Assembly (NCBI GenBank): GCA_036504095.1
Contig: DASXVS010000071.1
Coordinates: forward strand, 62,001 to 126,000
Direction of reading: 5' to 3'
DNA: 64,000 bases
Source: Armatimonadota bacterium
Lineage (GTDB): Bacteria; Armatimonadota; DTGP01; JAKQQT01
Numbering within the stretch: position 1 is the first letter of the stretch; each line of letters starts with the position of its first letter. The translations under genes were made by a program, and so were the position numbers. Below are positions 1-64,000 of the stretch, piece by piece. The notes below the pieces were generated by a model. The model searched no databases. It was not told where the DNA came from and was given only the letters and a program-made list of their open reading frames with translations.

Positions 1-994
1 CTGGAACAACGCCGGTTTCCACAACGCTTCGGTGGAGTTCAACGTCGAGACGCTCAAGCCAACGTACCGCCTGCGCATCGGTGTTCCCGGCGCCAGCAAC
101 GCGCTTGTCATCGCCGGACGGCTCGGGATCCCGCCGGCCGTCATCGACACGGCGCGCGCTAACCTGGGAACCGACCGCCTGGCGCTGGAAGACGCGATCG
201 GCCGACTGGAGGAGGCGGAACGCAAGGCGCGGTGGGCCGCTGTAGAGGCGGAGAAAGAAGCCGCGCGTTTGGAAGCGCAACGTCGTGATGCCGAGAAGGA
301 ACTCTCCGAGGCCAAGGACAAGCGCCGCGCGGCCACGGAGGCGGCGTACGACGAAGCGACCGAGCTGCTCCGCGAAGCCCGCGAACAAACGAACGTGATC
401 CTGAAAGCGCTGCGCGATGCACAACTGGACGGGAAAGCCACCGAGGAAGCCCGCAAGACGCTGCAGGAACTCGATGAGAGGGTGCGCGCCAAGCGGCCGA
501 AACAGAAAAGGAAGCCGACGCACCGGATTTCGTCAGACGAGTCGCCGATTGAAGGCGATTCCGTGTGGATCCCCGGCATCGGCGCCACGGGGCAGCTTGT
601 GGATATCCAGAAGGACCAAGCGACCGTTCAGGCGGGCACGCTTCGGATGGTGGTCCCCTACTCCACCCTTCAAAAGGTCGAGGAGGAGATGGTCGAGAAG
701 CCGAAGCCAAAACCCCAGTTAGGTAACATCGGCCTCGAGACGGCGGTGAACGTTTCAACTGAGATCCACTTGCGCGGCGAACGCGTGGACGAGGCCCTGC
801 AATCTTTGGAGCGTTATCTGGACGACGCACGGGTTGCCGGGTTACATACTATACGGATTGTACATGGCAAGGGCACCGGCGCTCTGCGCGACCTGGTGCA
901 CCGGTATTTGAAGGAACAGCGCGACGTTAAGGGATTCCGCCTCGGGCAGGACGGCGAAGGCGGCCACGGCGTCACGATCGCAGAATTAGCATAG
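1..994 (+). CDS. mutS2: Endonuclease MutS2, C-terminal part (5' end outside window)
   Basis: MutS2 is a MutS paralogue that acts on branched DNA and stalled or collided ribosomes rather than in classical mismatch repair. The frame is open to the first base of the window (first full codon at 2), leaving about 330 residues. The start matches the end of the ATPase domain (ASVEFNVETLKPTYRL, then IGVPGASNALVIAGRLG). A long charged coiled coil follows (about residues 45-140), then a KOW-like beta segment (about 190-235). The last 80 residues are a Smr nuclease domain with IHLRG and HGKGTGALR. A hairpin-forming repeat lies directly downstream. Family identity is clear; the N-terminal lever and clamp domains cannot be judged. 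Confidence 0.93.
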   Translation, partial: WNNAGFHNASVEFNVETLKPTYRLRIGVPGASNALVIAGRLGIPPAVIDTARANLGTDRLALEDAIGRLEEAERKARWAAVEAEKEAARLEAQRRDAEKELSEAKDKRRAATEAAYDEATELLREAREQTNVILKALRDAQLDGKATEEARKTLQELDERVRAKRPKQKRKPTHRISSDESPIEGDSVWIPGIGATGQLVDIQKDQATVQAGTLRMVVPYSTLQKVEEEMVEKPKPKPQLGNIGLETAVNVSTEIHLRGERVDEALQSLERYLDDARVAGLHTIRIVHGKGTGALRDLVHRYLKEQRDVKGFRLGQDGEGGHGVTIAELA

Positions 995-1001
995 CGAATT
1001 C

Positions 1002-1083
1002 ACCACGGAGGCCACGGAGGTGCACAGAGGAAGATCGGAATTGGTCCTCTGTGTTACTCCGTGAACTCTGTGCCCTCCGTGGT
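1002..1083. repeat. Intergenic word-like inverted repeat (hairpin)
   Basis: Between mutS2 and the transketolase gene. The outer arm accacggagg (1002-1011) is perfectly complementary to 1074-1083, and an inner arm cacagagga (1023-1031) pairs with 1045-1053 around a 13-nt loop. Each arm is itself made of a repeated word (cacggagg / cacagagg). There is no T-run, so it is not a typical intrinsic terminator. It belongs to the same visual class as several other spacers in this window. Confidence 0.75.
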
Positions 1084-1101
1084 CAAAAAGGAGTTAGCAC
1101 T

Positions 1102-1968
1102 ATGACGGAAACGCAGGCGCGGGCCGATATCCCCGCGCTGAAAGAGACGGCGCGCTTGCTGCGCAAGGACATCATCGAGATGACCACCAAGGCTGGCAGC
1201 GGCCACCCGAGTTCCAGCATGTCCGCGGCCGAAGTGGTTGCGGGGCTGTATTTTGGCGGGATTCTCCGTCACAATCCCGCCGAACCCAAATGGCCGGACC
1301 GCGACCGCTTCGTCCTCTCCAAGGGCCATGCCTGCCCGGTGCTTTACGCGGCGCTCGCCAATACCGGCTATTTTCCTCTGGAGTGGATGGACCACCTGCG
1401 CGAAATCGATGCCCCACTGGAAGGCCACCCCAACTATCTTCGCGTCCCGGGCGCCGAGGCGTCCACCGGATCGCTCGGCCAGGGCCTCAGCATCGGCGTC
1501 GGCATGGCCATGGCCGGGCACATGGACAACAAAGACTATAAGGTCTACGTGATGACCGGTGACGGCGAGATCGAGGAGGGGCAGATTTGGGAGGCCGCGG
1601 CCAGCGCCGCCAAGTTCTACCTGCCCAACATCGTCTGGATCATCGACCGCAACGGCTTCCAGCAGACCGGTAGTACCAAAGACGTGATGCCAATGGACCC
1701 GCTGGCGGAAAAAGCCACCGCGTTCGGCTGGCACGTGCGCGAGATCAACGGCCAGGACATGGCCGAAGTGATGGACGCCCTCGAGGAAGCCAAGTCTTAC
1801 CACGAAGGCCCCTATTGCCTCATCTGCAACACGAAGAAGGGCGCCGGTGTGTCGTTCGTGGAGGGCAACTTCCATTACCATGGCAAAGCCCTGACGGTTG
1901 AGGAAACGCACCGCGCACTGTTGGAACTTGGCTGGACCGCCGAGGCCGCGAAATACGCGAAAGGATAG
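1102..1968 (+). CDS. Transketolase, N-terminal subunit
   Basis: This is the thiamine-diphosphate-binding half of a split transketolase (288 aa), which moves two-carbon ketol units in the non-oxidative pentose phosphate pathway. The TPP/Mg motif appears as GDGEIEEGQIWEA with a downstream N (IIDRNGFQQTG). Also visible are SGHPSSSMSAAE near the N-terminus and LSKGHACPVLYAAL, both typical of the family. The ATG at 1102 is chosen because aaaaggag lies 9-10 bases upstream; the frame is open further upstream, but that stretch is only the hairpin repeat. The C-terminal subunit gene starts 6 bp after the stop, so the two are surely co-expressed as a heteromer. A DXS-like enzyme is less likely because of the split organisation and size. 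Confidence 0.93.
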   Translation: MTETQARADIPALKETARLLRKDIIEMTTKAGSGHPSSSMSAAEVVAGLYFGGILRHNPAEPKWPDRDRFVLSKGHACPVLYAALANTGYFPLEWMDHLREIDAPLEGHPNYLRVPGAEASTGSLGQGLSIGVGMAMAGHMDNKDYKVYVMTGDGEIEEGQIWEAAASAAKFYLPNIVWIIDRNGFQQTGSTKDVMPMDPLAEKATAFGWHVREINGQDMAEVMDALEEAKSYHEGPYCLICNTKKGAGVSFVEGNFHYHGKALTVEETHRALLELGWTAEAAKYAKG

Positions 1969-1974
1969 GCAGAG

Positions 1975-2934
1975 ATGGCAATTGGAGATATCGCGGGACT
2001 CAAGCTGGGTCCGGCTACGCGGGATGCGTTTGGCGAGGCGTTGGTTGAACTCGGCGGCAGGAAACCGGAGATCGTTGTAGTGGATGCGGACCTCGCCAAT
2101 TCCACGATGGCCAGCAAGTTTCAGACGGCCTACCCGGACCGCTTCATCGAAGTGGGCATCGCGGAAAGCAACATGGTCGGAGTAGCCGCCGGCCTCGCGA
2201 CGTGCGGCAAGGAAGCGTGGGCAACGTCGTTCTCGGTCTTCCTGCTGGCAAACGCATACGATCAGATTCGCGTCTCGGTGGCGTACCCCAAGCTGAATGT
2301 CAAACTGTGCGGCTCGCACAGCGGCATCAGCATCGGGCCGGACGGCCCCAGCCAGATGGGCATCGAGGATATCGCACTCGCATGTGCGCTGCCGGGTTTC
2401 ACGGTCATCGTGCCGTGTGACGCTGAGCAGACGAAGGCCGCCGTGCAAGCTGCCTCCGCGCTGGACGGCCCGGTGTTCATTCGAACCGGCCGAAGCAAGA
2501 CGCCCGTCATCTACGCGAACGGCAATTCGTTCACGCTCGGCAAGGCCAACACGATTCGCGAGGGTAAGGACATCACGCTGATTGCGTGCGGTCTGACTGT
2601 CGCGCTGGCGCTGGACGCCGCGAAACTGCTGGCGGACCAGGGCATCGAGGCGCGCGTGCTGGATATGGCGACCGTCAAACCGCTGGACGAAGAAGCGGTG
2701 GCGAAGGCTGCGAAAGAGACCAAGGGCATCGTCGTCATTGAAGAGCATCTGCTCGACGGCGGCCTTGGGAGCCGCGTGGCGATGGCTGCCGCGAAGACCT
2801 CCCCTGCCCCCATGGCGTTCGTGGCCGTGGACAACACCTTTGCTGAAAGCGGGCTGCCGGAAGACGTGCTCAAGAAGTACGGCTTCACTCCGGAAAACGT
2901 GGTGACCGCCGCCAAGAGCGTTCTCTCCCGATAG
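1975..2934 (+). CDS. Transketolase, C-terminal subunit
   Basis: Second half of the split transketolase (319 aa), containing the pyrimidine-binding domain and the C-terminal domain. The catalytic glutamate context is clear (FIEVGIAESNMVGVAAGLA, around residue 65), and GSHSGISIGPDGPSQMGIED is the usual loop before the C-terminal domain (about 190-310, with VLDMATVKPLDEEAV). It pairs with the preceding subunit, whose stop is 6 bp upstream. No strong Shine-Dalgarno is visible beyond aggcagag, suggesting translational coupling. A direct/inverted repeat spacer begins immediately after the stop. Confidence 0.93.
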   Translation: MAIGDIAGLKLGPATRDAFGEALVELGGRKPEIVVVDADLANSTMASKFQTAYPDRFIEVGIAESNMVGVAAGLATCGKEAWATSFSVFLLANAYDQIRVSVAYPKLNVKLCGSHSGISIGPDGPSQMGIEDIALACALPGFTVIVPCDAEQTKAAVQAASALDGPVFIRTGRSKTPVIYANGNSFTLGKANTIREGKDITLIACGLTVALALDAAKLLADQGIEARVLDMATVKPLDEEAVAKAAKETKGIVVIEEHLLDGGLGSRVAMAAAKTSPAPMAFVAVDNTFAESGLPEDVLKKYGFTPENVVTAAKSVLSR

Positions 2935-3182
2935 GATTCAGTATTCAGGATTCAGGATTCAGGATTCGGTATTCGCAAAACTGAATCCTGAATCCTGGAC
3001 CCTTGACACCAGAATACTTAATCTTCCACCCGCCCACATTGTTATATAACGGTCTTGAATCCGTGCGCCGTCACGCGCCCAAACTATGACAGAGTGCGTT
3101 TGGGCGCGCGGGGGTTCCCGGTGGGCCTCCAAGGCAATTGTGTCGGGCGCAGAAGCCCACTGCCGTGACAAGGAGTGAACGG
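2935..3182. repeat. Intergenic repeat (ggattca words) plus 11-bp leader hairpin
   Basis: No gene is seen here. 2941-2967 holds three tandem copies of caggatt. A perfect 17-bp inverted copy joins 2946-2962 to 2981-2997, and outer gtattc / gaatac arms lie at 2941-2946 and 3012-3017. An AT-rich ttatataa at 3052-3059 may be a -10-like element, as a similar ggttatataat lies before the aminotransferase gene at 5257, but I see no -35 at a proper distance. 3074-3084 and 3098-3108 form a perfect 11-bp stem (cgcgcccaaac) with a 13-nt loop that would lie in the 5' leader of the next gene. Confidence 0.6.
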
Positions 3183-4016
3183 ATGAAAGTCGGAGTTTCG
3201 ATGTGGAGTTACGTGTCGCATTTCCAGCAGGGCAAAATGGATGTGCTGTCGTTCGTTGACACCGCCAAATGGCTGGGCGTCGACGGCGTGGAATTGCTGG
3301 ACTATTTCTGGAAGGACAAGGCGTCCGAGCTGCCGAAGGTCAAGGAAAAGCTAGCCGGGATGAACATGCCGGTCAGCGCGTACGCCATCGGGAACGACCT
3401 CACCGCGGAAGACGCGGCGGAGCGCTCCGCGCAGGTTCAGGTGATCAAAGACGGCGTCGATATGGCCGTTACCCTTAACACCAACCGCGTGCGGGTGTTT
3501 GCCGGTCATCACGACGAAGTGGGTTTTGAGAAGGCGCTGGGCTGGATCATCGAGGGCCTCAAGGAAGGCGCCGCCTACGCCGAGTCGAAGGGCGTTGTAT
3601 TGTGCCTCGAGAACCATGGGACCCTCGCCGGCAAGGGCGAGCAGGTCAAAGCCATCCTTGACGCCGTCAACTCGCCGGCACTGAAGGCCAACCCGGACAC
3701 CGGCAACTTCATGTGCGTCAACCAGAACCCGGTGGACGCCATGAAGATCGTCGCCCCGCTGGCCGGCTCCGTCCACTTCAAGGACTTCCGTTGGGCAAGG
3801 CCCGAGGAGAAGGAACACGTCTACGAGGGCCTCGAAGGCAGCCGGGTCATCGGCACGTCCATCGGCGAGGGCGATGTGGACCTCCCCACGGTCGTTCAAA
3901 CGCTCCGCGATGCCGGTTATACCGGATTTCTGACAATTGAATACGAAGGCGTCGAGGACCCCGAAACGGCGCTGCCCCGCAGCGTGGCGTTCGCCAAGTC
4001 CTTGGCGAACGGGTGA
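3183..4016 (+). CDS. Sugar phosphate isomerase/epimerase family protein (TIM barrel)
   Basis: 277-residue xylose isomerase-like TIM-barrel protein (AP endonuclease 2 superfamily). Such enzymes isomerise or epimerise sugars, inososes or keto-sugars using a divalent metal. Candidate metal ligands fit the family pattern: Glu in CLENHG (about residue 143), Asp in ANPDTGNFM (about 171), His in HFKD (about 198) and Glu in IEYEG near the end (about 252). The ATG at 3183 has aaggag 7-8 bases upstream; an upstream in-frame ATG lacks a ribosome site. The next gene, for an SIS protein, overlaps the stop by 4 bp, which points to joint work on an (amino)sugar. The substrate cannot be told from sequence. 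Confidence 0.85.
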   Translation: MKVGVSMWSYVSHFQQGKMDVLSFVDTAKWLGVDGVELLDYFWKDKASELPKVKEKLAGMNMPVSAYAIGNDLTAEDAAERSAQVQVIKDGVDMAVTLNTNRVRVFAGHHDEVGFEKALGWIIEGLKEGAAYAESKGVVLCLENHGTLAGKGEQVKAILDAVNSPALKANPDTGNFMCVNQNPVDAMKIVAPLAGSVHFKDFRWARPEEKEHVYEGLEGSRVIGTSIGEGDVDLPTVVQTLRDAGYTGFLTIEYEGVEDPETALPRSVAFAKSLANG

Positions 4017-5086
4017 ATCCAATGGACTCGGGATCTACCGAACCTTCTGCCAACCTGATGCTGGCGGAGATCGCGGAACAGCCGGCGGTGATCGCACGCG
4101 GCCTGGAGGAAAACCGACAGGCCGCGGAGTCCATCGCAAGGCACGTTCGCGAACGGCACGTCAAGTTTCTCCTGATTGCCGCCCGTGGCACGTCGGACAA
4201 CGCCGCCATATACGCCAAGTATCTGTGCGAAACGGAACTCGGCATCCCCGTGGCCCTCGCGGCGCCATCCGTCTGGACGCTTTACGGCGCCAGGATGCAG
4301 CTTAAGGACAGCCTCGTGATCGGACTGTCCCAGAGCGGGATGGGGCCGGATATCGTGGAGTGCGTGGAGATGGCCAAGACCCAGGGCGCTCTCACCCTTG
4401 GCATCACCAACAATCCCGATTCCCTGCTGGCGAACGCCAGCGACGAGGTTCTGCTTCTTCACGCCGGCGCCGAGAAAAGCGTGGCCGCCACCAAGACATA
4501 CACTTCCAGCCTAGCGGCCGTGGCGTTGACCATCGCATTGCTCTCGCACGACCGTGGACTGGAGGCCGAACTCCACGGCGTTCCGGGCCAGATCCAGGCC
4601 ACCCTCGCGATCGATCCCGATATCGAGCGCGCTTCAGAGCGTTATCGGTTTATGGACGATTGCATGGTCATCGCCCGCGGCCTCAACCAATGCACCGCCG
4701 TTGAAGCCGGCCTCAAGCTGTCGGAAACGTGCTACGTGGTCGCTCACGCCTATAGCGGGGCCGACTTCCAGCACGGCCCTATCGCCGTGGTAGACCGCGG
4801 CTTCCCGTGCCTGCTGTTCAACCCCGAGGGAAAGGCCCACGCGCAGAACCTGGAACTGACCGAAAGACTGGGCGCCCGCGGCGCGGAACGACTGATGTTC
4901 GCCCACGACGACGCGTCCCTCAGGGCCAGTGAGCGCTCCATCCGAATCCCGGTCCAGGTTCCCGAGCGTGTATCACCGCTTGTGTATATCGTTGCGGCGC
5001 AATTGTTCGCGTTCCACCTGGCGCGCCATAAGGGTTTCGACCCGGATACGCCGCGGGGCCTGAAAAAGATCACACAAACAGTCTGA
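4013..5086 (+). CDS. SIS domain sugar isomerase/deaminase-like protein
   Basis: About 357 residues with two SIS domains (about 30-160 and 200-340), the arrangement of the isomerase half of GlmS and of NagB-II/AgaS aminosugar deaminases. Family motifs include AARGTSDNAAIYAKYL, GLSQSGMGPDIVE and EKSVAATKTYTSSL in the first domain and AHAYSGADFQHGP in the second. There is no glutaminase domain, so it is not a full glucosamine-6-phosphate synthase. The GTG at 4013 overlaps the previous stop (GTGA); an ATG at 4022 is the alternative start. Coupling to the upstream sugar isomerase suggests an aminosugar or related sugar-phosphate pathway. The exact reaction is not assigned. Confidence 0.87.
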   Translation: MNPMDSGSTEPSANLMLAEIAEQPAVIARGLEENRQAAESIARHVRERHVKFLLIAARGTSDNAAIYAKYLCETELGIPVALAAPSVWTLYGARMQLKDSLVIGLSQSGMGPDIVECVEMAKTQGALTLGITNNPDSLLANASDEVLLLHAGAEKSVAATKTYTSSLAAVALTIALLSHDRGLEAELHGVPGQIQATLAIDPDIERASERYRFMDDCMVIARGLNQCTAVEAGLKLSETCYVVAHAYSGADFQHGPIAVVDRGFPCLLFNPEGKAHAQNLELTERLGARGAERLMFAHDDASLRASERSIRIPVQVPERVSPLVYIVAAQLFAFHLARHKGFDPDTPRGLKKITQTV

Positions 5087-5111
5087 ACAATGCATCGCAA
5101 TGTTTGAGCAT

Positions 5112-5178
5112 TTGCATCAGGAATGATGCAATCCGTCAAGTTGACGGTGTCACTTGGCGGCGCAAATGGTTATATAAT
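5112..5178 (+). promoter_or_regulatory. Candidate promoter/operator region before the aminotransferase gene
   Basis: Two perfect inverted repeats lie in the 170-bp gap: ttgcatc (5112-5118) / gatgcaa (5125-5131), and ccgtcaa-g-ttgacgg (5133-5147), which looks like a repressor site. A consensus -10 tataat lies at 5173-5178. The ttgacg inside the second palindrome is 26 bp from it, too far for a standard -35, and I see no good -35 at 17 bp, so the promoter may depend on an activator. Confidence 0.4.
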
Positions 5179-5256
5179 ACCGCATCGAAGTTCCGGATGG
5201 CTCAGCGTGCAAACGCGGACCCCACCGGTACGCGAAGATTCTGAGGAGGATACGTA

Positions 5257-6375
5257 ATGGCGGAAGTGAAAGTCCCGTTCTACGGGCATGTGCGACAGTA
5301 TCACAACTACAAGGCCGAGCTGGACGCGGCCATCACCGGCGTCCTCGAGAGCGGCGTCTATACCCTGGGGCCCGTCGGCAAGCGGTTCGAGGGCGAATTG
5401 CAGGAATACATGGGCATGAAACATGCCCTGGGCCTGAACTCCGGCACCGACGCGCTCTGGCTCGCCTTCCTCGCCCTGGGCATCAAGCCCGGCGACGAAG
5501 TCATCACTACGTCCAACACATTCTGGGCCACCGCCGAAGCGGTCTGGCTTGTTGGCGCCATCCCGGTGTTCGTCGACTGCGACCCCGACACTCGCAACAT
5601 GAACGTTTCGCAGGTTGAGGCCAAGATCACCGACAAGACGGTGGGCATCGTGCCCGTTCACCTGTATGGCCAGCCGGCCGATATGCCCGCTGTCGCCGCC
5701 ATCGCCAAGAAGCACAATCTCTGGGTTGTTGAAGACTGCGCACAGGCCATGGGTTCCAGGGGCGATACATTCAAGATCGGTGAACTCAGCGACGCCGTCT
5801 GCACATCGTTCATCACCGCCAAGAATCTCGGCACCTTCGGCGACAGCGGAGCCGTTTTCACCAATCGCGACGATCTTATTGAGCCCATCATCAAGATGCG
5901 CAACCACGGCTCCAACAAGCGCAGCCACCACAGCGTGGGCTGGAATAGCCGCCTCGACGAAATCCACGCAGCGATCCTGGGCGTCAAGCTGAAGCATATC
6001 GATGAATTCAACGATGCCCGCATCGCCAACGCCAAGTTGTATGACCAATACCTCGCGGGTGTGAAGAATATCAAGCTGCCAAAAGGCAAGCCGGGCTATC
6101 GCCACGTGTACCATCTCTACGTCATAGAGACCCCGCATCGCGACGAGCTCCAGGCCTTCCTGAAGGATAAAGGCATCATCGCGCTGACCAATTACCCCAT
6201 CGCCATCCACCAGCAGGAAGGCTTCCCGTTCGGCGGGGGCGACCCGAAGCCGGTCCTGCCGGAAACCGAGAAGAACGCGGCCGGCTGCCTCTCGCTTCCG
6301 ATCTATCCTGAACTGACAGCCGAAGAGGTAAAGTACGTGGCCGACGCCGTAATGGAGTGGGACGCGAAGCAGTAA
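5257..6375 (+). CDS. DegT/DnrJ/EryC1/StrS family aminotransferase
   Basis: PLP-dependent sugar aminotransferase of the DegT family (372 aa), a fold type I enzyme that normally aminates a keto-sugar nucleotide. The PLP-stacking region is VVEDCAQAMGSR (Asp about 160) and the Schiff-base lysine is Lys189 in FITAKNLGTFGDSGA. The SGTDALWLAFLALG and GWNSRLDEIHAAIL segments are typical. The start has aggagg 6-7 bases upstream. A TATAAT box and two palindromes precede the gene, which may be the first of a unit with the Gfo/Idh gene 108 bp downstream, although a repeat hairpin lies between. Gfo/Idh plus DegT pairs often act in amino-sugar biosynthesis; the product here is unknown. Confidence 0.92.
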   Translation: MAEVKVPFYGHVRQYHNYKAELDAAITGVLESGVYTLGPVGKRFEGELQEYMGMKHALGLNSGTDALWLAFLALGIKPGDEVITTSNTFWATAEAVWLVGAIPVFVDCDPDTRNMNVSQVEAKITDKTVGIVPVHLYGQPADMPAVAAIAKKHNLWVVEDCAQAMGSRGDTFKIGELSDAVCTSFITAKNLGTFGDSGAVFTNRDDLIEPIIKMRNHGSNKRSHHSVGWNSRLDEIHAAILGVKLKHIDEFNDARIANAKLYDQYLAGVKNIKLPKGKPGYRHVYHLYVIETPHRDELQAFLKDKGIIALTNYPIAIHQQEGFPFGGGDPKPVLPETEKNAAGCLSLPIYPELTAEEVKYVADAVMEWDAKQ

Positions 6376-6391
6376 TCCCGGATGAGAATGG

Positions 6392-6458
6392 GGAAATGAG
6401 GGAATGGGGAAACGGGGAAGTGAACGCTATTTCCTCATTTCCTCGTTTCCTCATTTCC
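6392..6458. repeat. Intergenic word-like inverted repeat
   Basis: Left arm with repeated ggaaatgagg/ggaaacgggg words (from 6392) and right arm with two exact copies of cctcatttcc (6433-6442 and 6449-6458) separated by cctcgtttcc. The left 6392-6401 is the perfect complement of either right copy. Purine-rich on one side and pyrimidine-rich on the other; no coding potential. Confidence 0.65.
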
Positions 6459-6483
6459 ATATCAACACGGAAGGCCCAGAGTA

Positions 6484-7506
6484 ATGCCAGACACATACAC
6501 CGTCGCGATTGCCGGTCTCGGCAAGCGCGGCAAGGTCCATGCGGACCTGTTCTATAAGAACCCACGCTTCAAGGTAGTGGGAGTCGCCGACGTGGACGCC
6601 GAGCGCGTGGAGGCCGCGAAGGCGCTTTGCGGAAATCCGGACGGGTTTGCCGATGCGGGCGAAATGCTGAAGGCCGTGAAGCCGGACGTTTTCTGCTTTT
6701 GCACACCGCCAACCGTCCGCCTTCCCCTAATAAAGCTTGGCTGCGACGCCGGCGTTAAACTGATCGCCTATGAGAAGCCGATGGCGACGAACATGACCGA
6801 GGCCCTCGAAATGCGCGATTGCCTGCGGGCCGCCGGAGTGAAATCCGTGCAGAGCCACCAGCGCAAGTACAACGTTCAGTTCCAGGAAACCAAGAAGATC
6901 ATCGACAGCGGCGCCATCGGTAAGGTCCAGACCGTTTACGCCACCTCGACAGGCTGGATGATGCACATGGCGACCCACCTGGCCGACTACCTCCGCTTCT
7001 TCAACGGCGGAGCCGACGCGGAATGGGTCATCGGACAGGCGCACGGCCGCGAGAAGCTGACGGACAACCATCCGTCGCCAGACTACCTCGGCGGCTTCAT
7101 CCAGTTTGCCAACGGCGTCCGCGGGATCCTTGAGTGCGGCAGCCTGGCCCCGGACGTTCCGGAAGTGGAATACTGGTGGCGCAAGGTCCGGATCGGCGCC
7201 CAGGGAACCGAAGGGTTCGCGGAGTGTTTCGTCGGTGGCGGTTATCGCGCGGTAACCAAAGACGGAGTCTTCTCCGGCGAAGGCACCTGGGATGGCGATC
7301 ACGAGCAGGCCCCGTACATTGAGGACATCGCGCTCTGGCTGGACGGTACGCAGGTTCACCCCTGTGACGGCGAAGGCGCCTTCAAGGACCAGGAGATCAT
7401 GTGCGGCCTGATCCGCTCCGCGGTGGAGCGCAAGCAAATCGTCTTCCCGCTGGGGCCCGGCGAGCACGAACTGCGCGCCCTGGAGCGGGTATTGCCGGAA
7501 GCGTAA
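6484..7506 (+). CDS. Gfo/Idh/MocA family oxidoreductase
   Basis: 340-residue NAD(P)-dependent sugar dehydrogenase-like protein. The N-terminal Rossmann motif is IAGLGKRGKVHADLF (residues 8-22), followed by the dinucleotide-proximal AYEKPMATNMTEA, where EKP is the hallmark lysine-containing motif. The C-terminal alpha/beta domain (about 125-330) includes GGFIQFANGVRGILECG. A weak ggaagg lies about 10 bases before the ATG. It lies between a DegT aminotransferase and a peptidase gene, with hairpin repeats on both sides, so co-transcription is uncertain. Substrate unknown. Confidence 0.88.
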   Translation: MPDTYTVAIAGLGKRGKVHADLFYKNPRFKVVGVADVDAERVEAAKALCGNPDGFADAGEMLKAVKPDVFCFCTPPTVRLPLIKLGCDAGVKLIAYEKPMATNMTEALEMRDCLRAAGVKSVQSHQRKYNVQFQETKKIIDSGAIGKVQTVYATSTGWMMHMATHLADYLRFFNGGADAEWVIGQAHGREKLTDNHPSPDYLGGFIQFANGVRGILECGSLAPDVPEVEYWWRKVRIGAQGTEGFAECFVGGGYRAVTKDGVFSGEGTWDGDHEQAPYIEDIALWLDGTQVHPCDGEGAFKDQEIMCGLIRSAVERKQIVFPLGPGEHELRALERVLPEA

Positions 7507-7540
7507 CGCATTGATTCGGAGGGGCTTCAGAGCACCGATC

Positions 7541-7626
7541 GCCCCTCAACAGCGTCCTGAGCGAAACGAAGGATCTCAACCTCACGTTGAGATCCTTCGT
7601 TTCGCTCAGGATGACGTTAGAGGGGC
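7541..7626. repeat. Long near-perfect intergenic palindrome (25-bp perfect core)
   Basis: 7556-7580 is the perfect reverse complement of 7586-7610 around a 5-nt loop, one of the strongest hairpins in the window. Outer cgtc/gacg and gcccct (7541-7546) / aggggc (7621-7626) extend the arms to more than 40 bp with small bulges. The core word is cctgagcgaaacgaagg. It lies between the stop of the Gfo/Idh gene and the Shine-Dalgarno of the next gene, with tacaat at 7634-7639 just after it. It has no T-run and no coding potential. Confidence 0.8.
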
Positions 7627-7669
7627 GTCGCTCCTACAATGACGACATAGCGCAAAGGAGACAGACAAC

Positions 7670-8788
7670 ATGATTAACCAGCAACGCCTCGTGGACACAT
7701 TTCTGGAACTGGTTCACCTGAACAGCCCCTCACTACACGAGAAGGCCGCGATGGACGCCGTACAGGCTCGGTTGGAGCGGCTTGGCTTTACTGTCCAGCG
7801 CGATGACGCGGGCGAGAAGATGGGCGGCGACACAGGCAACATAATCGCGCGCCGTGCTGGCACAACGGGAGCGCCTCCCGTCTTCTTTAACGCCCACATC
7901 GATACGGTCCAGCCGACCGCCGGTATCGTCGTCGTTCAGGAAGACGGCATCATCAAGACGGACGGAACGACCATCCTTGGCGCGGATGACAAGGCCGGAG
8001 TTGCCTGTATCCTCGAAGCTCTCGAAAGCGCTGCCGAAGATAACGCGCCATCGGCTCCCACCGAGGTCATCATCACCATCTGCGAGGAGATCGGCCTCCA
8101 CGGTTCGCGCCTGCTTGACCCTGCGCGGGTCACCGCCAGATCCGGTTGGGTCGTGGATAGCGGCCAGCCTCTAAGCGCCATCATTACCCGCGCACCGTCA
8201 CAGGACCAGATCCACGCCACCATCCACGGTAAGGCCGCCCACGCGGGAGCGCGGCCCGAGGAAGGGATCAATGCGATCACCGTCGCCGCGACTGCCATTG
8301 CCGCGATGCCGCAGGGCCGCCTGGACACCGAAACGACGGCGAACGTAGGCGTCATTACGGGCGGTCAGGCCACGAACATCGTGCCTCCACTGTGCCACTT
8401 TGACGCCGAGGCGCGCAGCCACAGCACGGAGAAACTGGCCGCCCAGACGGCCGCGATGGTGAAGGCTGTGGAGGATGCTGCGGCGAAGTTCGGAGCCCGC
8501 GCGGAGATCAATGTCGAACGCATCTTCAATGCCTTCCAGCTTCCCGAGGATTCGCACGAGGTGAAGGTCGCCGCGGCGGCGATGCGCACACTGGGCCTCG
8601 AACCGGAAATCCACTCCACCGGCGGCGGCATGGACGCAAACTACTTCCACGAGAAGGGCATGAAGTGTACCGTCATCGGCTGCGGCTACGGGGACATCCA
8701 CACGGTTGATGAGTACATACCCGTTGCCGACTTCGTGATTGGCGCCCGCGTTGTTGAGGCGATCATGCGCGAAGCGACCAAGGGCTGA
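7670..8788 (+). CDS. Peptidase T-like M20 family metallopeptidase
   Basis: 372-residue zinc-dependent exopeptidase of the M20 family, closest in pattern to PepT-like proteins. Metal and catalytic motifs are in order: NAHIDTV (His about 77, Asp 79), GADDKAGVACIL with the bridging Asp, ICEEIGLHGSR with the catalytic Glu pair, VDSGQPL, and AHAGARPEEG in the dimerisation lid domain (about 180-290). TGGGMDANYFHEKG near the end supplies the last histidine. The start has a good aaaggag 9 bases upstream. It is probably cytoplasmic, as no signal peptide is visible. Likely role: removal of residues from small peptides; specificity not determinable. Confidence 0.88.
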   Translation: MINQQRLVDTFLELVHLNSPSLHEKAAMDAVQARLERLGFTVQRDDAGEKMGGDTGNIIARRAGTTGAPPVFFNAHIDTVQPTAGIVVVQEDGIIKTDGTTILGADDKAGVACILEALESAAEDNAPSAPTEVIITICEEIGLHGSRLLDPARVTARSGWVVDSGQPLSAIITRAPSQDQIHATIHGKAAHAGARPEEGINAITVAATAIAAMPQGRLDTETTANVGVITGGQATNIVPPLCHFDAEARSHSTEKLAAQTAAMVKAVEDAAAKFGARAEINVERIFNAFQLPEDSHEVKVAAAAMRTLGLEPEIHSTGGGMDANYFHEKGMKCTVIGCGYGDIHTVDEYIPVADFVIGARVVEAIMREATKG

Positions 8789-8793
8789 GATTC

Positions 8794-8913
8794 ACCACAA
8801 AGGCACGAAGACACAAGGGAATGCAGAAGTCAGAGTGCAGAATGATGAATTCCCGAATTATGAAATCTGAATTCTGACTTCTGAATTCATCGCTTCCTTT
8901 GTGCCTTTGTGGT
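8794..8913. repeat. Intergenic word-like inverted repeat (accacaaaggcac)
   Basis: Outer arms accacaaaggcac (8794-8806) and gtgcctttgtggt (8901-8913) are perfectly complementary over 13 bp. An inner pair cagaagtcaga (8824-8834) and tctgacttctg (8873-8883) gives a second perfect 11-bp stem. The region 8789-9007 otherwise shows nothing coding; ggagg at 8996-9000 is the ribosome site of the next gene. Confidence 0.75.
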
Positions 8914-9007
8914 TCTCACGGCATGAACTCCGGAGGGTGTCTCGCGCGTCGATAGCGATAGCGAAAGGGCGAGTTGGCTTGATTGGCTCCGATGTGGAGG
9001 TTATACG

Positions 9008-9712
9008 ATGCACGAAACTGTGTTCGGTGCCCCCTCAACGACAGGTATCACTCCGAGGCGGCGGGAGGGCATTCCCGTTTCCGTTATCATCCTCGTAACG
9101 CTGATTCTATTCCACCTCGCATACGTCTGGCGCTTCGGTGCGTACAGTCCGTTCGGGATGGTGTTGGGAGAAGGATTTCTCTTCTTATTCGCCTTCCTAT
9201 TTCTCGCCGCTGGCATCGTCCTCGAATCGTTGTGGAACCTGGTGGTGTTCAAGTCCGCAAGAAGCAGGGTCATCGGGGTCGCAGCGCTCCTCTTTGCATG
9301 CCTGTGTCTGTCGCAGACGCATACCATCACGCAGGCCCAGGCGCTTCGGTCGCTGGCGTTCAGGCGGGATCTCGGCCCGCGTGCTCAACGCTGGGCTGAA
9401 TCGCTTCTTACCCGCCCATATAGCTATTTTCTCGACCCAAAGCGCGTTGATCCCCATACCGATAAGGTTGGTGTCTTTGTCAAGGAGACGTTAGTCCCGT
9501 CGTATCTCAAGGGTGGGAACTACACGGGAGTGCGCATCCATGACGATAAAGATCCCAAGGCGCGCTACCTGGTGGTCAGCTACAGATGGTTCGACGTGGA
9601 AGCGTACTATCTTGGCGCCAGCACGCTTGATATCCAGATAGACAACGATGAGATGGACCAGACGCTCAAATTGATGCCGGGCGTCTATGCCCGGCACGTA
9701 GAGCGAATGTGA
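9008..9712 (+). CDS. Uncharacterised membrane protein, paralogue of the convergent neighbour
   Basis: 234 residues; I do not recognise a named family. Residues 22-45 (IPVSVIILVTLILFHLAYVW), about 55-80 and about 88-107 are hydrophobic and look like three membrane spans, leaving a C-terminal soluble domain of about 120 residues. That domain starts RRDLGPRAQRWAESLLTRP and matches the C-terminal domain of the convergent gene at 9784-10467 (RNLEARIQPWAESILSRP, then LVP, then STLxx). The ATG at 9008 has ggagg 7 bases upstream. The two genes face each other across a 71-bp gap with a 14-nt palindrome (cgctgcgcgcagcg, 9766-9779). Function unknown. Confidence 0.72.
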   Translation: MHETVFGAPSTTGITPRRREGIPVSVIILVTLILFHLAYVWRFGAYSPFGMVLGEGFLFLFAFLFLAAGIVLESLWNLVVFKSARSRVIGVAALLFACLCLSQTHTITQAQALRSLAFRRDLGPRAQRWAESLLTRPYSYFLDPKRVDPHTDKVGVFVKETLVPSYLKGGNYTGVRIHDDKDPKARYLVVSYRWFDVEAYYLGASTLDIQIDNDEMDQTLKLMPGVYARHVERM

Positions 9713-9783
9713 ATCCGTTCGGCGTTGCCTATCGGGAATGAATCTAGGCGCACCGGAGGGAGCTACGCTGCGCGCAGCGGCGC

Positions 9784-10467
9784 TCAATACGCCAACTGAA
9801 AGCTGTACAGGCCATCCTTGACCTTGCGCGGCCATGGATCCACCTTGAGCGTACTGCGGCCGATGACATAGCCGTGCGTAGAGATCAAACCTCCGCCGTA
9901 GTATACAACGATGGTCGTTTCTGAGGCGCCAAAACGGGACGTTACGGCATCTTGGACTTCGACTCCTCGTCGCGCATGGTGCCCAATGAATGGCGGGACC
10001 AGGTCCTTCCGAACAGTTTTCGTGCCCTTGTCCACCACTTCCCCACGGGGTCGGGAGAGAATACTCTCAGCCCAGGGCTGGATCCGCGCTTCCAAGTTGC
10101 GTTGAAACACGGAGTCCTTGTGATATTGCCAACCAAGCGCGCCTATCCAGAACAGCAGAATGGCGGCGGAGGCGATCACGGCGTTTGGTGATGAAGGAAC
10201 GGTGTAGTTGGTGCGCCTGCGCCGCATGTACGCTGTGGCTAGTGACAACATCACCGCCACCGGGACTGGGAGGGCGAAAGCGGCCGCAAAGAGCGCTGCA
10301 CCGGCGACGTTGATCGAGATAACAATGCCTCCGGCCGAGAGCAACTCATAGCCATAAAGTGGAACGACCGCTGCGGCAATGAGAGCGAAGATCACTCCGC
10401 GTTCACAGAATCCACTGCGGGACCCGGACGAATCGAATATAACAGGCGGCGGTTGAACTGGGTCCAT
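9784..10467 (-). CDS. Uncharacterised membrane protein, paralogue of the convergent neighbour
   Basis: 227 residues with a proline-rich N-terminus and hydrophobic spans at about 22-42 (GVIFALIAAAVVPLYGYELL), 48-75 and 95-115, then a soluble C-terminal domain related to that of the gene at 9008. Aligned marks are PWAESILSRP / RWAESLLTRP, RKDLVPPF / KETLVPSY, VVYYGGG / VVSYRWF, and GRSTLKVD / GASTLDIQ. The ATG at 10467 is chosen because gaggagag lies about 6 bases upstream; upstream in-frame codons run into a palindrome. No function is proposed. The tail-to-tail pair suggests an inverted duplication followed by divergence. Confidence 0.7.
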   Translation of the reverse strand: MDPVQPPPVIFDSSGSRSGFCERGVIFALIAAAVVPLYGYELLSAGGIVISINVAGAALFAAAFALPVPVAVMLSLATAYMRRRRTNYTVPSSPNAVIASAAILLFWIGALGWQYHKDSVFQRNLEARIQPWAESILSRPRGEVVDKGTKTVRKDLVPPFIGHHARRGVEVQDAVTSRFGASETTIVVYYGGGLISTHGYVIGRSTLKVDPWPRKVKDGLYSFQLAY

Positions 10468-10540
10468 CGGGCTCTCCTCGTTTCGACCTGGATACTTCCG
10501 CAGATGCTTCGACCGCCGGCCAGGGTTCACCATATGCCAA

Positions 10541-10625
10541 GAATGATGAGCGTTGAATCGCCGGCATTCATCGCTCATCATTCCTAACGCATCACTCCGT
10601 CTTTGTGTCTTCGTGCCTTTGTGGT
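10541..10625. repeat. Intergenic inverted repeat with one-armed word repeat
   Basis: gaatgatgagcg (10541-10552) pairs perfectly with 10572-10583, with an inner tgaat/attca pair. It is followed by ctttgtgtcttcgtgcctttgtggt (10601-10625), the right-arm word seen in other spacers here; its left partner is only partly recognisable (ttcaccat.tgccaagaa, from 10526). It may act as a transcript end for the minus-strand GNAT gene, although there is no clean T-run. Confidence 0.55.
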
Positions 10626-11575
10626 TATCTCAGTTTGTTCACGTACCCTATCCACACCGGCTGTTTCACGAAGCCTAGCCGCTCATTGATGGACAACATG
10701 CCGACGTTGTTGGACTCGTTGTCGGTGCGAATTTGCGGGATGCCGCGCTGCCGTGCGTACTCGATGACCCTCAGCTTCATCGCGAGGGCGATTCGGTTTC
10801 GGCGCCATTCACGCTTCACGGCGGTCAGGCCCGTGTTCAGGTATGCCTGCCCCGGCGCTAACCAGACTACGCTCACGCCGATGTATTCACCGTTGTGAGT
10901 GGCGACCATCCAGCCTTCCGGCAACAGATTCGGGCTGTCCAGGATATGCTTCCCGTACTGCTCGTATGACAGGTCGGTAAGCGGTTCCGGCGCCGGCAGA
11001 TCATGCACGAGTTCCGTCTCCAGTTCGAACATCTTCCTGTCACGATCCGGATCGCTCGCCAGGCTGCCGAACGTCACGATGTCCACGCCGATGGTACGCA
11101 GGCAATCCTCGATGCCGTCATACGGTCCAGGGTTGAAGGCAGCAACGGCCAGTCGCGACTCCCAGTTACGGTCTTCCTCGTGGAAACCTCGCTTCTCCAG
11201 GAAGTGGATGGATTCCGGCATATCCTCGCGCGCGAGCGAGCGCAGGACCTCCGGTTCGAGCGTCGCGAGATTGGCTTCCATCGCGCCATACAATTGTGTC
11301 CCGACACCGGCGTTACGGTGTGCGGGAAGCACGTGCACCTCGATGGCGAATCGCCTCGGGTGGAACATCCACTCCGTGTTGCCGAAAGTGACAGCCCCGA
11401 CCGGTTGCGAATCGCATTCCGCGATCAGGCGTTCATGAAAGCATTTGGGGTCGCGCACTTCGTCGTACCGCCGAATCTGCTCGGTTGTCGTCGGGTAGTC
11501 CGGCAGGCTCGCGTTGAATATGTCCGCAAGAACCGGGTAGTCGTCCGGCGTTTGCCGGCGAATGGTTACGTTCAT
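10625..11575 (-). CDS. Two-domain GNAT N-acetyltransferase
   Basis: 316 residues with two tandem GNAT folds. The first (about 3-150) has the acetyl-CoA loop in VLPAHRNAGVGTQLYGAM; the second (about 165-316) has VKREWRRNRIALAMKLRVIEYA and the C-terminal NERLGFVKQPVW signature. GNATs transfer an acetyl group from acetyl-CoA to an amine; tandem-domain versions include mycothiol synthase-like and antibiotic-modifying enzymes, and I cannot choose between them. The ATG at 11575 has a perfect aggagg 6 bases upstream. It is the last gene of the long minus-strand string, 64 bp after trmO. Confidence 0.85.
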   Translation of the reverse strand: MNVTIRRQTPDDYPVLADIFNASLPDYPTTTEQIRRYDEVRDPKCFHERLIAECDSQPVGAVTFGNTEWMFHPRRFAIEVHVLPAHRNAGVGTQLYGAMEANLATLEPEVLRSLAREDMPESIHFLEKRGFHEEDRNWESRLAVAAFNPGPYDGIEDCLRTIGVDIVTFGSLASDPDRDRKMFELETELVHDLPAPEPLTDLSYEQYGKHILDSPNLLPEGWMVATHNGEYIGVSVVWLAPGQAYLNTGLTAVKREWRRNRIALAMKLRVIEYARQRGIPQIRTDNESNNVGMLSINERLGFVKQPVWIGYVNKLR

Positions 11576-11639
11576 AATATCCTCCTGCCACGAAACGGGT
11601 GACGCAGCAAGGGTTAATACGAGCGAAGCCGCGGGTTTG

Positions 11640-12122
11640 CTAAACGTCCGTCCAGTATTCGCGCATGACATCGGCAACCCATTCCGGCTGCTCGACCGGC
11701 CCGTCGGGGCCGAACTCGGCGAACCACGGCTTGATGTCAAGGACCGGTGTACCGTCCAGAGCATCGAGGCCGCCGACCCGGACGTTCAACCCATCAATAC
11801 CCAGCAGGCGGCATCGCGTAACGCCGAGGCGATTCGGCCGCGGACTGCCGCGCTGTGCGAAGATCCCAACCAAGGGCCATTCCGGATTGCCGCGCGGATG
11901 GCGTGCCCCCGCCGTCTCGTCTCGCACCCCAAGCCTATGGAAATGGAAGACGATTTCGACGTGACTGAACCCGGCGAGGCCGGCCAGCGCCTCCTCACCA
12001 AATTGCCGGCCGTCCAGCTCAATCGTGGACTCAACGCCGCCCCACCGATCGTCGTCCGGATCGGTTCTCCCGTTCCGAACGACGCCGATGGGTCGCAGTG
12101 TAATCGTGCCGTCTCCGCTCAT
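11640..12122 (-). CDS. TrmO/TsaA-like tRNA methyltransferase family protein
   Basis: 160 residues. The pattern ITLRPIGVVRNGRTDPDDD at the start, then GLAGFSHVEIVFHFHRL, RHPRGNPEWPLVGIFAQRGSPRPNRLG, and LDIKPWF at the end, is that of the YaeB/TsaA/TrmO family. E. coli TrmO N6-methylates t6A37 in tRNA using SAM. This protein is shorter than E. coli TrmO (about 235 aa) and lacks its C-terminal domain, so it is the single-domain form whose substrate is less certain. The ATG overlaps the stop of the upstream gene by 4 bp. Confidence 0.82.
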   Translation of the reverse strand: MSGDGTITLRPIGVVRNGRTDPDDDRWGGVESTIELDGRQFGEEALAGLAGFSHVEIVFHFHRLGVRDETAGARHPRGNPEWPLVGIFAQRGSPRPNRLGVTRCRLLGIDGLNVRVGGLDALDGTPVLDIKPWFAEFGPDGPVEQPEWVADVMREYWTDV

Positions 12123-14206
12123 TTCTTAGGCGGGAGCACAACGCTCACGAGTTCGCTTTCGAGACCGAGTTCTCCGACGCTCGAGACGGCGAACCGGTCG
12201 GTCCGGGTGAACCAGTAGTTATCGTCCTGGTACTGGCGCAGATCGACCACGGTTTCGAAAGTGTTCTTCGAGGTGGTTGCCACCGGGAACCACGGCCGGT
12301 CATTCAGCGCGGCGTCCGATATGCGGCGATAGACGCGGAAGCCCATGGATTGCTGCATGTACTGACGCTCGTTTGCGACCTCCGGCGCGCTCCAGGTGAC
12401 CTTTACGTGGTCGTTATCCACCCGCTCGAACTTTACGTCGCGGGGCGGGAGCGGCGATTCCAGCGACCGGAACGGAGTCTTCAGGACGGTGGTGTAGCTG
12501 TCCTTCTGGCCGCGGAACCAGGCGTTCACGAAATCGACGACTTCCAGCGAGAAGAACGCCGTCTGGCCGTCCTTCGTCACTTTCACGAGCATGTCGCCGC
12601 GATTGCCGACCACGTTGATGTTGCCGAACGGGTTCGGCTTGCGCTCAAATCCGTTCAGCGTGCGAACCGGCGCGGCGGGACGATTCGGGAGGCGGAGCAC
12701 GCCCTGCGCGTCGGTCGTGCCGGCGATGACGGGATCCTTTGAAATCGGGTGATCGAAGTTGCCATCCTCAACGACCGCGTAGAATTTGACGCCCTGGTCC
12801 AGGCTGGTGGGCGCCTTGGTGTCTACTTCCACGCCTCGCTGGAATACCTCGACTTTCGCATCGTTCAGAGCGCGACCATTGATATCGGTGATGCGCAGGT
12901 AGTTCTGGGCCGGGATCGCGAAATAGTAATCGCCGAAATAGCCGCCGGGCTTGTCCCATCGCATATTGAAGTAGCCTGCGTCCGCCTCGGAGTAAAGCTG
13001 GGGGCCGTGCCAGTGCATCATCGTATCCGGGTGGTTCTGGAAATGCGTTACCTTTTCGCCGTTGTCGCCCCAGACCAGGGAGTTGGTACCGCCATCGTCG
13101 AGGGCGTAGTAGTCCACGAGGCCCAGTTGATGGCCTAGTTCGTGCGGCAGGGACCATTCGGTGGAATTCCGCCATGTATGCTCGGCGGGCTTCCACGTCT
13201 TGTTCTTATCATCGTCGTCGATCCAGGTCCAGCCGCCCTGGTGATAGCCCAGCCCATCCGGGCCGTTCTGGGCTTTGACGCCGGCATCGACGTCATCGGC
13301 ATACACGATGCGATCCAGGCGGACGCGTGCCTTGATCCCGTCCGGCGCCGCGGGGTATTTCGATGCCGCGAACAGAGTGTTCATCAGGTCCACGTGCCAT
13401 CGGTAGAAGTCTTCGAAAGAGAAAGTCCCATAGGCCGTTCGATTCTGATGCCAGGCTGCCACGCGGCCTGGGTTCACCACGAAGTAGTACGACCAGCCCC
13501 AAAGAGGATCCGTGATCTCGTTGTTGATGGAGGCGATCTCTCTTTGCGTTGTGTTCACGCGGAAGGTGATGGAGTGCATCCCCTCCTTCCACTTGTACTT
13601 GCGCTCGAAGGTCGTCTCTTCCATCTCTCCGAGGCGCTTGCTCGTCTTTGCGCTGCCAATCTCTTGGCCGTCCAGCAGCCATGTGATGGTGAACGGCGCC
13701 GCCGTGGCGAAGCCCAGGTTCTTCACGTGTGCCGTCAGCGTGATCTCCTCGCCCGGCTTGTAAGACAGCTTGACGTCCTTGACCACCTCCTCGGGGTTCA
13801 TGATCGCCCGATCGCCGAGGTCCGGCAGGCCCGCGCCTTTCAGCACCGGACGGCCCAGGTTGTCATAGTCCACGTGTCCGTGCAGGCCGGCAAGGCGCGG
13901 AGTCATGGATATAAACGTGACCGAGAGGTCGGGGAGGTTGGGGTGAACGTCCCAATCCGGAGCGCGATCGAGCTTGTACTCCTGCGCGTCGCTGAATCTC
14001 TTCACCTGGCTGCGGGGGATGATCCTGAAGTTTGGCGTTCCAACGTCTGCCATCTTCTCCCAGACGAGAAATCGGATTCCTTCATCTCGAACGAAGCAGT
14101 TGTCGAGCGTCGTGCCATCCTTGAGCAGGAGCGTGTCCGCATCCGTTGTGCCGGCCAGTGCCGCCATTGCCAATCCCGCCGCCATCACATAGCGTCCCAA
14201 CATCAT
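12119..14206 (-). CDS. Secreted metalloprotease-like multidomain protein (CARDB, metzincin-type motif, FnIII)
   Basis: 695 residues with a signal peptide (MMLGRYVMAAGLAMAALAG). After a short N-terminal beta domain, a CARDB-type adhesion domain is seen around 140-225 (SYKPGEEITLTAHVKNLG). The central domain carries PHELGHQLGLVDYY with His355, Glu356, His359, Gly362 and Asp365, a zinc-binding HExxHxxGxxD motif like metzincins or related gluzincins. Next come a transthyretin-like segment (about 440-480, NGRALNDAKVEVFQ) and a fibronectin-III-like domain (about 575-690). The ATG at 14206 has aaggag 5 bases upstream. It may be an extracellular peptidase or cell-surface protein; activity is inferred from the motif only. 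It overlaps trmO by 4 bp. Confidence 0.72.
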   Translation of the reverse strand: MMLGRYVMAAGLAMAALAGTTDADTLLLKDGTTLDNCFVRDEGIRFLVWEKMADVGTPNFRIIPRSQVKRFSDAQEYKLDRAPDWDVHPNLPDLSVTFISMTPRLAGLHGHVDYDNLGRPVLKGAGLPDLGDRAIMNPEEVVKDVKLSYKPGEEITLTAHVKNLGFATAAPFTITWLLDGQEIGSAKTSKRLGEMEETTFERKYKWKEGMHSITFRVNTTQREIASINNEITDPLWGWSYYFVVNPGRVAAWHQNRTAYGTFSFEDFYRWHVDLMNTLFAASKYPAAPDGIKARVRLDRIVYADDVDAGVKAQNGPDGLGYHQGGWTWIDDDDKNKTWKPAEHTWRNSTEWSLPHELGHQLGLVDYYALDDGGTNSLVWGDNGEKVTHFQNHPDTMMHWHGPQLYSEADAGYFNMRWDKPGGYFGDYYFAIPAQNYLRITDINGRALNDAKVEVFQRGVEVDTKAPTSLDQGVKFYAVVEDGNFDHPISKDPVIAGTTDAQGVLRLPNRPAAPVRTLNGFERKPNPFGNINVVGNRGDMLVKVTKDGQTAFFSLEVVDFVNAWFRGQKDSYTTVLKTPFRSLESPLPPRDVKFERVDNDHVKVTWSAPEVANERQYMQQSMGFRVYRRISDAALNDRPWFPVATTSKNTFETVVDLRQYQDDNYWFTRTDRFAVSSVGELGLESELVSVVLPPKK

Positions 14207-14228
14207 GGATTCTCCTTGAGCGCCGTTC

Positions 14229-15449
14229 TCAGACGGCGCCACCGGTTTGGATGAGTTCCTTAGCGAGGCCGCGTAGGCTTTCGAACGCGCCCCGCCGGAT
14301 AGGATTCGTACCGTAGAACAGACAGGCTACCTCGGGCTCATAGCCACCCTCGGAATACGCATATTCCGGACACAGGTAGCCCCCATCGCCGTTGGCATAG
14401 CCGACCGGGTACGCACGGTCGCCAAGCCCCTCCCCCATTCTGCTGAAAACCTCAGCGCCGAAACACACGAATCTCACCCCGCCGATCTCCACCACTTGCA
14501 CGTCGACCGGCGCTTCCAGACGCGGATCATCCCCGGCCAGCAGGGCAAACCACCTCGATTGCGCCTTGAGGAAGCGTTCGTTGCCACCCAGGCTGCCGGC
14601 GACGGTCGCGCGCGCTTCCGCATCGGAGAGGTGTCCCGGCGCGCAGAGCATTGTCGCAAGGCGGCCGGTCCCAATGGTGTCCGGCACTGCCTTGGCCCGT
14701 CCCAGCGCCTCCAGGGCGGCGGCGGCGACCTGGCCGCCCCACCCTTCCATCACCGCGAAATCGTCCTGGACGCCCGGTGGGTTGATGTTGCCGGCGGCGC
14801 CGTTAACGAACAATACTACCGGATTACCGGGCATTTGCTGCTTCAGCACACGTGCCGCATGGCCCAGGATGTCAGCGGAGACCAGCCTGTTCTCGGGGCC
14901 CATCGCGACGCAGTGCACGGCGTATGCAGCCAGCACCGCGGCGTAGCTGCCGTCGGGTCTTCTGAAGCCTAAAACCGGCACGCGATGATCGGCGTGCGCG
15001 CCCGGCTGGCCGCGCCGGTCGGATCCTACTTCGCAGCTTCCCTCGGCGAACACAGGGCTCACGGGCTTGGCATTCCGTAGCGCCTCTCCGGAAAGCGATA
15101 GCAGAGTCTCGACGAGGCCGGCGACAAACGACGCGTCGTACTCCCCGCATTCCAGCAGGCGAGCCGTTGTCGGCCCCGAATGGGTATGCGTGGCACTGAT
15201 GACAACCTCATGGCCATGTAGTCCGAAGCGATCGAACAACCTCTTTTTGACCGTTTGAACGTCTTCCCGCTCAAACGCAATGACGTCCGCGTGGAGCCAC
15301 AGGACGCGGCGCCCGTCCCCCTCGAGGAACAGCGCCCGGGCCGCCAACCGATCGTGGATTCCCAGCGACGGTTGCGTACGGGCGACGAAGCCTGCCAAGT
15401 CTCCACCGGGCTCGGGCGTTATGTCAGTCTCCGCGGTCCCGCACCTCAT
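14229..15449 (-). CDS. Neutral/alkaline non-lysosomal ceramidase N-terminal domain protein
   Basis: 406 residues matching the N-terminal catalytic-domain pattern of neutral ceramidases: GTAETDITPEPGGDLAGF at the start, LHADVIAFE, ISATHTHSGPTT with zinc-binding histidines, and AYAVHCVAMGPENRLVSADILGH. In this lineage such proteins are common and act on unknown amides or lipids. No C-terminal ceramidase domain and no signal peptide are seen, so sphingolipid hydrolysis should not be assumed. The ATG at 15449 overlaps the stop of the DegT gene upstream by 4 bp (ATGA), so the two are translationally coupled. Confidence 0.83.
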   Translation of the reverse strand: MRCGTAETDITPEPGGDLAGFVARTQPSLGIHDRLAARALFLEGDGRRVLWLHADVIAFEREDVQTVKKRLFDRFGLHGHEVVISATHTHSGPTTARLLECGEYDASFVAGLVETLLSLSGEALRNAKPVSPVFAEGSCEVGSDRRGQPGAHADHRVPVLGFRRPDGSYAAVLAAYAVHCVAMGPENRLVSADILGHAARVLKQQMPGNPVVLFVNGAAGNINPPGVQDDFAVMEGWGGQVAAAALEALGRAKAVPDTIGTGRLATMLCAPGHLSDAEARATVAGSLGGNERFLKAQSRWFALLAGDDPRLEAPVDVQVVEIGGVRFVCFGAEVFSRMGEGLGDRAYPVGYANGDGGYLCPEYAYSEGGYEPEVACLFYGTNPIRRGAFESLRGLAKELIQTGGAV

Positions 15450-16666
15450 AGCCGCACCTCTCTCAAATGGTCCCGCAGGCGATAGAGCTTGGCGAACGCA
15501 TGGCCGATGTCCCGGGTGTCCTCGTCCGAGCCCAGCAACAGCTTCTGGTAGAGCCAGGCGCCCTCGCCGTGGCAGATGGCCTCCGTCACCGGGCAGGCGT
15601 TCAACCGTTCGCGCCTGGCCGCGGTGTAAGGGCCGTACGCTTCGCGCGCGAACAGGGGCATCCGGTAGAGCGGTTCGGTATACCCGGCGGTGCCGGCGAT
15701 GCCCTCCCCCATGAGCGCCGCCAGGTAGACTTCGCGTGATACGCCGTAAACCGACGCGTCGTACCGGAAGGAGTACAGATGGTATGCGTGACGGGTCACG
15801 CGGTCCGACCGATATTGCGGGATGATGCCCGGAACGTCCGCCAGCATCTCCGTCAGCAGGGCGGCATTGCGCTCGCGAGTGGCGAATTGCCCCTCGAAAC
15901 GGGTGAGTTGGGCGTTCAGGACGGCCGCCTGGAACCCGGTGAGGCGGTAGTTTCCGGCGATTCCCAGGTCCGACTCCGGATCTGTGGCGCCGCGTCCGCA
16001 GTTGCGCACCTGCCGGCAACGGCGGGCCAGCGTTTCGTCCGATGTCACTATCGCTCCACCCTCCCCGCAATTCAGGTTCTTGGACGACTGGAACGAGAAG
16101 CAGCCGGCGGCGCCCATGGAACCGACGGGACGCCCATCCAGCGAAGCGCCGTGGGCCTGGCAAGCGTCTTCGATGACTGTAATGCCGTGCCGGGCGGCGA
16201 GATCGAGGATCGCGTCCATATCGGACGGAAGCCCGGCGAAGTGGACCGGCAGCACGAAGCGCGTGCGCGGAGTGATGGCTGCCTCAAATGCGGTCGGGGA
16301 AAGGGTGAGAGTAGCGCGGTCAACGTCCGCGAAGACCGGGACGGCGTTTGCCTCCACGATCGCCGTAGCGGTGGCCTGGAAGGTGTACGCGGGCATGATG
16401 ACCTCGTCGCCGGCGCGAATCCCCGCGGCGAGCAGCGCGGTCCGCAGGGCCACCGTGCCGCTTGTGACCGTTACGGCGTACTTGCAGCCGTGAAGCCGGG
16501 CGAACGTCTCCTCGAAGCGTTCTACAGCCTCGTTGCCAAGGCTCCAACGTCCACTGTCCAAGGCCTCCAAAAGGCTGGCCCGTTCCGCGTCGCCATGGAC
16601 CGGCCATTGAGGAAATGGATCCGACCGGATCGCCTTGCCGCCAAGTACCGCGAGTTCCTCGCTCAT
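15446..16666 (-). CDS. DegT/DnrJ/EryC1/StrS family aminotransferase (second copy)
   Basis: 406 residues, PLP-dependent. It differs from the copy at 5257 in length and motifs: VIEDACQAHGASLDGRPVG, then the PLP lysine Lys196 in SFQSSKNLNCGEGG, and YRLTGFQAAVLNAQL. The SSKNL.CGEGG pattern resembles L-glutamine:scyllo-inosose aminotransferase and related StrS-type enzymes. The ATG at 16666 has gggagg 5-6 bases upstream. Coupling to the downstream ceramidase-like gene is by 4-bp overlap. Specific substrate not assigned. Confidence 0.9.
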   Translation of the reverse strand: MSEELAVLGGKAIRSDPFPQWPVHGDAERASLLEALDSGRWSLGNEAVERFEETFARLHGCKYAVTVTSGTVALRTALLAAGIRAGDEVIMPAYTFQATATAIVEANAVPVFADVDRATLTLSPTAFEAAITPRTRFVLPVHFAGLPSDMDAILDLAARHGITVIEDACQAHGASLDGRPVGSMGAAGCFSFQSSKNLNCGEGGAIVTSDETLARRCRQVRNCGRGATDPESDLGIAGNYRLTGFQAAVLNAQLTRFEGQFATRERNAALLTEMLADVPGIIPQYRSDRVTRHAYHLYSFRYDASVYGVSREVYLAALMGEGIAGTAGYTEPLYRMPLFAREAYGPYTAARRERLNACPVTEAICHGEGAWLYQKLLLGSDEDTRDIGHAFAKLYRLRDHLREVRL

Positions 16667-16679
16667 CGAGCCTCCCGTG

Positions 16680-17252
16680 CTATCGCGCTCGGCGTGATAC
16701 GCACCTGGACCGCGCGTCGTAGAAGCGGCGCGGCCAATCCGATGCGTACCGGATGCCGACACGCGTTGCCGTTATAATATGCTCGTCCGTCAAAGGTTCG
16801 CCCGGTTCCAGCCGGAGGGCCCCACCCTCAAGGGGCATTCCGTTGGATTCCATCGTGATCCCGAGCGCCCGGCAGAGGCGCCCCGGTCCCGCGCACAGGA
16901 CGCGTTCCTCGTCGACTCCCCTGCGCTTCCTCATCAGCTCAAGCCCGGCGACCGGTTCCAACGCCCTGATCAGCACGGCGTCGCCGCTGCCTTTGGGCCC
17001 TATGACCACGTTCAGGCACGTTTCCTGGTGGATCCGGTACAGGTAAGCGTGGCCGGCCGGGCCGAACATCACGCCGTTGCGAGCCGTCCGCCGTCCGTAG
17101 GAATGCGACGCGGGGTCGTCCTGTGTGTATGCCTCGGTCTCCACGATCCGCCCGCTGGAAACGCCATCCGGGGCCTCGTGAACCACGATCCAGCCGAGCA
17201 GGAGGCGCGCCGCGACGAGCGCATCACCCACGAGGAAATCCGGCAGACTCAC
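16680..17252 (-). CDS. DNA-3-methyladenine glycosylase (AAG/MPG family)
   Basis: 190-residue base excision repair glycosylase of the MPG fold, which removes alkylated purines and hypoxanthine. Family signatures are GRIVETEAYTQDDPASHS (with the catalytic Glu), RNGVMFGPAGHAYLYRIHQETCLNVV and VLCAGPGRLCRALGI. The GTG at 17252 overlaps the preceding stop (GTGA), and the family N-terminus begins just there (SLPDFLVGDALVAARLLLG). It lies in the vitamin and housekeeping string, 13 bp before the DegT gene. Confidence 0.93.
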   Translation of the reverse strand: MSLPDFLVGDALVAARLLLGWIVVHEAPDGVSSGRIVETEAYTQDDPASHSYGRRTARNGVMFGPAGHAYLYRIHQETCLNVVIGPKGSGDAVLIRALEPVAGLELMRKRRGVDEERVLCAGPGRLCRALGITMESNGMPLEGGALRLEPGEPLTDEHIITATRVGIRYASDWPRRFYDARSRCVSRRAR

Positions 17253-18319
17253 AGCGCGGTGTCCGCCATTCCGGCGGGTGGCGTCAGCCCGCGATTCCAC
17301 CAGCGCCGGGTGAAGGCTGTCGGGGCCGGCGGCACGGACAAATTGGTTGGCGCGGGCGCGTCCAAGTCCCCAATGAACGCCACATCATCGGTGTTGCCAT
17401 TGAAACCAGGCAACGGCATCAGGACCCGGACGGTGACGGTCTTGATGGCGGTATCCGCCTTCAGAGCACTCGCGGCAACGCTCAGCGCGAATGCGTGCAA
17501 CTGAGCCATCCAATTTCGGGCAGACACCGCGAGGCGGCTTGCGTCCAGAGTCAAAGTGCAGTTGTCGAACCGGGGATCTATCGTAGCGCCAACCAGGGAA
17601 ACGGGCGCCTGTGACTGAAGCAGGTCCTTCCGGATCGCGTAGACAAGCGTGTTCTCGCGGTCGCTGTGGACCAGGCCTTCGCCGATGGCGGGCGAGAGGG
17701 CCGGCGGCGTCGTGGCGCCCGGCGACGCAGGCGGCTGGGTCTCGCCGGGAGGTCCGGCGCTCGGTCCCGCGACCGATGGCGCGGGCCTCTTCCAGGTCGG
17801 CCCCAGGTCCGTCAGGGGCACGGTGTGCGTCTTCACGTAGAAACCCAGCGAGATGGCGAATACCAGGAAGACCATGCTGGCCACGGCCGCCACTCGCACA
17901 ACACTGAACCGCGGGGGCGTGTCCGGGGCGTTGTCCGCAGCCTCGACCGCTTCCTGCAGGTGTTTTGAAGCGCCGGCGAGTTTGCGCGAGTCCGCCACGT
18001 TGTTCGGCTCAAGATCGAGGGCCATGCGGTACCATTGCGAGGCCTCGTCGTACAACTGCTGATCGGCGAAAATGTCTCCCATCAAGGAGTGCGCCGTACC
18101 GCTGTTCGGGTACTCGCGCATCACGGCCACCGTCTTCTCACGGGCGCCTTCCCAGTCGCCGCGCAGACGCAGCAGGTTCGCGTGCGCGAGCGCGCCGTAG
18201 GTCGGGTCCTCCGTCGCTTCAGAAGCCGTCAGAACGCCGGGTTCGGCCAGACGCGCGCCGCAGTGCTGACAGAAGGCATCTGTTCCGGATATGGGTTGGA
18301 AACAGTGCGGGCAGTTCAT
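17249..18319 (-). CDS. Zinc-ribbon and TPR membrane protein of unknown function
   Basis: 356 residues. An N-terminal double-CxxC zinc ribbon (CPHC at 3-6 and CQHC at 18-21) is followed by TPR-like helices (about 40-115, with AHSLMGDIFADQQLYDEASQWYRMAL). A single membrane span comes next (about 145-165, VRVAAVASMVFLVFAISLGFYV). Then there is a proline/glycine linker and a C-terminal beta-rich domain of about 140 residues that I do not recognise. With an intracellular zinc ribbon, the C-terminal part is probably outside the membrane. It is nested between nadC (9 bp) and the glycosylase (4-bp overlap). Function unknown. Confidence 0.78.
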   Translation of the reverse strand: MNCPHCFQPISGTDAFCQHCGARLAEPGVLTASEATEDPTYGALAHANLLRLRGDWEGAREKTVAVMREYPNSGTAHSLMGDIFADQQLYDEASQWYRMALDLEPNNVADSRKLAGASKHLQEAVEAADNAPDTPPRFSVVRVAAVASMVFLVFAISLGFYVKTHTVPLTDLGPTWKRPAPSVAGPSAGPPGETQPPASPGATTPPALSPAIGEGLVHSDRENTLVYAIRKDLLQSQAPVSLVGATIDPRFDNCTLTLDASRLAVSARNWMAQLHAFALSVAASALKADTAIKTVTVRVLMPLPGFNGNTDDVAFIGDLDAPAPTNLSVPPAPTAFTRRWWNRGLTPPAGMADTAL

Positions 18320-18328
18320 GTTTGTGGA

Positions 18329-19180
18329 TCAGGGGGTACCCCTGGCCTCCGCGTCGAAGTCCAAAGCGATATCCGCCGCCGGCGCACTGTGAGTGAGGGC
18401 GCCAACGGAAATGAAATCCACGCCGGTCTCCGCGATGGAGCGCACCGTGGACAGGCTCACGCCGCCGCTGGCCTCGGTTTGTGCCCGGCGACGGCAAAGG
18501 GTCACCGCTGCGCGCAGGGCATCGGGCGCCATATTGTCGAGCAGGATCATGTCGGCGCCGGCATCGATTGCGTCCGATACCTGTTGTAGAGTGTCACATT
18601 CGACCTCCACGCGCAGGAGATAGCCGCCGTTTGAGCGCGCGGACAGGATTGCCCGGGCGATGCCGCCCGCGGTGACAACGTGATTGTCCTTGATGAGGAT
18701 CCCGTCGTCAAGCGCCACCCGGTGGTTTCGACCACCGCCGTGGCGCACGGCGGCCTTTGCGAGGTCGCGCAAACCCGGTACGGTTTTCCGGGTGTCAACG
18801 ATGCGCGCCCCCGTCCCGGATATCTCGGCGACATACCTGGCCGTCATCGTCGCTATGCCGCTCAGATGCTGCAGGAAATTAAGCGCGGTCCGTTCCGCCG
18901 TCAGCAGGGCGCGGGCACGGCCGGAGACGGTGGCGATGACGGCGTCCGCCGCGATCGACTGTCCATCTCCCGCCATCACCGTGAACACACACTCCGGGTC
19001 CACCGCCTTGAACACGGCCTCGGCTGCCTCGATACCTGACACAACCAGCGGAGAACGCGCCACGATTCTGCCTGTGGCGGTCGCGTCCGCGGAAATCGTA
19101 GCGAGCGACGTCGCGTCGCCGTGCCCCACGTCTTCGGCGAGCGCCAGCGCCACGAGTCCCTTGAGTCGTTCGGAGATCAC
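18329..19180 (-). CDS. nadC: Nicotinate-nucleotide pyrophosphorylase (carboxylating), quinolinate phosphoribosyltransferase
   Basis: 283 residues. NadC converts quinolinate and PRPP to nicotinate mononucleotide in de novo NAD synthesis. Motifs: LAEDVGHGDATSLA near the N-terminus, TALNFLQHLSGIAT, DTRKTVPGLRDLAKAAV, HRVALDDGILIKDNH and EVECDTLQQVSDAI. The GTG at 19180 is preferred because gaggag lies 6 bases upstream and it overlaps the panC stop (GTGA). nadA and nadB are not in the window. Confidence 0.95.
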   Translation of the reverse strand: MISERLKGLVALALAEDVGHGDATSLATISADATATGRIVARSPLVVSGIEAAEAVFKAVDPECVFTVMAGDGQSIAADAVIATVSGRARALLTAERTALNFLQHLSGIATMTARYVAEISGTGARIVDTRKTVPGLRDLAKAAVRHGGGRNHRVALDDGILIKDNHVVTAGGIARAILSARSNGGYLLRVEVECDTLQQVSDAIDAGADMILLDNMAPDALRAAVTLCRRRAQTEASGGVSLSTVRSIAETGVDFISVGALTHSAPAADIALDFDAEARGTP

Positions 19181-20043
19181 GAGTCCTCCTCGCGGCCATC
19201 GCGCCCAAACACGGAATTGTCGATGAGCCGCGTACGCCCCAGGCGGCCCGCCACGAGGCACACGGCGCGCTGCCAGTCCGGCTTGAGAGGCTTAAGGGTC
19301 GCGGGATCCAGCACCACGGCATAGTCCGGCACAACGCCGGCTTCCGCGTCAAGGATCGACCATGCGGCGGTTTCGAGTTCCGTCTGGTCATACTCCCCGC
19401 CGCGAACCTCGCTTCGAACGGCCTCCAGCGCCCTGCTCAACGCAAGTGCGCTGGCACGCTCCTCCGCGCTGAGGTAGCGATTGCGCGACGACATCGCGAG
19501 CCCGTCCGCCTCCCGCACAGTCAGCCGTTCGACGATCTCCACCCCCAGATTCAGGTCTTCGGCCATCCGTCGCACGATGATTAACTGCTGGTAATCTTTC
19601 CGGCCGAACACGGCAAACTGGGCAGGCACGACGTTCAGGAGTTTGGCGACCACGGTGGTCACTCCTCGGAAATGTCCGGGGCGGATCGCCCCTTCCAGAA
19701 CGTCCGAAATGCCTTCGACCTCAACGATCGTGCGGAACCCATCCGGATACATCGTCTCGGCGCGAGGCAGGAACACAGCGGCTACGCCGGCTTCCTCCAA
19801 TGCCGCGATATCCGCGTCAACGGTCCGTGGGTAGCGCTGATAGTCTTCGTTAGGGCCAAACTGGGTCGGGTTGACGAAAATGCTCACGACGACGGAGTCC
19901 GCGAGCGACCGGGCGAGCTCTACCAGCGCGAGGTGTCCGTTGTGCAGGGCGCCCATCGTCGGCACCAGGGCGACTCGCCGGCCGGCGCACCGTTCCGCAA
20001 GCGACCATTCGCGCGCTTTGCTCACATCGTCGAAAACCCTCAT
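19177..20043 (-). CDS. panC: Pantothenate synthetase (pantoate-beta-alanine ligase)
   Basis: 288 residues. It joins pantoate and beta-alanine with ATP. The nucleotidyltransferase HxGH site is VPTMGALHNGHLALVELA; FVNPTQFGPNEDYQRYPRT and MSSRNRYLSAEERASA (KMSKS-like loop) are also present. Its ATG overlaps the panB stop by 4 bp, and its stop overlaps nadC by 4 bp, so panB-panC-nadC are translationally coupled. Confidence 0.96.
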   Translation of the reverse strand: MRVFDDVSKAREWSLAERCAGRRVALVPTMGALHNGHLALVELARSLADSVVVSIFVNPTQFGPNEDYQRYPRTVDADIAALEEAGVAAVFLPRAETMYPDGFRTIVEVEGISDVLEGAIRPGHFRGVTTVVAKLLNVVPAQFAVFGRKDYQQLIIVRRMAEDLNLGVEIVERLTVREADGLAMSSRNRYLSAEERASALALSRALEAVRSEVRGGEYDQTELETAAWSILDAEAGVVPDYAVVLDPATLKPLKPDWQRAVCLVAGRLGRTRLIDNSVFGRDGREEDS

Positions 20044-20948
20044 CCCTCGCCGCTCTCCTCTTTTTGCGCTTCAGAAGGGAAACGCTCGTCGCCGTCAAGG
20101 TTGTCCAACTGGTCAAGGTCCATCGATACAGCGTGTTCCATCGTCGGGAACTGCCCACCCTGAACGTCCAGCGCATACGACGCGATCGCGTCGCGGATCA
20201 GCGGTCCTAGATTCGCGTAGCGGCGGACGTGGCGGAAGGTGCGTTCACCCCCTAGCCCGAGGATATCGTGCCAGATCTGAACCTGGCCATCGCAGTGCGG
20301 CCCGGACCCGATGCCGATGGTCGGGATGGTCAGGCTGCCGGTAATCGTTCGCGCCAGCGGCGCCGGGATGAGTTCGAGCACGATGCTGAACGCGCCGGCG
20401 AACTGGATTTCGCGCGCGGCGTCCAGGATGGCCTGCGCGGACGCGCGCGTCTTGCCCTGCACCCTCGCTCCGCCCAGCGCGTGCGTGGACTGTGGCGTGA
20501 ATCCAACGTGGCCCATCACCGGGATGCCGCAGTGCGAAAGGCGCTCAATCAATGCTAACGCACGCCCGGCCCCCTCAAACTTGACCGCCTGTGCGCCGCC
20601 TTCCTTGACCAAGCGGACCGCATTGGCCACGGCTTCGTCCTCGTTGCATTGGTAGGAGCCAAACGGCATGTCTGCCACCACGAGCGCGCGATACGCCGCA
20701 CCGGATACCGCGCGGGTCGCACGAACCATATCGTCCATCGTCACCGGAAGCTCGTTCGCGAATCCCAGCACGTTGCTCCCGATGGAATCGCCCACCAGGA
20801 TAGCATCGATGCCTGCCGCATCCGCCAGACGCGCCGATGGCGCATCGTAAGCGGTGACCATGGCGATTCGACGGTCCTCGGCGCGAGCCTCTCGCAGCCA
20901 GGGAACCGTAACGCGCTTCGGTGTAGGTCCAGTACCATTGGAACTCAT
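20040..20948 (-). CDS. panB: 3-methyl-2-oxobutanoate hydroxymethyltransferase
   Basis: 302 residues. PanB makes ketopantoate from 2-oxoisovalerate and methylene-THF, a branch from valine synthesis, whose genes lie 23 kb away in this window. Seen: IAMVTAYDAPSARLADAAG, ILVGDSIGSNVLGF (Mg-binding Asp), VKFEGAGRALALIERLS, PVMGHVGFTPQSTHALGG and TIGIGSGPHCDGQVQIWHDILG. The short C-terminal tail is acidic. It overlaps neighbours on both sides by 4 bp. Confidence 0.96.
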   Translation of the reverse strand: MSSNGTGPTPKRVTVPWLREARAEDRRIAMVTAYDAPSARLADAAGIDAILVGDSIGSNVLGFANELPVTMDDMVRATRAVSGAAYRALVVADMPFGSYQCNEDEAVANAVRLVKEGGAQAVKFEGAGRALALIERLSHCGIPVMGHVGFTPQSTHALGGARVQGKTRASAQAILDAAREIQFAGAFSIVLELIPAPLARTITGSLTIPTIGIGSGPHCDGQVQIWHDILGLGGERTFRHVRRYANLGPLIRDAIASYALDVQGGQFPTMEHAVSMDLDQLDNLDGDERFPSEAQKEESGEG

Positions 20949-22069
20949 GATCTAAAAAACTCTCCGATATACCAGCCGCAAAACTCGGCAAATAGAAGCC
21001 AGCCGGGGCACCAGAAGAAGATGCCACCCGCATCGGCCGGATAGGCCATCGCCATTGCGGCGGCAAATCCCAATGCAACGGCGGATACAATGCCAAGCGA
21101 GCGGCTAAAAACGCCACGCGTGAGCATCAGCACCGCCATCACGGAGACCGCTAAGAAATAGTGTATCAGCGCCATGACTGGGACTGCCAACCCAAGGGGC
21201 GCGTCATTGCGATGAATCGGACGGCTGAGACTTCTGCCGCGCGTGTCCGGCCAGAACAGTTCATCGTCGATCTTGCTGATGTACCCCGTCGCCGCCATCG
21301 TCCATCCCGCGAGCGCGGCCGCGAACGCAGTTGAATACATCAGACGACCCGGAACGGCGACCGCGAACTCGATGATCGGGATTGGCGGTCCGGTACGCGA
21401 TGTTCCCCACATGATCGCAGCCGCGCCCCCCATCAGGCCGGTCGCGAGGTAGGCGCGCCGTCGCTGCTCCAGGCGTGTTTCCGGTGACTCGCGGACAAAC
21501 GGCTTTTCCTTTCGACTCCTGAGCGCGTCGTTCAATGCAAGGCGCATCGCTACGTTCGACGGGTTTTTCCGGAGTCCCTCCTCCAGCACACCGATCCAGT
21601 CTTCCGTCCGACCTTCCGAGCGGTACAACCGGCCCATCAGGAGCATCGCGTCCGGGTTTTCGGGCTCCCTGGCTAGGACCTCGCCGAGATCACGACGCGC
21701 GTACGGGTTCCGTCCGGTTGCCAACTCCCGCATGGCGCGTTGCAGCAGTTCCGCGACCGTCAGGCTCTTCTGATGCCTCGTCCATGTATCGGCGGCGGGT
21801 GCTTGCGGCGCCGATTCCGGCCGGCGTCCTGTGGTCTGAGAGCGGGTGCGGCGGCCCGTGTAGGTGACATCGTAATTCGTACGTCGCTGGGGGTCCGACA
21901 GGACGTTGTAGGCCTCCTTGGCGATCAGGAACGCCTCGTTGGCGTTCGCCTTATCCTTTGCCACGTCCGGATGGAGTTCTTTGACCTTGCGACGATAGGC
22001 GCGGCGAATGGCCGCCGCGTCGGCATCGAAGGGCACTTCCAGTATGGCGTAGTAGTCTGGCGAGTCCAC
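20945..22069 (-). CDS. J-domain protein with TPR-like middle and C-terminal membrane spans
   Basis: 374 residues. An N-terminal J domain (residues 5-70) has the HPD motif at 33-35 (KELHPDVAKD). There is no G/F region or zinc centre, so it is not DnaJ itself. Residues about 100-190 look like TPR helices (EPENPDAMLLMGRLYRSEGR). The C-terminal part has several hydrophobic spans, implying a membrane-anchored Hsp70 co-chaperone with cytoplasmic J and TPR parts. Start is GTG at 22069; no ribosome site is clear and it is 7 bp after the gspF-like gene. The client is unknown. Confidence 0.78.
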   Translation of the reverse strand: MDSPDYYAILEVPFDADAAAIRRAYRRKVKELHPDVAKDKANANEAFLIAKEAYNVLSDPQRRTNYDVTYTGRRTRSQTTGRRPESAPQAPAADTWTRHQKSLTVAELLQRAMRELATGRNPYARRDLGEVLAREPENPDAMLLMGRLYRSEGRTEDWIGVLEEGLRKNPSNVAMRLALNDALRSRKEKPFVRESPETRLEQRRRAYLATGLMGGAAAIMWGTSRTGPPIPIIEFAVAVPGRLMYSTAFAAALAGWTMAATGYISKIDDELFWPDTRGRSLSRPIHRNDAPLGLAVPVMALIHYFLAVSVMAVLMLTRGVFSRSLGIVSAVALGFAAAMAMAYPADAGGIFFWCPGWLLFAEFCGWYIGEFFRS

Positions 22070-22076
22070 GCCATCA

Positions 22077-23339
22077 TTATTGACTGTTAACCATGCCCCC
22101 GTATACAGACCCGGCGAACTTTACCACGAGAGATCCCGCCACCAGCAGGAACACGAGATATGCGAGCACGGCGAAGACCCACGGCAGCAGCGCGCCAAGG
22201 TGCTTTGCCTCTTCGCGCTCAAACACGATCGCCTGTCCCAGCATCTCCGGCAGATTGCCGCTCATTTCACCGGAGCGCGCCATCTGAAGGATCTGCTCGG
22301 TAAAGAGGCCGGTATTGTACATAGCGTCCGGGATGGTGCCGCCACGTTTGATGCCGGACAGCTGTTCATACATAAGCCGGTGAAACCGGTCGCTGTCCGC
22401 AGCCTCGGCGGCAAGCTCCCACGCCACGCTCAGGGGGATCCCCGACGTGAGGGAAGAAGCAAGTGACCCGAGGACTTTCACCCGGTCCACGCGCTTGGCG
22501 CGGGCGCTGAGCCCTGGGATTACGGAGGCGAGATTCCTCATCGCGGTCCCGAGTGGCGTTAACCGAATAAGGTGGGACAGGGTCGGGAAAAACACGATGA
22601 CTATGACAAATGCGCCGCCGGCGGCGATCGCCGCGCGGCCCAGGTATGTGCCGATGAGTGCCGGAGTCGTTTGCCACGCAGGCATCGAGGACATGAAATA
22701 AAGCCACATCACCAGAAATGGGATGCCGATGGCCTTGATGATGAAAAGGAGCGGATTGAACCGGGCCATCGCCTGGACGCCCCAGTCCGCTTCGGCCTGA
22801 GCCGCTAGTTCTCCGTACGCACGGTCCAGAAACCCGGCCCCTTCGCCTGACCGGATGAGGCCGATGTGCCCTGCGCTGAACGCTCGTGGGTGACGGTCCA
22901 TCGCCTCGCTCATCGGTCGTCCGCGGGCGACAGCCCCCTCCATGTCCTCAATCGCGCGCTTGAGTTCCGCGTTCTTCGTATATGCGACGATTTGCGAGAG
23001 GGCCTGCGGCAGCGGAACGCCGGACTTCAGCATGCCGGCCATCTGCCGGTAGAACTGAGCCAACTCGCGGTCCGGAACGGTGACCGACTTGCGCGCCAGG
23101 CTTCGCTCCGCGGGATGCTGAACCGGAGGCGACTGTACAGCCCCGGAGTTTGCTGAGGTCGCCGCCGCAGCCATGGGAGGTGATTGGGCCGGCAACCCCG
23201 CGCCCGGCGCTTCAATAAGCGTCGGTTTGTAGCCGCCCTGGATCAAGCGCGCTTGAACGGACCCTTCGTCTTTCGCGCTCATCGAGCCGACGACCGTCTT
23301 TCCCGAACGGTCCGTCGCCTCATAGTGGTACATTGGCAT
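22077..23339 (-). CDS. GspF/PilC-type inner membrane platform protein
   Basis: 420 residues of the type II secretion/type IV pilus F family. The N-terminal MPMYHYEATDRSGKTVVGSM is typical, followed by two T2SSF domains (about 85-205 and 290-410) and three membrane segments (about 195-217, 240-265, 395-415). Repeat signatures LAQFYRQMAGMLKSGVPLPQAL and RVKVLGSLASSLTSGIPLSVA begin each domain. No ATPase, pilin or GspG genes are adjacent, so it is an orphan platform gene in a housekeeping operon. gggggat precedes the ATG. Confidence 0.88.
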   Translation of the reverse strand: MPMYHYEATDRSGKTVVGSMSAKDEGSVQARLIQGGYKPTLIEAPGAGLPAQSPPMAAAATSANSGAVQSPPVQHPAERSLARKSVTVPDRELAQFYRQMAGMLKSGVPLPQALSQIVAYTKNAELKRAIEDMEGAVARGRPMSEAMDRHPRAFSAGHIGLIRSGEGAGFLDRAYGELAAQAEADWGVQAMARFNPLLFIIKAIGIPFLVMWLYFMSSMPAWQTTPALIGTYLGRAAIAAGGAFVIVIVFFPTLSHLIRLTPLGTAMRNLASVIPGLSARAKRVDRVKVLGSLASSLTSGIPLSVAWELAAEAADSDRFHRLMYEQLSGIKRGGTIPDAMYNTGLFTEQILQMARSGEMSGNLPEMLGQAIVFEREEAKHLGALLPWVFAVLAYLVFLLVAGSLVVKFAGSVYGGMVNSQ

Positions 23340-23363
23340 AGCAAATCCCCCAGGATTCGGGAT

Positions 23364-23804
23364 TCAGGCTTCAGAAGCCGGGCGAGTTACCAACTCCTGA
23401 CTTCCAACCCCCAACTCCCTTAAGGGTACCATCACGAAATCGCGCTCCCCCATCCGAGGGTGCGGGAGCGTCAACTCCGGAGTATCCATTGTCACATCGC
23501 CATACAGCAGCAAGTCGATGTCGATAAGCCGCGGGCCGTATCGCACTGCAGGCACGCGACCCATGATCGACTCTATCGCCTTCACCGCTCTCAGCAGGTC
23601 CAGGGGCGGCAGAATCGTATCGAGCGCGACCACCATGTTCAGGAAATCCGGCTGGTCGGTGTAACCCCACGGCGCGCTCTCCAGTACCTTTGACTGTCGG
23701 ACCACGGTCCCGAGTTCGCGCAATCGGCGGACGGCTTCACGCAGGTTTGCCTCGCGATCGCCAAGGTTCGTACCCAGTCCAAGGTACGTTCGCACGGTGT
23801 TCAT
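23364..23804 (-). CDS. folK: 2-amino-4-hydroxy-6-hydroxymethyldihydropteridine pyrophosphokinase (HPPK)
   Basis: 146 residues; the folate pathway enzyme that pyrophosphorylates 6-hydroxymethyl-dihydropterin. Motifs: YLGLGTNLGDREANL, APWGYTDQPDFLNMVV, RYGPRLIDIDLLLYGD and LTLPHPRMGERDFVMVPL. The last 15-20 residues (GVGSQELVTRPASEA) go past the normal end of HPPK. They are encoded by a repetitive stretch (ggagttgggggttggaag) that resembles the intergenic word repeats, so the tail probably comes from a repeat. It is first in the minus-strand string, divergent from smpB. Confidence 0.93.
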   Translation of the reverse strand: MNTVRTYLGLGTNLGDREANLREAVRRLRELGTVVRQSKVLESAPWGYTDQPDFLNMVVALDTILPPLDLLRAVKAIESIMGRVPAVRYGPRLIDIDLLLYGDVTMDTPELTLPHPRMGERDFVMVPLRELGVGSQELVTRPASEA

Positions 23805-23899
23805 ATAATCATGGTACCACGCCGCAATGACTGCTGACGAAGCCTCGCTACCCGTTGCCTGCGTGAACGTGGCATATTAGGCAGGTTTGGAACACGATA

Positions 23900-24367
23900 A
23901 TGGCCGAAGAAGAGAAGAAACGCAAATACGTGGCGCAGAACCGGAAGGCGCGTCACGAATACGAAATACTGGAGACCTTCGACGCTGGCCTCGTACTGAC
24001 GGGCACTGAGATCAAATCCGTGCGCGCCGGCAAGGTGAGTATGTCGGACTCGTTCGCGCGCCCGGAGAATGGCGAAATGTGGCTCCAGAATATGCACATC
24101 GCGCCGTACGAACAGGGCAACCGTTTCAACGTCGAGAGCCGCCGGACCCGAAAACTGCTTCTGCACAAGGCCGAGATCAACCGCATTACGGGCCGTATCA
24201 ACGAGAAAGGCCTCACGGTGATCCCGCTGGCGGTGTTCCTCCAGCGCGGATATGCCAAGGTTCAGCTCGGCATCGGCCGAGGCAAGAAGATCTACGACAA
24301 GCGCGAGGACATCGCCAATCGAGACCGAAGCCGCGAAGCGGAGCGTGAGCTCTCGCGCCGAGATTGA
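23900..24367 (+). CDS. smpB: SsrA-binding protein SmpB
   Basis: 155 residues. It binds tmRNA and delivers it to stalled ribosomes for trans-translation. Signatures: NRKARHEYEILETFDAGLVLTGTEIKSVR near the N-terminus, MHIAPYEQGNRFN, RRTRKLLLHKAEI, and the basic C-terminal tail (YDKREDIANRDRSREAERELSRRD) that occupies the mRNA channel. ssrA lies 131 bp downstream on the same strand, a functional pair. The Shine-Dalgarno is weak. Confidence 0.97.
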   Translation: MAEEEKKRKYVAQNRKARHEYEILETFDAGLVLTGTEIKSVRAGKVSMSDSFARPENGEMWLQNMHIAPYEQGNRFNVESRRTRKLLLHKAEINRITGRINEKGLTVIPLAVFLQRGYAKVQLGIGRGKKIYDKREDIANRDRSREAERELSRRD

Positions 24368-24436
24368 ACCACGAAGGCACAAAGAACCGAATTCTGATCT
24401 CATCACTCCTTCGTGTCTTCGTGTCTTTGTGGTTCA
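24365..24436. repeat. Intergenic word-like inverted repeat starting at the smpB stop
   Basis: tgaaccac (24365-24372, beginning with the smpB stop codon) pairs with gtggttca (24429-24436). Between them are cgaaggcacaaag on the left and ctccttcgtgtcttcgtgtcttt on the right, complementary with small mismatches. It is the same word family as 8794-8913 and 10601-10625, and separates smpB from the ssrA promoter. Confidence 0.65.
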
Positions 24437-24464
24437 TTCGCTGGATACGAACCGGAACTTAGGG

Positions 24465-24470
24465 TATAAT
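24465..24470 (+). promoter_or_regulatory. Candidate ssrA promoter -10 box
   Basis: A consensus tataat 29 bases before the mature tmRNA 5' end. No convincing -35 lies 16-18 bp upstream (tggata is the nearest). A short leader would be removed by RNase P. Confidence 0.45.
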
Positions 24471-24498
24471 TCAGTCGTCACTCTCTTGTGACACTTAT

Positions 24499-24935
24499 GG
24501 GGGCGAAAGGTCTCGACAGGGAAGGGATCGGCAGAGAACGCACGCCGAGGCGCCGTTGGCCTCGTTAAAAGCGGCAAAGCCATAACTGGCAACGTAACGA
24601 TGAAGACCGCTGAGAACATGATCGATCGCTCTTTTGCGACCAGTCCTGCTCTTGCGGTTGCCTAAGCTTAGACTTAGCGCCGGCGTCCGTCCCGGATGCT
24701 GTTAAATAGCCGCTACGGCGGTAGGGCACCGAAGCTGCTGGATGCAGCCACCCGGCCCGGGTAGGGCTTGCTGGAGGTCAACCGCTCACGGGACCACCGG
24801 GACTTTAGTGGGCTGGCGAGAGCGCCTCCCGTTCGTGGGAAAGCGCTTCGTGAGAAAAAGAAAACGCGGACTAAGCGTGTAGTGGGTTCTGTCTTACCTC
24901 TCTGGACCCGGGTTCGATTCCCGGCGTCTCCACCA
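24499..24935 (+). ncRNA. ssrA: Transfer-messenger RNA (tmRNA)
   Basis: One-piece tmRNA of about 437 nt. The 5' gggggcg and the 3' cgtctcc-a-cca form a seven-pair acceptor stem (two G-U pairs), and ggttcgattcc (24911-24921) is the T arm and loop. The CCA is encoded and ends at 24935. The tag frame probably resumes at GCT 24609 and stops at TAA 24663-24665, giving AENMIDRSFATSPALAVA, which starts and ends like known tags (A at the start, hydrophobic A-rich end for ClpXP). The resume codon is inferred. Its partner smpB is directly upstream. Confidence 0.95.
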
Positions 24936-24943
24936 AATTGGAA

Positions 24944-25006
24944 GTGAGAAGTTGGAGGTTGGACGTTGGATGCAAATCCGGCGTCCAGCCTCCTTTTCAT
25001 TCTCAC
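24944..25006 (+). terminator. Rho-independent terminator of ssrA built from a word-like inverted repeat
   Basis: ggaggttggacg (24954-24965) pairs with cgtccagcctcc (24982-24993) with a small bulge-free core and is followed by tttt (24994-24997). An outer gtgagaa (24944-24950) / ttctcac (25000-25006) pair brackets it. The arms contain the repetitive ttgga words seen in other spacers. Confidence 0.7.
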
Positions 25007-25433
25007 AAGCGTGAATTGCGTACCCCCCGGACGGCGGGATGGCGCCGTTCTCCAAACGTTCCGCTGTGCGCACGACGCTTCCCGCTTCGGAACGATGACA
25101 ACCCCTTTGTCTTCGCTATAGACCTTGGGTCCCCTATTCTGTCGGCCGCGGCGCGAACGCGATGGACCTTTACCTCGTCTTACCTGTGCCCGTCCCTGGT
25201 CGTTCGTCCCATCCGCGGGGACTATAGTGACAGCATGGGCGTCTTTCAGGCCACGGTGCGGGCAACCGAATTGCGATTCGCGCCATAGTTGCACCGCTCC
25301 CTGCGGAGCCGGTTCGCTTCAGCCGAAACCATGTTTGCAGAAGACCGGTGCACTCTGGAGGCGATGCGCGGAATAATGGATTTGAAACGTCCCGGCCCGC
25401 GCCTTGCCGCCGGTTATATGGCCAACAAATATC
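25007..25433. other. 427-bp intergenic region without recognised gene
   Basis: No convincing ORF or RNA is seen. cgttccg (about 25057) and cggaacg (about 25089) could form a small hairpin, and tatag-containing stretches near 25119 and 25223 are weak -10-like sites for the amidase gene downstream. A minus-strand reading frame spanning the tmRNA 3' half and this region is judged spurious. Confidence 0.5.
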
Positions 25434-26882
25434 GTGCTTAGAACAATTACCCTGCTGATATTGGCGCTCTGCGCATCCCTTTCCTACGCGGTGAACGCTC
25501 CGTCGGCCCGCCTGAAGGGCGTGGATTTCAAGGACGGCGTTGTACGCATCCAATTGACGGATGCGACGACGTGGCGCACCACTTCGTGGCGTTCCGCGAA
25601 TCGGTTCATCGTAGATATTTCCGCCACCGACGCCGGGACCCGAGTTTCGACGCTTCCCGTGGACGCGTCCAGGATCAAGGCAGTAAGGTGGACGCAGTTC
25701 AAGCCGGACACCGCGAGGGTTGTACTCGATCTTACCGATCGGTTCGCGCCGGTCGTACTTTCCAGCCCTCCGACCGACCTCATTGAGATCCGCGTCGCGT
25801 CGCCCGCGCGCCCTGCCGCTACCGTGAAAGTGGTCGCGCCGGCGTCCGCCGAAAGGCCGACGCCTTCCCCGGATGACTCCGAAAAGCCGGTCAACCCGGG
25901 TCCTCCACCCCCGGTTCCGGATCCGGCAACGGATGATGCAGCCACTCCGGCGCCGGGTCCCGGCCTTTCCGATCAAATCGAGGATATCGTGGTAGAGCGC
26001 GGCGACGACAATCGTCCGCAGCGCATAGTTGTGAAAACCGGTCGCGCAACCGCCGTCACGCCTGAATGGCGGGAGACCCATCTGGTCCTGAACCTTCCCG
26101 ATCTCGAACCCGGAACCGAGCGGATCGCGCCGGTAAATGACGAGTTGTGCCTGCGGGCTTATTCAGCCAGAGAGTCGGGGCACGCGGCACTGGTGATCGA
26201 TTTCACCCGCCGGGTTGAGTACACAATCGGTCCGACCGACGATGGGAACGGTTTCGTCGTCAACCTCGACCTTCAGGCGCCGGAACCGATTGTCGAAGCG
26301 CCTCCCAACCTCAAGGCACTTGCCGGAAAGGTCGTAGTGCTCGATGCGGGGCACGGGGGTCGAGACACCGGGACGCGTGGGCCGTATGTCATCGAGAAGG
26401 AAGTCGCTCTTGATGTCGTGCTGCGCCTTCAGCGCGTGCTAACATCCAACGGGGCCCACGTGATCCTCACGCGCCACGACGACACTCTGATCCCCTTGCA
26501 GAGGCGGCCGGCGATCGCGATGGAAGCCCACGCGGACGCGTTCGTGAGCATCCACTGTAACTACGCGCCCTCCAATTACCGCGGCGTGGAAATCTGGCAC
26601 CGGCGGGACACGGCCGAATCACGCAGACTGGCGGTTGCGCTCTACCAGACATATAAGGCGGCGACGGGCTTCTATGGACGGGGGGTAAAGCCGGAGTCGC
26701 GCGCCCCGATGGGAGGACTGGCGGTCTTGAAGCACAACACGGTGCCGTGCGCACTGGTTGAACTGGGGTTCGTGAATAATCCTGTGGAGGGCAAGGCCCT
26801 CGCGCAGCCGGAATGGCGTCGCAAGGCCGTGGAAGCTCTGGCGGGCGGGATCGCGCGATTCCTGGAAGGGCGGATACAGTGA
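25434..26882 (+). CDS. N-acetylmuramoyl-L-alanine amidase with AMIN domains
   Basis: 482 residues. This is a periplasmic zinc amidase that cleaves the peptide stem from muramic acid in peptidoglycan and helps split daughter cells. There is a signal peptide (LRTITLLILALCASLSYA), two AMIN-like beta domains (about 28-120 and 175-270) with a proline-rich linker, then an Amidase_3 domain (about 297-480). Zinc and catalytic residues are His307 (DAGHGG), Glu321 (VIEKEVAL), His374 (SIHCNY) and Glu443 (VELGFVNN). The GTG at 25434 is chosen because the signal peptide starts there; a TTG at 25404 would add a non-signal extension. No Shine-Dalgarno is evident. The GerMN gene overlaps its stop by 1 bp. 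Confidence 0.9.
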   Translation: MLRTITLLILALCASLSYAVNAPSARLKGVDFKDGVVRIQLTDATTWRTTSWRSANRFIVDISATDAGTRVSTLPVDASRIKAVRWTQFKPDTARVVLDLTDRFAPVVLSSPPTDLIEIRVASPARPAATVKVVAPASAERPTPSPDDSEKPVNPGPPPPVPDPATDDAATPAPGPGLSDQIEDIVVERGDDNRPQRIVVKTGRATAVTPEWRETHLVLNLPDLEPGTERIAPVNDELCLRAYSARESGHAALVIDFTRRVEYTIGPTDDGNGFVVNLDLQAPEPIVEAPPNLKALAGKVVVLDAGHGGRDTGTRGPYVIEKEVALDVVLRLQRVLTSNGAHVILTRHDDTLIPLQRRPAIAMEAHADAFVSIHCNYAPSNYRGVEIWHRRDTAESRRLAVALYQTYKAATGFYGRGVKPESRAPMGGLAVLKHNTVPCALVELGFVNNPVEGKALAQPEWRRKAVEALAGGIARFLEGRIQ

Positions 26883-27511
26883 TGCGTCCCAATTCCGCCG
26901 TCATTCTGGGTGCTGTCATCGCCGCGCTCGCGGGCGGCGCCGCGGCTTACCACGCCGGCGCTCTGAACGCCGTGATCGGCCGGCCCGCGCCTCCGGAAGC
27001 GCAGCCCGCGCCCACCGCTCCTGTCGCCCCGCAGGTTGCCGGCGTGGTACCGCTCGCCGGAAAGGTACGATCGATTTCTATCCCCTATTACGTTATCAAG
27101 CAGACAAATACAGATCCGGTCCTGGTGGAAGAGACCACGTCGCTCAATGCCGCAGGATCGGTGTCGGTCTGGCGCCAGGCGCATGTGGCGCTGACGGCAA
27201 TGGCGGGTTTCCCGCGCGGCGGGGCGCTGCAGAATCCACTGCCCGACGGCACGAAGGTCCTGGGTGTGCACGTAGACAACTCCGGGATTGCCACTGTGGA
27301 CCTGTCTCCCCAATTCCGGGACAACTTCAACGGCGGCGCACGCGAGGAACAGGTGACGCTCTATGCCGTCGTGAACACGGTCGGCTCTGTGAAGGGCGTG
27401 CAGGGCGTGCGCTTCGCCATTGCGGGCCGCACACTGGACGAGTTCGCCGGGCATATTGACCTCAGCAGCCCGCTGACGCCCGACCCGTCCCTGGTGGAGC
27501 AGGCCCAGTGA
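26882..27511 (+). CDS. GerMN domain protein, membrane-anchored or secreted
   Basis: 209 residues: an N-terminal hydrophobic segment (VILGAVIAALAGGAAAYHAG), an Ala/Pro linker, and a GerMN domain (about 60-195; IPYYVIKQTNTDPVLVEE, then LPDGTKVLGVHVDNSGIATVDLSPQF and GVRFAIAGRTLDEFAGHID). GerM proteins in spore formers act in germination and coat assembly, but in non-spore formers they commonly sit next to amidases and murI as here, suggesting a role in envelope metabolism. The ATG overlaps the amidase stop (TGATG) and the murI GTG overlaps its stop. Confidence 0.85.
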   Translation: MRPNSAVILGAVIAALAGGAAAYHAGALNAVIGRPAPPEAQPAPTAPVAPQVAGVVPLAGKVRSISIPYYVIKQTNTDPVLVEETTSLNAAGSVSVWRQAHVALTAMAGFPRGGALQNPLPDGTKVLGVHVDNSGIATVDLSPQFRDNFNGGAREEQVTLYAVVNTVGSVKGVQGVRFAIAGRTLDEFAGHIDLSSPLTPDPSLVEQAQ

Positions 27512-28335
27512 GAACGCCGATCGGGCTCTTCGACAGCGGCCTGGGTGGCCTCTCCGTCGCTCGCGAACTCATGCGCCGTCGCCCGAACGATTCCCTCTGG
27601 GTGGTTGGCGACACGGTTCACGTGCCTTACGGCGGCCGCCCGCTTCACGAGGTCCACGGATTCGCGATGGGCCTGGCCGAATACCTCGTCGGCTGTGGCT
27701 GCCGGGCCGTGGTCATGGCGTGCAACATTTCGTCGGCGGTTGCGCTTGAGGATGCCCGCCGTACCCTTCCCGTCCCGGTCTTCGGCATGGTGGATGCGGG
27801 GGCCCGCGCCGCGGTGACCGCTTCGTCCGACCCGCGCTACGGCGTGATGGCGACGGAAGGAACGGTCCGCAGCGGCGCCTACACCTGCGCGCTCAACGCC
27901 CTGCGCCCCAATGGCAGCGTCCTCGAGGTCGCCTGTCCCCGCTTCGTGCCGCTCGTTGAATCCGGCCTCTGGGACTCGCCGGACGCCTATGCCGCCGCCG
28001 CCGACTGTGCGGCGCCGCTCATTAACGCGGGAATAGAGACCGTGATCCTGGGCTGCACGCACTATCCCTTCCTTGCGGACGCTATCCGGGCAGCCTTCCC
28101 CTACCCGATCCGTCTCGTCGACCCCGCTTGCGCCGTCGCTCTCGAGATGGAACACATCGTCGATTTTGCGCCCGCATCGGAAACGCCGCGCCACATCTTC
28201 GAGTCAACCGCGAATCCCGCGGCGTTCGCCGACGCCGGGTCCCGTCTCCTGCAAACGCCCTTTCAAGCCCGCCATTGCGCCGTGTGGGACCACGCGGAGA
28301 CGCTTGCCGAGCCCCGTGTTGCGCTGTCGTGCTGA
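27508..28335 (+). CDS. murI: Glutamate racemase
   Basis: 275 residues. It makes D-glutamate for peptidoglycan, without a cofactor, using two cysteines. IGLFDSGLGGLSVARELM has the Asp-Ser pair; the first catalytic Cys is in MACNISSAVAL and the second in ILGCTHYPFLAD. In most racemases the first motif is ACNTASA; the Thr next to Asn is Ile here. GTG start at 27508 with a 4-bp overlap to the GerMN gene. The amidase-GerMN-murI order makes a small cell wall operon. Confidence 0.93.
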   Translation: MRTPIGLFDSGLGGLSVARELMRRRPNDSLWVVGDTVHVPYGGRPLHEVHGFAMGLAEYLVGCGCRAVVMACNISSAVALEDARRTLPVPVFGMVDAGARAAVTASSDPRYGVMATEGTVRSGAYTCALNALRPNGSVLEVACPRFVPLVESGLWDSPDAYAAAADCAAPLINAGIETVILGCTHYPFLADAIRAAFPYPIRLVDPACAVALEMEHIVDFAPASETPRHIFESTANPAAFADAGSRLLQTPFQARHCAVWDHAETLAEPRVALSC

Positions 28336-29000
28336 GAGTCGGCCATCGCGGCGCGCCTCGAATCGCGCCTGCCAACACCATGGCATCGTTCCGTGCGGCG
28401 GTGGAATTGGGCTGCGACTGGGTGGAATGCGACTGCCGCCCGTCCCATGATGGCGTAATCGTCCTGTCGCACGACGCCGCAGTGACCGATACCGGCGGCC
28501 GTGTCCTCACCGTTTCCGAACACTCTGCCCAGGAGCTTGCCCGCCTTGACCTCGGCAATGGAGAAGGCGTCCCCAGCCTCTCCGAGCTGGTGTCCTGGGC
28601 TACGGGGCGCTGCGGCGTCATGGCCGACGTGAAATGCGAAGGCTTCGAAGCGGAAATCGGCCTCGCTTTGGCGCCGCTTCCCGTATCCGACGTGTTGGCC
28701 CCGGGAGCCTCCGCGTTGAGCCGCGCGCGCTTCAGATATCTGTTCCCGCGGCTCCCCCTGTCGCTTTCCGTCGGCCCCGGCGGTGAGCAAGCCCTCACAG
28801 AGGGCTTGCCCGGAATCGATACCGGGGCCGTCACGCTGCATCACTCCCTGGTAACCGCCGAACGTGTCGTGCTGCTGCATGATCGCGGCATCCGCGTTTT
28901 CGCATGGACCGTCGACGACCTCCCGGCTCTCCGCCGCCTGGCAGGGATGGGTGTCGATGGCCTGATCAGCAACCGCGCCGACCTGCTCGCCAGCCTCTAG
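28329..29000 (+). CDS. Glycerophosphodiester phosphodiesterase family protein
   Basis: 223-residue TIM-barrel GDPD protein. HRGAPRIAPANTMASF corresponds to the usual HRGxxxxxPENT (Glu replaced by Ala here), followed by DWVECDCRPSHDG with the metal Glu and Asp, and VLSHD with the second histidine. MADVKCEG replaces the common IEIK-type motif. A C-terminal WTVDDLPALRRLAGMGVDGLISNRADLL is typical. It is short but complete. The GTG at 28329 overlaps murI by 7 bp. No signal peptide. It would hydrolyse glycerophosphodiesters to glycerol-3-phosphate, with activity uncertain because of the PANT variation. Confidence 0.85.
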   Translation: MLRVGHRGAPRIAPANTMASFRAAVELGCDWVECDCRPSHDGVIVLSHDAAVTDTGGRVLTVSEHSAQELARLDLGNGEGVPSLSELVSWATGRCGVMADVKCEGFEAEIGLALAPLPVSDVLAPGASALSRARFRYLFPRLPLSLSVGPGGEQALTEGLPGIDTGAVTLHHSLVTAERVVLLHDRGIRVFAWTVDDLPALRRLAGMGVDGLISNRADLLASL

Positions 29001-29025
29001 CTGCTCTCCGGTCCCACCTGCACGG

Positions 29026-29061
29026 GCCGGCGCGTTTCCCTTCTCTGCAGCCGGCTTTTTT
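29026..29061 (+). terminator. Rho-independent terminator after the cell-wall gene group
   Basis: gccggc (29026-29031) pairs with gccggc (29050-29055) around an 18-nt loop, followed by six T. It lies 25 bp after the GDPD stop. Confidence 0.6.
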
Positions 29062-29395
29062 ATCGGCATCCTGAGCCACTCTTACCCGCGCCCCGCTCGC
29101 CCCCGCTCCATCGACTCCCAGCCGCAGCCGTGCCTGGCTAACGAAATGTTATGCTGGAATCTAACGAAATGGTTGGAGCCCTGTTGACCGTTTGGCCGCG
29201 ATTTTGCCGCTGAATGTGAGTCGATGAATCGAAGGCCAACCCTGGGGCCCGTCACCCTCAATGGAACTCCGGTAAACGCTCGTCCGCTTACCGTGAGTTA
29301 TGTGGAATGAGGATGCGTGCGAGATTGCCCGCTAAGGCGGGAGGCAACGGCGCCAGATTATCTCGCGCCGCTTGTCAGGGGAGGCGCTCGGTTCC
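29062..29395. other. Intergenic region with a short direct repeat
   Basis: No gene is seen. ctaacgaaatg occurs at 29138-29148 and again at 29161-29171 (23 bp start to start, about two helical turns), which could be a regulator site for the downstream CAP-domain gene. ggggagg at 29379-29385 serves that gene. Confidence 0.4.
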
Positions 29396-29890
29396 ATGGT
29401 CCGGAATTGGATATCTTCGGTCATCGCCATCGCCGCGCTCTTGCCCGGGGCGCAGGCTCAGCATACAGACGCTGCGGTTGTCAGCGCCCCCGCGGTCGGC
29501 GAGGCGCGATTCCTGTCGCTTACGAACGGCGAGCGCGCGTCTCACGGCGCGCGGCCTCTGCGGTGGGACGAATCCCTTTGTCGCGCGGCCCGGCAGCACA
29601 GCCGGGAAATGGCTGCACTCTCCTATTTCGACCACCACTCCCCGGTTCGCGGTCTGACATCACCCGCGGACCGTTGGGAGGCCGTCAACCCGAACGTCCC
29701 CGAGGAGTACACCATCGGCGAGAACATCTTCTACGGGAGCGTCGCGGACGTAACGTGGGGGCATCGCTCGCTGATGAACAGCCCCGAGCACAGGGACAAC
29801 CTGCTAAATCCGCGGTATACGCGCATGGGGGTCGGGATATATGTCTCGGCAAGCGGCGAAATGTGGGTTACGGAGATGTTCGTGGGCTGA
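29396..29890 (+). CDS. Secreted CAP (SCP/PR-1-like) domain protein
   Basis: 164 residues with a signal peptide (VRNWISSVIAIAALLPGAQA) and one CAP domain. Typical motifs: LTNGERASHGARPLRWDESLCRAARQHSREMA, then YFDHHSP, IGENIF, and MNSPEHRDNLLNPRYTRMGVGI. The SPGHRxNLL motif is SPEHRDNLL here. Function is unknown in bacteria; some CAP proteins are lipid- or wall-associated. The ATG at 29396 is taken because the signal peptide begins there. Confidence 0.86.
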   Translation: MVRNWISSVIAIAALLPGAQAQHTDAAVVSAPAVGEARFLSLTNGERASHGARPLRWDESLCRAARQHSREMAALSYFDHHSPVRGLTSPADRWEAVNPNVPEEYTIGENIFYGSVADVTWGHRSLMNSPEHRDNLLNPRYTRMGVGIYVSASGEMWVTEMFVG

Positions 29891-29994
29891 ACGCGCACAA
29901 TGTTTGACGGGCTTTCAACCCGGGGCAACATGATGAGGTGCGGGCATCGCCAAGAAAGGCGGGCGCCGCACCCGTTGTGCATTTCCCCCTGCCT

Positions 29995-31833
29995 ATGATC
30001 GAAACCATTGAAAGCTGCCGAATCGTCCTGCTCGACGACCTCACCGCCAGCCGCATTGCGGCCGGCGAGGTCGTCGAACGTCCGGCATCCGCCGTCAAGG
30101 AACTCGTGGAGAACGCGATTGACGCCGGCGCGACGCGCATCGACGTCGAATGGGAAGCCTCCGGCACGAAGATGCTGCACGTTGGCGATAACGGCCACGG
30201 GATGAACCCCCAGGAAGCGGCGCTGTCCCTGCAACGCCACGCCACCAGCAAGATACGGACGGCCGAGGACCTGGACACGGTTCTGACCCTCGGATTTCGC
30301 GGCGAAGCGCTTCCCAGTATCGCGTCGGTCTCGCATCTACGGCTGGTATCATGCGCGGACGGCGGCGAAGCAGTGGAACTGCGAGCCTCGGGCGGCGAGA
30401 TCGAGGATGTCTTCCACACCGTCCGCGAACGCGGCACCGATGTCTGGGTCCACAACCTGTTCTACAATCAACCGGCGCGCGGCAAGTTTCTAAAATCGCT
30501 GACCACGGAAAACGCGCAGAGCATGGAGATCGTTTCCAGGCTGGCGATCGCGCACCCTGAGATCGCGTTCCGGGTGACCGTCGATGGTCGTGAGGCGATG
30601 CGGACCAGCGGATCCGGCCGTATTGACGAGACGGTCGCCGAAGTCCTCGGCGCCGCCGTCGCCCGCGAATTCGTTCCCATCCGGGCCGAGACGGATGAGG
30701 TGAAGGTGACAGGATTTGTCTCCCGGCCGACGTTGACGCGTCCCACGCGGGCCGGCCAGTCGTTCTGGGTCAACCGCCACCCGGTGAGCAACCGCGTGCT
30801 GTTGCACGGATTTGACGCCGGTTACCGCGCGGTGCTGCCAACCGACCGGCACCCCTACTGCGTCATCATGGTGGACGTGCCGCCGGGTTTGGTGGACGTG
30901 AACGTTCACCCCCGCAAGGCCGACGTTCGCTTTCAGCGCGAGCAGGCCATTCATTCAGCGGTCTACCACGCCGTGCGGGATGGGCTGCTGGCTGCCGACC
31001 TCAAGCCCGGTTTCGACACCGAGCCCCTGCTGCCTGCGCCCGGATTCGGCGAGATGCACCCGCTTCTGCCGTTCCAGGGCGCCCCGCTGTCGTTCACGCC
31101 TCCCCCGCCGGCTCCAACCGCGAGCCTGATGCCGGTGCAGCGGGCCGATGACGACGATCGCCTCGACGAAGAGACCGATCCTTTCGCGGGCACTACACCA
31201 CAAGCGGATGCCGCGCCACCGGCGCCCGAAACGGCGACGCCGACACCGATTTCCAAGCCGTTTCGCGTGCTCGGTCAAATCCAGAACACGTTCCTGGTGG
31301 TGGAAGGCGAGCGCGGGCTGATGCTGGTCGATCAGCACGTGGCCCACGAACGCGTGCTGTACGAAGAACTTGACCGCCAGATGTCGTCCGGCGCGCCGGA
31401 ACAGCAGCACCTTCTGCTGCCGCTCACGGTCACGCTGGAGCCCCGCGAGTTCGCCGCCTGGAACCTCCATCACGACGCGCTGACGACCGCGGGTTTCGAG
31501 ATGGAGGAGTTCGGCCCGGAGGCAGTGCTCATCCGCGCCGTGCCCGCCCTGCTGGCCGCACGATTCAGCGAGCGCGATTTCCGCGACCTCCTGAACGATC
31601 TGGCGGAAGGCGGGGCGGTTGGCCAGCGCAACCACGACCTGCGCGACCACATCCTCAGCACGGCGTCATGCAAAGCCGCCATCAAGGCCGGCGCACCGTT
31701 ACAGCCCGAGGAAATGGCCGGCCTGATGGAAGCGCTGTTCAAGACCGCGAATCCCTATCTCTGTCCCCACGGCCGCCCCATCATCCTCCACCTTTCGGTG
31801 GACGAGCTGATGAAGCGGTTCCAGAGAGCGTGA
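29995..31833 (+). CDS. mutL: DNA mismatch repair protein MutL
   Basis: 612 residues. The GHKL ATPase motifs are visible: LVENAIDAGATRIDV (motif I), GDNGHGM (II), RHATSKI and GFRGEALPSIASVS (III). The transducer domain extends to about 330. After an acidic linker, the C-terminal endonuclease domain carries DQHVAHERVLYE (from Asp446), SCKAAIKAG and CPHGRP (from Cys590). This is therefore the nicking type found in organisms without MutH. The ATG at 29995 has no obvious Shine-Dalgarno; a GTG at 29938 is an alternative. No mutS1 is seen in the window. Confidence 0.95.
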   Translation: MIETIESCRIVLLDDLTASRIAAGEVVERPASAVKELVENAIDAGATRIDVEWEASGTKMLHVGDNGHGMNPQEAALSLQRHATSKIRTAEDLDTVLTLGFRGEALPSIASVSHLRLVSCADGGEAVELRASGGEIEDVFHTVRERGTDVWVHNLFYNQPARGKFLKSLTTENAQSMEIVSRLAIAHPEIAFRVTVDGREAMRTSGSGRIDETVAEVLGAAVAREFVPIRAETDEVKVTGFVSRPTLTRPTRAGQSFWVNRHPVSNRVLLHGFDAGYRAVLPTDRHPYCVIMVDVPPGLVDVNVHPRKADVRFQREQAIHSAVYHAVRDGLLAADLKPGFDTEPLLPAPGFGEMHPLLPFQGAPLSFTPPPPAPTASLMPVQRADDDDRLDEETDPFAGTTPQADAAPPAPETATPTPISKPFRVLGQIQNTFLVVEGERGLMLVDQHVAHERVLYEELDRQMSSGAPEQQHLLLPLTVTLEPREFAAWNLHHDALTTAGFEMEEFGPEAVLIRAVPALLAARFSERDFRDLLNDLAEGGAVGQRNHDLRDHILSTASCKAAIKAGAPLQPEEMAGLMEALFKTANPYLCPHGRPIILHLSVDELMKRFQRA

Positions 31834-31843
31834 ACGTGGGAAG

Positions 31844-32908
31844 TCAGCAGGTCTTCGCGCGCCGTCGCCAGATCACCAGCGGCACCAGCGCTGTTGCGAA
31901 GAGAGAGAGACTCCCCGGCTCCGGAACCGCGTTCACCGGAGTAAGACGGAATGCATGGCGCTGCCCATTCACGAATCCCGTTCCGGCGATCTGACCGGCG
32001 TTGTTGATATCGCTCGCGTACCACAGCGTCCAACCCAGCGCCGGGTCGATCAGGTCATTCAGTCTTCGCCCACCGGTCGTATCGAAGACCCACGGGTCTC
32101 GATAAGACTCCAGGCCATCGGGGGCTGTCACGACAGTAACCGCACCCCCCGCCACACCGCGGTCGTTAAGCGCGGTGGCAAAACCGGGTTCATCGATCTT
32201 CGTCACAGTCCCATCCGCCCACCGGATGGCTGCGTAGGATCCCGACCCCGTTCCAGCAATGTCTCCACGGTTATTCAGCGCGCTGCCCCATCGCATGGGG
32301 GCCATATCGACCGGTCCGTTGTCGAAGTTCCAGGCGCCTCCAACGGTGTAGCCTTGGTAGCCGCGATAGGAAGATGTGTATCCATAGATGATCGTCCCAG
32401 CGTCGTTGATACCGTTGACTACGGCAAGGTCCAGCCAAGGGTCAGACGATATGAGTTGCTGGAAACCAGTGTCCGAGACGTACGTCACAGTCCCCAGGCC
32501 GCCATATGCGACGTCGCCTCGACTGTTTGGGCGAGTTACGGTCGCGCCGATAGCCGGATCAGTCTGCTCCTCCCCTAGCTTTACCACGCCCACCCCGTCG
32601 GAGTAGCGGAAGACAGATGCAAGGCCATAGCCGTAAGTCGACGCCGAATCGGCAAAGGACACCTGGCCATGATCATTGATTCCTCCCAAGGTGACGCGGC
32701 CATAGCCAGAAGCAAGAGCCTCAGATCCAAAGCCGTCCGAGTACCGGATAACTGACCCGTCCCGAACGTACGCAACCTGCCCCAGTTCATTCACAGCGGC
32801 TTTCTGAATAGAGGCTGGACCGAGGTCAAGGAGTGAGTATAACGGCGCAGCCGCGTGAGCGCCGGCTGACAGGAGTAGGAATGTACACAGCGTAGAGATT
32901 ATCCGCAT
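31844..32908 (-). CDS. Secreted PEP-CTERM protein with HAF-like repeats
   Basis: 354 residues. Signal peptide (RIISTLCTFLLLSAGAHA), then about 300 residues of repeating units with NELGQVAYV, INDHGQVSF, NSRGDVAYG, INDAGTIIYG, LNNRGDIAGTG, INNAGQIAGTGF. These are HAF-type extracellular repeats (about 45 residues each, N(D/N)xGxI(V/A)G core). It ends with the PEP-CTERM sorting signal AVPEPGSLSLFATALVP plus a hydrophobic span and WRRRAKTC. It is exported and processed by an exosortase (not in this window). aaaggaa precedes the ATG. Convergent with mutL, gap 10 bp. Confidence 0.88.
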   Translation of the reverse strand: MRIISTLCTFLLLSAGAHAAAPLYSLLDLGPASIQKAAVNELGQVAYVRDGSVIRYSDGFGSEALASGYGRVTLGGINDHGQVSFADSASTYGYGLASVFRYSDGVGVVKLGEEQTDPAIGATVTRPNSRGDVAYGGLGTVTYVSDTGFQQLISSDPWLDLAVVNGINDAGTIIYGYTSSYRGYQGYTVGGAWNFDNGPVDMAPMRWGSALNNRGDIAGTGSGSYAAIRWADGTVTKIDEPGFATALNDRGVAGGAVTVVTAPDGLESYRDPWVFDTTGGRRLNDLIDPALGWTLWYASDINNAGQIAGTGFVNGQRHAFRLTPVNAVPEPGSLSLFATALVPLVIWRRRAKTC

Positions 32909-33043
32909 CGCTCGTTCCTTTCGCGATAAGCGCCAATCGGGCGAGGGCCGCCCCGGGTTCTTGCGACTGGGCGCGGGCCAAGTTAGCGTGCTAGCATCCA
33001 CTGTGTTGACGATTTGCGTCAGCGCACCGTTCCGCCCGTTGTG

Positions 33044-33769
33044 ATGTCACACCAGCGTCAGGACGCCATCAATCAGGACGATCCCCTCTTCACCGCGCGC
33101 CGCGTTGGCGAGATGCCTGCCGACGAGCGCCCGCGCGAACGCCTCAAGCGCCTCGGCCCCGGACCGCTGAAAACCTCCGAGCTCCTCGCGATCCTCCTGC
33201 GCACCGGGACGGCCAGCCTCTCGGTCCTGGATGTGGCGGAGCGCCTGGAGCGTGAATTCAGCAGCCTGAAGAACATCTCGAATGCCGAAATCGATGAGCT
33301 GGCGCGGACACACGGAATCGGCCCGGTGAAGGCCATCGAGCTGAAGGCCGCGCTGGAGCTGGGGCGGCGCCTCGCCGGGCATACGGACGAGGCGCGGAGG
33401 ACGATTACCAAGGCCCAGGACGTGGTGGCCGAAGTCCTTGATATGGTCACACTGCCTGTCGAGGAGTTCCGGATCCTGCTCCTCAACACGCGCAACCAGG
33501 TTATTTGCCAGCGGACCATCAGCCGCGGCACCCTCAACGGCAGCCTGGTGCACCCGCGAGAGGTCTTCCGCTTCGCGATTTCGCAGGGCAGCAATTCGCT
33601 GATCTGCGTGCACAATCACCCGAGCGGCGACCCTTCCCCGAGCGATGATGACCTTGCCATTACCCGCCGGCTTGTTGAGGCGGGCAAACTGATAGACATC
33701 CAGGTATTGGACCATGTTATCATTGGTTCAGGGCGTGTCGTCTCGCTTCGCGATCGCGGCCTGATGTAG
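33044..33769 (+). CDS. radC: RadC family (UPF0758) JAB/MPN domain protein
   Basis: 241 residues. A helix-hairpin-helix N-terminus (about 35-105: PRERLKRLGPGPLKTSELLAIL and LARTHGIGPVKAIELKAALELG) is followed by a JAMM metalloprotease-like domain with HNHPSGDPSPSDDD (His190, His192, Asp195 region). Originally linked to DNA repair, but its role is unresolved. Divergent from the PEP-CTERM gene. The ATG at 33044 lies in a poor context; MPADERPRERL at 33113 is a shorter alternative. Confidence 0.93.
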   Translation: MSHQRQDAINQDDPLFTARRVGEMPADERPRERLKRLGPGPLKTSELLAILLRTGTASLSVLDVAERLEREFSSLKNISNAEIDELARTHGIGPVKAIELKAALELGRRLAGHTDEARRTITKAQDVVAEVLDMVTLPVEEFRILLLNTRNQVICQRTISRGTLNGSLVHPREVFRFAISQGSNSLICVHNHPSGDPSPSDDDLAITRRLVEAGKLIDIQVLDHVIIGSGRVVSLRDRGLM

Positions 33770-33807
33770 GCCCGGCTCAGGGACCGTGCCCGAGGGAAGA
33801 TGATAGC

Positions 33808-34962
33808 ATGCCCATCAATATCAGAGCGATGGCGGCCCTCGCCATCCTGGCGGTAACAACTATGACAGCCAACGCAACCAGTTACTTCGGCAAGACCGAC
33901 GTGTTCGCAACCGCGGCCCAATTCGCCCATATCCAGGACTCCGGAGCGCGATATGACGAACGCGCCGGGGGCTTTCGCCTTCTGGATGACCCCGCCGGCG
34001 GCTATGTGAAGGATGGTTCCGTGATCTCTGAAGGCCTCCACTACGGCTTCGGCTTCAATACCGCCGTCGCCTCGTGGAACGCGGACTGCCCCGCGGGAAC
34101 CTGGGTAAAGGTCGAATTGCAGACAAGTACAGACAACGGCGCCGACTGGTCTCCGTGGTTCGAGATGGCCATGTGGGGCGACCCTGTCTTTGTAGACAAA
34201 GATCTCCCCTCGGGCAAGGTCAAGGCGGGCAAAGAGGGCAAGGTCAACGAGGATACGCTGGAACTGGCCGCCAAGGCAACGCGCCTGCGTTACCGCGTGC
34301 GCCTGCATACGGAATACCCGGCGGTCACGCCGGTGGTCTCCCTGATTGCCGTCACCGTAGTTGATAAAACGCACGAGGTTACCCCGGACGACGGACCCGG
34401 CCCCGCGTGGGGCAAGGAGGTGGCGGCCGATTTCCGGTCTCAGCTCTGGGAGGCCGGCGACATTTCATGGCGCATCTGCGGCCCGACTTCCATGGGCATG
34501 GCGCTGACCTCTCACGGGGTGAAGCTGCCCACCGCCGAGGTTGCCCGTGCAGCGTGGGACAACGTCAACCGGATATACGGCAACTGGCCGTTTCTGACTG
34601 CCGCCGGAAGCGACCTGATGCGCCGCAACCTCGACTCCATTCCTTCGCTCCCGGGCAAGCGCAAGGTATGCCACGCGTACGTGTCTTGGCTTCCCGGATG
34701 GAAGCCTGTGGAAGACGAAATCCTCAAAGGCAACCCGGTTGTCATCAGCCTCGCGTTCGCCAAGGGCGTCCTGAGGGGTGGCCCGCTTGATGAGACGGAC
34801 GGGCATCTGATCCTGGTGCGCGGGTTCACGAAGGACGGCGACGTCATCTGCAACGATCCGGCCAGCCGCACCGAGAAGGGTGGCCGGGTTATCTACGACC
34901 GGAAGGAACTGCTTGAAGCCCGGAAGGGCGGCCCGATTATGGTGTTCCACCCTTACGACTAG
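33808..34962 (+). CDS. Secreted C39-like cysteine peptidase domain protein
   Basis: 384 residues. Signal peptide (INIRAMAALAILAVTTMTANA). Residues 25-195 form a beta-rich domain of unknown role. A C39-like papain-fold domain follows: Cys224 in WRICGPTSMGMAL (preceded by W), and His333 in TDGHLILVRGF with Asp in CNDPAS about 18 residues on. This is the Cys-His-Asp order of C39 peptidases. Extracellular; substrate unknown. A gagggaag site lies before the ATG. Not linked to an ABC exporter, so bacteriocin processing is unlikely. Confidence 0.82.
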   Translation: MPINIRAMAALAILAVTTMTANATSYFGKTDVFATAAQFAHIQDSGARYDERAGGFRLLDDPAGGYVKDGSVISEGLHYGFGFNTAVASWNADCPAGTWVKVELQTSTDNGADWSPWFEMAMWGDPVFVDKDLPSGKVKAGKEGKVNEDTLELAAKATRLRYRVRLHTEYPAVTPVVSLIAVTVVDKTHEVTPDDGPGPAWGKEVAADFRSQLWEAGDISWRICGPTSMGMALTSHGVKLPTAEVARAAWDNVNRIYGNWPFLTAAGSDLMRRNLDSIPSLPGKRKVCHAYVSWLPGWKPVEDEILKGNPVVISLAFAKGVLRGGPLDETDGHLILVRGFTKDGDVICNDPASRTEKGGRVIYDRKELLEARKGGPIMVFHPYD

Positions 34963-35098
34963 CCACCCCGTGCTCGCCGGGAACGGTGGGCACGGCGCGA
35001 CCTTGCTTTCCCTGGTTCAATCAAGGTTACCCGTCATGGAACACTGTACTTGAGATACAGGATGTCGTGGGGACATACTCAAGCAAACAGTCCCCCAA

Positions 35099-35830
35099 AT
35101 GGCGAAAGGAACCAGGTTGGAATCGATCAGCATCCGCGAAGCGGCGGAACGGCTTGGGGTGAGCCACAAGGTCATCCGCAGGCTGATTTCGCAGGGTACT
35201 CTGGAAGCGTACAAGCGCCCGGGTTCCCATGGCGCGGAATGGCGCGTCGAAGTGGCTTCGCTGGCGGCCTATCAGGCGGGACAGTCGTCGCCCCGGCACA
35301 ACCCGGTCAGCCGCGTCCGCCTCTCTGTTCCCCCACCCGCGCCGTCGCCGTCGACCGAACGTCCGGAACCGGAATCGTGGGAAGGTGAGCGGGCCTTTTT
35401 GCGCGAGCAAATCTGTCGGCTTACCGACCTCCTCTCCGCGTCTATGGGGAAGGCGCCCCTGTACGCAGCGGAAAGGCCATCTTCAGAGGTGATGGGCGTC
35501 GAAGCCATCACCGTAACCTCCGCCCTGCAAACCTCGCTGGAGTCTGCGCGTCACGAGGGGATCTCTGGTATCGAGCTGTGCACGATCAAGGTTCTCTGGG
35601 GGCGCCCCGTTCTCTGGCGAACGGAAGTCACGGACACTTCCGATGTAGCCGCGCTGGTTCAGGCCATCCTGTCGGACACGGCGGTTTGGGCGGCGCCCGC
35701 CGAGGAACTCGTGTACATCTGGGCGCTCGGTGCGGAGCGGGAGGTCCTCTGGGGGACCGCGTGCGGCCCGGGATGGTTCGGACCGGAATTCGAGGAGACC
35801 CTGCGCAACTGCCGCGTGGAACGCAGGTAG
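35099..35830 (+). CDS. Helix-turn-helix DNA-binding protein with an unknown C-terminal domain
   Basis: 243 residues. An excisionase/MerR-like HTH_17 motif lies at about 8-60 (SIREAAERLGVSHKVIRRLISQGTLEAYK). A proline/basic linker (about 60-95), a short coiled coil (EGERAFLREQICRLTDLL) and a C-terminal domain (about 125-243) follow that I do not recognise. Upstream, cttgag (35049-35054) and ctcaag (35078-35083) form an inverted repeat spaced 23 bp that could be an operator. No Shine-Dalgarno is seen. It ends just before the leu cluster terminator, facing leuB. Probable transcription factor; no target known. Confidence 0.72.
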   Translation: MAKGTRLESISIREAAERLGVSHKVIRRLISQGTLEAYKRPGSHGAEWRVEVASLAAYQAGQSSPRHNPVSRVRLSVPPPAPSPSTERPEPESWEGERAFLREQICRLTDLLSASMGKAPLYAAERPSSEVMGVEAITVTSALQTSLESARHEGISGIELCTIKVLWGRPVLWRTEVTDTSDVAALVQAILSDTAVWAAPAEELVYIWALGAEREVLWGTACGPGWFGPEFEETLRNCRVERR

Positions 35831-35840
35831 AAATGTCGAA

Positions 35841-35866
35841 AAGGGGGAGCCGGCCGGCTCCCCCTT
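35841..35866. terminator. Perfect palindromic bidirectional terminator
   Basis: aagggggagccgg and its exact reverse complement form a 26-base palindrome with zero mismatches. On the minus strand it is followed by TTTTC (reading 35840 downward), so it can end the leu transcript; on the plus strand it lies 11 bp after the HTH gene stop. Confidence 0.7.
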
Positions 35867-35893
35867 CCACGGTTTCAGGCTGACCGGCCCCGC

Positions 35894-36967
35894 TTAACCT
35901 TCGGCGATCGCTGCGCTGACGGCCGCGCCGATCCGGGATGTGGACGCCAGCGTCTTTCCCGGCTGCATGATGTCCGCCGTCCTAAGCCCCTGGCGCAGCA
36001 CGGAAGAGACCGCGGCATCCACCACGTCCGCTTCTTCGTTCAGGCCGAAGGAATAGCGCAGCATCATCGCCGCGGAGCGGATGGCCGCTATAGGGTTGGC
36101 GATGCCCTTGCCGGCGATGTCCGGCGCGGAGCCGTGGATGGGTTCATAGAAGGCGGGAAGGCTGCCGTCCCCCAGGCTTGCCGAGGGCAGCATGCCCAGA
36201 CTGCCGACAAGCATGGATGCCTCGTCGGAAAGGATATCCCCGAACGTGTTCTCGGTGACGATGGTATCGAACTGTGCGGGATTCCGGATCAGCTGCATCG
36301 CGCAGTTGTCCACGTACATGTGGTCCAATGCCACGTCGGGATACTCCTTCGACACGTCGATGACGACTTCGCGCCACAGTTGGCTGCACGCGAGTATGTT
36401 GGCCTTGTCGACGGACGTCAGTTTGCTCTTCCGCCTGCGGGCCGCCTCGAACGCGACCCGGGCGACGCGCTCGACTTCCGGTGCCGAATAGGCCATCGTA
36501 TCCACGGCGGAATCGCCCTCGCGGCCCTTGGGCCGACCGTAGTAGAGGCCGCCTGTCAATTCGCGTACGATGAGGATGTCTACTCCCTTCCCTACCACCT
36601 CCGGCTTTAGAACGGAGAGGCCCGCCAATTCGGCGTCGATGGACGCCGGGCGAAGGTTAGCGTAAAGCCCCTTGCGCAGGGTAAGGAGTGCGACTACTTC
36701 CGGTCGCTGTGCGGGGGGCACGGTGCTGTCGCGCGCGGGATCACCCACAGCGCCGAAAAAGATCGCGTCGCTGTCGCGGCAGACCTTGACGGTTTCGTCC
36801 GGCAGAGCAGAACCCGTGGCATCGAACGCGGCCCACCCTACCAGGGCTTCTTCGAAGGCAAACGCATGCCCGAACCTTGCCGCTACCGCGTCCAGGGTCC
36901 TTCGAGCTTCCCCCACGACCTCGGCGCCGATCCCGTCGCCCGCCAGTATCGCAATCTTCTTGTTCAT
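35894..36967 (-). CDS. leuB: 3-isopropylmalate dehydrogenase
   Basis: 357 residues. LeuB oxidises and decarboxylates 3-isopropylmalate with NAD+ in leucine synthesis. Seen: KIAILAGDGIGAEVVGEA at the start, LLTLRKGLYANLRPA, RELTGGLYYGRP, LTSVDKANILACSQLWREVV, and YEPIHGSAPDIAGKGIANPIA. aaaggag/aaagggag lies 5 bases before the ATG. Last gene of the leu cluster, immediately before a perfect palindromic terminator. Confidence 0.96.
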   Translation of the reverse strand: MNKKIAILAGDGIGAEVVGEARRTLDAVAARFGHAFAFEEALVGWAAFDATGSALPDETVKVCRDSDAIFFGAVGDPARDSTVPPAQRPEVVALLTLRKGLYANLRPASIDAELAGLSVLKPEVVGKGVDILIVRELTGGLYYGRPKGREGDSAVDTMAYSAPEVERVARVAFEAARRRKSKLTSVDKANILACSQLWREVVIDVSKEYPDVALDHMYVDNCAMQLIRNPAQFDTIVTENTFGDILSDEASMLVGSLGMLPSASLGDGSLPAFYEPIHGSAPDIAGKGIANPIAAIRSAAMMLRYSFGLNEEADVVDAAVSSVLRQGLRTADIMQPGKTLASTSRIGAAVSAAIAEG

Positions 36968-36982
36968 AACTCCCTTTCGCCT

Positions 36983-37474
36983 TCAGCCAAGATCATACCA
37001 CAAGCGCTCCATAAACGGCCGGAAACCCACTTCCCGCCAGAACGCCATTGCCGCGGGGTTGTCTGTGGAAACGCTCACCCGGATGCTCTTCAGATGACGC
37101 GTTTCGAACCATGCGCGCGCTTCGGCGAAGAGGCGGCGGCCCACTCCCAATCGCCGGTACGACGGGGACACGCAAGCGTCCGTGATGTACCCGAAATCCG
37201 GATGCGCAAACACCGCGCCACCATACTCCACTCGAGCGGCTAGAAATCCGGCGATGGCCCTTTCCGACTCGGCAATCCAGAGCATATGGTCGGGTGAGCG
37301 CATCGCCGTTGACTTCAGGTGGCGTAAGAATACTTCGCGCGAGCCGGTGCTGCGCTCGTACCGCGCGTCGAGGCGGAGGTGATAGTCCATCAGCTCCTCC
37401 CAGAGGTCGGCCACCGCCGGCAGGTCCTGAACGCGGGCCACACGCACCAATACAGCAGGCTGAGTGTTCACCAT
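36983..37474 (-). CDS. GNAT family N-acetyltransferase
   Basis: 163 residues, one GNAT domain: RVARVQDLPAVADLWEELMDYH, then acetyl-CoA loop PSYRRLGVGRRLFAEARAWFE and PAAMAFWREVGFRPFMERLWYDLG at the end. It lies between leuD (9 bp) and leuB (15 bp), so it is probably co-transcribed with them. No evident connection with leucine synthesis. Confidence 0.88.
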   Translation of the reverse strand: MVNTQPAVLVRVARVQDLPAVADLWEELMDYHLRLDARYERSTGSREVFLRHLKSTAMRSPDHMLWIAESERAIAGFLAARVEYGGAVFAHPDFGYITDACVSPSYRRLGVGRRLFAEARAWFETRHLKSIRVSVSTDNPAAMAFWREVGFRPFMERLWYDLG

Positions 37475-37483
37475 CAGCGATTA

Positions 37484-38047
37484 TCAGGCTCCGAGCATGC
37501 CCGCGGAACGCGCGTATTCAAATACATCGCCGGCTTCAAGTATCGGTAGAATATCGCCCAGCGGCTTCAGCGCAAACTCTTCGCCCGTGGTGATATCGTA
37601 CAGCGTATTGGATTCCAGATCGACGCGAACGGTATCGCCGGTGCGCACCCGGTCCACAAGACGCTCGGGGGTTTCGTACGGAATCAGGTATCCGCCGTTC
37701 ACGGAATTGCGGAAAAATATCCGTGCATAGAACTCCGCTATCACCACCTTGATCCCAGCCTCCGCCAGCGCCAGGGGAGCGTGTTCGCGGGACGACCCGC
37801 ACCCGAAGTTCGTCCCGCCGATGATGACGGTGTAATCGCTCTTGCCGGACTCGCTGTCCACAAACGGCACATGGCCCCCGGGAAGACCCGCCCCTTCCGG
37901 AGGGACGCTGGAGAGCGCGTAGACACCAAACATTCGTCGTTCCTCGGGGATGCTTGTGCTGAACACGAGGTGTTCCGCCGGGATGATCTGGTCCGTGTCT
38001 ATATCATCACCCAATACATATACCTTACCTTCGATGCTTGTTTCCAT
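37484..38047 (-). CDS. leuD: 3-isopropylmalate dehydratase small subunit
   Basis: 187 residues; swivel-domain partner of LeuC. GKVYVLGDDIDTDQIIPAEHL at the start and GTNFGCGSSREHAPLALAEAGIKVVIA are hallmark motifs. It is closer in length to the short archaeal/bacterial type than to enterobacterial LeuD. gaggag lies about 6-7 bases before the ATG, partly inside the preceding DUF815-like gene, whose stop is 3 bp upstream. LeuC is 2.5 kb away in the same cluster. Confidence 0.95.
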   Translation of the reverse strand: METSIEGKVYVLGDDIDTDQIIPAEHLVFSTSIPEERRMFGVYALSSVPPEGAGLPGGHVPFVDSESGKSDYTVIIGGTNFGCGSSREHAPLALAEAGIKVVIAEFYARIFFRNSVNGGYLIPYETPERLVDRVRTGDTVRVDLESNTLYDITTGEEFALKPLGDILPILEAGDVFEYARSAGMLGA

Positions 38048-38050
38048 TAT

Positions 38051-38956
38051 CTACTCCTCGGCGGCGCCATCGAGAGCGTGGCGCCCAATCCAATCATCCA
38101 CAAACTGCCTGGCGGACCGGCCGCTGCGGCCGTGGCTTCGACCCCAGGCCGCCGCGGCCGCCCGGACTTCGGCCGGATCCCCCGCCCGCCGATCGCGTTG
38201 CGCCAGTGCGTCTACAACGGCGAGATACCAGGCCTCGGTCGGTGCGGGGAATCCAAGGCGCAGACCGAACCGGTCCGCGAGAGAGGCCTTCTCTTCGGCC
38301 GCGTCACGCACGTGCAAATCGTCATCGTCGGTCCATGCATTGTCGCCGGCCCGTTTGGGCATGAGATGGCGGCGGTTGGCGGTTGCCACCACGCGCACAT
38401 TCGCCGGCATCGCCTGCACGCCGCCTTCCAGGATCGCCTTCAGTTCGCGCGCCAGCGGATCGTGGTCCTCAAACGCAAGATCGTCCAGCAGCACAATAAA
38501 CGTGTACGGCAGATCCGCGAGGAGGTCCACAACGGACGCCAGGTCCAGCAGTCCCGAGCGGCGCACATCAACGAGCCTGAGCCCTTCAGCGCAATGAGCG
38601 TTCAGCGCCGCCTTCACGATGGACGACTTACCGGTGCCCCGCGCGCCCCACAAGAGCACATGGTTGCACGGCAGTCGGCTCATCAATTGCCGCACATTGC
38701 GGTCGAATGCTGCCCACTGTGAGTCCACCCCTACGAGATCCTGCCGCGTAACGGGGTCCACATGGCGGACGGCCTCAAATACGCCACGATCTACCCTGAC
38801 GCGGTACCGGAACGCGGCGAACGAATCGAAGTCCGGCGGCGCCAGAGCGTTATCCTGGGCGCTCATCAGGCACCCCACGCGGGTTACAAACGCATCCATT
38901 GCGCGTGCCAGGTTGTCTGTGGCCTCTAGACTCACAACGTCCTCACCGTTCACCAT
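38051..38956 (-). CDS. P-loop ATPase of the DUF815 type
   Basis: 301 residues, AAA+-like. Walker A is LLWGARGTGKSSIVKA (about residue 103), Walker B IVLLDDLAFED (about 155) and a sensor-like RVVATANRRHLMPKR (about 188). SLADRFGLRLGFPAPTEAWYLAVV is typical of the DUF815 family. Function unknown in general; I see no partner gene. It is placed directly before leuD with a 3-bp gap, in a biosynthesis cluster where it has no obvious task. Confidence 0.85.
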   Translation of the reverse strand: MVNGEDVVSLEATDNLARAMDAFVTRVGCLMSAQDNALAPPDFDSFAAFRYRVRVDRGVFEAVRHVDPVTRQDLVGVDSQWAAFDRNVRQLMSRLPCNHVLLWGARGTGKSSIVKAALNAHCAEGLRLVDVRRSGLLDLASVVDLLADLPYTFIVLLDDLAFEDHDPLARELKAILEGGVQAMPANVRVVATANRRHLMPKRAGDNAWTDDDDLHVRDAAEEKASLADRFGLRLGFPAPTEAWYLAVVDALAQRDRRAGDPAEVRAAAAAWGRSHGRSGRSARQFVDDWIGRHALDGAAEE

Positions 38957-39056
38957 ACAAACGCATCATCCCGGCAGTCAAACCAATCGTGACGGCCAAA
39001 CGGCGCCGGTATCGGCTATCCTCATCGTATGTTTTCCGGAAGGTCAGAGTGCCGAG

Positions 39057-39971
39057 ATGCCTGAACTCCCCGATATTACAATCTACATCCGCGCCATCGA
39101 GAAGCGGACACTCGGGAAACGCCTGCTCGGATTGCGCCTCTCAGGCCCATTCTTTCTGCGCACCGTAACTCCGCCTGTCTCCGACCTGACAGGGCGCTCC
39201 GTCGTCGCCATGCACCGCCTCGGCAAGCGCATTGTGTTCGAACTCGAGGACGACCGGTTCATCATTCTGCACCTGATGATCGCGGGGAGGCTCCACTGGA
39301 AGCCCGCCTCCGTGAAAATCGGCGGGAAGGTGGCGCTGGCGGCGCTTGACTTCGATACCGGGTGCCTGCTCGTTACCGAAGCCGGGACGAAGAAGCGCGC
39401 ATCGCTCCACCTTGCCCGAGGCAAGGATGCTCTCGCTGCCTACCGCTCTGACGGCTTGGACCTGTTTGCCTGCTCGCAAGAGCAGTTCCGCCATCGGCTG
39501 CGTTCCGAGAACCACACCATCAAGCGCGCCCTCACCGATCCACACCTGTTCTCGGGCGTCGGAAATGCATATTCGGACGAGATTCTGCACCGCGCCCGCA
39601 TGTCACCTTTCGCGCTCACCTCCACGATGACCGAGGAGGACATAGCCCGCCTTCTGGCATCCGCACGGGATGTGCTCTCCGAATGGATCGATCGCCTCGC
39701 CGCCGAAGCGGGCGACGACTTTCCCGAAAAGGTGACCGCGTTTCGCGAAGAAATGGCCGTTCACGGCAAGTACGGGAAGCCGTGTCCCGTGTGCGGCTCT
39801 CCAGTCCAGCGCGTCGTATACGCGGAGAACGAGATGAACTACTGCGTCACCTGCCAGACTGGGGGGAAGCTCCTCGCAGACCGCGGACTATCCCGCCTCC
39901 TCAGATCCGACTGGCCGCGGACTCTGGATGAACTGGAAGGTCTGCGCCGAACCCCAGGCTCCGGACCCTGA
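39057..39971 (+). CDS. Formamidopyrimidine-DNA glycosylase family protein (Fpg/Nei)
   Basis: 304 residues. MPELPD at the N-terminus supplies the catalytic Pro2 and Glu3; LGKRIVFEL carries the conserved lysine around 60. The H2TH region has LTDPHLFSGVGNAYSDEILHRARMSP, and the C-terminal zinc finger has CPVCGSPVQ then CVTCQ (GRxTxxCPxCQ of true Fpg is altered to NEMNYCVTCQ). It may be an Fpg/Nei variant with different damage preference. It is the only plus-strand gene inside the leu cluster, transcribed against it. Confidence 0.87.
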   Translation: MPELPDITIYIRAIEKRTLGKRLLGLRLSGPFFLRTVTPPVSDLTGRSVVAMHRLGKRIVFELEDDRFIILHLMIAGRLHWKPASVKIGGKVALAALDFDTGCLLVTEAGTKKRASLHLARGKDALAAYRSDGLDLFACSQEQFRHRLRSENHTIKRALTDPHLFSGVGNAYSDEILHRARMSPFALTSTMTEEDIARLLASARDVLSEWIDRLAAEAGDDFPEKVTAFREEMAVHGKYGKPCPVCGSPVQRVVYAENEMNYCVTCQTGGKLLADRGLSRLLRSDWPRTLDELEGLRRTPGSGP

Positions 39972-39992
39972 AGGACCGCAACGTCCGCTATC

Positions 39993-40574
39993 TTACTTCC
40001 GGTCGAATCCCAGTGCCCCGTCAACGGCATCCCGTACCCTGTCTAGCGGAATGGGGCCGCAGCCGACATCGAGACATAGGTTCCGGAGTCGCGAAAGGGC
40101 AATGCTCTTCTGGAGGCCAAGAGCGGCTTCGATTTCTAGTTTGCCTAAGACGTAGAACTCCCACTGGGCGACGTCGAGAATGTGACATTCCTCGCGGCAT
40201 TTTGCCGTATGAACACAGAATACGTAGCAGTCGGCCGCTCTCTGCAGCGAATCGCCAAGCGTATTCGTCTGAGCATCCCAGGGAAGACGCTGCCGGATGT
40301 CAAAGACAATGCGACTTGGGCCAAACTGTGGCCAACTCTGTACGTAGCCGGACGACTTCACTTCGATGCCGCAGTCTCGATAGCGGAGATCTACGGCATC
40401 CCATTCGATACGAGCACAATCCACCACTTCCAGAGCTTTGCCTATCAGGTATTCGGCGAAAACGCTGCGAATCCCGTTGCTCACCACGTCGGAATACGCC
40501 CAGGACCAGAAATCCCCGACGGTGGACCTTTCAATCCCGGCAATCTGTGTATCGTGAGGAATCGGCCTCGTCAC
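39993..40574 (-). CDS. Uncharacterised protein with PD-(D/E)xK nuclease-like core
   Basis: 193 residues. DAVDLRYRDCGIEVKSSGYVQSW (Glu71, Lys73 and an upstream Asp around 60-68) fits the PD-(D/E)xK core of restriction-like nucleases, and SRIVFDIRQR with CYVFCVHT look like the following strands. No other family is recognised. The GTG at 40574 overlaps the leuC stop by 4 bp, so it is translationally coupled to leuC. Base composition seems a little lower in GC than neighbours. It may be a defence or mobile-derived gene, or a diverged nonenzyme; activity untested. Confidence 0.68.
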   Translation of the reverse strand: MTRPIPHDTQIAGIERSTVGDFWSWAYSDVVSNGIRSVFAEYLIGKALEVVDCARIEWDAVDLRYRDCGIEVKSSGYVQSWPQFGPSRIVFDIRQRLPWDAQTNTLGDSLQRAADCYVFCVHTAKCREECHILDVAQWEFYVLGKLEIEAALGLQKSIALSRLRNLCLDVGCGPIPLDRVRDAVDGALGFDRK

Positions 40575-41881
40575 ACATACTCCCGCGGGTCTGTTATGTA
40601 GCCATTCAGGGCGCTGGCGGCGACGGTCATCGGGCTGGCAAGGTAAACCTTACCTTCCTTGCTGCCCATCCTGCCCGGGAAGTTGCGGTTCGTCGTGCTG
40701 ATGCAGGATAGCGCGCTGTTCAGCCGCCCGAAAGTGTCGGAAGGCCCGCCGAGACATGCGGCGCAACTGGCCTGGCCAATCTGGGCCCCCGCCTCCTGGA
40801 ATATCTGCCAGAGGCTCTTCCCGTCCACCTTCTCCGTCCAAAGCGCCGCCGCCACTTCCGTGGTGGAAGGCACGACAAACGTGTCCATCTTGACCGTTTG
40901 CCCCTCGAGTATTCTCGCCGCCGCGATGAAGTCGGTGATCTTGCCGCCGGTGCACGAGCCGATGTAGGCCCGGTCCAGTTTTGTGCCCTTCAGTTCGCGG
41001 GCGGTTGTCTTGTTGTCCGGCGAATGCGGTTTCGCGACCGTCGGTTCCAGCTTGCTCACGTCGTAGTGGCGCTCGGAATAGAACTGCGCGTCGGCGTCGT
41101 TCGCCATGGCTTCGTAGTCGGACTTGGTTCCCGCTTTCCTGGTTCGCGCGTCCACGAAGTCCAGCGTCTTCCGGTCCGGCGCGATGATGCCGTTCTTGCC
41201 GCCAGCCTCGATCGCCATATTGCAGAGCGTCATGCGCTCTTCGATATTGAGGTCACCTATCGCCTGGCCGGCGAACTCAAGCGCGCGGTAGGTTGCGCCG
41301 TCCACGCCGATGTCGCCGATAACCTGGAGGATCAGGTCCTTCGCCATGAGATAGGGCGGCATTTCGCCCTCGAAGACGAACCGCATCGTCGGAGGAACCT
41401 TCAGCCACAGCTTGCCGGTGCCCAGGATGAAGCCCGCGTCCGTATTCCCGATGCCCGTCGCGAACTCGCCGAAAGCGCCCGCCGTGCACGTGTGGCTGTC
41501 CGTTCCGAAGAGCACCTCGCCCGGTCGGGTGTGACCTTCCTCGGGCAAGGCAATGTGGCACACTCCCTTGTAGCGCGTCGAGTTGACGTCGTAGTAGTAC
41601 GGCAGATCTTGTTCCTTCACGAAGTCGCGAAGAATGTCGACGTTGCGGTGCGCCTTTTCATCGGCTGTGAAGATGTAGTGATCCGGGATGATGACGACCT
41701 TGCTCTTGTCCCAGACCTTTGCCTCTGCGCCGAACTGCTCTTTGAAGATCTCGATCGTGCCAGGACCGCACACATCGTGCGTCATCAGCACGTCCACGTC
41801 CACCCAGATATTTTCACCCGGTTCCACGCTTGCCTTACCGGCATGCTTCGCCAGGATTTTCTCCGTCATTGTCATAGACAT
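40571..41881 (-). CDS. leuC: 3-isopropylmalate dehydratase large subunit
   Basis: 436 residues. Aconitase-family [4Fe-4S] enzyme: TEKILAKHAGK at the start, GTDSHTCTAGAFGEFATGIGNTD, and the cluster cysteines in IGSCTGGKITD and SCAACLGGP. RNFPGRMGS closes the active site. The start at 41881 matches the family N-terminus; ATG 41902 would add seven residues. LeuA is upstream (52 bp), and a nuclease-like gene overlaps the stop. Confidence 0.95.
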   Translation of the reverse strand: MSMTMTEKILAKHAGKASVEPGENIWVDVDVLMTHDVCGPGTIEIFKEQFGAEAKVWDKSKVVIIPDHYIFTADEKAHRNVDILRDFVKEQDLPYYYDVNSTRYKGVCHIALPEEGHTRPGEVLFGTDSHTCTAGAFGEFATGIGNTDAGFILGTGKLWLKVPPTMRFVFEGEMPPYLMAKDLILQVIGDIGVDGATYRALEFAGQAIGDLNIEERMTLCNMAIEAGGKNGIIAPDRKTLDFVDARTRKAGTKSDYEAMANDADAQFYSERHYDVSKLEPTVAKPHSPDNKTTARELKGTKLDRAYIGSCTGGKITDFIAAARILEGQTVKMDTFVVPSTTEVAAALWTEKVDGKSLWQIFQEAGAQIGQASCAACLGGPSDTFGRLNSALSCISTTNRNFPGRMGSKEGKVYLASPMTVAASALNGYITDPREYV

Positions 41882-41933
41882 ATCAAAACGCTCTTCCGTC
41901 ATTGTGGGCGGCCCGTGTGGGACGCCCGTCTGG

Positions 41934-43487
41934 TTATACCCGGTCTGTAACCGTTTCCTCGCTCGCGGGCTTGCCGGCGCCGCAGCGCGCGGCTATTTTG
42001 TTGATGGCCTGGATGTATGCCTTGGCGCTTGCTTCGACGATATCCAGTGCGCTTCCACGCCCTGTGAACACGTGTCCGTCCAGTTGCAGACGCACCGTCA
42101 CATCGGCCAGCGCGTCGGTGCCGCCCGTGACGCCGTGGACCATGTAGTCCTTGAGAGTGTACGGGATATTCACGATCTTGTCGATTGTCTTGTAGACGGC
42201 GTCCACGGCGCCGACCCCGGTCCCCGTCTCCAGGACGGCGCTGTCCTCGTGTTTCAACACGACCGTGGCGGTGGGATAGCCGTCCAGTGTCGTGTAGACG
42301 GTCATGTGGTCGAGGGCCCACTGCTCCGCGACAGCGTACACCTCGTCGGAAACAATGGCTTCGAGGTCGGCGTCATATATGTCCTTCTTGCGATCGGCCA
42401 TGTCCTTGAATCGGGCGAATGCGCGATTCAAGGCGTCCCGGTCCAGCTCGAAGCCCAGTTCCACCAGTCGTTTCTCGAAAGCGTGCCGGCCGCTGTGCTT
42501 GCCCAGTACCAGGCGGCTCTCAGCGAGACCTACGTCGGCCGGATCCATTATTTCGTAAGTGGTCCGTTCCATCATCACGCCGTGCTGGTGGATGCCGGCC
42601 TCATGGGCGAAGGCATTGGCGCCGACAATGGCTTTGTTCGGCTGGACGGCTGAACCAGTGACGTCGCTCACAAGCCGGCTCGCCCGCACGATCTCGCGCG
42701 TATTGATGCCAGTCTCCAGGCCAAACGCGTCTCCGCGCGTTTTGAGGATCATCACGATCTCTTCGAGGCTTGCGTTTCCCGCACGCTCACCGATGCCGTT
42801 GATGGTGCACTCCACCTGTCGCGCGCCCGCGGTGCAGGCGCTCAGGCTGTTCGCAACCGCCAGCCCCAGATCGTTGTGGCAGTGTACGCTCAGCGTGATG
42901 CCGGACGTTTCCGGCACGCGTTCGCGAACAACGATGATGAGTTCGAAATACTCGGTTGGCGTGGTGTAGCCCACCGTGTCCGGCAGGTTGATCGTGGTTG
43001 CCCCGGCGGCGATGGCCACCCGGACGACCTCGCACAGAAACCCGATGTCGCTCCGCGTGGCGTCCTCGGCGCTGAATTCCACGTCCGGCGTGTAGCTCTT
43101 GGCGCGGCGGACCGCCTTGTCCACCATCGCCAGCACTTCCTCGCGCGTCTTCTTCAGCTTGTATTTCAGGTGGATATCGCTTGTGGCGAGAAACGTGTGG
43201 ATGCGCGCGTTCTTGTTGCCTTGAATCGCTTCCCAGCAGCGGTCGATGTCGCCGTCGCTTGCCCGGCACAGGCCGCAAATGGTCGGCCCCTGAATGCGCT
43301 CCGCGATCGCCCGCACCGCCTCAAAATCACCGATGCTTGCGGCGGGGAAGCCGGCCTCAATCACATCAACGCCCAGCCGCGCCAATTGATTCGCGACTTC
43401 CAGTTTCTCTTCCAGGTTCATGCTGGCGCCGGGCGATTGTTCGCCGTCGCGCAGCGTCGTATCGAAAACCTTTACGGTATCAGCCAT
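41934..43487 (-). CDS. leuA: 2-isopropylmalate synthase
   Basis: 517 residues. It condenses acetyl-CoA and 2-oxoisovalerate, the first committed step to leucine. DTTLRDGEQSPGASMN gives the start of the HMGL-like barrel, with SVHCHNDLGLAVANSL carrying the metal-binding His pair. The C-terminal LeuA dimer/regulatory domain (about 365-505) shows GAVDAVYKTID, typical of leucine feedback. gaggggc lies 8 bases before ATG. The 266-bp leader upstream contains a small leucine-rich ORF and three hairpins (separate entries). Confidence 0.96.
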   Translation of the reverse strand: MADTVKVFDTTLRDGEQSPGASMNLEEKLEVANQLARLGVDVIEAGFPAASIGDFEAVRAIAERIQGPTICGLCRASDGDIDRCWEAIQGNKNARIHTFLATSDIHLKYKLKKTREEVLAMVDKAVRRAKSYTPDVEFSAEDATRSDIGFLCEVVRVAIAAGATTINLPDTVGYTTPTEYFELIIVVRERVPETSGITLSVHCHNDLGLAVANSLSACTAGARQVECTINGIGERAGNASLEEIVMILKTRGDAFGLETGINTREIVRASRLVSDVTGSAVQPNKAIVGANAFAHEAGIHQHGVMMERTTYEIMDPADVGLAESRLVLGKHSGRHAFEKRLVELGFELDRDALNRAFARFKDMADRKKDIYDADLEAIVSDEVYAVAEQWALDHMTVYTTLDGYPTATVVLKHEDSAVLETGTGVGAVDAVYKTIDKIVNIPYTLKDYMVHGVTGGTDALADVTVRLQLDGHVFTGRGSALDIVEASAKAYIQAINKIAARCGAGKPASEETVTDRV

Positions 43488-43510
43488 TGTTTTTGCCCCT
43501 CATTGTTTTT

Positions 43511-43601
43511 CGGCGGAGTCAAGCCCGCCGGTCCACTTGCCACTTTTCAACATATCCACACTACACGCTGTGGATAACCTTGTCCGCCCTTTCGGGCAAG
43601 G
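43511..43601 (-). promoter_or_regulatory. leuA leader hairpins, possible attenuation or translation control region
   Basis: Read on the minus strand from the leader ORF towards leuA. Stem 1: ccttg (43578-43582) / caagg (43597-43601) with inner ccc/ggg and a gaaa loop, overlapping codons 20-27 of the ORF. Stem 2: tatccaca (43553-43560) / tgtggata (43569-43576), perfect 8 bp, spanning the ORF stop. Stem 3: cggcgg (43511-43516) / ccgccg (43525-43530), perfect, about 20 bases before the leuA start region. None is followed by a U-run on this strand, so control would be at translation or through Rho rather than an intrinsic terminator. Confidence 0.55.
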
Positions 43602-43659
43602 TAAGGAGGAGTCCGCCCAGGGGCATCGAGCGGTACTGGTTTTCGGTTATGTGCTGCAT
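43561..43659 (-). CDS. Leucine-rich leader peptide upstream of leuA
   Basis: 32-codon ORF with ATG at 43659 and TAG at 43563-43561. The Shine-Dalgarno aaaggagg is 5-6 bases upstream, as good as any in the window. The peptide begins MQHITENQYRSMPLGG and continues with LLLTLP; codons 17-19 are CTC CTC CTT, with further Leu at 14 and 21, so 5 of 32 residues are leucine. It ends 74 bases before leuA. Position, leucine run and nearby hairpins resemble Leu leader peptides of attenuated leu operons. It may instead be a small functional protein. Too short for default gene callers. Confidence 0.65.
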   Translation of the reverse strand: MQHITENQYRSMPLGGLLLTLPERADKVIHSV

Positions 43660-43676
43660 TATCTCCTCCTTTGCAG

Positions 43677-43748
43677 AGGGCTGTGGGCTGAGGGAGGAGG
43701 GCTGAGAAAGGAATCACTCAGCCCTTCCGCGCCTCAGCCCTCAGCCCT
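43677..43748. repeat. Intergenic word-like inverted repeat between ilvC and the leuA leader
   Basis: 43677-43693 and 43732-43748 pair over 17 bp with one mismatch; inner agggctgag (43698-43706) / ctcagccct (43717-43725) is perfect. The word is agggctgag/gggctgagg. It precedes the leader ORF ribosome site on the minus strand and would form a strong structure downstream of ilvC. Confidence 0.7.
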
Positions 43749-43754
43749 ATCGAA

Positions 43755-44822
<1,068 letters not shown>

Positions 44823-45032
44823 TTAGCGCCGTCCCTTGCTTTTCCCGCCTGCCAGGTAGACGATAGTGCCCACCAGGATCAGGCCAACAAAACTCTCCAC
44901 CTGATGCGTCTTAACGTACGCGCGCACCGGTTCCAGGAACGGGGCATTGCCCGCGCGGGTGGCAACGGCGATGGTGTAGCCAACGCCCAAACCCACCAGG
45001 AACAGCAGCGTTTCACGCAAAGCAGATTGCAT
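44823..45032 (-). CDS. Small two-span membrane protein between ilvN and ilvC
   Basis: 69 residues: hydrophobic segments at about 8-25 (LLFLVGLGVGYTIAVAT) and 46-62 (FVGLILVGTIVYLAG), separated by a short polar loop, ending in basic KSKGRR. The ATG directly follows the ilvN TAG with no gap, and ggaggg inside the end of ilvN serves as its ribosome site. The good coding context suggests a real protein, but I recognise no family. Located 45 bp before ilvC. Confidence 0.6.
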   Translation of the reverse strand: MQSALRETLLFLVGLGVGYTIAVATRAGNAPFLEPVRAYVKTHQVESFVGLILVGTIVYLAGGKSKGRR

Positions 45033-45563
45033 CTAACGGCCCTCCAGCATCGGCGCCTGAATCCCGCGCTCGCCATACGCCGTCGTGGCGCCGCGAGCCA
45101 TGACGATGGCTCCCGTCCGAACCGTTTCCTTGATACCATACGGGTGCAGGAGACGCTCAATGGCGTCAATCTTGTCCGGTTCGCCGGTCACTTCGAGCGT
45201 GAACGTGTCTTCGGGGCTCATGTCTACGATGTTTGCGCGGAATACATCGGCGATCTGCATGATTGCCTGGCGCGACTCCGGCGGCGCCGAGACTTTCACC
45301 AGCGCCAGTTCGCGCTGCAGCACTTCCTTGTCCGTGTAGTCCGCGACACGAACGACATCTATGAGCTTGTCCGTCTGCTTGACGATTTGCGCCAGGGTCT
45401 GGTCGTCGCCTTCCGCTACCAGCGTGATGCGGCTCACGGTCGGATCGTTGGTGATGCTGACAGCCAGCGAGGCAATGTTGAATCCGCGGCGCGCGAACAG
45501 GGACGCCACGCGGGCAAGCACGCCCGGCTTATTCTCGACCAGTACGGTTATCGTGTGTTGCAT
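45033..45563 (-). CDS. ilvN: Acetolactate synthase small (regulatory) subunit
   Basis: 176 residues. An ACT domain (residues 3-77, MQHTITVLVENKPGVLARVASLFARRGFNI) binds valine or another branched-chain amino acid and controls IlvB; the C-terminal ALS_ss_C domain (about 85-160) follows. The ATG at 45563 has gggagc 5 bases upstream. Unlike most genomes, ilvB and ilvN are separated by a zinc-ribbon gene. Confidence 0.95.
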   Translation of the reverse strand: MQHTITVLVENKPGVLARVASLFARRGFNIASLAVSITNDPTVSRITLVAEGDDQTLAQIVKQTDKLIDVVRVADYTDKEVLQRELALVKVSAPPESRQAIMQIADVFRANIVDMSPEDTFTLEVTGEPDKIDAIERLLHPYGIKETVRTGAIVMARGATTAYGERGIQAPMLEGR

Positions 45564-45628
45564 ATTGCTCCCATCTTGACAGTTGCCACGGACCGGAAAC
45601 CCCGTCCCAGGCGCCCGACACTGAGTTA

Positions 45629-46240
45629 TCACTCCACCCACGTGTGCCCACAATCCAAGCAGCGGTGACGCATGACCTTGACGCGGCCGACATCGCGGTT
45701 CCAGTCCACGCGATTGGTGCGGTACATTCCTATGGTGCCAAACAACATGGTGCCCAACGCCGCGGCATCGGATACGATGTCAACGGCGGTCGATACCCAG
45801 TCGTTCTTCCATTGGCGCTCAACGTTTGTACCCGCGCACATCGGGCAATGGACGATCGGAGCGGTATCCATAAACGGCACGCCGCTTACCGGCAGCGGCT
45901 GCACCGCCACATTCCGAGTCGCGAAACACGTGTTGCACATCTCCTGCCGCTCCGACACGATAAACGGTATTTTCCGGTGGCACACCGTGCAGTAGCGCGG
46001 GTTGAACTCGTCCTCCGCCGTCCATTCATCGGACTCTGATTCCGCCTTCGGCGTCAACGCAGGCAGAACCTCTTGTTCGGGCGCTCGCAACGGCTCATAC
46101 GTCCGGGACGATGACGGGGCCCCTTCCGCTTGAAGCGGTGTCGGTACGTCGAAACCGGGCGGTTGCGCCGTTTCCGTCCCCGCATCCGGGGCCGGCCCAG
46201 CCGGCCCCATATGCCTGTCGATGTCGTCCCAGGAATTCAT
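45629..46240 (-). CDS. Uncharacterised zinc-ribbon protein between ilvB and ilvN
   Basis: 203 residues. The N-terminal 85 are proline-rich, acidic and probably disordered. From about 85 are cysteine pairs CTVC...CNTC, then CPMC and CLDC (CTVCHRKIPFIVS, MCNTCFATRN, VHCPMCAGTN, HRCLDCGHTW), forming two or three zinc knuckles. No membrane span. The ATG is 3 bp after the ilvB stop, so it is co-translated. Not recognised as a known family. Confidence 0.7.
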   Translation of the reverse strand: MNSWDDIDRHMGPAGPAPDAGTETAQPPGFDVPTPLQAEGAPSSSRTYEPLRAPEQEVLPALTPKAESESDEWTAEDEFNPRYCTVCHRKIPFIVSERQEMCNTCFATRNVAVQPLPVSGVPFMDTAPIVHCPMCAGTNVERQWKNDWVSTAVDIVSDAAALGTMLFGTIGMYRTNRVDWNRDVGRVKVMRHRCLDCGHTWVE

Positions 46241-46243
46241 CCG

Positions 46244-47971
46244 TTATCCGGGGATATTGGCCTTGTCCAGATCCCCTGCCTCCAACGCCGTCGGCGCGCG
46301 CAGAATCATGTTGTGCACGGTGCTTCCCGCGGGAATCATCGGAAAGACGTTTCCCTCTTTCAGAACCTGCATGTCGATAACCGTCGGCCTGTCCGTGATA
46401 TTTCGCGCCGCCTCCAGCGTGCTGACCACGTCCTCCGCCTTGTCGCATCGCAAACTTGCCGCGCCGTACGCTTCCGCCAGCTTCACAAAGTCCGGAGCCT
46501 GCTCCATATCCGTTTCACTGTAGCGTCCGTCGAGGAACATTGCCTGCCATTGGCGCACCATTCCCAGGAATTTGTTGTTCAAGATCAGGATCTTGATGGG
46601 CAGTTTATTGACCACCGCCACGATCAGTTCCTGGATGCACATCTGAATGCTGCCGTCGCCGGTGATGAGCCAGACCTCGTCGTTCGGGCACGCGAACTGC
46701 GCGCCGATCGAGGCCGGCAGGCCGTAACCCATGGTCCCGAGGCCGCCGGATGTGATGAACTGGCGCGGCCGCTTCACCTTGTAGAACTGGGCGGCCCACA
46801 TCTGGTGCTGCCCCACGTCGGTCACGACCAACGCATTCCCGTTTGTCGCCTTCCAGAGTTCGTCCAGTACATATTGGCTGTGCAGGGCGCCGTCGTCGCG
46901 CGGGTAGTCGAACGGGTGCTCCGCCATCCAGCCTTCAACGCGATCGTTCCAGACGGAGCGGTCGCGCAGGGCAACCGCCTGCACCAGCGCTCCTGCCACA
47001 GCCTTCGCGTCACCCAGCAACTGCAGGTGCGGGTTCTTGACCTTGCCGAACTCGGCCGGGTCGATATCGGCGTGGATGATGGTCGCGTGCGGTACGAATT
47101 CGTCGATTTTGCCGGTTACACGGTCGTCAAAGCGCGCCCCGATGGCGATCAGCAGGTCGCAATCCCGAACAGCCCAGTTCGAGGCCACACTGCCGTGCAT
47201 TCCCAGCATACCCAGGCTCAGCGGGTCGGTTTCGTCGAAAGCGCCCTTGCCCATCAGCGTCGTGGTGATCGGAATGTTGGTCTTTCGCACCAGCGCATCG
47301 ATTTCCGAGGCCGCTCCGGCGTTGATGACGCCGCCACCCACATACAGTACGGGTCGCTCCGCCTTGGCGATGAGCTCGGCCGCCGCGTCAATGCTCTCCG
47401 GGTCGACCGGATAGTCCACGGTATAGGATCGAGGACGTGTGACGACCTTTTCCGGGTCGTAATCGACCTCGGTCAGCAGCATGTCTTTGGGGACGTCGAT
47501 CAGCACCGGGCCCGGGCGCCCCGTGCGGGATATCGTGAAGGCCTGCGCCACGGTATCCGCGACCTTGGTGGCATCCTTGACCAGATAGTTGTGCTTCGTG
47601 CAGTTCATGGTGATGCCGGTCACGTCCGCTTCCTGGAAAGCGTCCTTGCCGATCATCGGGGACGCCACCTGTGCGGTGATCGCCACGATCGGCGTACTAT
47701 CCATCAAAGCGTCCGCGAGGGGTGTGACGAGGTTGGTTGCGCCCGGCCCGGACGTCGCAAGGCAGCTGCCAACGCGGCCGGATGCCCGGGCGTAGCCTTC
47801 CGCCATGTGCCCGGCGCCCTGTTCGTGCCGGACGAGAATATGTGTTATGCCCGTGGTGCCGTAAAGCGCGTCGTAGATCGGCAACGCCGCGCCGCCCGGA
47901 TATCCGAAGATGATCTCGACGCCCTCGCGCTTCAGTTGTTCCACCAGGGCCTCGGCCCCATTCATCTTCAT
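46244..47971 (-). CDS. ilvB: Acetolactate synthase large (catalytic) subunit
   Basis: 575 residues, TPP- and FAD-dependent. The catalytic Glu50 lies in RHEQGAGHMAEGYARASG; the FAD region is about 190-330; the TPP/Mg motif is GDGSIQMCIQELIVAVVNKLPIKI with the downstream NN. It makes acetolactate from two pyruvates, starting valine and leucine synthesis. The mRNA leader carries a T-box riboswitch. ggagcg lies before the ATG, and a word-like hairpin lies between the T-box terminator and the start. Confidence 0.97.
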   Translation of the reverse strand: MKMNGAEALVEQLKREGVEIIFGYPGGAALPIYDALYGTTGITHILVRHEQGAGHMAEGYARASGRVGSCLATSGPGATNLVTPLADALMDSTPIVAITAQVASPMIGKDAFQEADVTGITMNCTKHNYLVKDATKVADTVAQAFTISRTGRPGPVLIDVPKDMLLTEVDYDPEKVVTRPRSYTVDYPVDPESIDAAAELIAKAERPVLYVGGGVINAGAASEIDALVRKTNIPITTTLMGKGAFDETDPLSLGMLGMHGSVASNWAVRDCDLLIAIGARFDDRVTGKIDEFVPHATIIHADIDPAEFGKVKNPHLQLLGDAKAVAGALVQAVALRDRSVWNDRVEGWMAEHPFDYPRDDGALHSQYVLDELWKATNGNALVVTDVGQHQMWAAQFYKVKRPRQFITSGGLGTMGYGLPASIGAQFACPNDEVWLITGDGSIQMCIQELIVAVVNKLPIKILILNNKFLGMVRQWQAMFLDGRYSETDMEQAPDFVKLAEAYGAASLRCDKAEDVVSTLEAARNITDRPTVIDMQVLKEGNVFPMIPAGSTVHNMILRAPTALEAGDLDKANIPG

Positions 47972-47988
47972 AACTCGCTCCGCTCCCA

Positions 47989-48040
47989 GTTCCGAGTTTC
48001 GAGTTCCGCATTCCGAGACTCGGAACTAGGAACTCGGAAC
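47989..48040. repeat. Word-like inverted repeat between the T-box terminator and ilvB
   Basis: 47989-48008 and 48021-48040 are reverse complements over 20 bp with two mismatches, built from gttccgag words. It directly abuts the T-tract of the T-box terminator. Confidence 0.7.
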
Positions 48041-48041
48041 C

Positions 48042-48387
48042 AAAAAGAAAAATCCCCCCGTCCGCTTTGGGACGAGAGGTTGCTCGTGGTACCACCCAAG
48101 TTCGCCGACCCGCAAGCGGGCCTGCCTTGTTAAGACGCCATATCGGTGGCGACTACCGGGGAAACCTACTTTGCCGCATCCACTCTCACTGTAGGGCCGG
48201 CCTCCATGCCGGTCTTCCATGAGACAGGCAGAGACGCCTGTCCTACTGTGAGCGTTGTGCGGTGTTCAGAATCCCTGCTCCGAGGCGAGCGTTCAGCGGT
48301 GGGTGGGACCGGTTCTCAGCTTCAGCCCGGCTCTCTTTGCCGCGCCCGTCCCGCTTACTTCTCCTCATCAACGCGTTTTATGCAATT
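48042..48387 (-). promoter_or_regulatory. T-box riboswitch (probable leucine, CUC specifier) upstream of ilvB
   Basis: Read on the minus strand. The 5' part has gatgaggagaagta (AGUA bulge region of stem I), agagagccggg in stem I, and a specifier region gaacgctcgcctcggagc, in which CTC (Leu) is followed by GC-CTCGGAG as in ilv-leu T-boxes. The T-box sequence tgggtggtaccacg (48085-48098) is near-canonical. The terminator is ggacgagagg / ccccccgtcc (48070-48079 and 48054-48063), a 10-bp stem with two G-U pairs, then ATTTTTCTTTTT. Uncharged tRNA-Leu would favour the antiterminator and ilvB transcription. Specifier frame is inferred. Confidence 0.85.
48192..48247. repeat. Compound palindrome inside the T-box leader
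   Basis: Two related hairpins back to back: gtagggccggcctccatgcc... and its inverted counterpart ending gcctgtcctac. ggccggcctccatgccggt and gacaggcagagacgcctgtc are each self-complementary. The ends gtagg/cctac (48192-48196, 48243-48247) close the whole. It occupies the variable region between stem I and the T-box sequence and looks like an inserted intergenic repeat. Confidence 0.55.
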
Positions 48388-48393
48388 GTTCGT

Positions 48394-48423
48394 ATCATAC
48401 CGCACAATCCCCCGCCGCGTCAA
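48394..48423 (-). promoter_or_regulatory. Promoter of the ilvB T-box transcript
   Basis: Minus strand -35 ttgacg (48423-48418) and -10 tatgat (48399-48394), spacing 18 bp, about 7 bases before the predicted T-box 5' end. One of the best sigma-70-like promoters in the window. Confidence 0.75.
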
Positions 48424-48480
48424 ATCGGATTGTTCTGCCGGGCGGTGCGTGTCCGATTCAACGAAGGCTCTTTGCGCCAT

Positions 48481-48547
48481 CGGCTGAAGCCGACGCCTGG
48501 TTGACGAAGCCGGTTGAAACCGGCTCACCTTGAGCGCCGCAGCGCTC
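48481..48547. repeat. Three consecutive short palindromes downstream of the ABC permease gene
   Basis: cggct-ga-agccg (48481-48492), agccggtt-ga-aaccggct (48508-48525), and gagcgc-cgca-gcgctc (48532-48547). They fill the gap between the permease stop and the T-box promoter; no T-runs. Confidence 0.55.
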
Positions 48548-48621
48548 TCCTAATTCTTGCCGGATTTGAGGAGCGGCAACGGCCATCGTTCCCGATCATT
48601 CGCCGGAGAAAGCTCTCAACG

Positions 48622-49662
48622 TCACGCCCTCCGCTCCTGCCGGCGCTGCCGGATGACGTTGAACAGAACCGCTAGAAGAACGATGCTGCCGACCACGGTC
48701 CCTTCCCACTCGGAGGGGTTGCTGAGCGAAGGCATCAGGTTGATGCCGCTGAGAATGATCTGCAACAGGCAGGCGCCGAGGACCGTTCCGACGATGCTCC
48801 CCTGCCCTCCCATCAACGACGCGCCGCCGATGACCGCGGCGGCCACGGCATTCAACTCGTAGCCGTTGCCGGCGGAAGGATCGCCCTGGCGGTTGTACGC
48901 AGCGTAGAGAAGACCCGCCAGCCCGGCCAGAAGGCCGCTGCTGCAATAGGCGAACGCTTTGGTCTTGAAGATGCTCACGCCGGACAGTCGCGTGGCTTCC
49001 TCGTTGCCCCCAACGGCGAACACGCATCGCCCGATCCGGCTCCGCCGCATGAGCAAATCGTAAGTGATCGCGACAACGAGCATCACGATGACCGGAACGG
49101 TGGTCGCCCACGGATGCCCTTCGAACAGGAGGCCGTTGCTGAGGAAGTTGAACGCATGGAACTGGCTGTCCGGCAACTGGACCGGAACGGCGTGCGTGTA
49201 AAGCTGCGACTGGCTGCGCAGGATTACCAGCGTGCCGAGGGTCACCACGAACGGCGGCATCTTGAGGAAATGCACCAGGGATGCGTGAAATACTCCCACC
49301 AGCAAGCTCATCACCAGTACGCACACGACAGTGATCGCGAACGCCGCAGGAAAAGGCATCCCTTTGGTGATCTGCGTGAACAGAAGCCCGGTCAACACTC
49401 CGTTGAACGCAATCAACGACCCGAGGCTGAGGTCGATCCCTCCGGCGATGATGACCACGGCTTCGCCGATCGCGAAGATCGAGAGCAGCGAAATCTGCCG
49501 GCTGAGATTCTGGAGGTTGCTCTGGCTGTAGAACTGGTCCCGCGCTCCCGAGAAGAACAGCGCCACGCACAGCAGGACCACCGCGAGGAGGACGCTCGTT
49601 TCCCGCGATCCGACGAGGCCGGCGAGGCGGCCGCGCGGTTTCGTGCTGGACGGGGCGGTCAT
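48622..49662 (-). CDS. Sugar ABC transporter permease (RbsC/BPD_transp_2 type)
   Basis: 346 residues with about eight to ten membrane spans. The family marks IIAGGIDLSLGSLIAFNGVL and FVVTLGTLVILRSQ, then GGNEEATRLSGVSIFKTK (the ATPase-contact loop) and AVAAAVIGGASLMGGQGSIVGTVLGA are clear. It imports a sugar with the lipoprotein encoded upstream. No RbsA-type ATPase is next to the pair. The start follows the binding-protein gene across a 127-bp gap that holds a hairpin (gccccat/atggggc, 49687-49712). Confidence 0.9.
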   Translation of the reverse strand: MTAPSSTKPRGRLAGLVGSRETSVLLAVVLLCVALFFSGARDQFYSQSNLQNLSRQISLLSIFAIGEAVVIIAGGIDLSLGSLIAFNGVLTGLLFTQITKGMPFPAAFAITVVCVLVMSLLVGVFHASLVHFLKMPPFVVTLGTLVILRSQSQLYTHAVPVQLPDSQFHAFNFLSNGLLFEGHPWATTVPVIVMLVVAITYDLLMRRSRIGRCVFAVGGNEEATRLSGVSIFKTKAFAYCSSGLLAGLAGLLYAAYNRQGDPSAGNGYELNAVAAAVIGGASLMGGQGSIVGTVLGACLLQIILSGINLMPSLSNPSEWEGTVVGSIVLLAVLFNVIRQRRQERRA

Positions 49663-49789
49663 TGGTTACCACCCGTGTCTCGGCTCGCCCCATCGGCTTC
49701 AGCCAATGGGGCGATCACGGCCCCCGACTTCGGTCGATGGAGCGAAACGCGGCGCTGCGAACCAACCGGCGCAGTAGGGAGGCGCGCCA

Positions 49790-50914
49790 TCACGATGACT
49801 TGATGCCCAGTTTGTTGAGGTCGGCGACGAACTTATCCACGTTGTCCTTCGTCACAACGGTCACGCCGGTGTCGATGACGCCGTTTGCTGGCATTTTCAA
49901 TTCCGCCTGCGCGGCGGCCAGGCCCTTCCGGTTGATCTCGGTGAGGAACTGGATACCCAGCGAGCCGAACTTGTAAGGTTTCTGAACGATGGTGTAGTCC
50001 ACCTGCCCGGCTTTCAGAGCATCGATGGTACCCGGTTCAAGGTCGAAGCAGAAGATCTTATACTGCGCCCGCTTGTGTGCGCTCTGCACGGCCGCGACGA
50101 TCGCGGGCGGGTTGTATGCCCACACGCCGAGGAATCCCGCGACCTTGTCGCCATACTTGTTGATCACGTCTTCAACGTTCTTGCGCGCCAGCGTCTTGTC
50201 CGTCCGGTCCTCCATGACGGCAATGACCTTGATGCCGTGCGGCTCAGTGACGCTTCGAAAGCCGTTAACCCGCTCAGTTGCGTTCGCGGCGCCCTTGTTC
50301 CCCACGAACGCGACGATGTCGCCACCCTTGGGAAGGAACTTCAGCGCCGCTTCGCCCGCCGCTTTGCCGGCCTGGAAGTTGTTCGTGCCGATGTAAGCCA
50401 ACCGGTGCGAGGCCGGTGAGTCGGAATCGATGGTGATGATCGGCACGGGTGGCTTGCCCTTCATCATCAGTTCGTTGATGATCGGCTCAAGGGCCTCCGG
50501 ATCCATCGCGGAAACCGCGATGCCGTCAACGCCCTTGGACACTGCGTCTTCCAGCAGGCGGCGCTGCTGCGGCACTTCGGACTTGTCCGGCGCGTTGAAT
50601 GTGGCTTCCACGCCCAAGGCGCGCGCCTCGTCCTTCATGCCGGTGCGCGCCGCTTCCCAGAACGCCGACTGCGCGTTGGATATAATCTGGAATTTGAGCG
50701 GGCCGCTGGGCTTGCGCGGGGCTTCGAACAGCTTTGTCACCTCGGCGGACGGGGGTTGCGCGGCGGCGGGCGGTTGGAGGTCAGCGGCCGGCCCCGATCC
50801 TCCCGCCCCGCTGCCGGCAGGGGTGGCGGTCTTGTTGCCGCAGGACGAGATGATTGCGGCCGATATCAGAGCCAGGCCAACGGAAGACAAGTGGCGCAAT
50901 GACACGCGGAACAT
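49790..50914 (-). CDS. Sugar ABC transporter substrate-binding lipoprotein (RbsB type)
   Basis: 374 residues. Lipoprotein signal with lipobox ISSC at about 21-24 (LALISAAIISSCGNK), a Gly/Pro/Ala linker, then a periplasmic-binding-protein type I fold (about 70-370): FQIISNAQSAFWEAARTGMKDEA, DGIAVSAMDPEALEPII, IDSDSPASHRLAYIGTNN and GDIVAFVGNKGAANATERVNGF. Probably binds a pentose or hexose. aaaggag lies 8 bases before the ATG at 50914. Confidence 0.9.
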   Translation of the reverse strand: MFRVSLRHLSSVGLALISAAIISSCGNKTATPAGSGAGGSGPAADLQPPAAAQPPSAEVTKLFEAPRKPSGPLKFQIISNAQSAFWEAARTGMKDEARALGVEATFNAPDKSEVPQQRRLLEDAVSKGVDGIAVSAMDPEALEPIINELMMKGKPPVPIITIDSDSPASHRLAYIGTNNFQAGKAAGEAALKFLPKGGDIVAFVGNKGAANATERVNGFRSVTEPHGIKVIAVMEDRTDKTLARKNVEDVINKYGDKVAGFLGVWAYNPPAIVAAVQSAHKRAQYKIFCFDLEPGTIDALKAGQVDYTIVQKPYKFGSLGIQFLTEINRKGLAAAQAELKMPANGVIDTGVTVVTKDNVDKFVADLNKLGIKSS

Positions 50915-50990
50915 CGGCAGTCTCCTTTGCTCGATCAATGTTGCCGTCCCGTGACGGCGTGGAGCACGGTGTATACCGGCCGGACACACA

Positions 50991-51031
50991 GAAAGCGCCG
51001 GCGGCTTGATAGAATCATGCCCCCGGCGCCC
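50991..51031 (-). terminator. Possible terminator after the epimerase gene
   Basis: On the minus strand gcgccgg (51029-51023) pairs with ccggcgc (51001-50995) and is followed by tttc. Located 35 bp after the stop of the epimerase gene. The T-run is short, so weak. Confidence 0.4.
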
Positions 51032-51066
51032 TCTCAAAGTAAAACTGTGCGAACCGAACCGGACAT

Positions 51067-51990
51067 TCAGCCGGCCTGGCGCAGGTATTCTATGTAGTGC
51101 GGGAGCCCTTCTTCCATCGTGACGGCGGGTTTCCACCCCAGCACCTTCGCCGCCAGGCCCGCGTTCAGGATGCTCGTCTGCATTTCGCCCTTGCGCGCTT
51201 CCGCATACACCGGAGGATCACTCACGCCGGCAGCCTGTGCGAGGATTTCGTACAGGCGGTTCACGGATGTGCCCACGCCGGTTCCGATGTTGAAGGTGCC
51301 GCCGGGGGCTTCCACCCCAGCGAGACACGCTTTCACCACGTCGCTGACGTGTACGTAGTCCCGGACCTGGGAACCGTCACCGAACACGGTGCAAGGCTGA
51401 CCGTTCAACAGGCGTTTGCCGAAGATCGCCACCACACCCGCCTCACCGTGGGGATCCTGGCGCGGACCGTATACGTTTCCGAACCGGCACACGGTTCCGG
51501 GAAGGCCATTCGCGTGATAGTAGTGAATGTAGCGTTCCGCGCACAGTTTGCTGATCCCGTAGGGCGCGATCGGCATGGGCGGCACGGTTTCAGGCGTGGG
51601 AATTTCGTCCACATCGCCGTACATTGCGCCGCCGGTGGAACTGAACACGAATCGCTGCGCGCCCGCGGCCAACGCGGAGCGCAGCACGTTTACGGTTCCG
51701 TACACGTTGACATGGTTGTCGAAGAGCGGGTCTTCAACCGATCGGCGGACGTCCATCTGTGCGGCGAGGTGGAAAACGGCTTCGGGCGAGAAATTGCGCA
51801 TGATAGACTCGACGGCGGGATCCCGCACGTCCACCGTCTCAAGGCGCACGTCCTTCGGCAGGTTGGAGGCTTTCCCCGATACGAGGTTGTCGATAACAAC
51901 CACTTCCGCGCCCTTGGCGCGAAGCGCGTCAACAATATGCGAGCCGATGAAGCCCGCTCCGCCGGTTACTACGGCTCGTTTGATAGTCAC
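51067..51990 (-). CDS. NAD-dependent epimerase/dehydratase (UDP-glucose 4-epimerase-like)
   Basis: 307 residues, extended SDR. RAVVTGGAGFIGSHIVDALRAKGAEV is the NAD motif (GxxGxxG); the catalytic Ser-Tyr-Lys is in FSSTGGAMYGD and APYGISKLCAERY. FNIGTGVGTSVNRLYEIL is typical of GalE-like and related sugar nucleotide epimerases. Start is GTG at 51990. Precise sugar unknown. Confidence 0.9.
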   Translation of the reverse strand: MTIKRAVVTGGAGFIGSHIVDALRAKGAEVVVIDNLVSGKASNLPKDVRLETVDVRDPAVESIMRNFSPEAVFHLAAQMDVRRSVEDPLFDNHVNVYGTVNVLRSALAAGAQRFVFSSTGGAMYGDVDEIPTPETVPPMPIAPYGISKLCAERYIHYYHANGLPGTVCRFGNVYGPRQDPHGEAGVVAIFGKRLLNGQPCTVFGDGSQVRDYVHVSDVVKACLAGVEAPGGTFNIGTGVGTSVNRLYEILAQAAGVSDPPVYAEARKGEMQTSILNAGLAAKVLGWKPAVTMEEGLPHYIEYLRQAG

Positions 51991-52073
51991 GATCTGATCC
52001 TTCCCTGAACTCTCGATGGTCCATCGCTATTCTAGCACCGGGATCAATAACGCATAGGATGCGGCGTACGTGA

Positions 52074-52895
52074 TTAGTGCTCGTGGTCATGCGCGATGAC
52101 GTGCTGGTGGGGGTGAACGTGGACCAGGCCTTCGTGCTCGTGGGCGTGAGCGTGAACGAGATTCACCGAGAGCAGCAGTTCCGTATCGGACAGAATATCA
52201 ATCGCATCGCGGTCGGCGACAAGGGAGTGTTCTTCGCTGAGCACGAGCGCGCGGTCGGCCAGGTGCGGAACGAGGGCCAGGTCGTGCGTTGCCGTTACGA
52301 GGGTTACGCCGGCCGCCGCCAACTGGCCGAGCAGATCCAGCAATACATGCTGGCTTCGAGGGTCCAGCCCTGCAGTTGGTTCATCGAGCAGGAGCACCGA
52401 CGGGCCGACGGCCAGGAGCGAGGCCAGCGCTACTCGCTTTTTCTGCCCGGCGCTGAGCGTTTGCGGAGGCCGGTCGCGGAGATCCTCCAGATTGAGCAGC
52501 TTCAGCGTGTCCTCGATGCGAGTGCGGATTTCATCCTTCGGCAATCGCAATTGCAGCGGCGCAAACGCGATTTCCTCTTCCACCGTCGGGCAGAAGAGCT
52601 GAGCGTCGGAGTTCTGGAACAGAAAACCGACTTCCTTGCGAAACCGGGGCCCGAAATCAGACTGTTCCAACGCCTGTTCGGTCAGCGCCGCGCCCATCAC
52701 CGTGATGCGCCCTTGGGTGGGATAGTACAGACCATCCATCAGGTGCAGCAGGGTTGACTTGCCGCTGCCGTTCGCGCCGAGAAGGACCACTCGCTCACCT
52801 GGCTGTACGTTGAACGTCACGCCGCTCAGGCTTTCGGGGTATCGCGGATATGCGAAATGAACGTCTTCGATGGAATAGAGTACCGGCAAGCGCAT
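52074..52895 (-). CDS. ECF transporter ATPase for Co/Ni uptake (CbiO/NikO-like) with His-rich tail
   Basis: 273 residues. Walker A LLGANGSGKSTLLHLMDGL, Q-loop FLFQNSDAQLFC, signature LSAGQKKRVALASLLAVGPSVLLLDEPTAGLD. The C-terminal 24 residues hold about nine histidines (HAHAHEHEG, HVHPHQHVIAHDHEH), a probable metal-binding tail. Start ATG at 52895 overlaps the CbiQ stop (TGATG). Final gene of the cbiM-cbiQ-cbiO set. Confidence 0.9.
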   Translation of the reverse strand: MRLPVLYSIEDVHFAYPRYPESLSGVTFNVQPGERVVLLGANGSGKSTLLHLMDGLYYPTQGRITVMGAALTEQALEQSDFGPRFRKEVGFLFQNSDAQLFCPTVEEEIAFAPLQLRLPKDEIRTRIEDTLKLLNLEDLRDRPPQTLSAGQKKRVALASLLAVGPSVLLLDEPTAGLDPRSQHVLLDLLGQLAAAGVTLVTATHDLALVPHLADRALVLSEEHSLVADRDAIDILSDTELLLSVNLVHAHAHEHEGLVHVHPHQHVIAHDHEH

Positions 52896-53839
52896 CACCT
52901 CAGCAGAAAGAGGGCCGAGCCCGCACCCAGGACGGCAAAGAGAAAAGCCCAGTCGCGCATATGAAGCGGCGGATCGTCCAACAGACGCACTTCGCCCGTG
53001 TACCCGCGCGACAGCATCGCCAGATACACGTTGTTTCCCAACGACTGCGTGCGGCGGAACAGCGAGCCGACCCCGGCGCCCACCCAGGCCTGTTCCTCAC
53101 GCAGAGTGCCCGCCGAGATGGAACGACTTCGCTTGGCGAGGTGAATCTCCTCGGCGACATGCAGCAGAACGAGCAGATAGCGTTCCATCATGCTCAGCAG
53201 CATCACGAACAGGCGCGGCGCGCCGATGGCGCGGAGCCCACGGAACAGCCGGTCCGGGCGGGTGGTCAGGGTCAGCAGTAGCGCGAGTGTCACGCAGACG
53301 GCCGTGCGGAGCACGAATCTTGCCGCAACCACGAGCCCTGAATCGGTCACGGCCAGATAGGGCGGCAGATGCCAAGTCCCAGGCGTCAGGAGTCCCGGCC
53401 GTACCAGGATCCACACCGGGTGGCCCGGGGTCACTGCGTTCAGGGTGGCGGGCAGGATGATGGCCGCGGAAAACAGGGGGATGGCGAGCAGCACGCGCGC
53501 CACGCGTCGTGCCGGTATCCGTGATGCCGCCGCCAGCAGCAGGCAGATCGCATACGCCCCCGCAAGAGTTTCCGGTCTCCGAATGAGCGTCGCCACGATG
53601 ACCAGAGCGAGAATGCCGACGACCTTGGCGCGCGCGTCAATGCGCTGGAGCAGTCCGCCCGCTTCGGAGATCTCCCGTCCCGACGCCATTTCGGCGACCA
53701 GGGAACCGATGCCGGCGATAGCCTTTCGGAGCGGTCCCGACGATGCGCCGGCCCGCCGCTCAGTCCTCCGCGGAAACGGCGACTCGGTCCATCTATCAGC
53801 GCCGGCCTGAGGCGCCAGCCACTCCGGTATCGCAGCCAT
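52895..53839 (-). CDS. ECF transporter transmembrane (T) protein, CbiQ/NikQ-like
   Basis: 314 residues with an unusually long hydrophilic N-terminus (about 60) before five or six membrane spans. RIDARAKVVGILALVIVATLI and, near the end, MMERYLLVLLHVAEEIHLAKRSRSIS contain the coupling helices that contact the ATPase. Overlaps CbiM by 44 bp. Confidence 0.88.
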   Translation of the reverse strand: MAAIPEWLAPQAGADRWTESPFPRRTERRAGASSGPLRKAIAGIGSLVAEMASGREISEAGGLLQRIDARAKVVGILALVIVATLIRRPETLAGAYAICLLLAAASRIPARRVARVLLAIPLFSAAIILPATLNAVTPGHPVWILVRPGLLTPGTWHLPPYLAVTDSGLVVAARFVLRTAVCVTLALLLTLTTRPDRLFRGLRAIGAPRLFVMLLSMMERYLLVLLHVAEEIHLAKRSRSISAGTLREEQAWVGAGVGSLFRRTQSLGNNVYLAMLSRGYTGEVRLLDDPPLHMRDWAFLFAVLGAGSALFLLR

Positions 53840-54869
53840 CGCGCTCCTTCCCTCTCATCAGTTTGCCAGCAACCGCGGAGAGCAGCCACAACAGGCCGAT
53901 TCCAACGAAAGCCGATACGATGTATGATAGGCTCAGCGCGAGCAGCGGCGCCGATTTCTGACCCGGCAGCGCATAGTCCGGCAGTACGGAATGCCAGCGC
54001 CCTTCCGCGCCGGCCAGGCCGGACGGGACGTAGCCGGCCATCTTGCCGATTTGCTGCGCGCTCCACTCCCCCCACGCGGAACCACTGCCGAATCTCGCGG
54101 GTAGGTACAGTCCAAGCGGTGTCAGAATGGCCAGAACCGTCAGAGCGCGGATGAGCCGACGCTCCAGCGGCACGCCCGCGTCTGTTGAAGTACGCTCACG
54201 GGTGGGTATCAATTCCGGCGAAGTGCGCTGGAAATACGCGATCACGAGGCCCGTAACCAGCCCTTCCACCACTCCGAAAACGAGCAGATGCTCTACCGCC
54301 ATTGCCGGGATGGCGACTTTCAACCCGAACGGGCTGTACAGGGCGTGACCGGCTGCATCGTGCGCCAACAGCGGCTGAATACCGAACATCACCGCCGCGG
54401 AAAGCGCGGCGGCGTTCAGTCCCACGTAACCGCCGGCGGCGCCGGCGATAGCGTGCAATCGCGAACTAGCCGGCGCCTTTCCCGATATCAGGCGGTATAC
54501 CCCCCACCCCGTGAACGGCATGATCACGGCCATGTTCAGGCAATTCGCGCCCAAGGCCGTGATTCCACCGTCACCGAAGAGAAGCGCTTGCAGGATCAGC
54601 GCGAGGCTCACCGCCACCATGGCCGCCCACGGGCCGAGGAGAACCGCCACCAGAACGCCGCCCACCGCGTGTCCGGTCGTCCCTCCCGGAATCGGGACGT
54701 TGAACATCATGATGAGAAAGGTAAAGGCGGCCGAAAGCGCCAGCATCGGCACCTGGCGGTTCCGCAGGGTTTTCTTGAGCTTCGCAATCGCCGAGGCCCA
54801 GAATCCCGCCATCACCACGTACGCCGGAACGTACGTCTGCGGCCCAAGATAACCATCCGGAATGTGCAC
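53796..54869 (-). CDS. Cobalt/nickel ECF substrate-binding protein CbiM/NikM with C-terminal PDGLE-type domain
   Basis: 357 residues. The start must be GTG at 54869 because CbiM binds metal through N-terminal Met-His (M)HIPDGYLGP; gagagagg lies about 8 bases upstream. Several spans follow (VPIPGGTTGHAVGGVLVAVLLGP, LGANCLNMAVIMPFTG), then from about 235 a CbiN/NikN-like PDGLE-type domain (LPDYALPG) with a final span. No B12 riboswitch is seen upstream since the GH42 gene overlaps. Metal Co or Ni not decided. Confidence 0.88.
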   Translation of the reverse strand: MHIPDGYLGPQTYVPAYVVMAGFWASAIAKLKKTLRNRQVPMLALSAAFTFLIMMFNVPIPGGTTGHAVGGVLVAVLLGPWAAMVAVSLALILQALLFGDGGITALGANCLNMAVIMPFTGWGVYRLISGKAPASSRLHAIAGAAGGYVGLNAAALSAAVMFGIQPLLAHDAAGHALYSPFGLKVAIPAMAVEHLLVFGVVEGLVTGLVIAYFQRTSPELIPTRERTSTDAGVPLERRLIRALTVLAILTPLGLYLPARFGSGSAWGEWSAQQIGKMAGYVPSGLAGAEGRWHSVLPDYALPGQKSAPLLALSLSYIVSAFVGIGLLWLLSAVAGKLMRGKERDGCDTGVAGASGRR

Positions 54870-54922
54870 GCGATATCCCTCTCTCACCACGACCATTCGC
54901 CGGCTCTGCGTGCCGGGCGTTC

Positions 54923-56941
54923 CTACCCCTCCTCGATAATCCACACCCCCTGCGACGCCAACTCATTCGTTCCGCCAACCGCTTTGCCGCTGAGCAGTTC
55001 CTTGCCCGCGGGAGCCGACACTTTCACAGGCGCCGGACCGTGGTTGACGACGAAGGTGAAGGTCTTGCCATCCTTCACCCTCTGCCCCACTTCCACGCCC
55101 GCCGGTACGTCCAACGGCGCTTGAATGCCGCGCGGACGGAACGCGGCGTTCAGGATGTAACCGCGCCCCTCGGAATCCAGGTCGGTCCCGGCGTACCACG
55201 CCTCGCCTTGACCGAACCCGTTGCGCGTGATGGCGGGCTCGCCCTTGTGCCAGCCTTCCGTATAGGAAGCAACGCTTTCCGCGGTCTCCAGTTTCAATCT
55301 CTCGACCGCCACGCTGCAGGTGAACGGCGCCGTGAACGTTTCGGCGTCGATGGCCGCTTCGGGAGCGTGAAGCCACGCTTTCTGGACATCGTTTGGCTGC
55401 ATGGGGTCGATTTCCTCGTTCCAGATGCCAAAGAGTTTGCGCAGCGGGCCGGGATAGCCTCCCAAGAAAGCGAGGTCGTTCTCGTTCACGATGCCGGTCC
55501 ACAGGCTCCCGATAACGGCGCCTCCGCGCTGTGCGATGCCCTCCAGGTTTTGCGCCACGCCGGGCCGCACCATATACAGCGTCGGCACGATCACCACGTC
55601 GAACCGCTCGAGGTCGGCGCTCGGATTCACCAGTTCCACCGGCACGTTCATGGCATGCACCGCCGCATACCATTTCTGCACCTGGTCGAGGTATCGCAGA
55701 TCCTTCGTTGGACCCGGCGCATGTTCTTGAGCCCACCAGCATTCCCAATCGAACAGGATGGCCACGCGGGCTGGCACCGTCGAACCGATCAACGTGTCGC
55801 CGAGCGATTTCAACTCCGCGCCCAGCGCTGCGCATTCCCGGTAGGTTCGCGTTTCGTCGCTGCCGGAATGGTCCACGAATGCCCCGTGGAATTTCTCGAA
55901 GCCTCCCTGCCCGCGGCGCCATTGGAAGAACATCACGGTGTCGGCGCCGTGCATAATCGCCTGGTAACTCTGCGCGCGCATCACACCGGGCGCCTTCAGG
56001 CTGTTGCGTTCGCCCCAGTTCGTCTGGTCCGGCGTTTGCTCCATGAGCATGAACGGCTTCCCGTCCTTCAGCCCCCGCATCAGGTCGTGGCGCATGGCCG
56101 GCAGCCATATGGGGTCGGTCCTCTGCGGGTACGAGTCCCACGAGACGACGTCCAAGTGCTTAGCCCACGCGAAGTAGTCCAGAGGTTTGAATGTGCCCAT
56201 CAGGTTTGTCGTGATCGGCACGTCCGGTGTGATAGACCTCAGGATGTCTGCCTCGCCGCGGTAGCACGCGAGGCAGCTTTCGCTTTGAAAGCGGTCGTAG
56301 TCCAGCAGCATTGCCGGCACGCTCTGGTCACCGTGCTCGGTTGGAGACTGGATTTCGTCCCAATCCGTAAAGGCGTGCGACCAGAACGCCGTGTACCACC
56401 TGCGGTTCACTTCGTCCAGAGACCCGTACCGTTCGTTCAGCCACTCGCGGAAGGCCTGCGCGCATTTCTCGCAATAGCATTGCGGGCCGTATTCGTTGCT
56501 CACATGCCAGATGGCCAGCCCGGGGTGCTTCTTGTACCGCTCCGCCATCTTCCGGGCGAGGCCCTGGGACAGGCGGCGGAAATTGGGGCTGTTCGGGCAG
56601 TAATTCTGCCGCCAGCCATGCTTCCTACGCCGGCCGTCACGATCGACCGGCAGGACATCGGAATACTTGGCGGACATCCAGGCCGGCTGCGCGGCGGTGG
56701 ACGTCGCAAGGCAGGAATAGACCCCGTTTTCGTACAACAGATCCAGAATCCGGTCGAGCCAGCCGAAGTTGAACTTCTGCTCCTCCGGCTGCAGCTTGAC
56801 CCAACTGAAAACCGGCAGCGTAGCGATGTTCACGCCGGCCTTCTTCATGAGGCGGACGTCGTCTTGCCATACCTCTTCAGGCCACTGGTCCGGGTTGTAG
56901 TCTGCGCCATACCAGATGCACGGCAGTTTCGGGTTTATCAT
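54923..56941 (-). CDS. Beta-galactosidase, glycoside hydrolase family 42
   Basis: 672 residues. TIM-barrel N-terminus (IWYGADYNPDQWPEEVWQDD), acid/base Glu150 in WHVSNEYGPQC, nucleophile Glu301 in LMEQTPDQTNW, and zinc cysteines in CYCEKC as in many GH42 enzymes. Trimerisation and C-terminal domains follow (about 390-670). No signal peptide, so cytoplasmic. It hydrolyses terminal beta-galactosides or arabinosides. Confidence 0.94.
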   Translation of the reverse strand: MINPKLPCIWYGADYNPDQWPEEVWQDDVRLMKKAGVNIATLPVFSWVKLQPEEQKFNFGWLDRILDLLYENGVYSCLATSTAAQPAWMSAKYSDVLPVDRDGRRRKHGWRQNYCPNSPNFRRLSQGLARKMAERYKKHPGLAIWHVSNEYGPQCYCEKCAQAFREWLNERYGSLDEVNRRWYTAFWSHAFTDWDEIQSPTEHGDQSVPAMLLDYDRFQSESCLACYRGEADILRSITPDVPITTNLMGTFKPLDYFAWAKHLDVVSWDSYPQRTDPIWLPAMRHDLMRGLKDGKPFMLMEQTPDQTNWGERNSLKAPGVMRAQSYQAIMHGADTVMFFQWRRGQGGFEKFHGAFVDHSGSDETRTYRECAALGAELKSLGDTLIGSTVPARVAILFDWECWWAQEHAPGPTKDLRYLDQVQKWYAAVHAMNVPVELVNPSADLERFDVVIVPTLYMVRPGVAQNLEGIAQRGGAVIGSLWTGIVNENDLAFLGGYPGPLRKLFGIWNEEIDPMQPNDVQKAWLHAPEAAIDAETFTAPFTCSVAVERLKLETAESVASYTEGWHKGEPAITRNGFGQGEAWYAGTDLDSEGRGYILNAAFRPRGIQAPLDVPAGVEVGQRVKDGKTFTFVVNHGPAPVKVSAPAGKELLSGKAVGGTNELASQGVWIIEEG

Positions 56942-56956
56942 CGTGTCCCTTTCTGT

Positions 56957-58783
56957 CTACTCGCTTCGTCCACCGAGATATTTGGCGAGGAACGCTTCCG
57001 CGGCGGCGTAGAACTTGAGCCTGTTTTCCGGTCGGGCAAAACCGTGACCTTCGTCCTCAAAAACCATATACTCAACCGGTTTGCCGGAGCTTTCCATCGC
57101 GGCGACGATCTGGTCGCTTTCCGCCTGTGGAACGCGCGGGTCGTTCGCTCCCTGCGCAATCAGGAGCGGCTTTACGATGTTCTCGACGTGGAACAGAGGC
57201 GAACGCTCTTTGAGCATATCCTCATCCTCCACCGCGCGGCCCACCCGGTCATCGAGCATCTTGCGCATGACTTCCCAATACGGAGGGATGGAGTTCAGGA
57301 AAGTGAGCAAATTGCTTGGCCCAACGATGTCCACGCCGCAGCAGAAGACTCTCGGTTGGAATGCCAGCCCGCAGAGGACCGCGTAGCCGCCGTAACTGCC
57401 TCCGAAGATCGCCACTCGAGCCGGGTCGGCGATTCCGCGTTCAACGGCCCAGTCAACAGCGTCGATCAGGTCGTCCAGCATCTTGCGGCCCCACTCGCGA
57501 TCGCCCGCGTGCGTGAACGCTTTGCCGAAGCCCTCTGATGAACGGAAGTTAACCTGTAAGCACGCATAACCGCGGTTCGCGAACCACTGCGCCTCCGGAT
57601 CGTATCCCCATTGGTCGCGCGCCCACGGTCCGCCGTGGACATTCAGCACCATCGGCAGATTCTTGCCATTGGAGCCAACCGGAAGCGTGAGATATGATGG
57701 CAAAGTGAGACCGTCGCGCGAGCGGATGTCCACCGCGCTCATCGGGGCGAGCGTGTAGCGGTCCAATTCCGGCCGTGCGGAGAACAGGAACTCAGCCCGT
57801 TTTTCGGTGCGATGATACAAGTAGTATCCCACGCTGCCGATGTCGCGCGTGTATTCCACGATCCATCGCGAGTCGTCATCGGTCCGGCTTCCGATGCCCA
57901 GGTCGCCGTCGTTGACCGCTTTGAGCGCTTCGAGGTCGGCGCGCAGGGACTCGTCCAATACCTCCCATTCGGTCCGGTGGCGATCGAACGAAACCGCCTG
58001 GAGTTCGCGCGAGACGGGGTGAAACACCACGTCTCCGCAGTCGACATCTTCGCGCCCGGCGAGCACCCGAAGGCTTCCGGAGGCTGCATCCAGCAACGCC
58101 ACCTGCTTCGCGTTCGCGTCCTTGCTGGTCACGATATACAGTCCGGCGCCATCCTCGGAGAAGCTGAGCGGCCCGGCCTCGTCCTCGGGGCCGACGGTAT
58201 GGACCGATTTCCACTCGCCATCTTCCGGACCTCGGAGCCGGATGTCCCATCCTCCGTCAGCCGTTTGCGCCGCCACGCATCGCACCTGCAACGATGCGTC
58301 CGCGACGAACGCCAGCGCATCACCCGGGTTTTCGAGGGCTACCTGCGACTCTCCGGTCGAGAGCGTGACTTCATACACGTCGTGCAATGCCGGGTCGCGC
58401 TGGTTGAGCGCCACCAGGATGCGATCCGGCGTGTTTCGCTCGACCGCTACCAAGTGCGCCTGCACGCCGTCCGCCGGCGTGAGATCGCGTACGGCGCGAT
58501 CGGTGATGCGGACCGCGTAGACGTGCCAGTTCTCGTCACCATCCCTGTCCTGTACATACAGAACGTGCTCGCGGTCGTACGTCCAAGCATAAGCACGGAT
58601 GCCGCGCCCAGTGTCGTTTGTCAGTGGCTCCGCATCTCCGCCTTCCGCCGCACGCAGCCAGACGTTCAGCACGCCATCCAGCGGCGCGATATAGGCAAGC
58701 CAGCGGCCGTCCGGTGACAAACCGGGCCGGGTGAAGGTGGGATTGCCAAACAGGGTTTCTCTCGGGATCAGTGTTGGGGGCAT
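56957..58783 (-). CDS. S9 family prolyl oligopeptidase-like serine peptidase
   Basis: 608 residues: an N-terminal beta-propeller (about 15-350; repeated PDGRWLAYIAP, DVVFHPVSRELQAVSFD-like blades) and a C-terminal alpha/beta-hydrolase (about 355-605). The catalytic Ser463 is in FGGSYGGYAVL; Asp and His are likely in NDPRVPQAESDQ and DEGHGFARPENR. It matches acylaminoacyl-peptidase/dipeptidyl-peptidase types. 15 bp before the GH42 gene, probably one transcript. Confidence 0.92.
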   Translation of the reverse strand: MPPTLIPRETLFGNPTFTRPGLSPDGRWLAYIAPLDGVLNVWLRAAEGGDAEPLTNDTGRGIRAYAWTYDREHVLYVQDRDGDENWHVYAVRITDRAVRDLTPADGVQAHLVAVERNTPDRILVALNQRDPALHDVYEVTLSTGESQVALENPGDALAFVADASLQVRCVAAQTADGGWDIRLRGPEDGEWKSVHTVGPEDEAGPLSFSEDGAGLYIVTSKDANAKQVALLDAASGSLRVLAGREDVDCGDVVFHPVSRELQAVSFDRHRTEWEVLDESLRADLEALKAVNDGDLGIGSRTDDDSRWIVEYTRDIGSVGYYLYHRTEKRAEFLFSARPELDRYTLAPMSAVDIRSRDGLTLPSYLTLPVGSNGKNLPMVLNVHGGPWARDQWGYDPEAQWFANRGYACLQVNFRSSEGFGKAFTHAGDREWGRKMLDDLIDAVDWAVERGIADPARVAIFGGSYGGYAVLCGLAFQPRVFCCGVDIVGPSNLLTFLNSIPPYWEVMRKMLDDRVGRAVEDEDMLKERSPLFHVENIVKPLLIAQGANDPRVPQAESDQIVAAMESSGKPVEYMVFEDEGHGFARPENRLKFYAAAEAFLAKYLGGRSE

Positions 58784-58807
58784 CCGAGGCCTTTCATTTC
58801 CGTGCCG

Positions 58808-59623
58808 TCAGGCTGACTGGCCGAGCACACAGGCCGCCAGAAAGCATTTGAATACCGTGATGTAGTCATCGTGGGTGAATCGCATGGTCCGCTGGGTGAT
58901 CCGATCCACACCGGGAATCAGCGCAATGCGATCCATCTGCGAGGATTGGAGGACGCTCATTTCCAGTGTGACAGGGGTCTCAAGGGAGAATGGCTCCATA
59001 TCGCTTGCACGGATGACCGCGCGCGCGGCCGCGTCGCGAATTCTTTCCCTGGCCACCGTAGGATGGACCGCTGTGGCGCTGAATCGCCCGGTCGGCGTCT
59101 TCACTGCGGCGGTCTCGACGTTGCCAAGAAGCTCCTCCGCTTCCCGGGCCAGGACGCTGTCGCCGGTGACCAGCGCTACCGGCACACCGAAATACCCGGC
59201 GACCGCAGCATTGATGCCGGTTTCGCCGACGGCCTGGCCGTTGAGCCGCACTCCGCTCACCACGCTGCCCCAGTAAGTGTGGTTCAGAACTCCCGCTTCA
59301 CCGACCTGGGCATGGTAGCCGGTGAGGAAGACTGCGTCGAACGAGTCGTCGATTCCCTGCATCATGCTCAATGGCTTCCCGCCACCCTGATTGAGCAGGG
59401 CCGCCGGGTGCAACCCCATGGGTTCAAGGTTGCGCATGGAATTGTGGCTGTCGCAGACCACGATATCGGTGGCGCCGGCCGCGAGCGCGCCTTCGATGGC
59501 GGCGTTCACTTCTCCGAGCATCAGCGCGACGGCATGGTCATAGCTCTTGTCTGACGGATTTGTCTGATCCCAGGCAACGATCCCGGCCGTTCCTTCCAGG
59601 TCCGAACTGATGAATACTTTCAA
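58808..59623 (-). CDS. M55 family D-aminopeptidase (DppA-like)
   Basis: 271 residues, zinc peptidase. FISSDLEGTAGIV (Asp8, Glu10), VVCDSHNSMRN and FLTGYHA match DppA, which releases D-alanine residues. The start is TTG at 59623 with ggggagggc about 8-10 bases upstream; there is no closer in-frame ATG. 24 bp before the S9 gene, suggesting joint use in peptide degradation. Confidence 0.92.
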   Translation of the reverse strand: MKVFISSDLEGTAGIVAWDQTNPSDKSYDHAVALMLGEVNAAIEGALAAGATDIVVCDSHNSMRNLEPMGLHPAALLNQGGGKPLSMMQGIDDSFDAVFLTGYHAQVGEAGVLNHTYWGSVVSGVRLNGQAVGETGINAAVAGYFGVPVALVTGDSVLAREAEELLGNVETAAVKTPTGRFSATAVHPTVARERIRDAAARAVIRASDMEPFSLETPVTLEMSVLQSSQMDRIALIPGVDRITQRTMRFTHDDYITVFKCFLAACVLGQSA

Positions 59624-59698
59624 CGTCTGCTGCCCTCCCCGGGCATCGAGAACTGAGGCCTGTCAATGAGGCGCGAACCCAGACGCCGGCCTCCGGTC

Positions 59699-62590
59699 TC
59701 ACTTCCCATTCCCCCACACGACCACCGTCTGACAGATTGCCGGCGCCGAGGCGGGCCACACGGCCTTCTCACCTGCCTTGTCAACAACCTTAACGTAATA
59801 CTCGAAATCCTCGGTCGCGGAAGGCAATGCCACGCTGTAAACACCGCGCGCAATATGCCGTACGGGGACCGTGCGGAAACTTCCACGCCCCATCGGCCGC
59901 CAGCACAGTGTGAAAGAAGCGGGACTGGCTGCCGACAGAACGGTCGCCTGCAACTTCAGGCGTTCGTGGCGCATCGCGGAAGTCCGGACCACAGGTACGA
60001 ACACACGCAGCGGGCCGGCGTATCCCTTACCGGGCAATGATTCCGGCGGCAGAGCCTTACCAAGGGCAGCCGCAAGGTCGGCGCCCGTTCGCCCCATGAG
60101 GCCCGTGCCTATATGCTGTTCCCAATTCGTGATGGTACCCATTTCGCCCGGGCTGCTCACGAAACGAAGCATCTGCGTATAAACCTCTCGCAGATCCTTG
60201 ACCATAGCGACACGCGCGGGCAGCGCCCGCTCTACGGCCATCCGCGCCTTGTCCGCACCCGGCACAGCTTTCACCTCGCCCATCGCGCGCTCGAAGGTTC
60301 CCCAGTCACACCGTAAGCGCGCCGTGGCGCGAAGATACCGGAACTGCGCCAACCAGTAGCCGTACCGGTCGCGCTCGCCGGCGCCCGTTACGCGGATACC
60401 CAGCGCCGCAAATTCATCTACGAAGGCATATTCGGGCGCCGCTTCACTCCAAGCCCGGTTATCCGGACCCAGCCCTCCCGGCCCATCGATCCAACCCACG
60501 GGTCTCGGCAGTTTTCCGTCCAGTTTCGCGAACAGCGCAGCGGCCGCTGTCCCGATCTCCGGGCCGAACTCCACCGCCGCCCAATCCCGGTAGAAATCGA
60601 TTATGGGTCGATCGCGCGGTGCCTCCACGATGTCTGCCTCATAGTCTCTCCATGCCGGCCCGCCGCAGTTGATCTTTCGGCTGAACCCCGGAGTTTCCAC
60701 GGCGATGCCCGCGATGCAGGGGAATTCGACGCGCTTACCGAATGCGATGTTAAGTTTCCCGTCGTTAACCTTTACTCCTGGATAGGTATAGTCCAGCGCA
60801 CGGTCTTTGCCGACGCGGGCGAACACGTCAAGGTTCTCGAGAACCGGCCGACCCTGGATGGAGACATCAAAAACCCGCTTGCCTGCCTCACTGTAATACG
60901 GCTCGCAAAACTTGAGCGTCACCGTATACGTGCCGTTCGGGATCGCCAGGCGGTACGCGCTCATTTCATACCGAACGTCCCGGTAGACCGGCGCCTCCGT
61001 GGTGTCCGCGATGGCTGCGCCGGGGAAACTCGATACCTGCCCCTGCACGGTTTCCACCTGCTTCGGCAGCGCGCGACGCCAGGGACTCTGGTCCCACGCG
61101 GCTTTGGCCAACGCGCTGACATTGGGACCAACCACCCGCGTCCGCCAGTGGATGCCCATCAGCCCATTACAGCCGTAATCAAGTGCATCGGCGGCGTCCG
61201 CCCGCATTCGGCCTGCCCACAGTTGCGGCGCCGTCAGGCCGGGATCGTCTTCGAGCCAGGGGATGGCCCATTTGCCGTGCTTTCTCACGTCGGCGAAGCC
61301 CGGTTCAACCGGCGACATTCCGACGCTGCGGTTGATGGCGCTGAGGCTCCAGTCCCGGGGCAGTTCGCGGTCGAGCAGCGAGCGGTCATTCTGCGGCCCC
61401 AGCACCCAACCGCAAGCGGCCATTTTGAACGGCGCCTTCGCAGATCGCGCGGCGGCATCCGCTGCTTTCATATCGTTCAAAGTTGCCGAGACCTGTTCCG
61501 GGGACGCGCCGTCCCACGTCCAGCCTTCGGGCGTCCAGAGCCAGTAGAAATCAACCGGGCACGCCCGCATCAGCCGTAGGAATATGCCTTTGTACAACTC
61601 ACGAACAGCCCCGGCGTCCGCGGGGTCCTTGCCGGCCGCCTTCAGCCTCGCCTTGACTTGTGACGGGACGGTGAGCGGTGTTTCGGTTCCGATGCAGGTC
61701 TTCACCCCCAGCGCTTTCGCATCGGTAAACGCCGTTCGCAGCATCGAGGCCGCACGGCTGAAGACTTGAGCCCCCTGTTGTGCCGTCGCGGGGCGAGGTG
61801 TGAGCCCCCGCATCACATCGGAGCCGTAGTCGTCGCGGTCATAGAGGAGATCGGCCCCGAAAGAGTAATCGGACGTCTTTTTTGCGGTATATCCCCAAGT
61901 CGTGAGCGCGGTGTTGAACCACGCGGCCGGGTAGCCGGCATTGACACGTCCGTTCGCGTCCATATCCGAAACCTGCCCGATCCACGTGGCCGGTTCGGCG
62001 ATAGGCTCAGGATACGTGTGCAGGCCGATGAAGTTCATGCGCAATTTGGGCAGTTGACCGATGACCGCGCGGCAAGCGTCCTCGCTCCACCAGTCGGGAC
62101 CTTCGGGAAAATCGTGGAACGGCTGGATACCGCGAAGAGCGAACAGGGGGCGCCCGCGCTCGTTGATGATGGGCAGTCGCGCGGGGATGCGCTTATCCGG
62201 AATTACATCGCTATGGAGGTAGAACCGGACCCCCAGCCGCTCGCAGAGGGCGTACGCCCCGTACAGCGTTCCGGGCGAGTCACCGCCCGCCACGGTCACG
62301 AGCCTTCTATTTCGCTCCGTTGAGGTCTTGAGGAGATACTGTTGAGGCTTCAGCCCGAGCCGCGAGGGGTTGGGGGCATTTGCCACGGTTACCACGTCGC
62401 CGGTCCGCGGCGCAATTTCCACAATCTCCGGCATTTCTCCGGTGCGCAGGTAGAAATAGCGCCTCACTTCCAACGCGCCCAGTCGCTCCATCGGCGAGGC
62501 CCCGCGGGGACAGACAACCGCCACGCGCGCGCCGCAGGGTGCCGCCAGGGCAAGGAGCACCGGGATGACAGACCTCACGCGCTTCTTCAT
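59699..62590 (-). CDS. Large secreted protein with glycoside hydrolase-like and malectin-like domains
   Basis: 963 residues. Signal peptide (KKRVRSVIPVLLALAAPCG). Residues about 20-130 resemble the N-terminal alpha/beta domain found before GH20, GH67 and DUF4838-type barrels (LGALEVRRYFYLRTGEMPEIV). The central barrel (about 140-520) has FYWLWTPEGWTWDG, possibly with catalytic acids. A malectin-like carbohydrate-binding domain lies at about 540-650 (IPNGTYTVTLKFCEPYYSEAGKRVFDV). An all-helical part and a beta-sandwich end the protein. Probably acts on glycans; the family is not firmly assigned. Confidence 0.72.
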   Translation of the reverse strand: MKKRVRSVIPVLLALAAPCGARVAVVCPRGASPMERLGALEVRRYFYLRTGEMPEIVEIAPRTGDVVTVANAPNPSRLGLKPQQYLLKTSTERNRRLVTVAGGDSPGTLYGAYALCERLGVRFYLHSDVIPDKRIPARLPIINERGRPLFALRGIQPFHDFPEGPDWWSEDACRAVIGQLPKLRMNFIGLHTYPEPIAEPATWIGQVSDMDANGRVNAGYPAAWFNTALTTWGYTAKKTSDYSFGADLLYDRDDYGSDVMRGLTPRPATAQQGAQVFSRAASMLRTAFTDAKALGVKTCIGTETPLTVPSQVKARLKAAGKDPADAGAVRELYKGIFLRLMRACPVDFYWLWTPEGWTWDGASPEQVSATLNDMKAADAAARSAKAPFKMAACGWVLGPQNDRSLLDRELPRDWSLSAINRSVGMSPVEPGFADVRKHGKWAIPWLEDDPGLTAPQLWAGRMRADAADALDYGCNGLMGIHWRTRVVGPNVSALAKAAWDQSPWRRALPKQVETVQGQVSSFPGAAIADTTEAPVYRDVRYEMSAYRLAIPNGTYTVTLKFCEPYYSEAGKRVFDVSIQGRPVLENLDVFARVGKDRALDYTYPGVKVNDGKLNIAFGKRVEFPCIAGIAVETPGFSRKINCGGPAWRDYEADIVEAPRDRPIIDFYRDWAAVEFGPEIGTAAAALFAKLDGKLPRPVGWIDGPGGLGPDNRAWSEAAPEYAFVDEFAALGIRVTGAGERDRYGYWLAQFRYLRATARLRCDWGTFERAMGEVKAVPGADKARMAVERALPARVAMVKDLREVYTQMLRFVSSPGEMGTITNWEQHIGTGLMGRTGADLAAALGKALPPESLPGKGYAGPLRVFVPVVRTSAMRHERLKLQATVLSAASPASFTLCWRPMGRGSFRTVPVRHIARGVYSVALPSATEDFEYYVKVVDKAGEKAVWPASAPAICQTVVVWGNGK

Positions 62591-62622
62591 CGCCTCTACC
62601 TCGACAACAAGCCTGATATACG

Positions 62623-63759
62623 CTACGCGGGACCGGCGGCGGAAACGGGCACGCCGGTGCGGGGATCGCGCCGCAGCACCTTCTCGTAGACGGCGAGGTT
62701 GCCTTCCACCATGGCGTCCACGCTGAAGGATCGCTCCATCAAGATGCGGCCCGCGGCGCCTTTGAGCGCTGCCGCGCTGGGATCGGCGATAACGCTCCGC
62801 ATGGCGTCGGCCAAAGCGGCGTCATCATCGACAGGAACCAGCCAGCCGTCCTCCGGGGGGCTGACCGCTTCGGGAATGCCGCCCACCGGACACGCGATCA
62901 CCGGTTTGGCGCACGCGAGCGCCTGAAGGATGGCCACCCCCAGTCCCTCCATCCTCGCGGGGTGCACGAGGCAATCGATCGCCGGAAGCACATCCGGCAG
63001 GTCCTCCCGAAAGCCGCACCAGACCAGGTGTCCATCGATGCCCAACTCCGCGGCGCGGTCGCGAAGCCGCTGCTCCGAATCCCCTTTGCCGAATACGGCG
63101 ACACGGAGCTCTGGCGCTTCGTCCGACAGCCGTTTCACCGCGTTCCACAAGACGTCATGCCCTTTTCGTGGGATCATGTGCGCGACGATGGCGAACAGGG
63201 GTGCGTCCGGGGCTACGCCCAGCTCGGAGCGCGCAGCAGCCGCCCGCTCGGCATCAGGGTGGAACTGCTCGATATTCACCGCACTGTGGACGGTGGTCAC
63301 GTTCTCGGCCGCAACCCCGCCCGCGATGACAACCCGGCGGATCGCCTCCGAAATCGCGATGATGTGGTCGAAGAGGTTTTCGTAGCGCCAGCGCACCAAC
63401 GGCGCATCCCGAAGCGGATAATCCACCCGGCGGGACAAGACTGTCGGCCTGTGGCAGAGGCGGGCAGCGACCGCTCCCAGCGTATCCGCGCCGCGCCGGC
63501 TGTGCAGGTGGACGATATCCGGATCGAATGCCCGGATCGCCTTCGTCGCGCCCCACAAGAGACGCGGATCGACGTCGCTGTCGAAGGCCGTGAATTGAAC
63601 TTCCAGCCCCGCGTCGGCGGCGCGAAGGCCCAACGCGCTCGATTTCGGGCACACGAGGCAAACGCCGTGCCCGCGCATTTTGAGCCCCTGCATCAGATAT
63701 AAGACCTGCGCGGGGCCGCCCAGCCAATGCCTGCCGGTTTCGATGTGCAGAATCTTCAC
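62623..63759 (-). CDS. Glycosyltransferase family 4 protein
   Basis: 378 residues, GT-B fold. The N-terminal HIETGRHWLGGPAQVLYLMQGLKMRGH is the acceptor-domain nucleotide-like loop; VHLHSRRGADTLG, HSAVNIEQFHP and HPARMEGLGVAILQALACAKPVIACPVGGIPE (ExFGxxxxEA-like motif) mark retaining GT4. GTG start overlaps the GT9 gene stop by 4 bp. Likely lipopolysaccharide or capsule sugar transfer. Confidence 0.92.
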   Translation of the reverse strand: MKILHIETGRHWLGGPAQVLYLMQGLKMRGHGVCLVCPKSSALGLRAADAGLEVQFTAFDSDVDPRLLWGATKAIRAFDPDIVHLHSRRGADTLGAVAARLCHRPTVLSRRVDYPLRDAPLVRWRYENLFDHIIAISEAIRRVVIAGGVAAENVTTVHSAVNIEQFHPDAERAAAARSELGVAPDAPLFAIVAHMIPRKGHDVLWNAVKRLSDEAPELRVAVFGKGDSEQRLRDRAAELGIDGHLVWCGFREDLPDVLPAIDCLVHPARMEGLGVAILQALACAKPVIACPVGGIPEAVSPPEDGWLVPVDDDAALADAMRSVIADPSAAALKGAAGRILMERSFSVDAMVEGNLAVYEKVLRRDPRTGVPVSAAGPA

Positions 63760-64000
63760 GCCGCCGCTACCTCACTCAACAGGTCGCTCGCCGCGGCCAG
63801 CACGTCGGCCGGAGTGTTCAGGTCGATGGAACGGTCTTCCCACCAATCCCGCTTCTTGACGATGTTGTCCTGGCGCAGGATGGCGCTCTGCCGCAGCACG
63901 CGAACGTGGGGTTCGTCCCGCAGCCGATGCGGGTTTGTAGGCCCGAAGATCGCGACCGTGGGCGTTCCCGTCGCCATACCGAAGTGCATCAGCCCGGTAT
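63756..64000 (-). CDS. Glycosyltransferase family 9 (heptosyltransferase-like), C-terminal part
   Basis: Reading frame open to the window end; only about 80 residues visible. TGLMHFGMATGTPTVAIFGPTNPHR matches the C-terminal (S)xGxMHLAAALGTPVVALFGP motif of ADP-heptose:LPS heptosyltransferases. It suggests a Gram-negative-type outer membrane sugar pathway. The start lies beyond 64000. Confidence 0.85.
   Translation of the reverse strand, partial: TGLMHFGMATGTPTVAIFGPTNPHRLRDEPHVRVLRQSAILRQDNIVKKRDWWEDRSIDLNTPADVLAAASDLLSEVAAA

Follow-up and report, generated by a model that had tools for sequence, protein, structure and literature searches.

A small ORF with a leucine codon run upstream of leuA in a T-box-headed ilv–leu cluster of an Armatimonadota bacterium

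The actinobacterial LEU element, located upstream of leuA, contains a Leu-rich uORF whose codon run pairs with the leuA Shine–Dalgarno sequence (SD) as a base stem, without a terminator; mutation of its Leu codons there gave no support to attenuation of the classical kind (PMC1262725). We analysed a 64,000-nt stretch of an Armatimonadota genome (the window), in which a small ORF between ilvC and leuA resembles this design: its Leu codon run can, by prediction, pair with the leuA SD, and neither locus has a terminator. The LEU element is, however, conserved across most Actinobacteria and has a pseudoknot, whereas the window ORF occurs in a single genome without a homolog, is internal to an operon that has a T-box at its head, and has its own SD as the strongest complement of its Leu codons; we therefore describe a likeness of design and claim no membership in the LEU element class. 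Like the leader attenuators of proteobacterial leu operons, the locus presents a short SD-led ORF containing neighbouring Leu codons, then stems and then leuA, but it differs from them in its internal position and in lacking a terminator/antiterminator pair, conservation and an Rfam leader match. The T-box family (RF00230) is represented by a full-length match at 48380–48065, while the spacer holding the small ORF has no T-box match.

The minus-strand cluster runs in the order T-box, ilvB, zinc-ribbon-like ORF, ilvN, ilvC, spacer, leuA and leuC:

48065..48380, minus strand: T-box leader heading the ilv–leu cluster (Rfam RF00230; likely specifier CUC (Leu), from the alignment)
46244..47971, minus strand: ilvB, acetolactate synthase large subunit (ORF; identity from sequence and synteny)
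45033..45653, minus strand: ilvN, small subunit (ORF; true start probably 45563)
43755..44777, minus strand: ilvC (ORF; EWILEN motif)
41934..43487, minus strand: leuA, 2-isopropylmalate synthase (ORF; 80% identical to the sister-genus LeuA)
40571..41902, minus strand: leuC (ORF)

The T-box that the preliminary description had placed at the head of the cluster was recovered by Rfam, and is conserved in the sole close relative compared, one same-family genome of a different genus (contig G001:C282; hereafter the sister genus). The window element, 4.4 kb upstream of the small ORF, scored 83.7 bits (E = 1e-17, positions 1–219), short of the gathering score of 93, yet is clearly a T-box: it has the stem I motifs, a specifier loop and, as its antiterminator bulge, UGGUACC. 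Its sister-genus counterpart scored above the gathering score (99.9 bits, E = 1.4e-21). Stem I of both T-boxes contains GAACGCUCGCC, in which CUC aligns with the specifier of the model with a one-base insert, and the presence of CUC at this position in both genomes suggests that the amino acid sensed is likely leucine. By analogy with the T-box family, binding of uncharged tRNA-Leu would allow expression to proceed into the whole cluster, including leuA and leuC. The order T-box, ilvB, ilvN, ilvC, leuA, leuC is the same in the sister genus, whose LeuA is the nearest to that of the window. Rfam matched no second T-box and no known riboswitch or leader in the ilvC–leuA spacer; matches to miRNA families at 43665–43758 fall on a GC-rich palindrome and were dismissed as meaningless in a bacterium.

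Between ilvB and ilvN lies a 203-aa ORF carrying paired cysteines (zinc-ribbon-like, 45629–46240); the corresponding gap in the sister genus is shorter, with no long ORF seen. leuD (37484–38047) is set apart from leuC by an ATPase-like ORF, an opposite-strand Fpg-like ORF and an unknown ORF (37484–40574), and in the sister genus (L077) leuB starts about 1.1 kb past leuC.

The spacer and its boundary with leuA contain the following features:

43677..43748, minus strand: inverted repeat of GGGCTGA heptamers, of a dispersed type with about 100 partial matches genome-wide
43663..43671, minus strand: small-ORF Shine–Dalgarno AAGGAGGAG, reverse complement of the Leu codons of the ORF
43561..43659, minus strand: candidate leader ORF, 32 codons (from sequence; no convincing homolog in 61 relatives)
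43603..43611, minus strand: Leu codons 17–19, CTC CTC CTT; potential pairing partners are the SD of the same ORF (9 bp) and that of leuA (6 bp, one G–U)
43578..43601, minus strand: stem 1, within the small ORF (folding)
43553..43576, minus strand: stem 2, an inverted DnaA-box-like pair TTATCCACA/TGTGGATA spanning the small-ORF stop (folding, pattern search)
43511..43530, minus strand: stem 3, between the small-ORF stop and the leuA SD (folding)
43496..43501, minus strand: leuA Shine–Dalgarno GAGGGG (from sequence)

On reading the sequence, the small ORF proved to be as previously described: 32 codons on the minus strand (translation MQHITENQYRSMPLGGLLLTLPERADKVIHSV), a perfect SD (AAAGGAGGAG) directly 5′ of the ATG, CTC CTC CTT as codons 17–19, five Leu in total (codons 14, 17, 18, 19 and 21), and, downstream of the Leu codons, three stems that each fold as proposed and lack U-runs. 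A scan of the spacer gave no terminator-like site with a U-run, and no promoter was found there. The small-ORF stop and the leuA ATG (43487) are separated by 73 bases. The SD of the small ORF and the Leu codons CTCCTCCTT are perfectly reverse-complementary, so the two count as a single coincidence and not as two independent clues. The inverted DnaA-box-like pair in stem 2 (43553–43577) is the sole match to its pattern in the genome, where single TTATCCACA sites number 18 vs. 9 for the reversed pattern; it is possibly a DnaA site or the product of chance.

Chance was assessed with 5000 dinucleotide shuffles of the 267-nt ilvC–leuA spacer. An SD-led ORF of 8–70 codons appeared in 12% of them and one with three adjacent Leu codons (LLL) in 0.12%, a figure to be discounted for the many places that a reader could scan. 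Genome-wide, AAGGAGG-N4-9-ATG occurs 98 times vs. 36 for the reversed pattern, and 69 of the 95 perfect-SD sites read precede ORFs that are 90 codons or longer; 15, the small ORF among them, head ORFs of fewer than 60 codons. The small-ORF start is thus probably a usable ribosome site, which does not by itself imply a functional peptide. The structure of the leader-to-leuA stretch as a whole is not unusual (z of –0.6 to –1.0), whereas stems 1 and 2 alone are unusually structured (z of –3.5).

The preliminary description proposed a comparison with close relatives and took non-conservation there as evidence against a leader peptide. In the one same-family genome the outcome was of that kind: ORF, SD and Leu run are all missing, and the ilvC–leuA spacer is 46 nt long and contains no ORF. 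Across the phylum, 90 leuA starts were examined, of which 32 besides that of the window have ilvC directly upstream; their spacers span 3–199 nt, all shorter than that of the window, and none of the 89 other leuA starts is preceded by an SD-led ORF carrying a run of three Leu. Coordinate comparison places T-boxes directly 5′ of leuA in several other Armatimonadota families (e.g. G042, G048, G010, G029, G016 and G058). Attenuators can be specific to one lineage.

Searches with a 189-nt unique stretch of the spacer gave no homolog among 291 Armatimonadota genomes, plasmids or phages. Its BLAST matches within the phylum (best E = 0.0017) are short pieces scattered along the query and were taken as chance, as were weak matches to the small ORF (E of 0.2–2) among the 61 relatives searched. 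An origin of the spacer from a plasmid or phage was rejected, with no match in either. We also considered the small ORF as a displaced ancestral leuA start, and dropped this on comparison with the sister-genus leuA SD, against which the small-ORF SD region scored 26; 1.1% of stretches taken at random from the window do at least as well, and the actual leuA start scored 22. Of the 267 nt of the spacer, 72 belong to the dispersed GGGCTGA-heptamer palindrome and about 190 are unique; GGGCTGAGGGCTGA has 104 copies in the genome vs. 0 for the reversed pattern. The spacer may be a lineage-specific expansion made up of the palindrome and the unique sequence. Genome-wide, the heptamer repeats are often arranged as palindromes or in tandem, at steps of 7, 21 or 28 bp.

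Could the small ORF nevertheless act as a leucine-responsive translational attenuator, in series with the T-box? When leucine is abundant, a ribosome would reach the leader stop, and the freed CUCCUC would pair with the leuA SD GAGGGG, resulting in poor leuA translation; with leucine short, a ribosome stalled at codons 17–19 would cover CUCCUC and leave the leuA SD open. The perfect SD, the LLL run and the position before leuA are consistent with such a device, and a predicted 320-nt fold brings the two sequences together around stems 1–3, a pairing predicted for the majority of folding contexts but not for every one. When the RNA is folded from the leader SD to within leuA, the leuA SD has a predicted unpaired probability of 0.07 without a ribosome and 0.06 with a ribosome at the stop, rising to 0.34–0.75 with codons 17–19 in the A site. 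This difference was reached by 0 of 300 shuffles, and by 1 of 300 when the Leu codons were kept in place, on a context-dependent statistic devised post hoc, after the fold was seen. Similar switching occurred for 13 of the 18 transcript ends tried, but not for the other 5, and opening of the SD is also predicted for ribosomes at codons 5, 7–12, 14–16, 23 and 25–27. CUC codons are, moreover, inherently anti-SD, and the small ORF is absent from the sister genus. The layout shared with the actinobacterial LEU element speaks for an attenuator, but the Leu codon mutations made there did not support the classical form (PMC1262725). We regard a translational attenuator as possible though doubtful, and leucine sensing by the small ORF likewise as a tentative proposal; absence of sensing has somewhat the better case.

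The reading that we favour, with a little over even confidence, is that the T-box controls leuA and leuC, and that the small ORF is a non-sensing one in a lineage-specific, repeat-expanded spacer. It is supported by the conservation of the T-box, cluster order and leuA in the sister genus, with its short, ORF-free spacer; by the absence of an SD-led ORF with LLL from all 32 other ilvC–leuA spacers; by the T-boxes directly before leuA in other families; by the high-copy repeat in the spacer, the identity of the Leu run with the SD reverse complement, and the lack of a terminator or promoter; and by perfect-SD sites heading short ORFs being not rare (15/95). The small ORF may then be translated from its strong SD without sensing leucine, its CTC CTC CTT run and that SD forming the two arms of an inverted repeat. 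Against T-box-only control stand the rarity of an SD-led LLL ORF in shuffles and its occurrence before a leucine-synthesis gene, the predicted sequestration of the leuA SD by Leu codons, which a stalled ribosome would relieve to an extent exceeding shuffles, and the reliance of the comparison on one same-family genome. The earlier suggestion of a second leucine control atop the T-box is accordingly upheld in its T-box half, while the leader-peptide half is not established, the ORF being absent from the sister genus. A translated uORF without amino-acid sensing might instead matter through its ribosomes, which would shield the mRNA from Rho or melt the structure at the leuA SD and so keep leuA expressed despite the spacer expansion. 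The strong SD, the tendency of perfect-SD sites to head real genes, and a leuA SD predicted to be closed without a ribosome and open with ribosomes over much of the ORF all agree with this, but there are 73 nt between the stop and leuA, and with a ribosome at the stop the closed state is predicted to return. We consider this reading quite improbable. Classical transcription attenuation, with terminator/antiterminator switching at the three stems, would fit their location after the Leu codons, but all three stems lack a U-run and the scan gave nothing resembling a terminator, which disfavours it to the point that we scarcely credit it.

That one operon senses leucine twice, first through a tRNA-Leu T-box and then through an internal translational attenuator whose Leu codons serve as the leuA anti-SD, similar to the LEU element but of separate origin in Armatimonadota, seems to us unlikely. 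If the leader did sense leucine, a single operon would have a T-box and a leader peptide in series, both reading leucine, and the Leu-codon/anti-SD design would have a second origin. If it does not, the locus would illustrate how CUC codons, complementary to SDs, can make a chance ORF resemble a regulated leader.

Elsewhere in the phylum, four genomes from three genera of family f38 (G227–G230) have a conserved Leu/Ile-rich reading-frame core upstream of leuA (CTCATCCTCGCGCTTATCTAGCCTGC, LxLALI-like), the peptide ending LILALI in G227. An Rfam search of one copy gave no match. This element is likely a genuine branched-chain leader peptide and shows what conservation of a real leader would look like, which the window ORF does not share; homology between the two was rejected, a search for the core motif giving no match in the window's genome. 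The f38 leaders are located at L329:1769–1800, L328:684–715, L330:1885–1910 and, on the minus strand, L331 from 2013, and a hairpin, GCCTGC...GC(G/A)GGC, comes after the core.

Follow-up and report, generated by a model that had tools for sequence, protein, structure and literature searches.

A complete T-box leader with a CUC (Leu) specifier precedes the ilv-leu genes on the minus strand of the window, a 64,000-nt stretch of an Armatimonadota genome, and the tip of its stem II carries a hairpin whose arms belong to a dispersed repeat. The hairpin is absent from the orthologous leader of a genome of the same family (G059). We conclude that this is very probably an ordinary transcription-attenuating leucine T-box whose stem II tip tolerates a dispersed repeat hairpin.

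The leader and its downstream genes

The Rfam T-box model (RF00230) matched the minus strand at 48380-48065 over its full length (model positions 1-219; 83.7 bits, E 1.3e-18). Additionally, a stem I covariance model (R1), built on 61 relatives with the window excluded, recognised the window site (77.4 bits, E 5.2e-21) as its single match up to E 10 in the 64 kb. The claim of the earlier note that the T-box is complete is supported. The marks listed there, namely promoter, AGUA, stem I block, specifier region, T-box, terminator and T-tract, are all present on the minus strand, a strand that the note leaves unnamed, with AGUA and the AAGAGAGCCGGG block both lying within stem I. The covariance check that the note had proposed turned out significant and full length, but its score is below the RF00230 gathering score of 93, which is a curation threshold and not an anatomical feature. 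Because of this score, the default Rfam scan of the whole window omits the T-box and lists a tmRNA as its sole match. In the RF00230 search of the genome (4,680,540 bases in 80 contigs, E<=10), the window T-box was the sole match. The tmRNA, at 24499-24935, was found by Rfam (143.8 bits) and not by ARAGORN. A scan with Rfam at permissive settings also gave miRNA and sRNA matches (E 0.017 to 8), which were rejected as chance, being far under their gathering scores and lying partly on palindromic repeats. Folding the leader globally for minimum free energy did not reproduce the full canonical T-box.

The ilvB T-box of G059 is preceded by a similar promoter (TTGACG-18-TAGACT), and the terminator recurs there too. 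In the window, the T-box sequence TGGGTGGTACCACG lies at 48098-48085. Antiterminator and terminator are mutually exclusive, since CTCGTCCC is used by both, and their folding energies are -16.5 kcal/mol for the terminator and -6.2 kcal/mol for the antiterminator alone.

Table 1. Coordinates of the leader, its parts and the neighbouring genes in the window.
Feature	Position	Strand	Evidence
Sigma-70-type promoter, TTGACG-18-TATGAT	48394..48423	-	Consensus scan, 10/12 matches; shuffles give 0.1
T-box leader, whole Rfam match	48065..48380	-	RF00230, 83.7 bits, E 1.3e-18
Stem I	48277..48374	-	Covariance model R1, 77.4 bits, E 5.2e-21
Specifier codon CUC (Leu)	48287..48289	-	Frame set by the closing helix of the specifier loop; U as middle base in 61/61 relatives
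Stem II, S-turn sides UGAAC and AAAGUA, apex split by insert	48159..48275	-	Rfam alignment and local fold
Inserted hairpin at stem II tip, arms of a dispersed repeat	48185..48252	-	Absent in G059 orthologue; arm motif 21 times in genome
Stem IIA/B region	48136..48158	-	Rfam alignment
T-box sequence and antiterminator, bulge UGGU	48068..48098	-	Rfam alignment; sequence
Intrinsic terminator stem, 10 pairs; T tract at 48053-48042	48054..48079	-	Scan and fold
Another dispersed palindromic repeat, lying between ilvB and the terminator	47988..48041	-	76 further matches in own genome
ilvB, acetolactate synthase large subunit	46244..47971	-	TIGR00118, 757.8 bits, above cut-off
203-aa Cys-rich ORF, located between ilvB and ilvN and containing several CxxC pairs	45629..46240	-	No NCBIfam or Pfam match
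ilvN ORF	45033..45653	-	NF008864, 213.1 bits, match begins at residue 31; true start probably near 45563
ilvC	43755..44777	-	NF004017, 556.5 bits
leuA	41934..43487	-	TIGR00973, 721.5 bits
Aconitase / 3-isopropylmalate dehydratase large subunit family (leuC-like)	40571..41902	-	NF001614, 495.1 bits

As the earlier note had proposed, ilvB (TIGR00118) is the gene directly downstream of the leader. The other ilv and leu genes follow, with leuB beyond the leuC-like gene, and the gaps of about 255-270 nt before ilvC and leuA could leave room for other promoters. The repeat between the terminator and ilvB, a GTTCCGAGTTCC-type palindrome, had been overlooked; its 76 further matches often count both strands at one site. 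A 441-nt query covering the whole leader gave 77 further matches in its own genome, of which 76 were to this palindromic repeat, one was to the stem II insert and none was to the T-box core.

The specifier and its setting in the phylum

Among 291 genomes of the phylum surveyed with RF00230, 151 matched at E<=1e-4 and 96 above the gathering score. The suggestion of the earlier note that T-boxes are sparse in such lineages therefore does not hold here; at the gathering score, T-boxes are undercounted in this phylum, about half of whose surveyed genomes have them. The earlier view of few T-boxes outside Firmicutes rests on 242 genomes, according to the part of PMC2494555 available. Our literature search found nothing on T-boxes or riboswitches in Armatimonadetes/Armatimonadota, and nothing for the T-box riboswitch across phyla, Chloroflexi and Deinococcus.

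The nearest genomes with T-boxes are G059 (same family, one T-box) and G058 (same class, two T-boxes used). Together with the window T-box, these three, 30 survey loci and 40 elements picked for a length of about 289 nt or more made up a comparison set of 74, which is skewed to high scores and long elements by the way its members were picked. Stem I was aligned for 61 of the 73 others; the remaining 12 were excluded, either because their stem I had an atypical length or by name. The consensus of these 61 relatives has 18 pairs, 16 of them with at least one double compensatory change. Stem I of the window is identical to that of G059 at 90 of 106 bases; two modelled pairs are altered on both sides with pairing kept. 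Of the modelled pairs, 6-118 and 42-86 are non-standard in the window.

The specifier region (GAACGCTCGCCTCGGAGC, about 48294-48277) is read as CUC because the frame is fixed by the conserved helix closing the specifier loop, which is paired in 60 or 61 of the 61 relatives (alignment columns 15-18 with 109-112). Counting from this helix gives CUC, as does the rule of TBDB, stated in the excerpt of PMC7778990, that the specifier comprises nucleotides 2-4 from the loop end. Moreover, the R1 model places the window CUC in the same columns as the specifiers of the relatives, where the middle base is U in 61/61 at frame 0, in 1/61 at frame -1 and in 0/61 at frame +1. If the count starts at GAA and allows one spacer base, as most relatives have, the specifier becomes GCU (Ala), and the genome encodes a tRNA-Ala(GGC). 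Nevertheless, the spacer between AA and the specifier is not fixed, being 1 nt in 52 relatives, 0 in seven and 2 in two, and the two with 2 nt, like the window, are its closest relatives (the G059 ilvB and G058 leuA T-boxes). With the closing helix, the single middle U at frame -1 and an ilv-leu operon downstream also against it, use of an alternative frame, whether GCU or UCG (Ser), is extremely unlikely. The probable leucine specifier of the earlier note is thus upheld by the closing helix and the stem I alignment as CUC, not GCU or CGC.

The CUC specifier agrees with the genes downstream and with the tRNA complement of the genome. Five tRNA-Leu genes were found, one of which has the anticodon GAG, whose presence the earlier note had wished to see checked. 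The 3' end of this tRNA-Leu(GAG) is A-CCA (discriminator A), and ACCA fits the UGGU bulge of the T-box.

The frame-0 specifiers of the 61 relatives are CUC (31), GUC (20), AUG (7), AUC (2) and UUC (1). Downstream genes were called by script from N-terminal signatures, which left 8 of the 74 genes without an assignment. An NCBIfam check covered one representative each of leuA, thrC, ilvD, valS, cimA and ileS; for the pheS piece, no NCBIfam match was found in the same check. These genes fit the specifiers: CUC occurs with ilvB, ilvD and leuA, GUC with valS and ilvD, AUC with cimA and ileS, and UUC with pheS, the AUG T-boxes being the exception. Two ileS T-boxes (L173 and L174) were scripted as AUG, but their sequence rows show ATATCACC, read as AUC. 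The script also assigned GUC to two T-boxes that precede ilvB-like genes; by its sequence, one of these T-boxes is L171.

Several further observations were made on this set. All 61 aligned specifiers (alignment A1, columns 105-107) are U-centred and belong to Leu, Val, Met, Ile or Phe, in a sample skewed to high-scoring, long elements. Nine AUG (Met) T-boxes (L151, L172, L186, L190, L191, L192, L194, L195 and L209) all lie upstream of a threonine synthase-like gene, which for L151 is thrC by NCBIfam. L171 and L189, both from genome G003, carry inverted-repeat stretches that resemble each other, located in the stem III region between IIA/B and the T-box.

A probable dispersed repeat hairpin at the tip of stem II

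Between the two S-turn sides, stem II of the window reads CCGCA-CAACG-[68 nt]-AGUGGA-UGCGG, whereas that of the G059 ilvB T-box reads CCGCG-CCUUGA-CGCGG, with a 6-nt loop and no insert. On this comparison, a reading of the hairpin, overlooked in the earlier note, as a normal stem II was rejected. Local folding gives an identical lower part of stem II and an identical S-turn loop whether the insert is kept or removed, and also for G059. The ends of the insert are inverted repeats (CTCACAGTAGG and CCTACAGTGAG) with one mismatch. The arm motif CCGGCANGGAGGCCGGCCCNAC occurs 21 times in the genome, itself included, with at most two mismatches, and its reversed-pattern control 0 times; some of these occurrences are the two arms of one element (e.g. 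C69:38175 and 38212), and a part of them may fall within coding regions. Searching the genome with a 72-nt query gave seven other matches, all partial (best E 2.9e-4), and no full-length second copy of the insert. No target-site duplication was obvious by eye in the flanks of the insert, with G059 as the single empty-site relative for comparison. REPIN and BOX identity were weighed for the repeat and no family was assigned.

Stem II inserts were also found in other T-boxes of the phylum, and copies were sought within the genomes of the window, G058 and G228. The 376-nt leuA T-box of G058 (L152, same class) has a stem II insert, and all 38 further matches in G058 fall within query positions 106-225, that is, the insert and its edges; the only other match of this query, in G000, is stem I of the window T-box. 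The 303-nt valS T-box of G228 (L203, same phylum) likewise carries a stem II insert; apart from its own palindrome, the search gave 49 further matches, all at query positions 122-198. The insert of the 415-nt thrC T-box of G058 (L151) is long and gave only two weak further matches in its own genome. At the level of the class, three of four T-boxes thus have a stem II insert; dispersal is clear for the L152 insert itself, concerns an arm motif in the window and has weak evidence in L151.

Instead of an inserted repeat, the hairpin might be a lineage-specific functional domain of the T-box, for example one in contact with the tRNA. As far as the excerpts of PMC7583486 go, insertions of unknown function are known from all T-box domains, and reported lengths of the stem II region span about 10-200 nt; the lack of a full-length second copy also fits such a domain. 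However, the orthologue of G059 lacks the hairpin although it belongs to the same family, the arm motif is dispersed through the genome, and unrelated dispersed repeats occupy the same place in other T-boxes, so that we regard a functional domain as unlikely. Decay of the T-box, broken by the insert or by the repeat behind the terminator, appears very unlikely. Two repeats do lie in or beside it, and RF00230 gives it 83.7 bits with the insert vs 99.9 for the uninterrupted orthologue of G059, but its specifier, T-box, terminator and S-turn are all intact, the local fold of stem II is the same with and without the insert, and the stem I differences from G059 preserve pairing.

Proposed function and comparison with known systems

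The anatomy is that of a transcriptional leucine T-box, and none of the results speaks against function. A working leucine T-box with a tolerated repeat would operate as follows. The transcript would begin just 3' of the promoter, and stems I and II would clamp tRNA-Leu(GAG) by way of the CUC specifier. When this tRNA is uncharged, its ACCA end would pair with the UGGU bulge and favour the antiterminator, allowing transcription of ilvB and the following ilv-leu genes; with charged tRNA, the strong terminator would form. The dispersed hairpin is predicted to lengthen stem II outwards from its tip, leaving the S-turn and the switch unchanged, and may be tolerated there.

For the phylum at large, we consider it about as likely as not that unrelated dispersed palindromic repeats have landed repeatedly at the tip of stem II, and that some of the stem II insertions specific to single lineages are mobile repeats accommodated at a tip that tolerates insertion, as opposed to new domains that contact the tRNA. 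A 2020 review (PMC7583486), in the sections available, counts the insertions in T-box domains among the open questions and proposes new contacts with the tRNA; for some of these insertions, a repeat inserted at the tip of stem II would be a simpler, testable origin. The finding also hints at where T-box switches tolerate insertions.

In a literature search on T-boxes, on riboswitches with transposable elements and on STRR in RNase P RNA, judged from the listings, no repeat inside a T-box stem II was found. Going by the title of Vioque 1997, STRR repeats reportedly occur inside the RNase P RNA of cyanobacteria, which are likewise repeats in a structured RNA gene, although the RNA and the repeat are different. 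In Streptococcus pneumoniae, a BOX element between two trp T-boxes is reported to be compatible with regulation (PMC3049150, in part). There, as in the window, a dispersed repeat is transcribed within a T-box leader, but the pneumococcal repeat lies between two T-boxes, whereas that of the window lies inside one, in stem II. With known ilv-leu T-box leaders with a CUC specifier (RF00230), the window leader shares stem I, specifier loop, stem II S-turn, IIA/B, T-box, antiterminator/terminator and ilvB downstream, and CUC makes up 77% of the Leu specifiers in TBDB according to the excerpt of PMC7778990. It differs from them in the repeat hairpin at the tip of stem II and in one extra base before the specifier.
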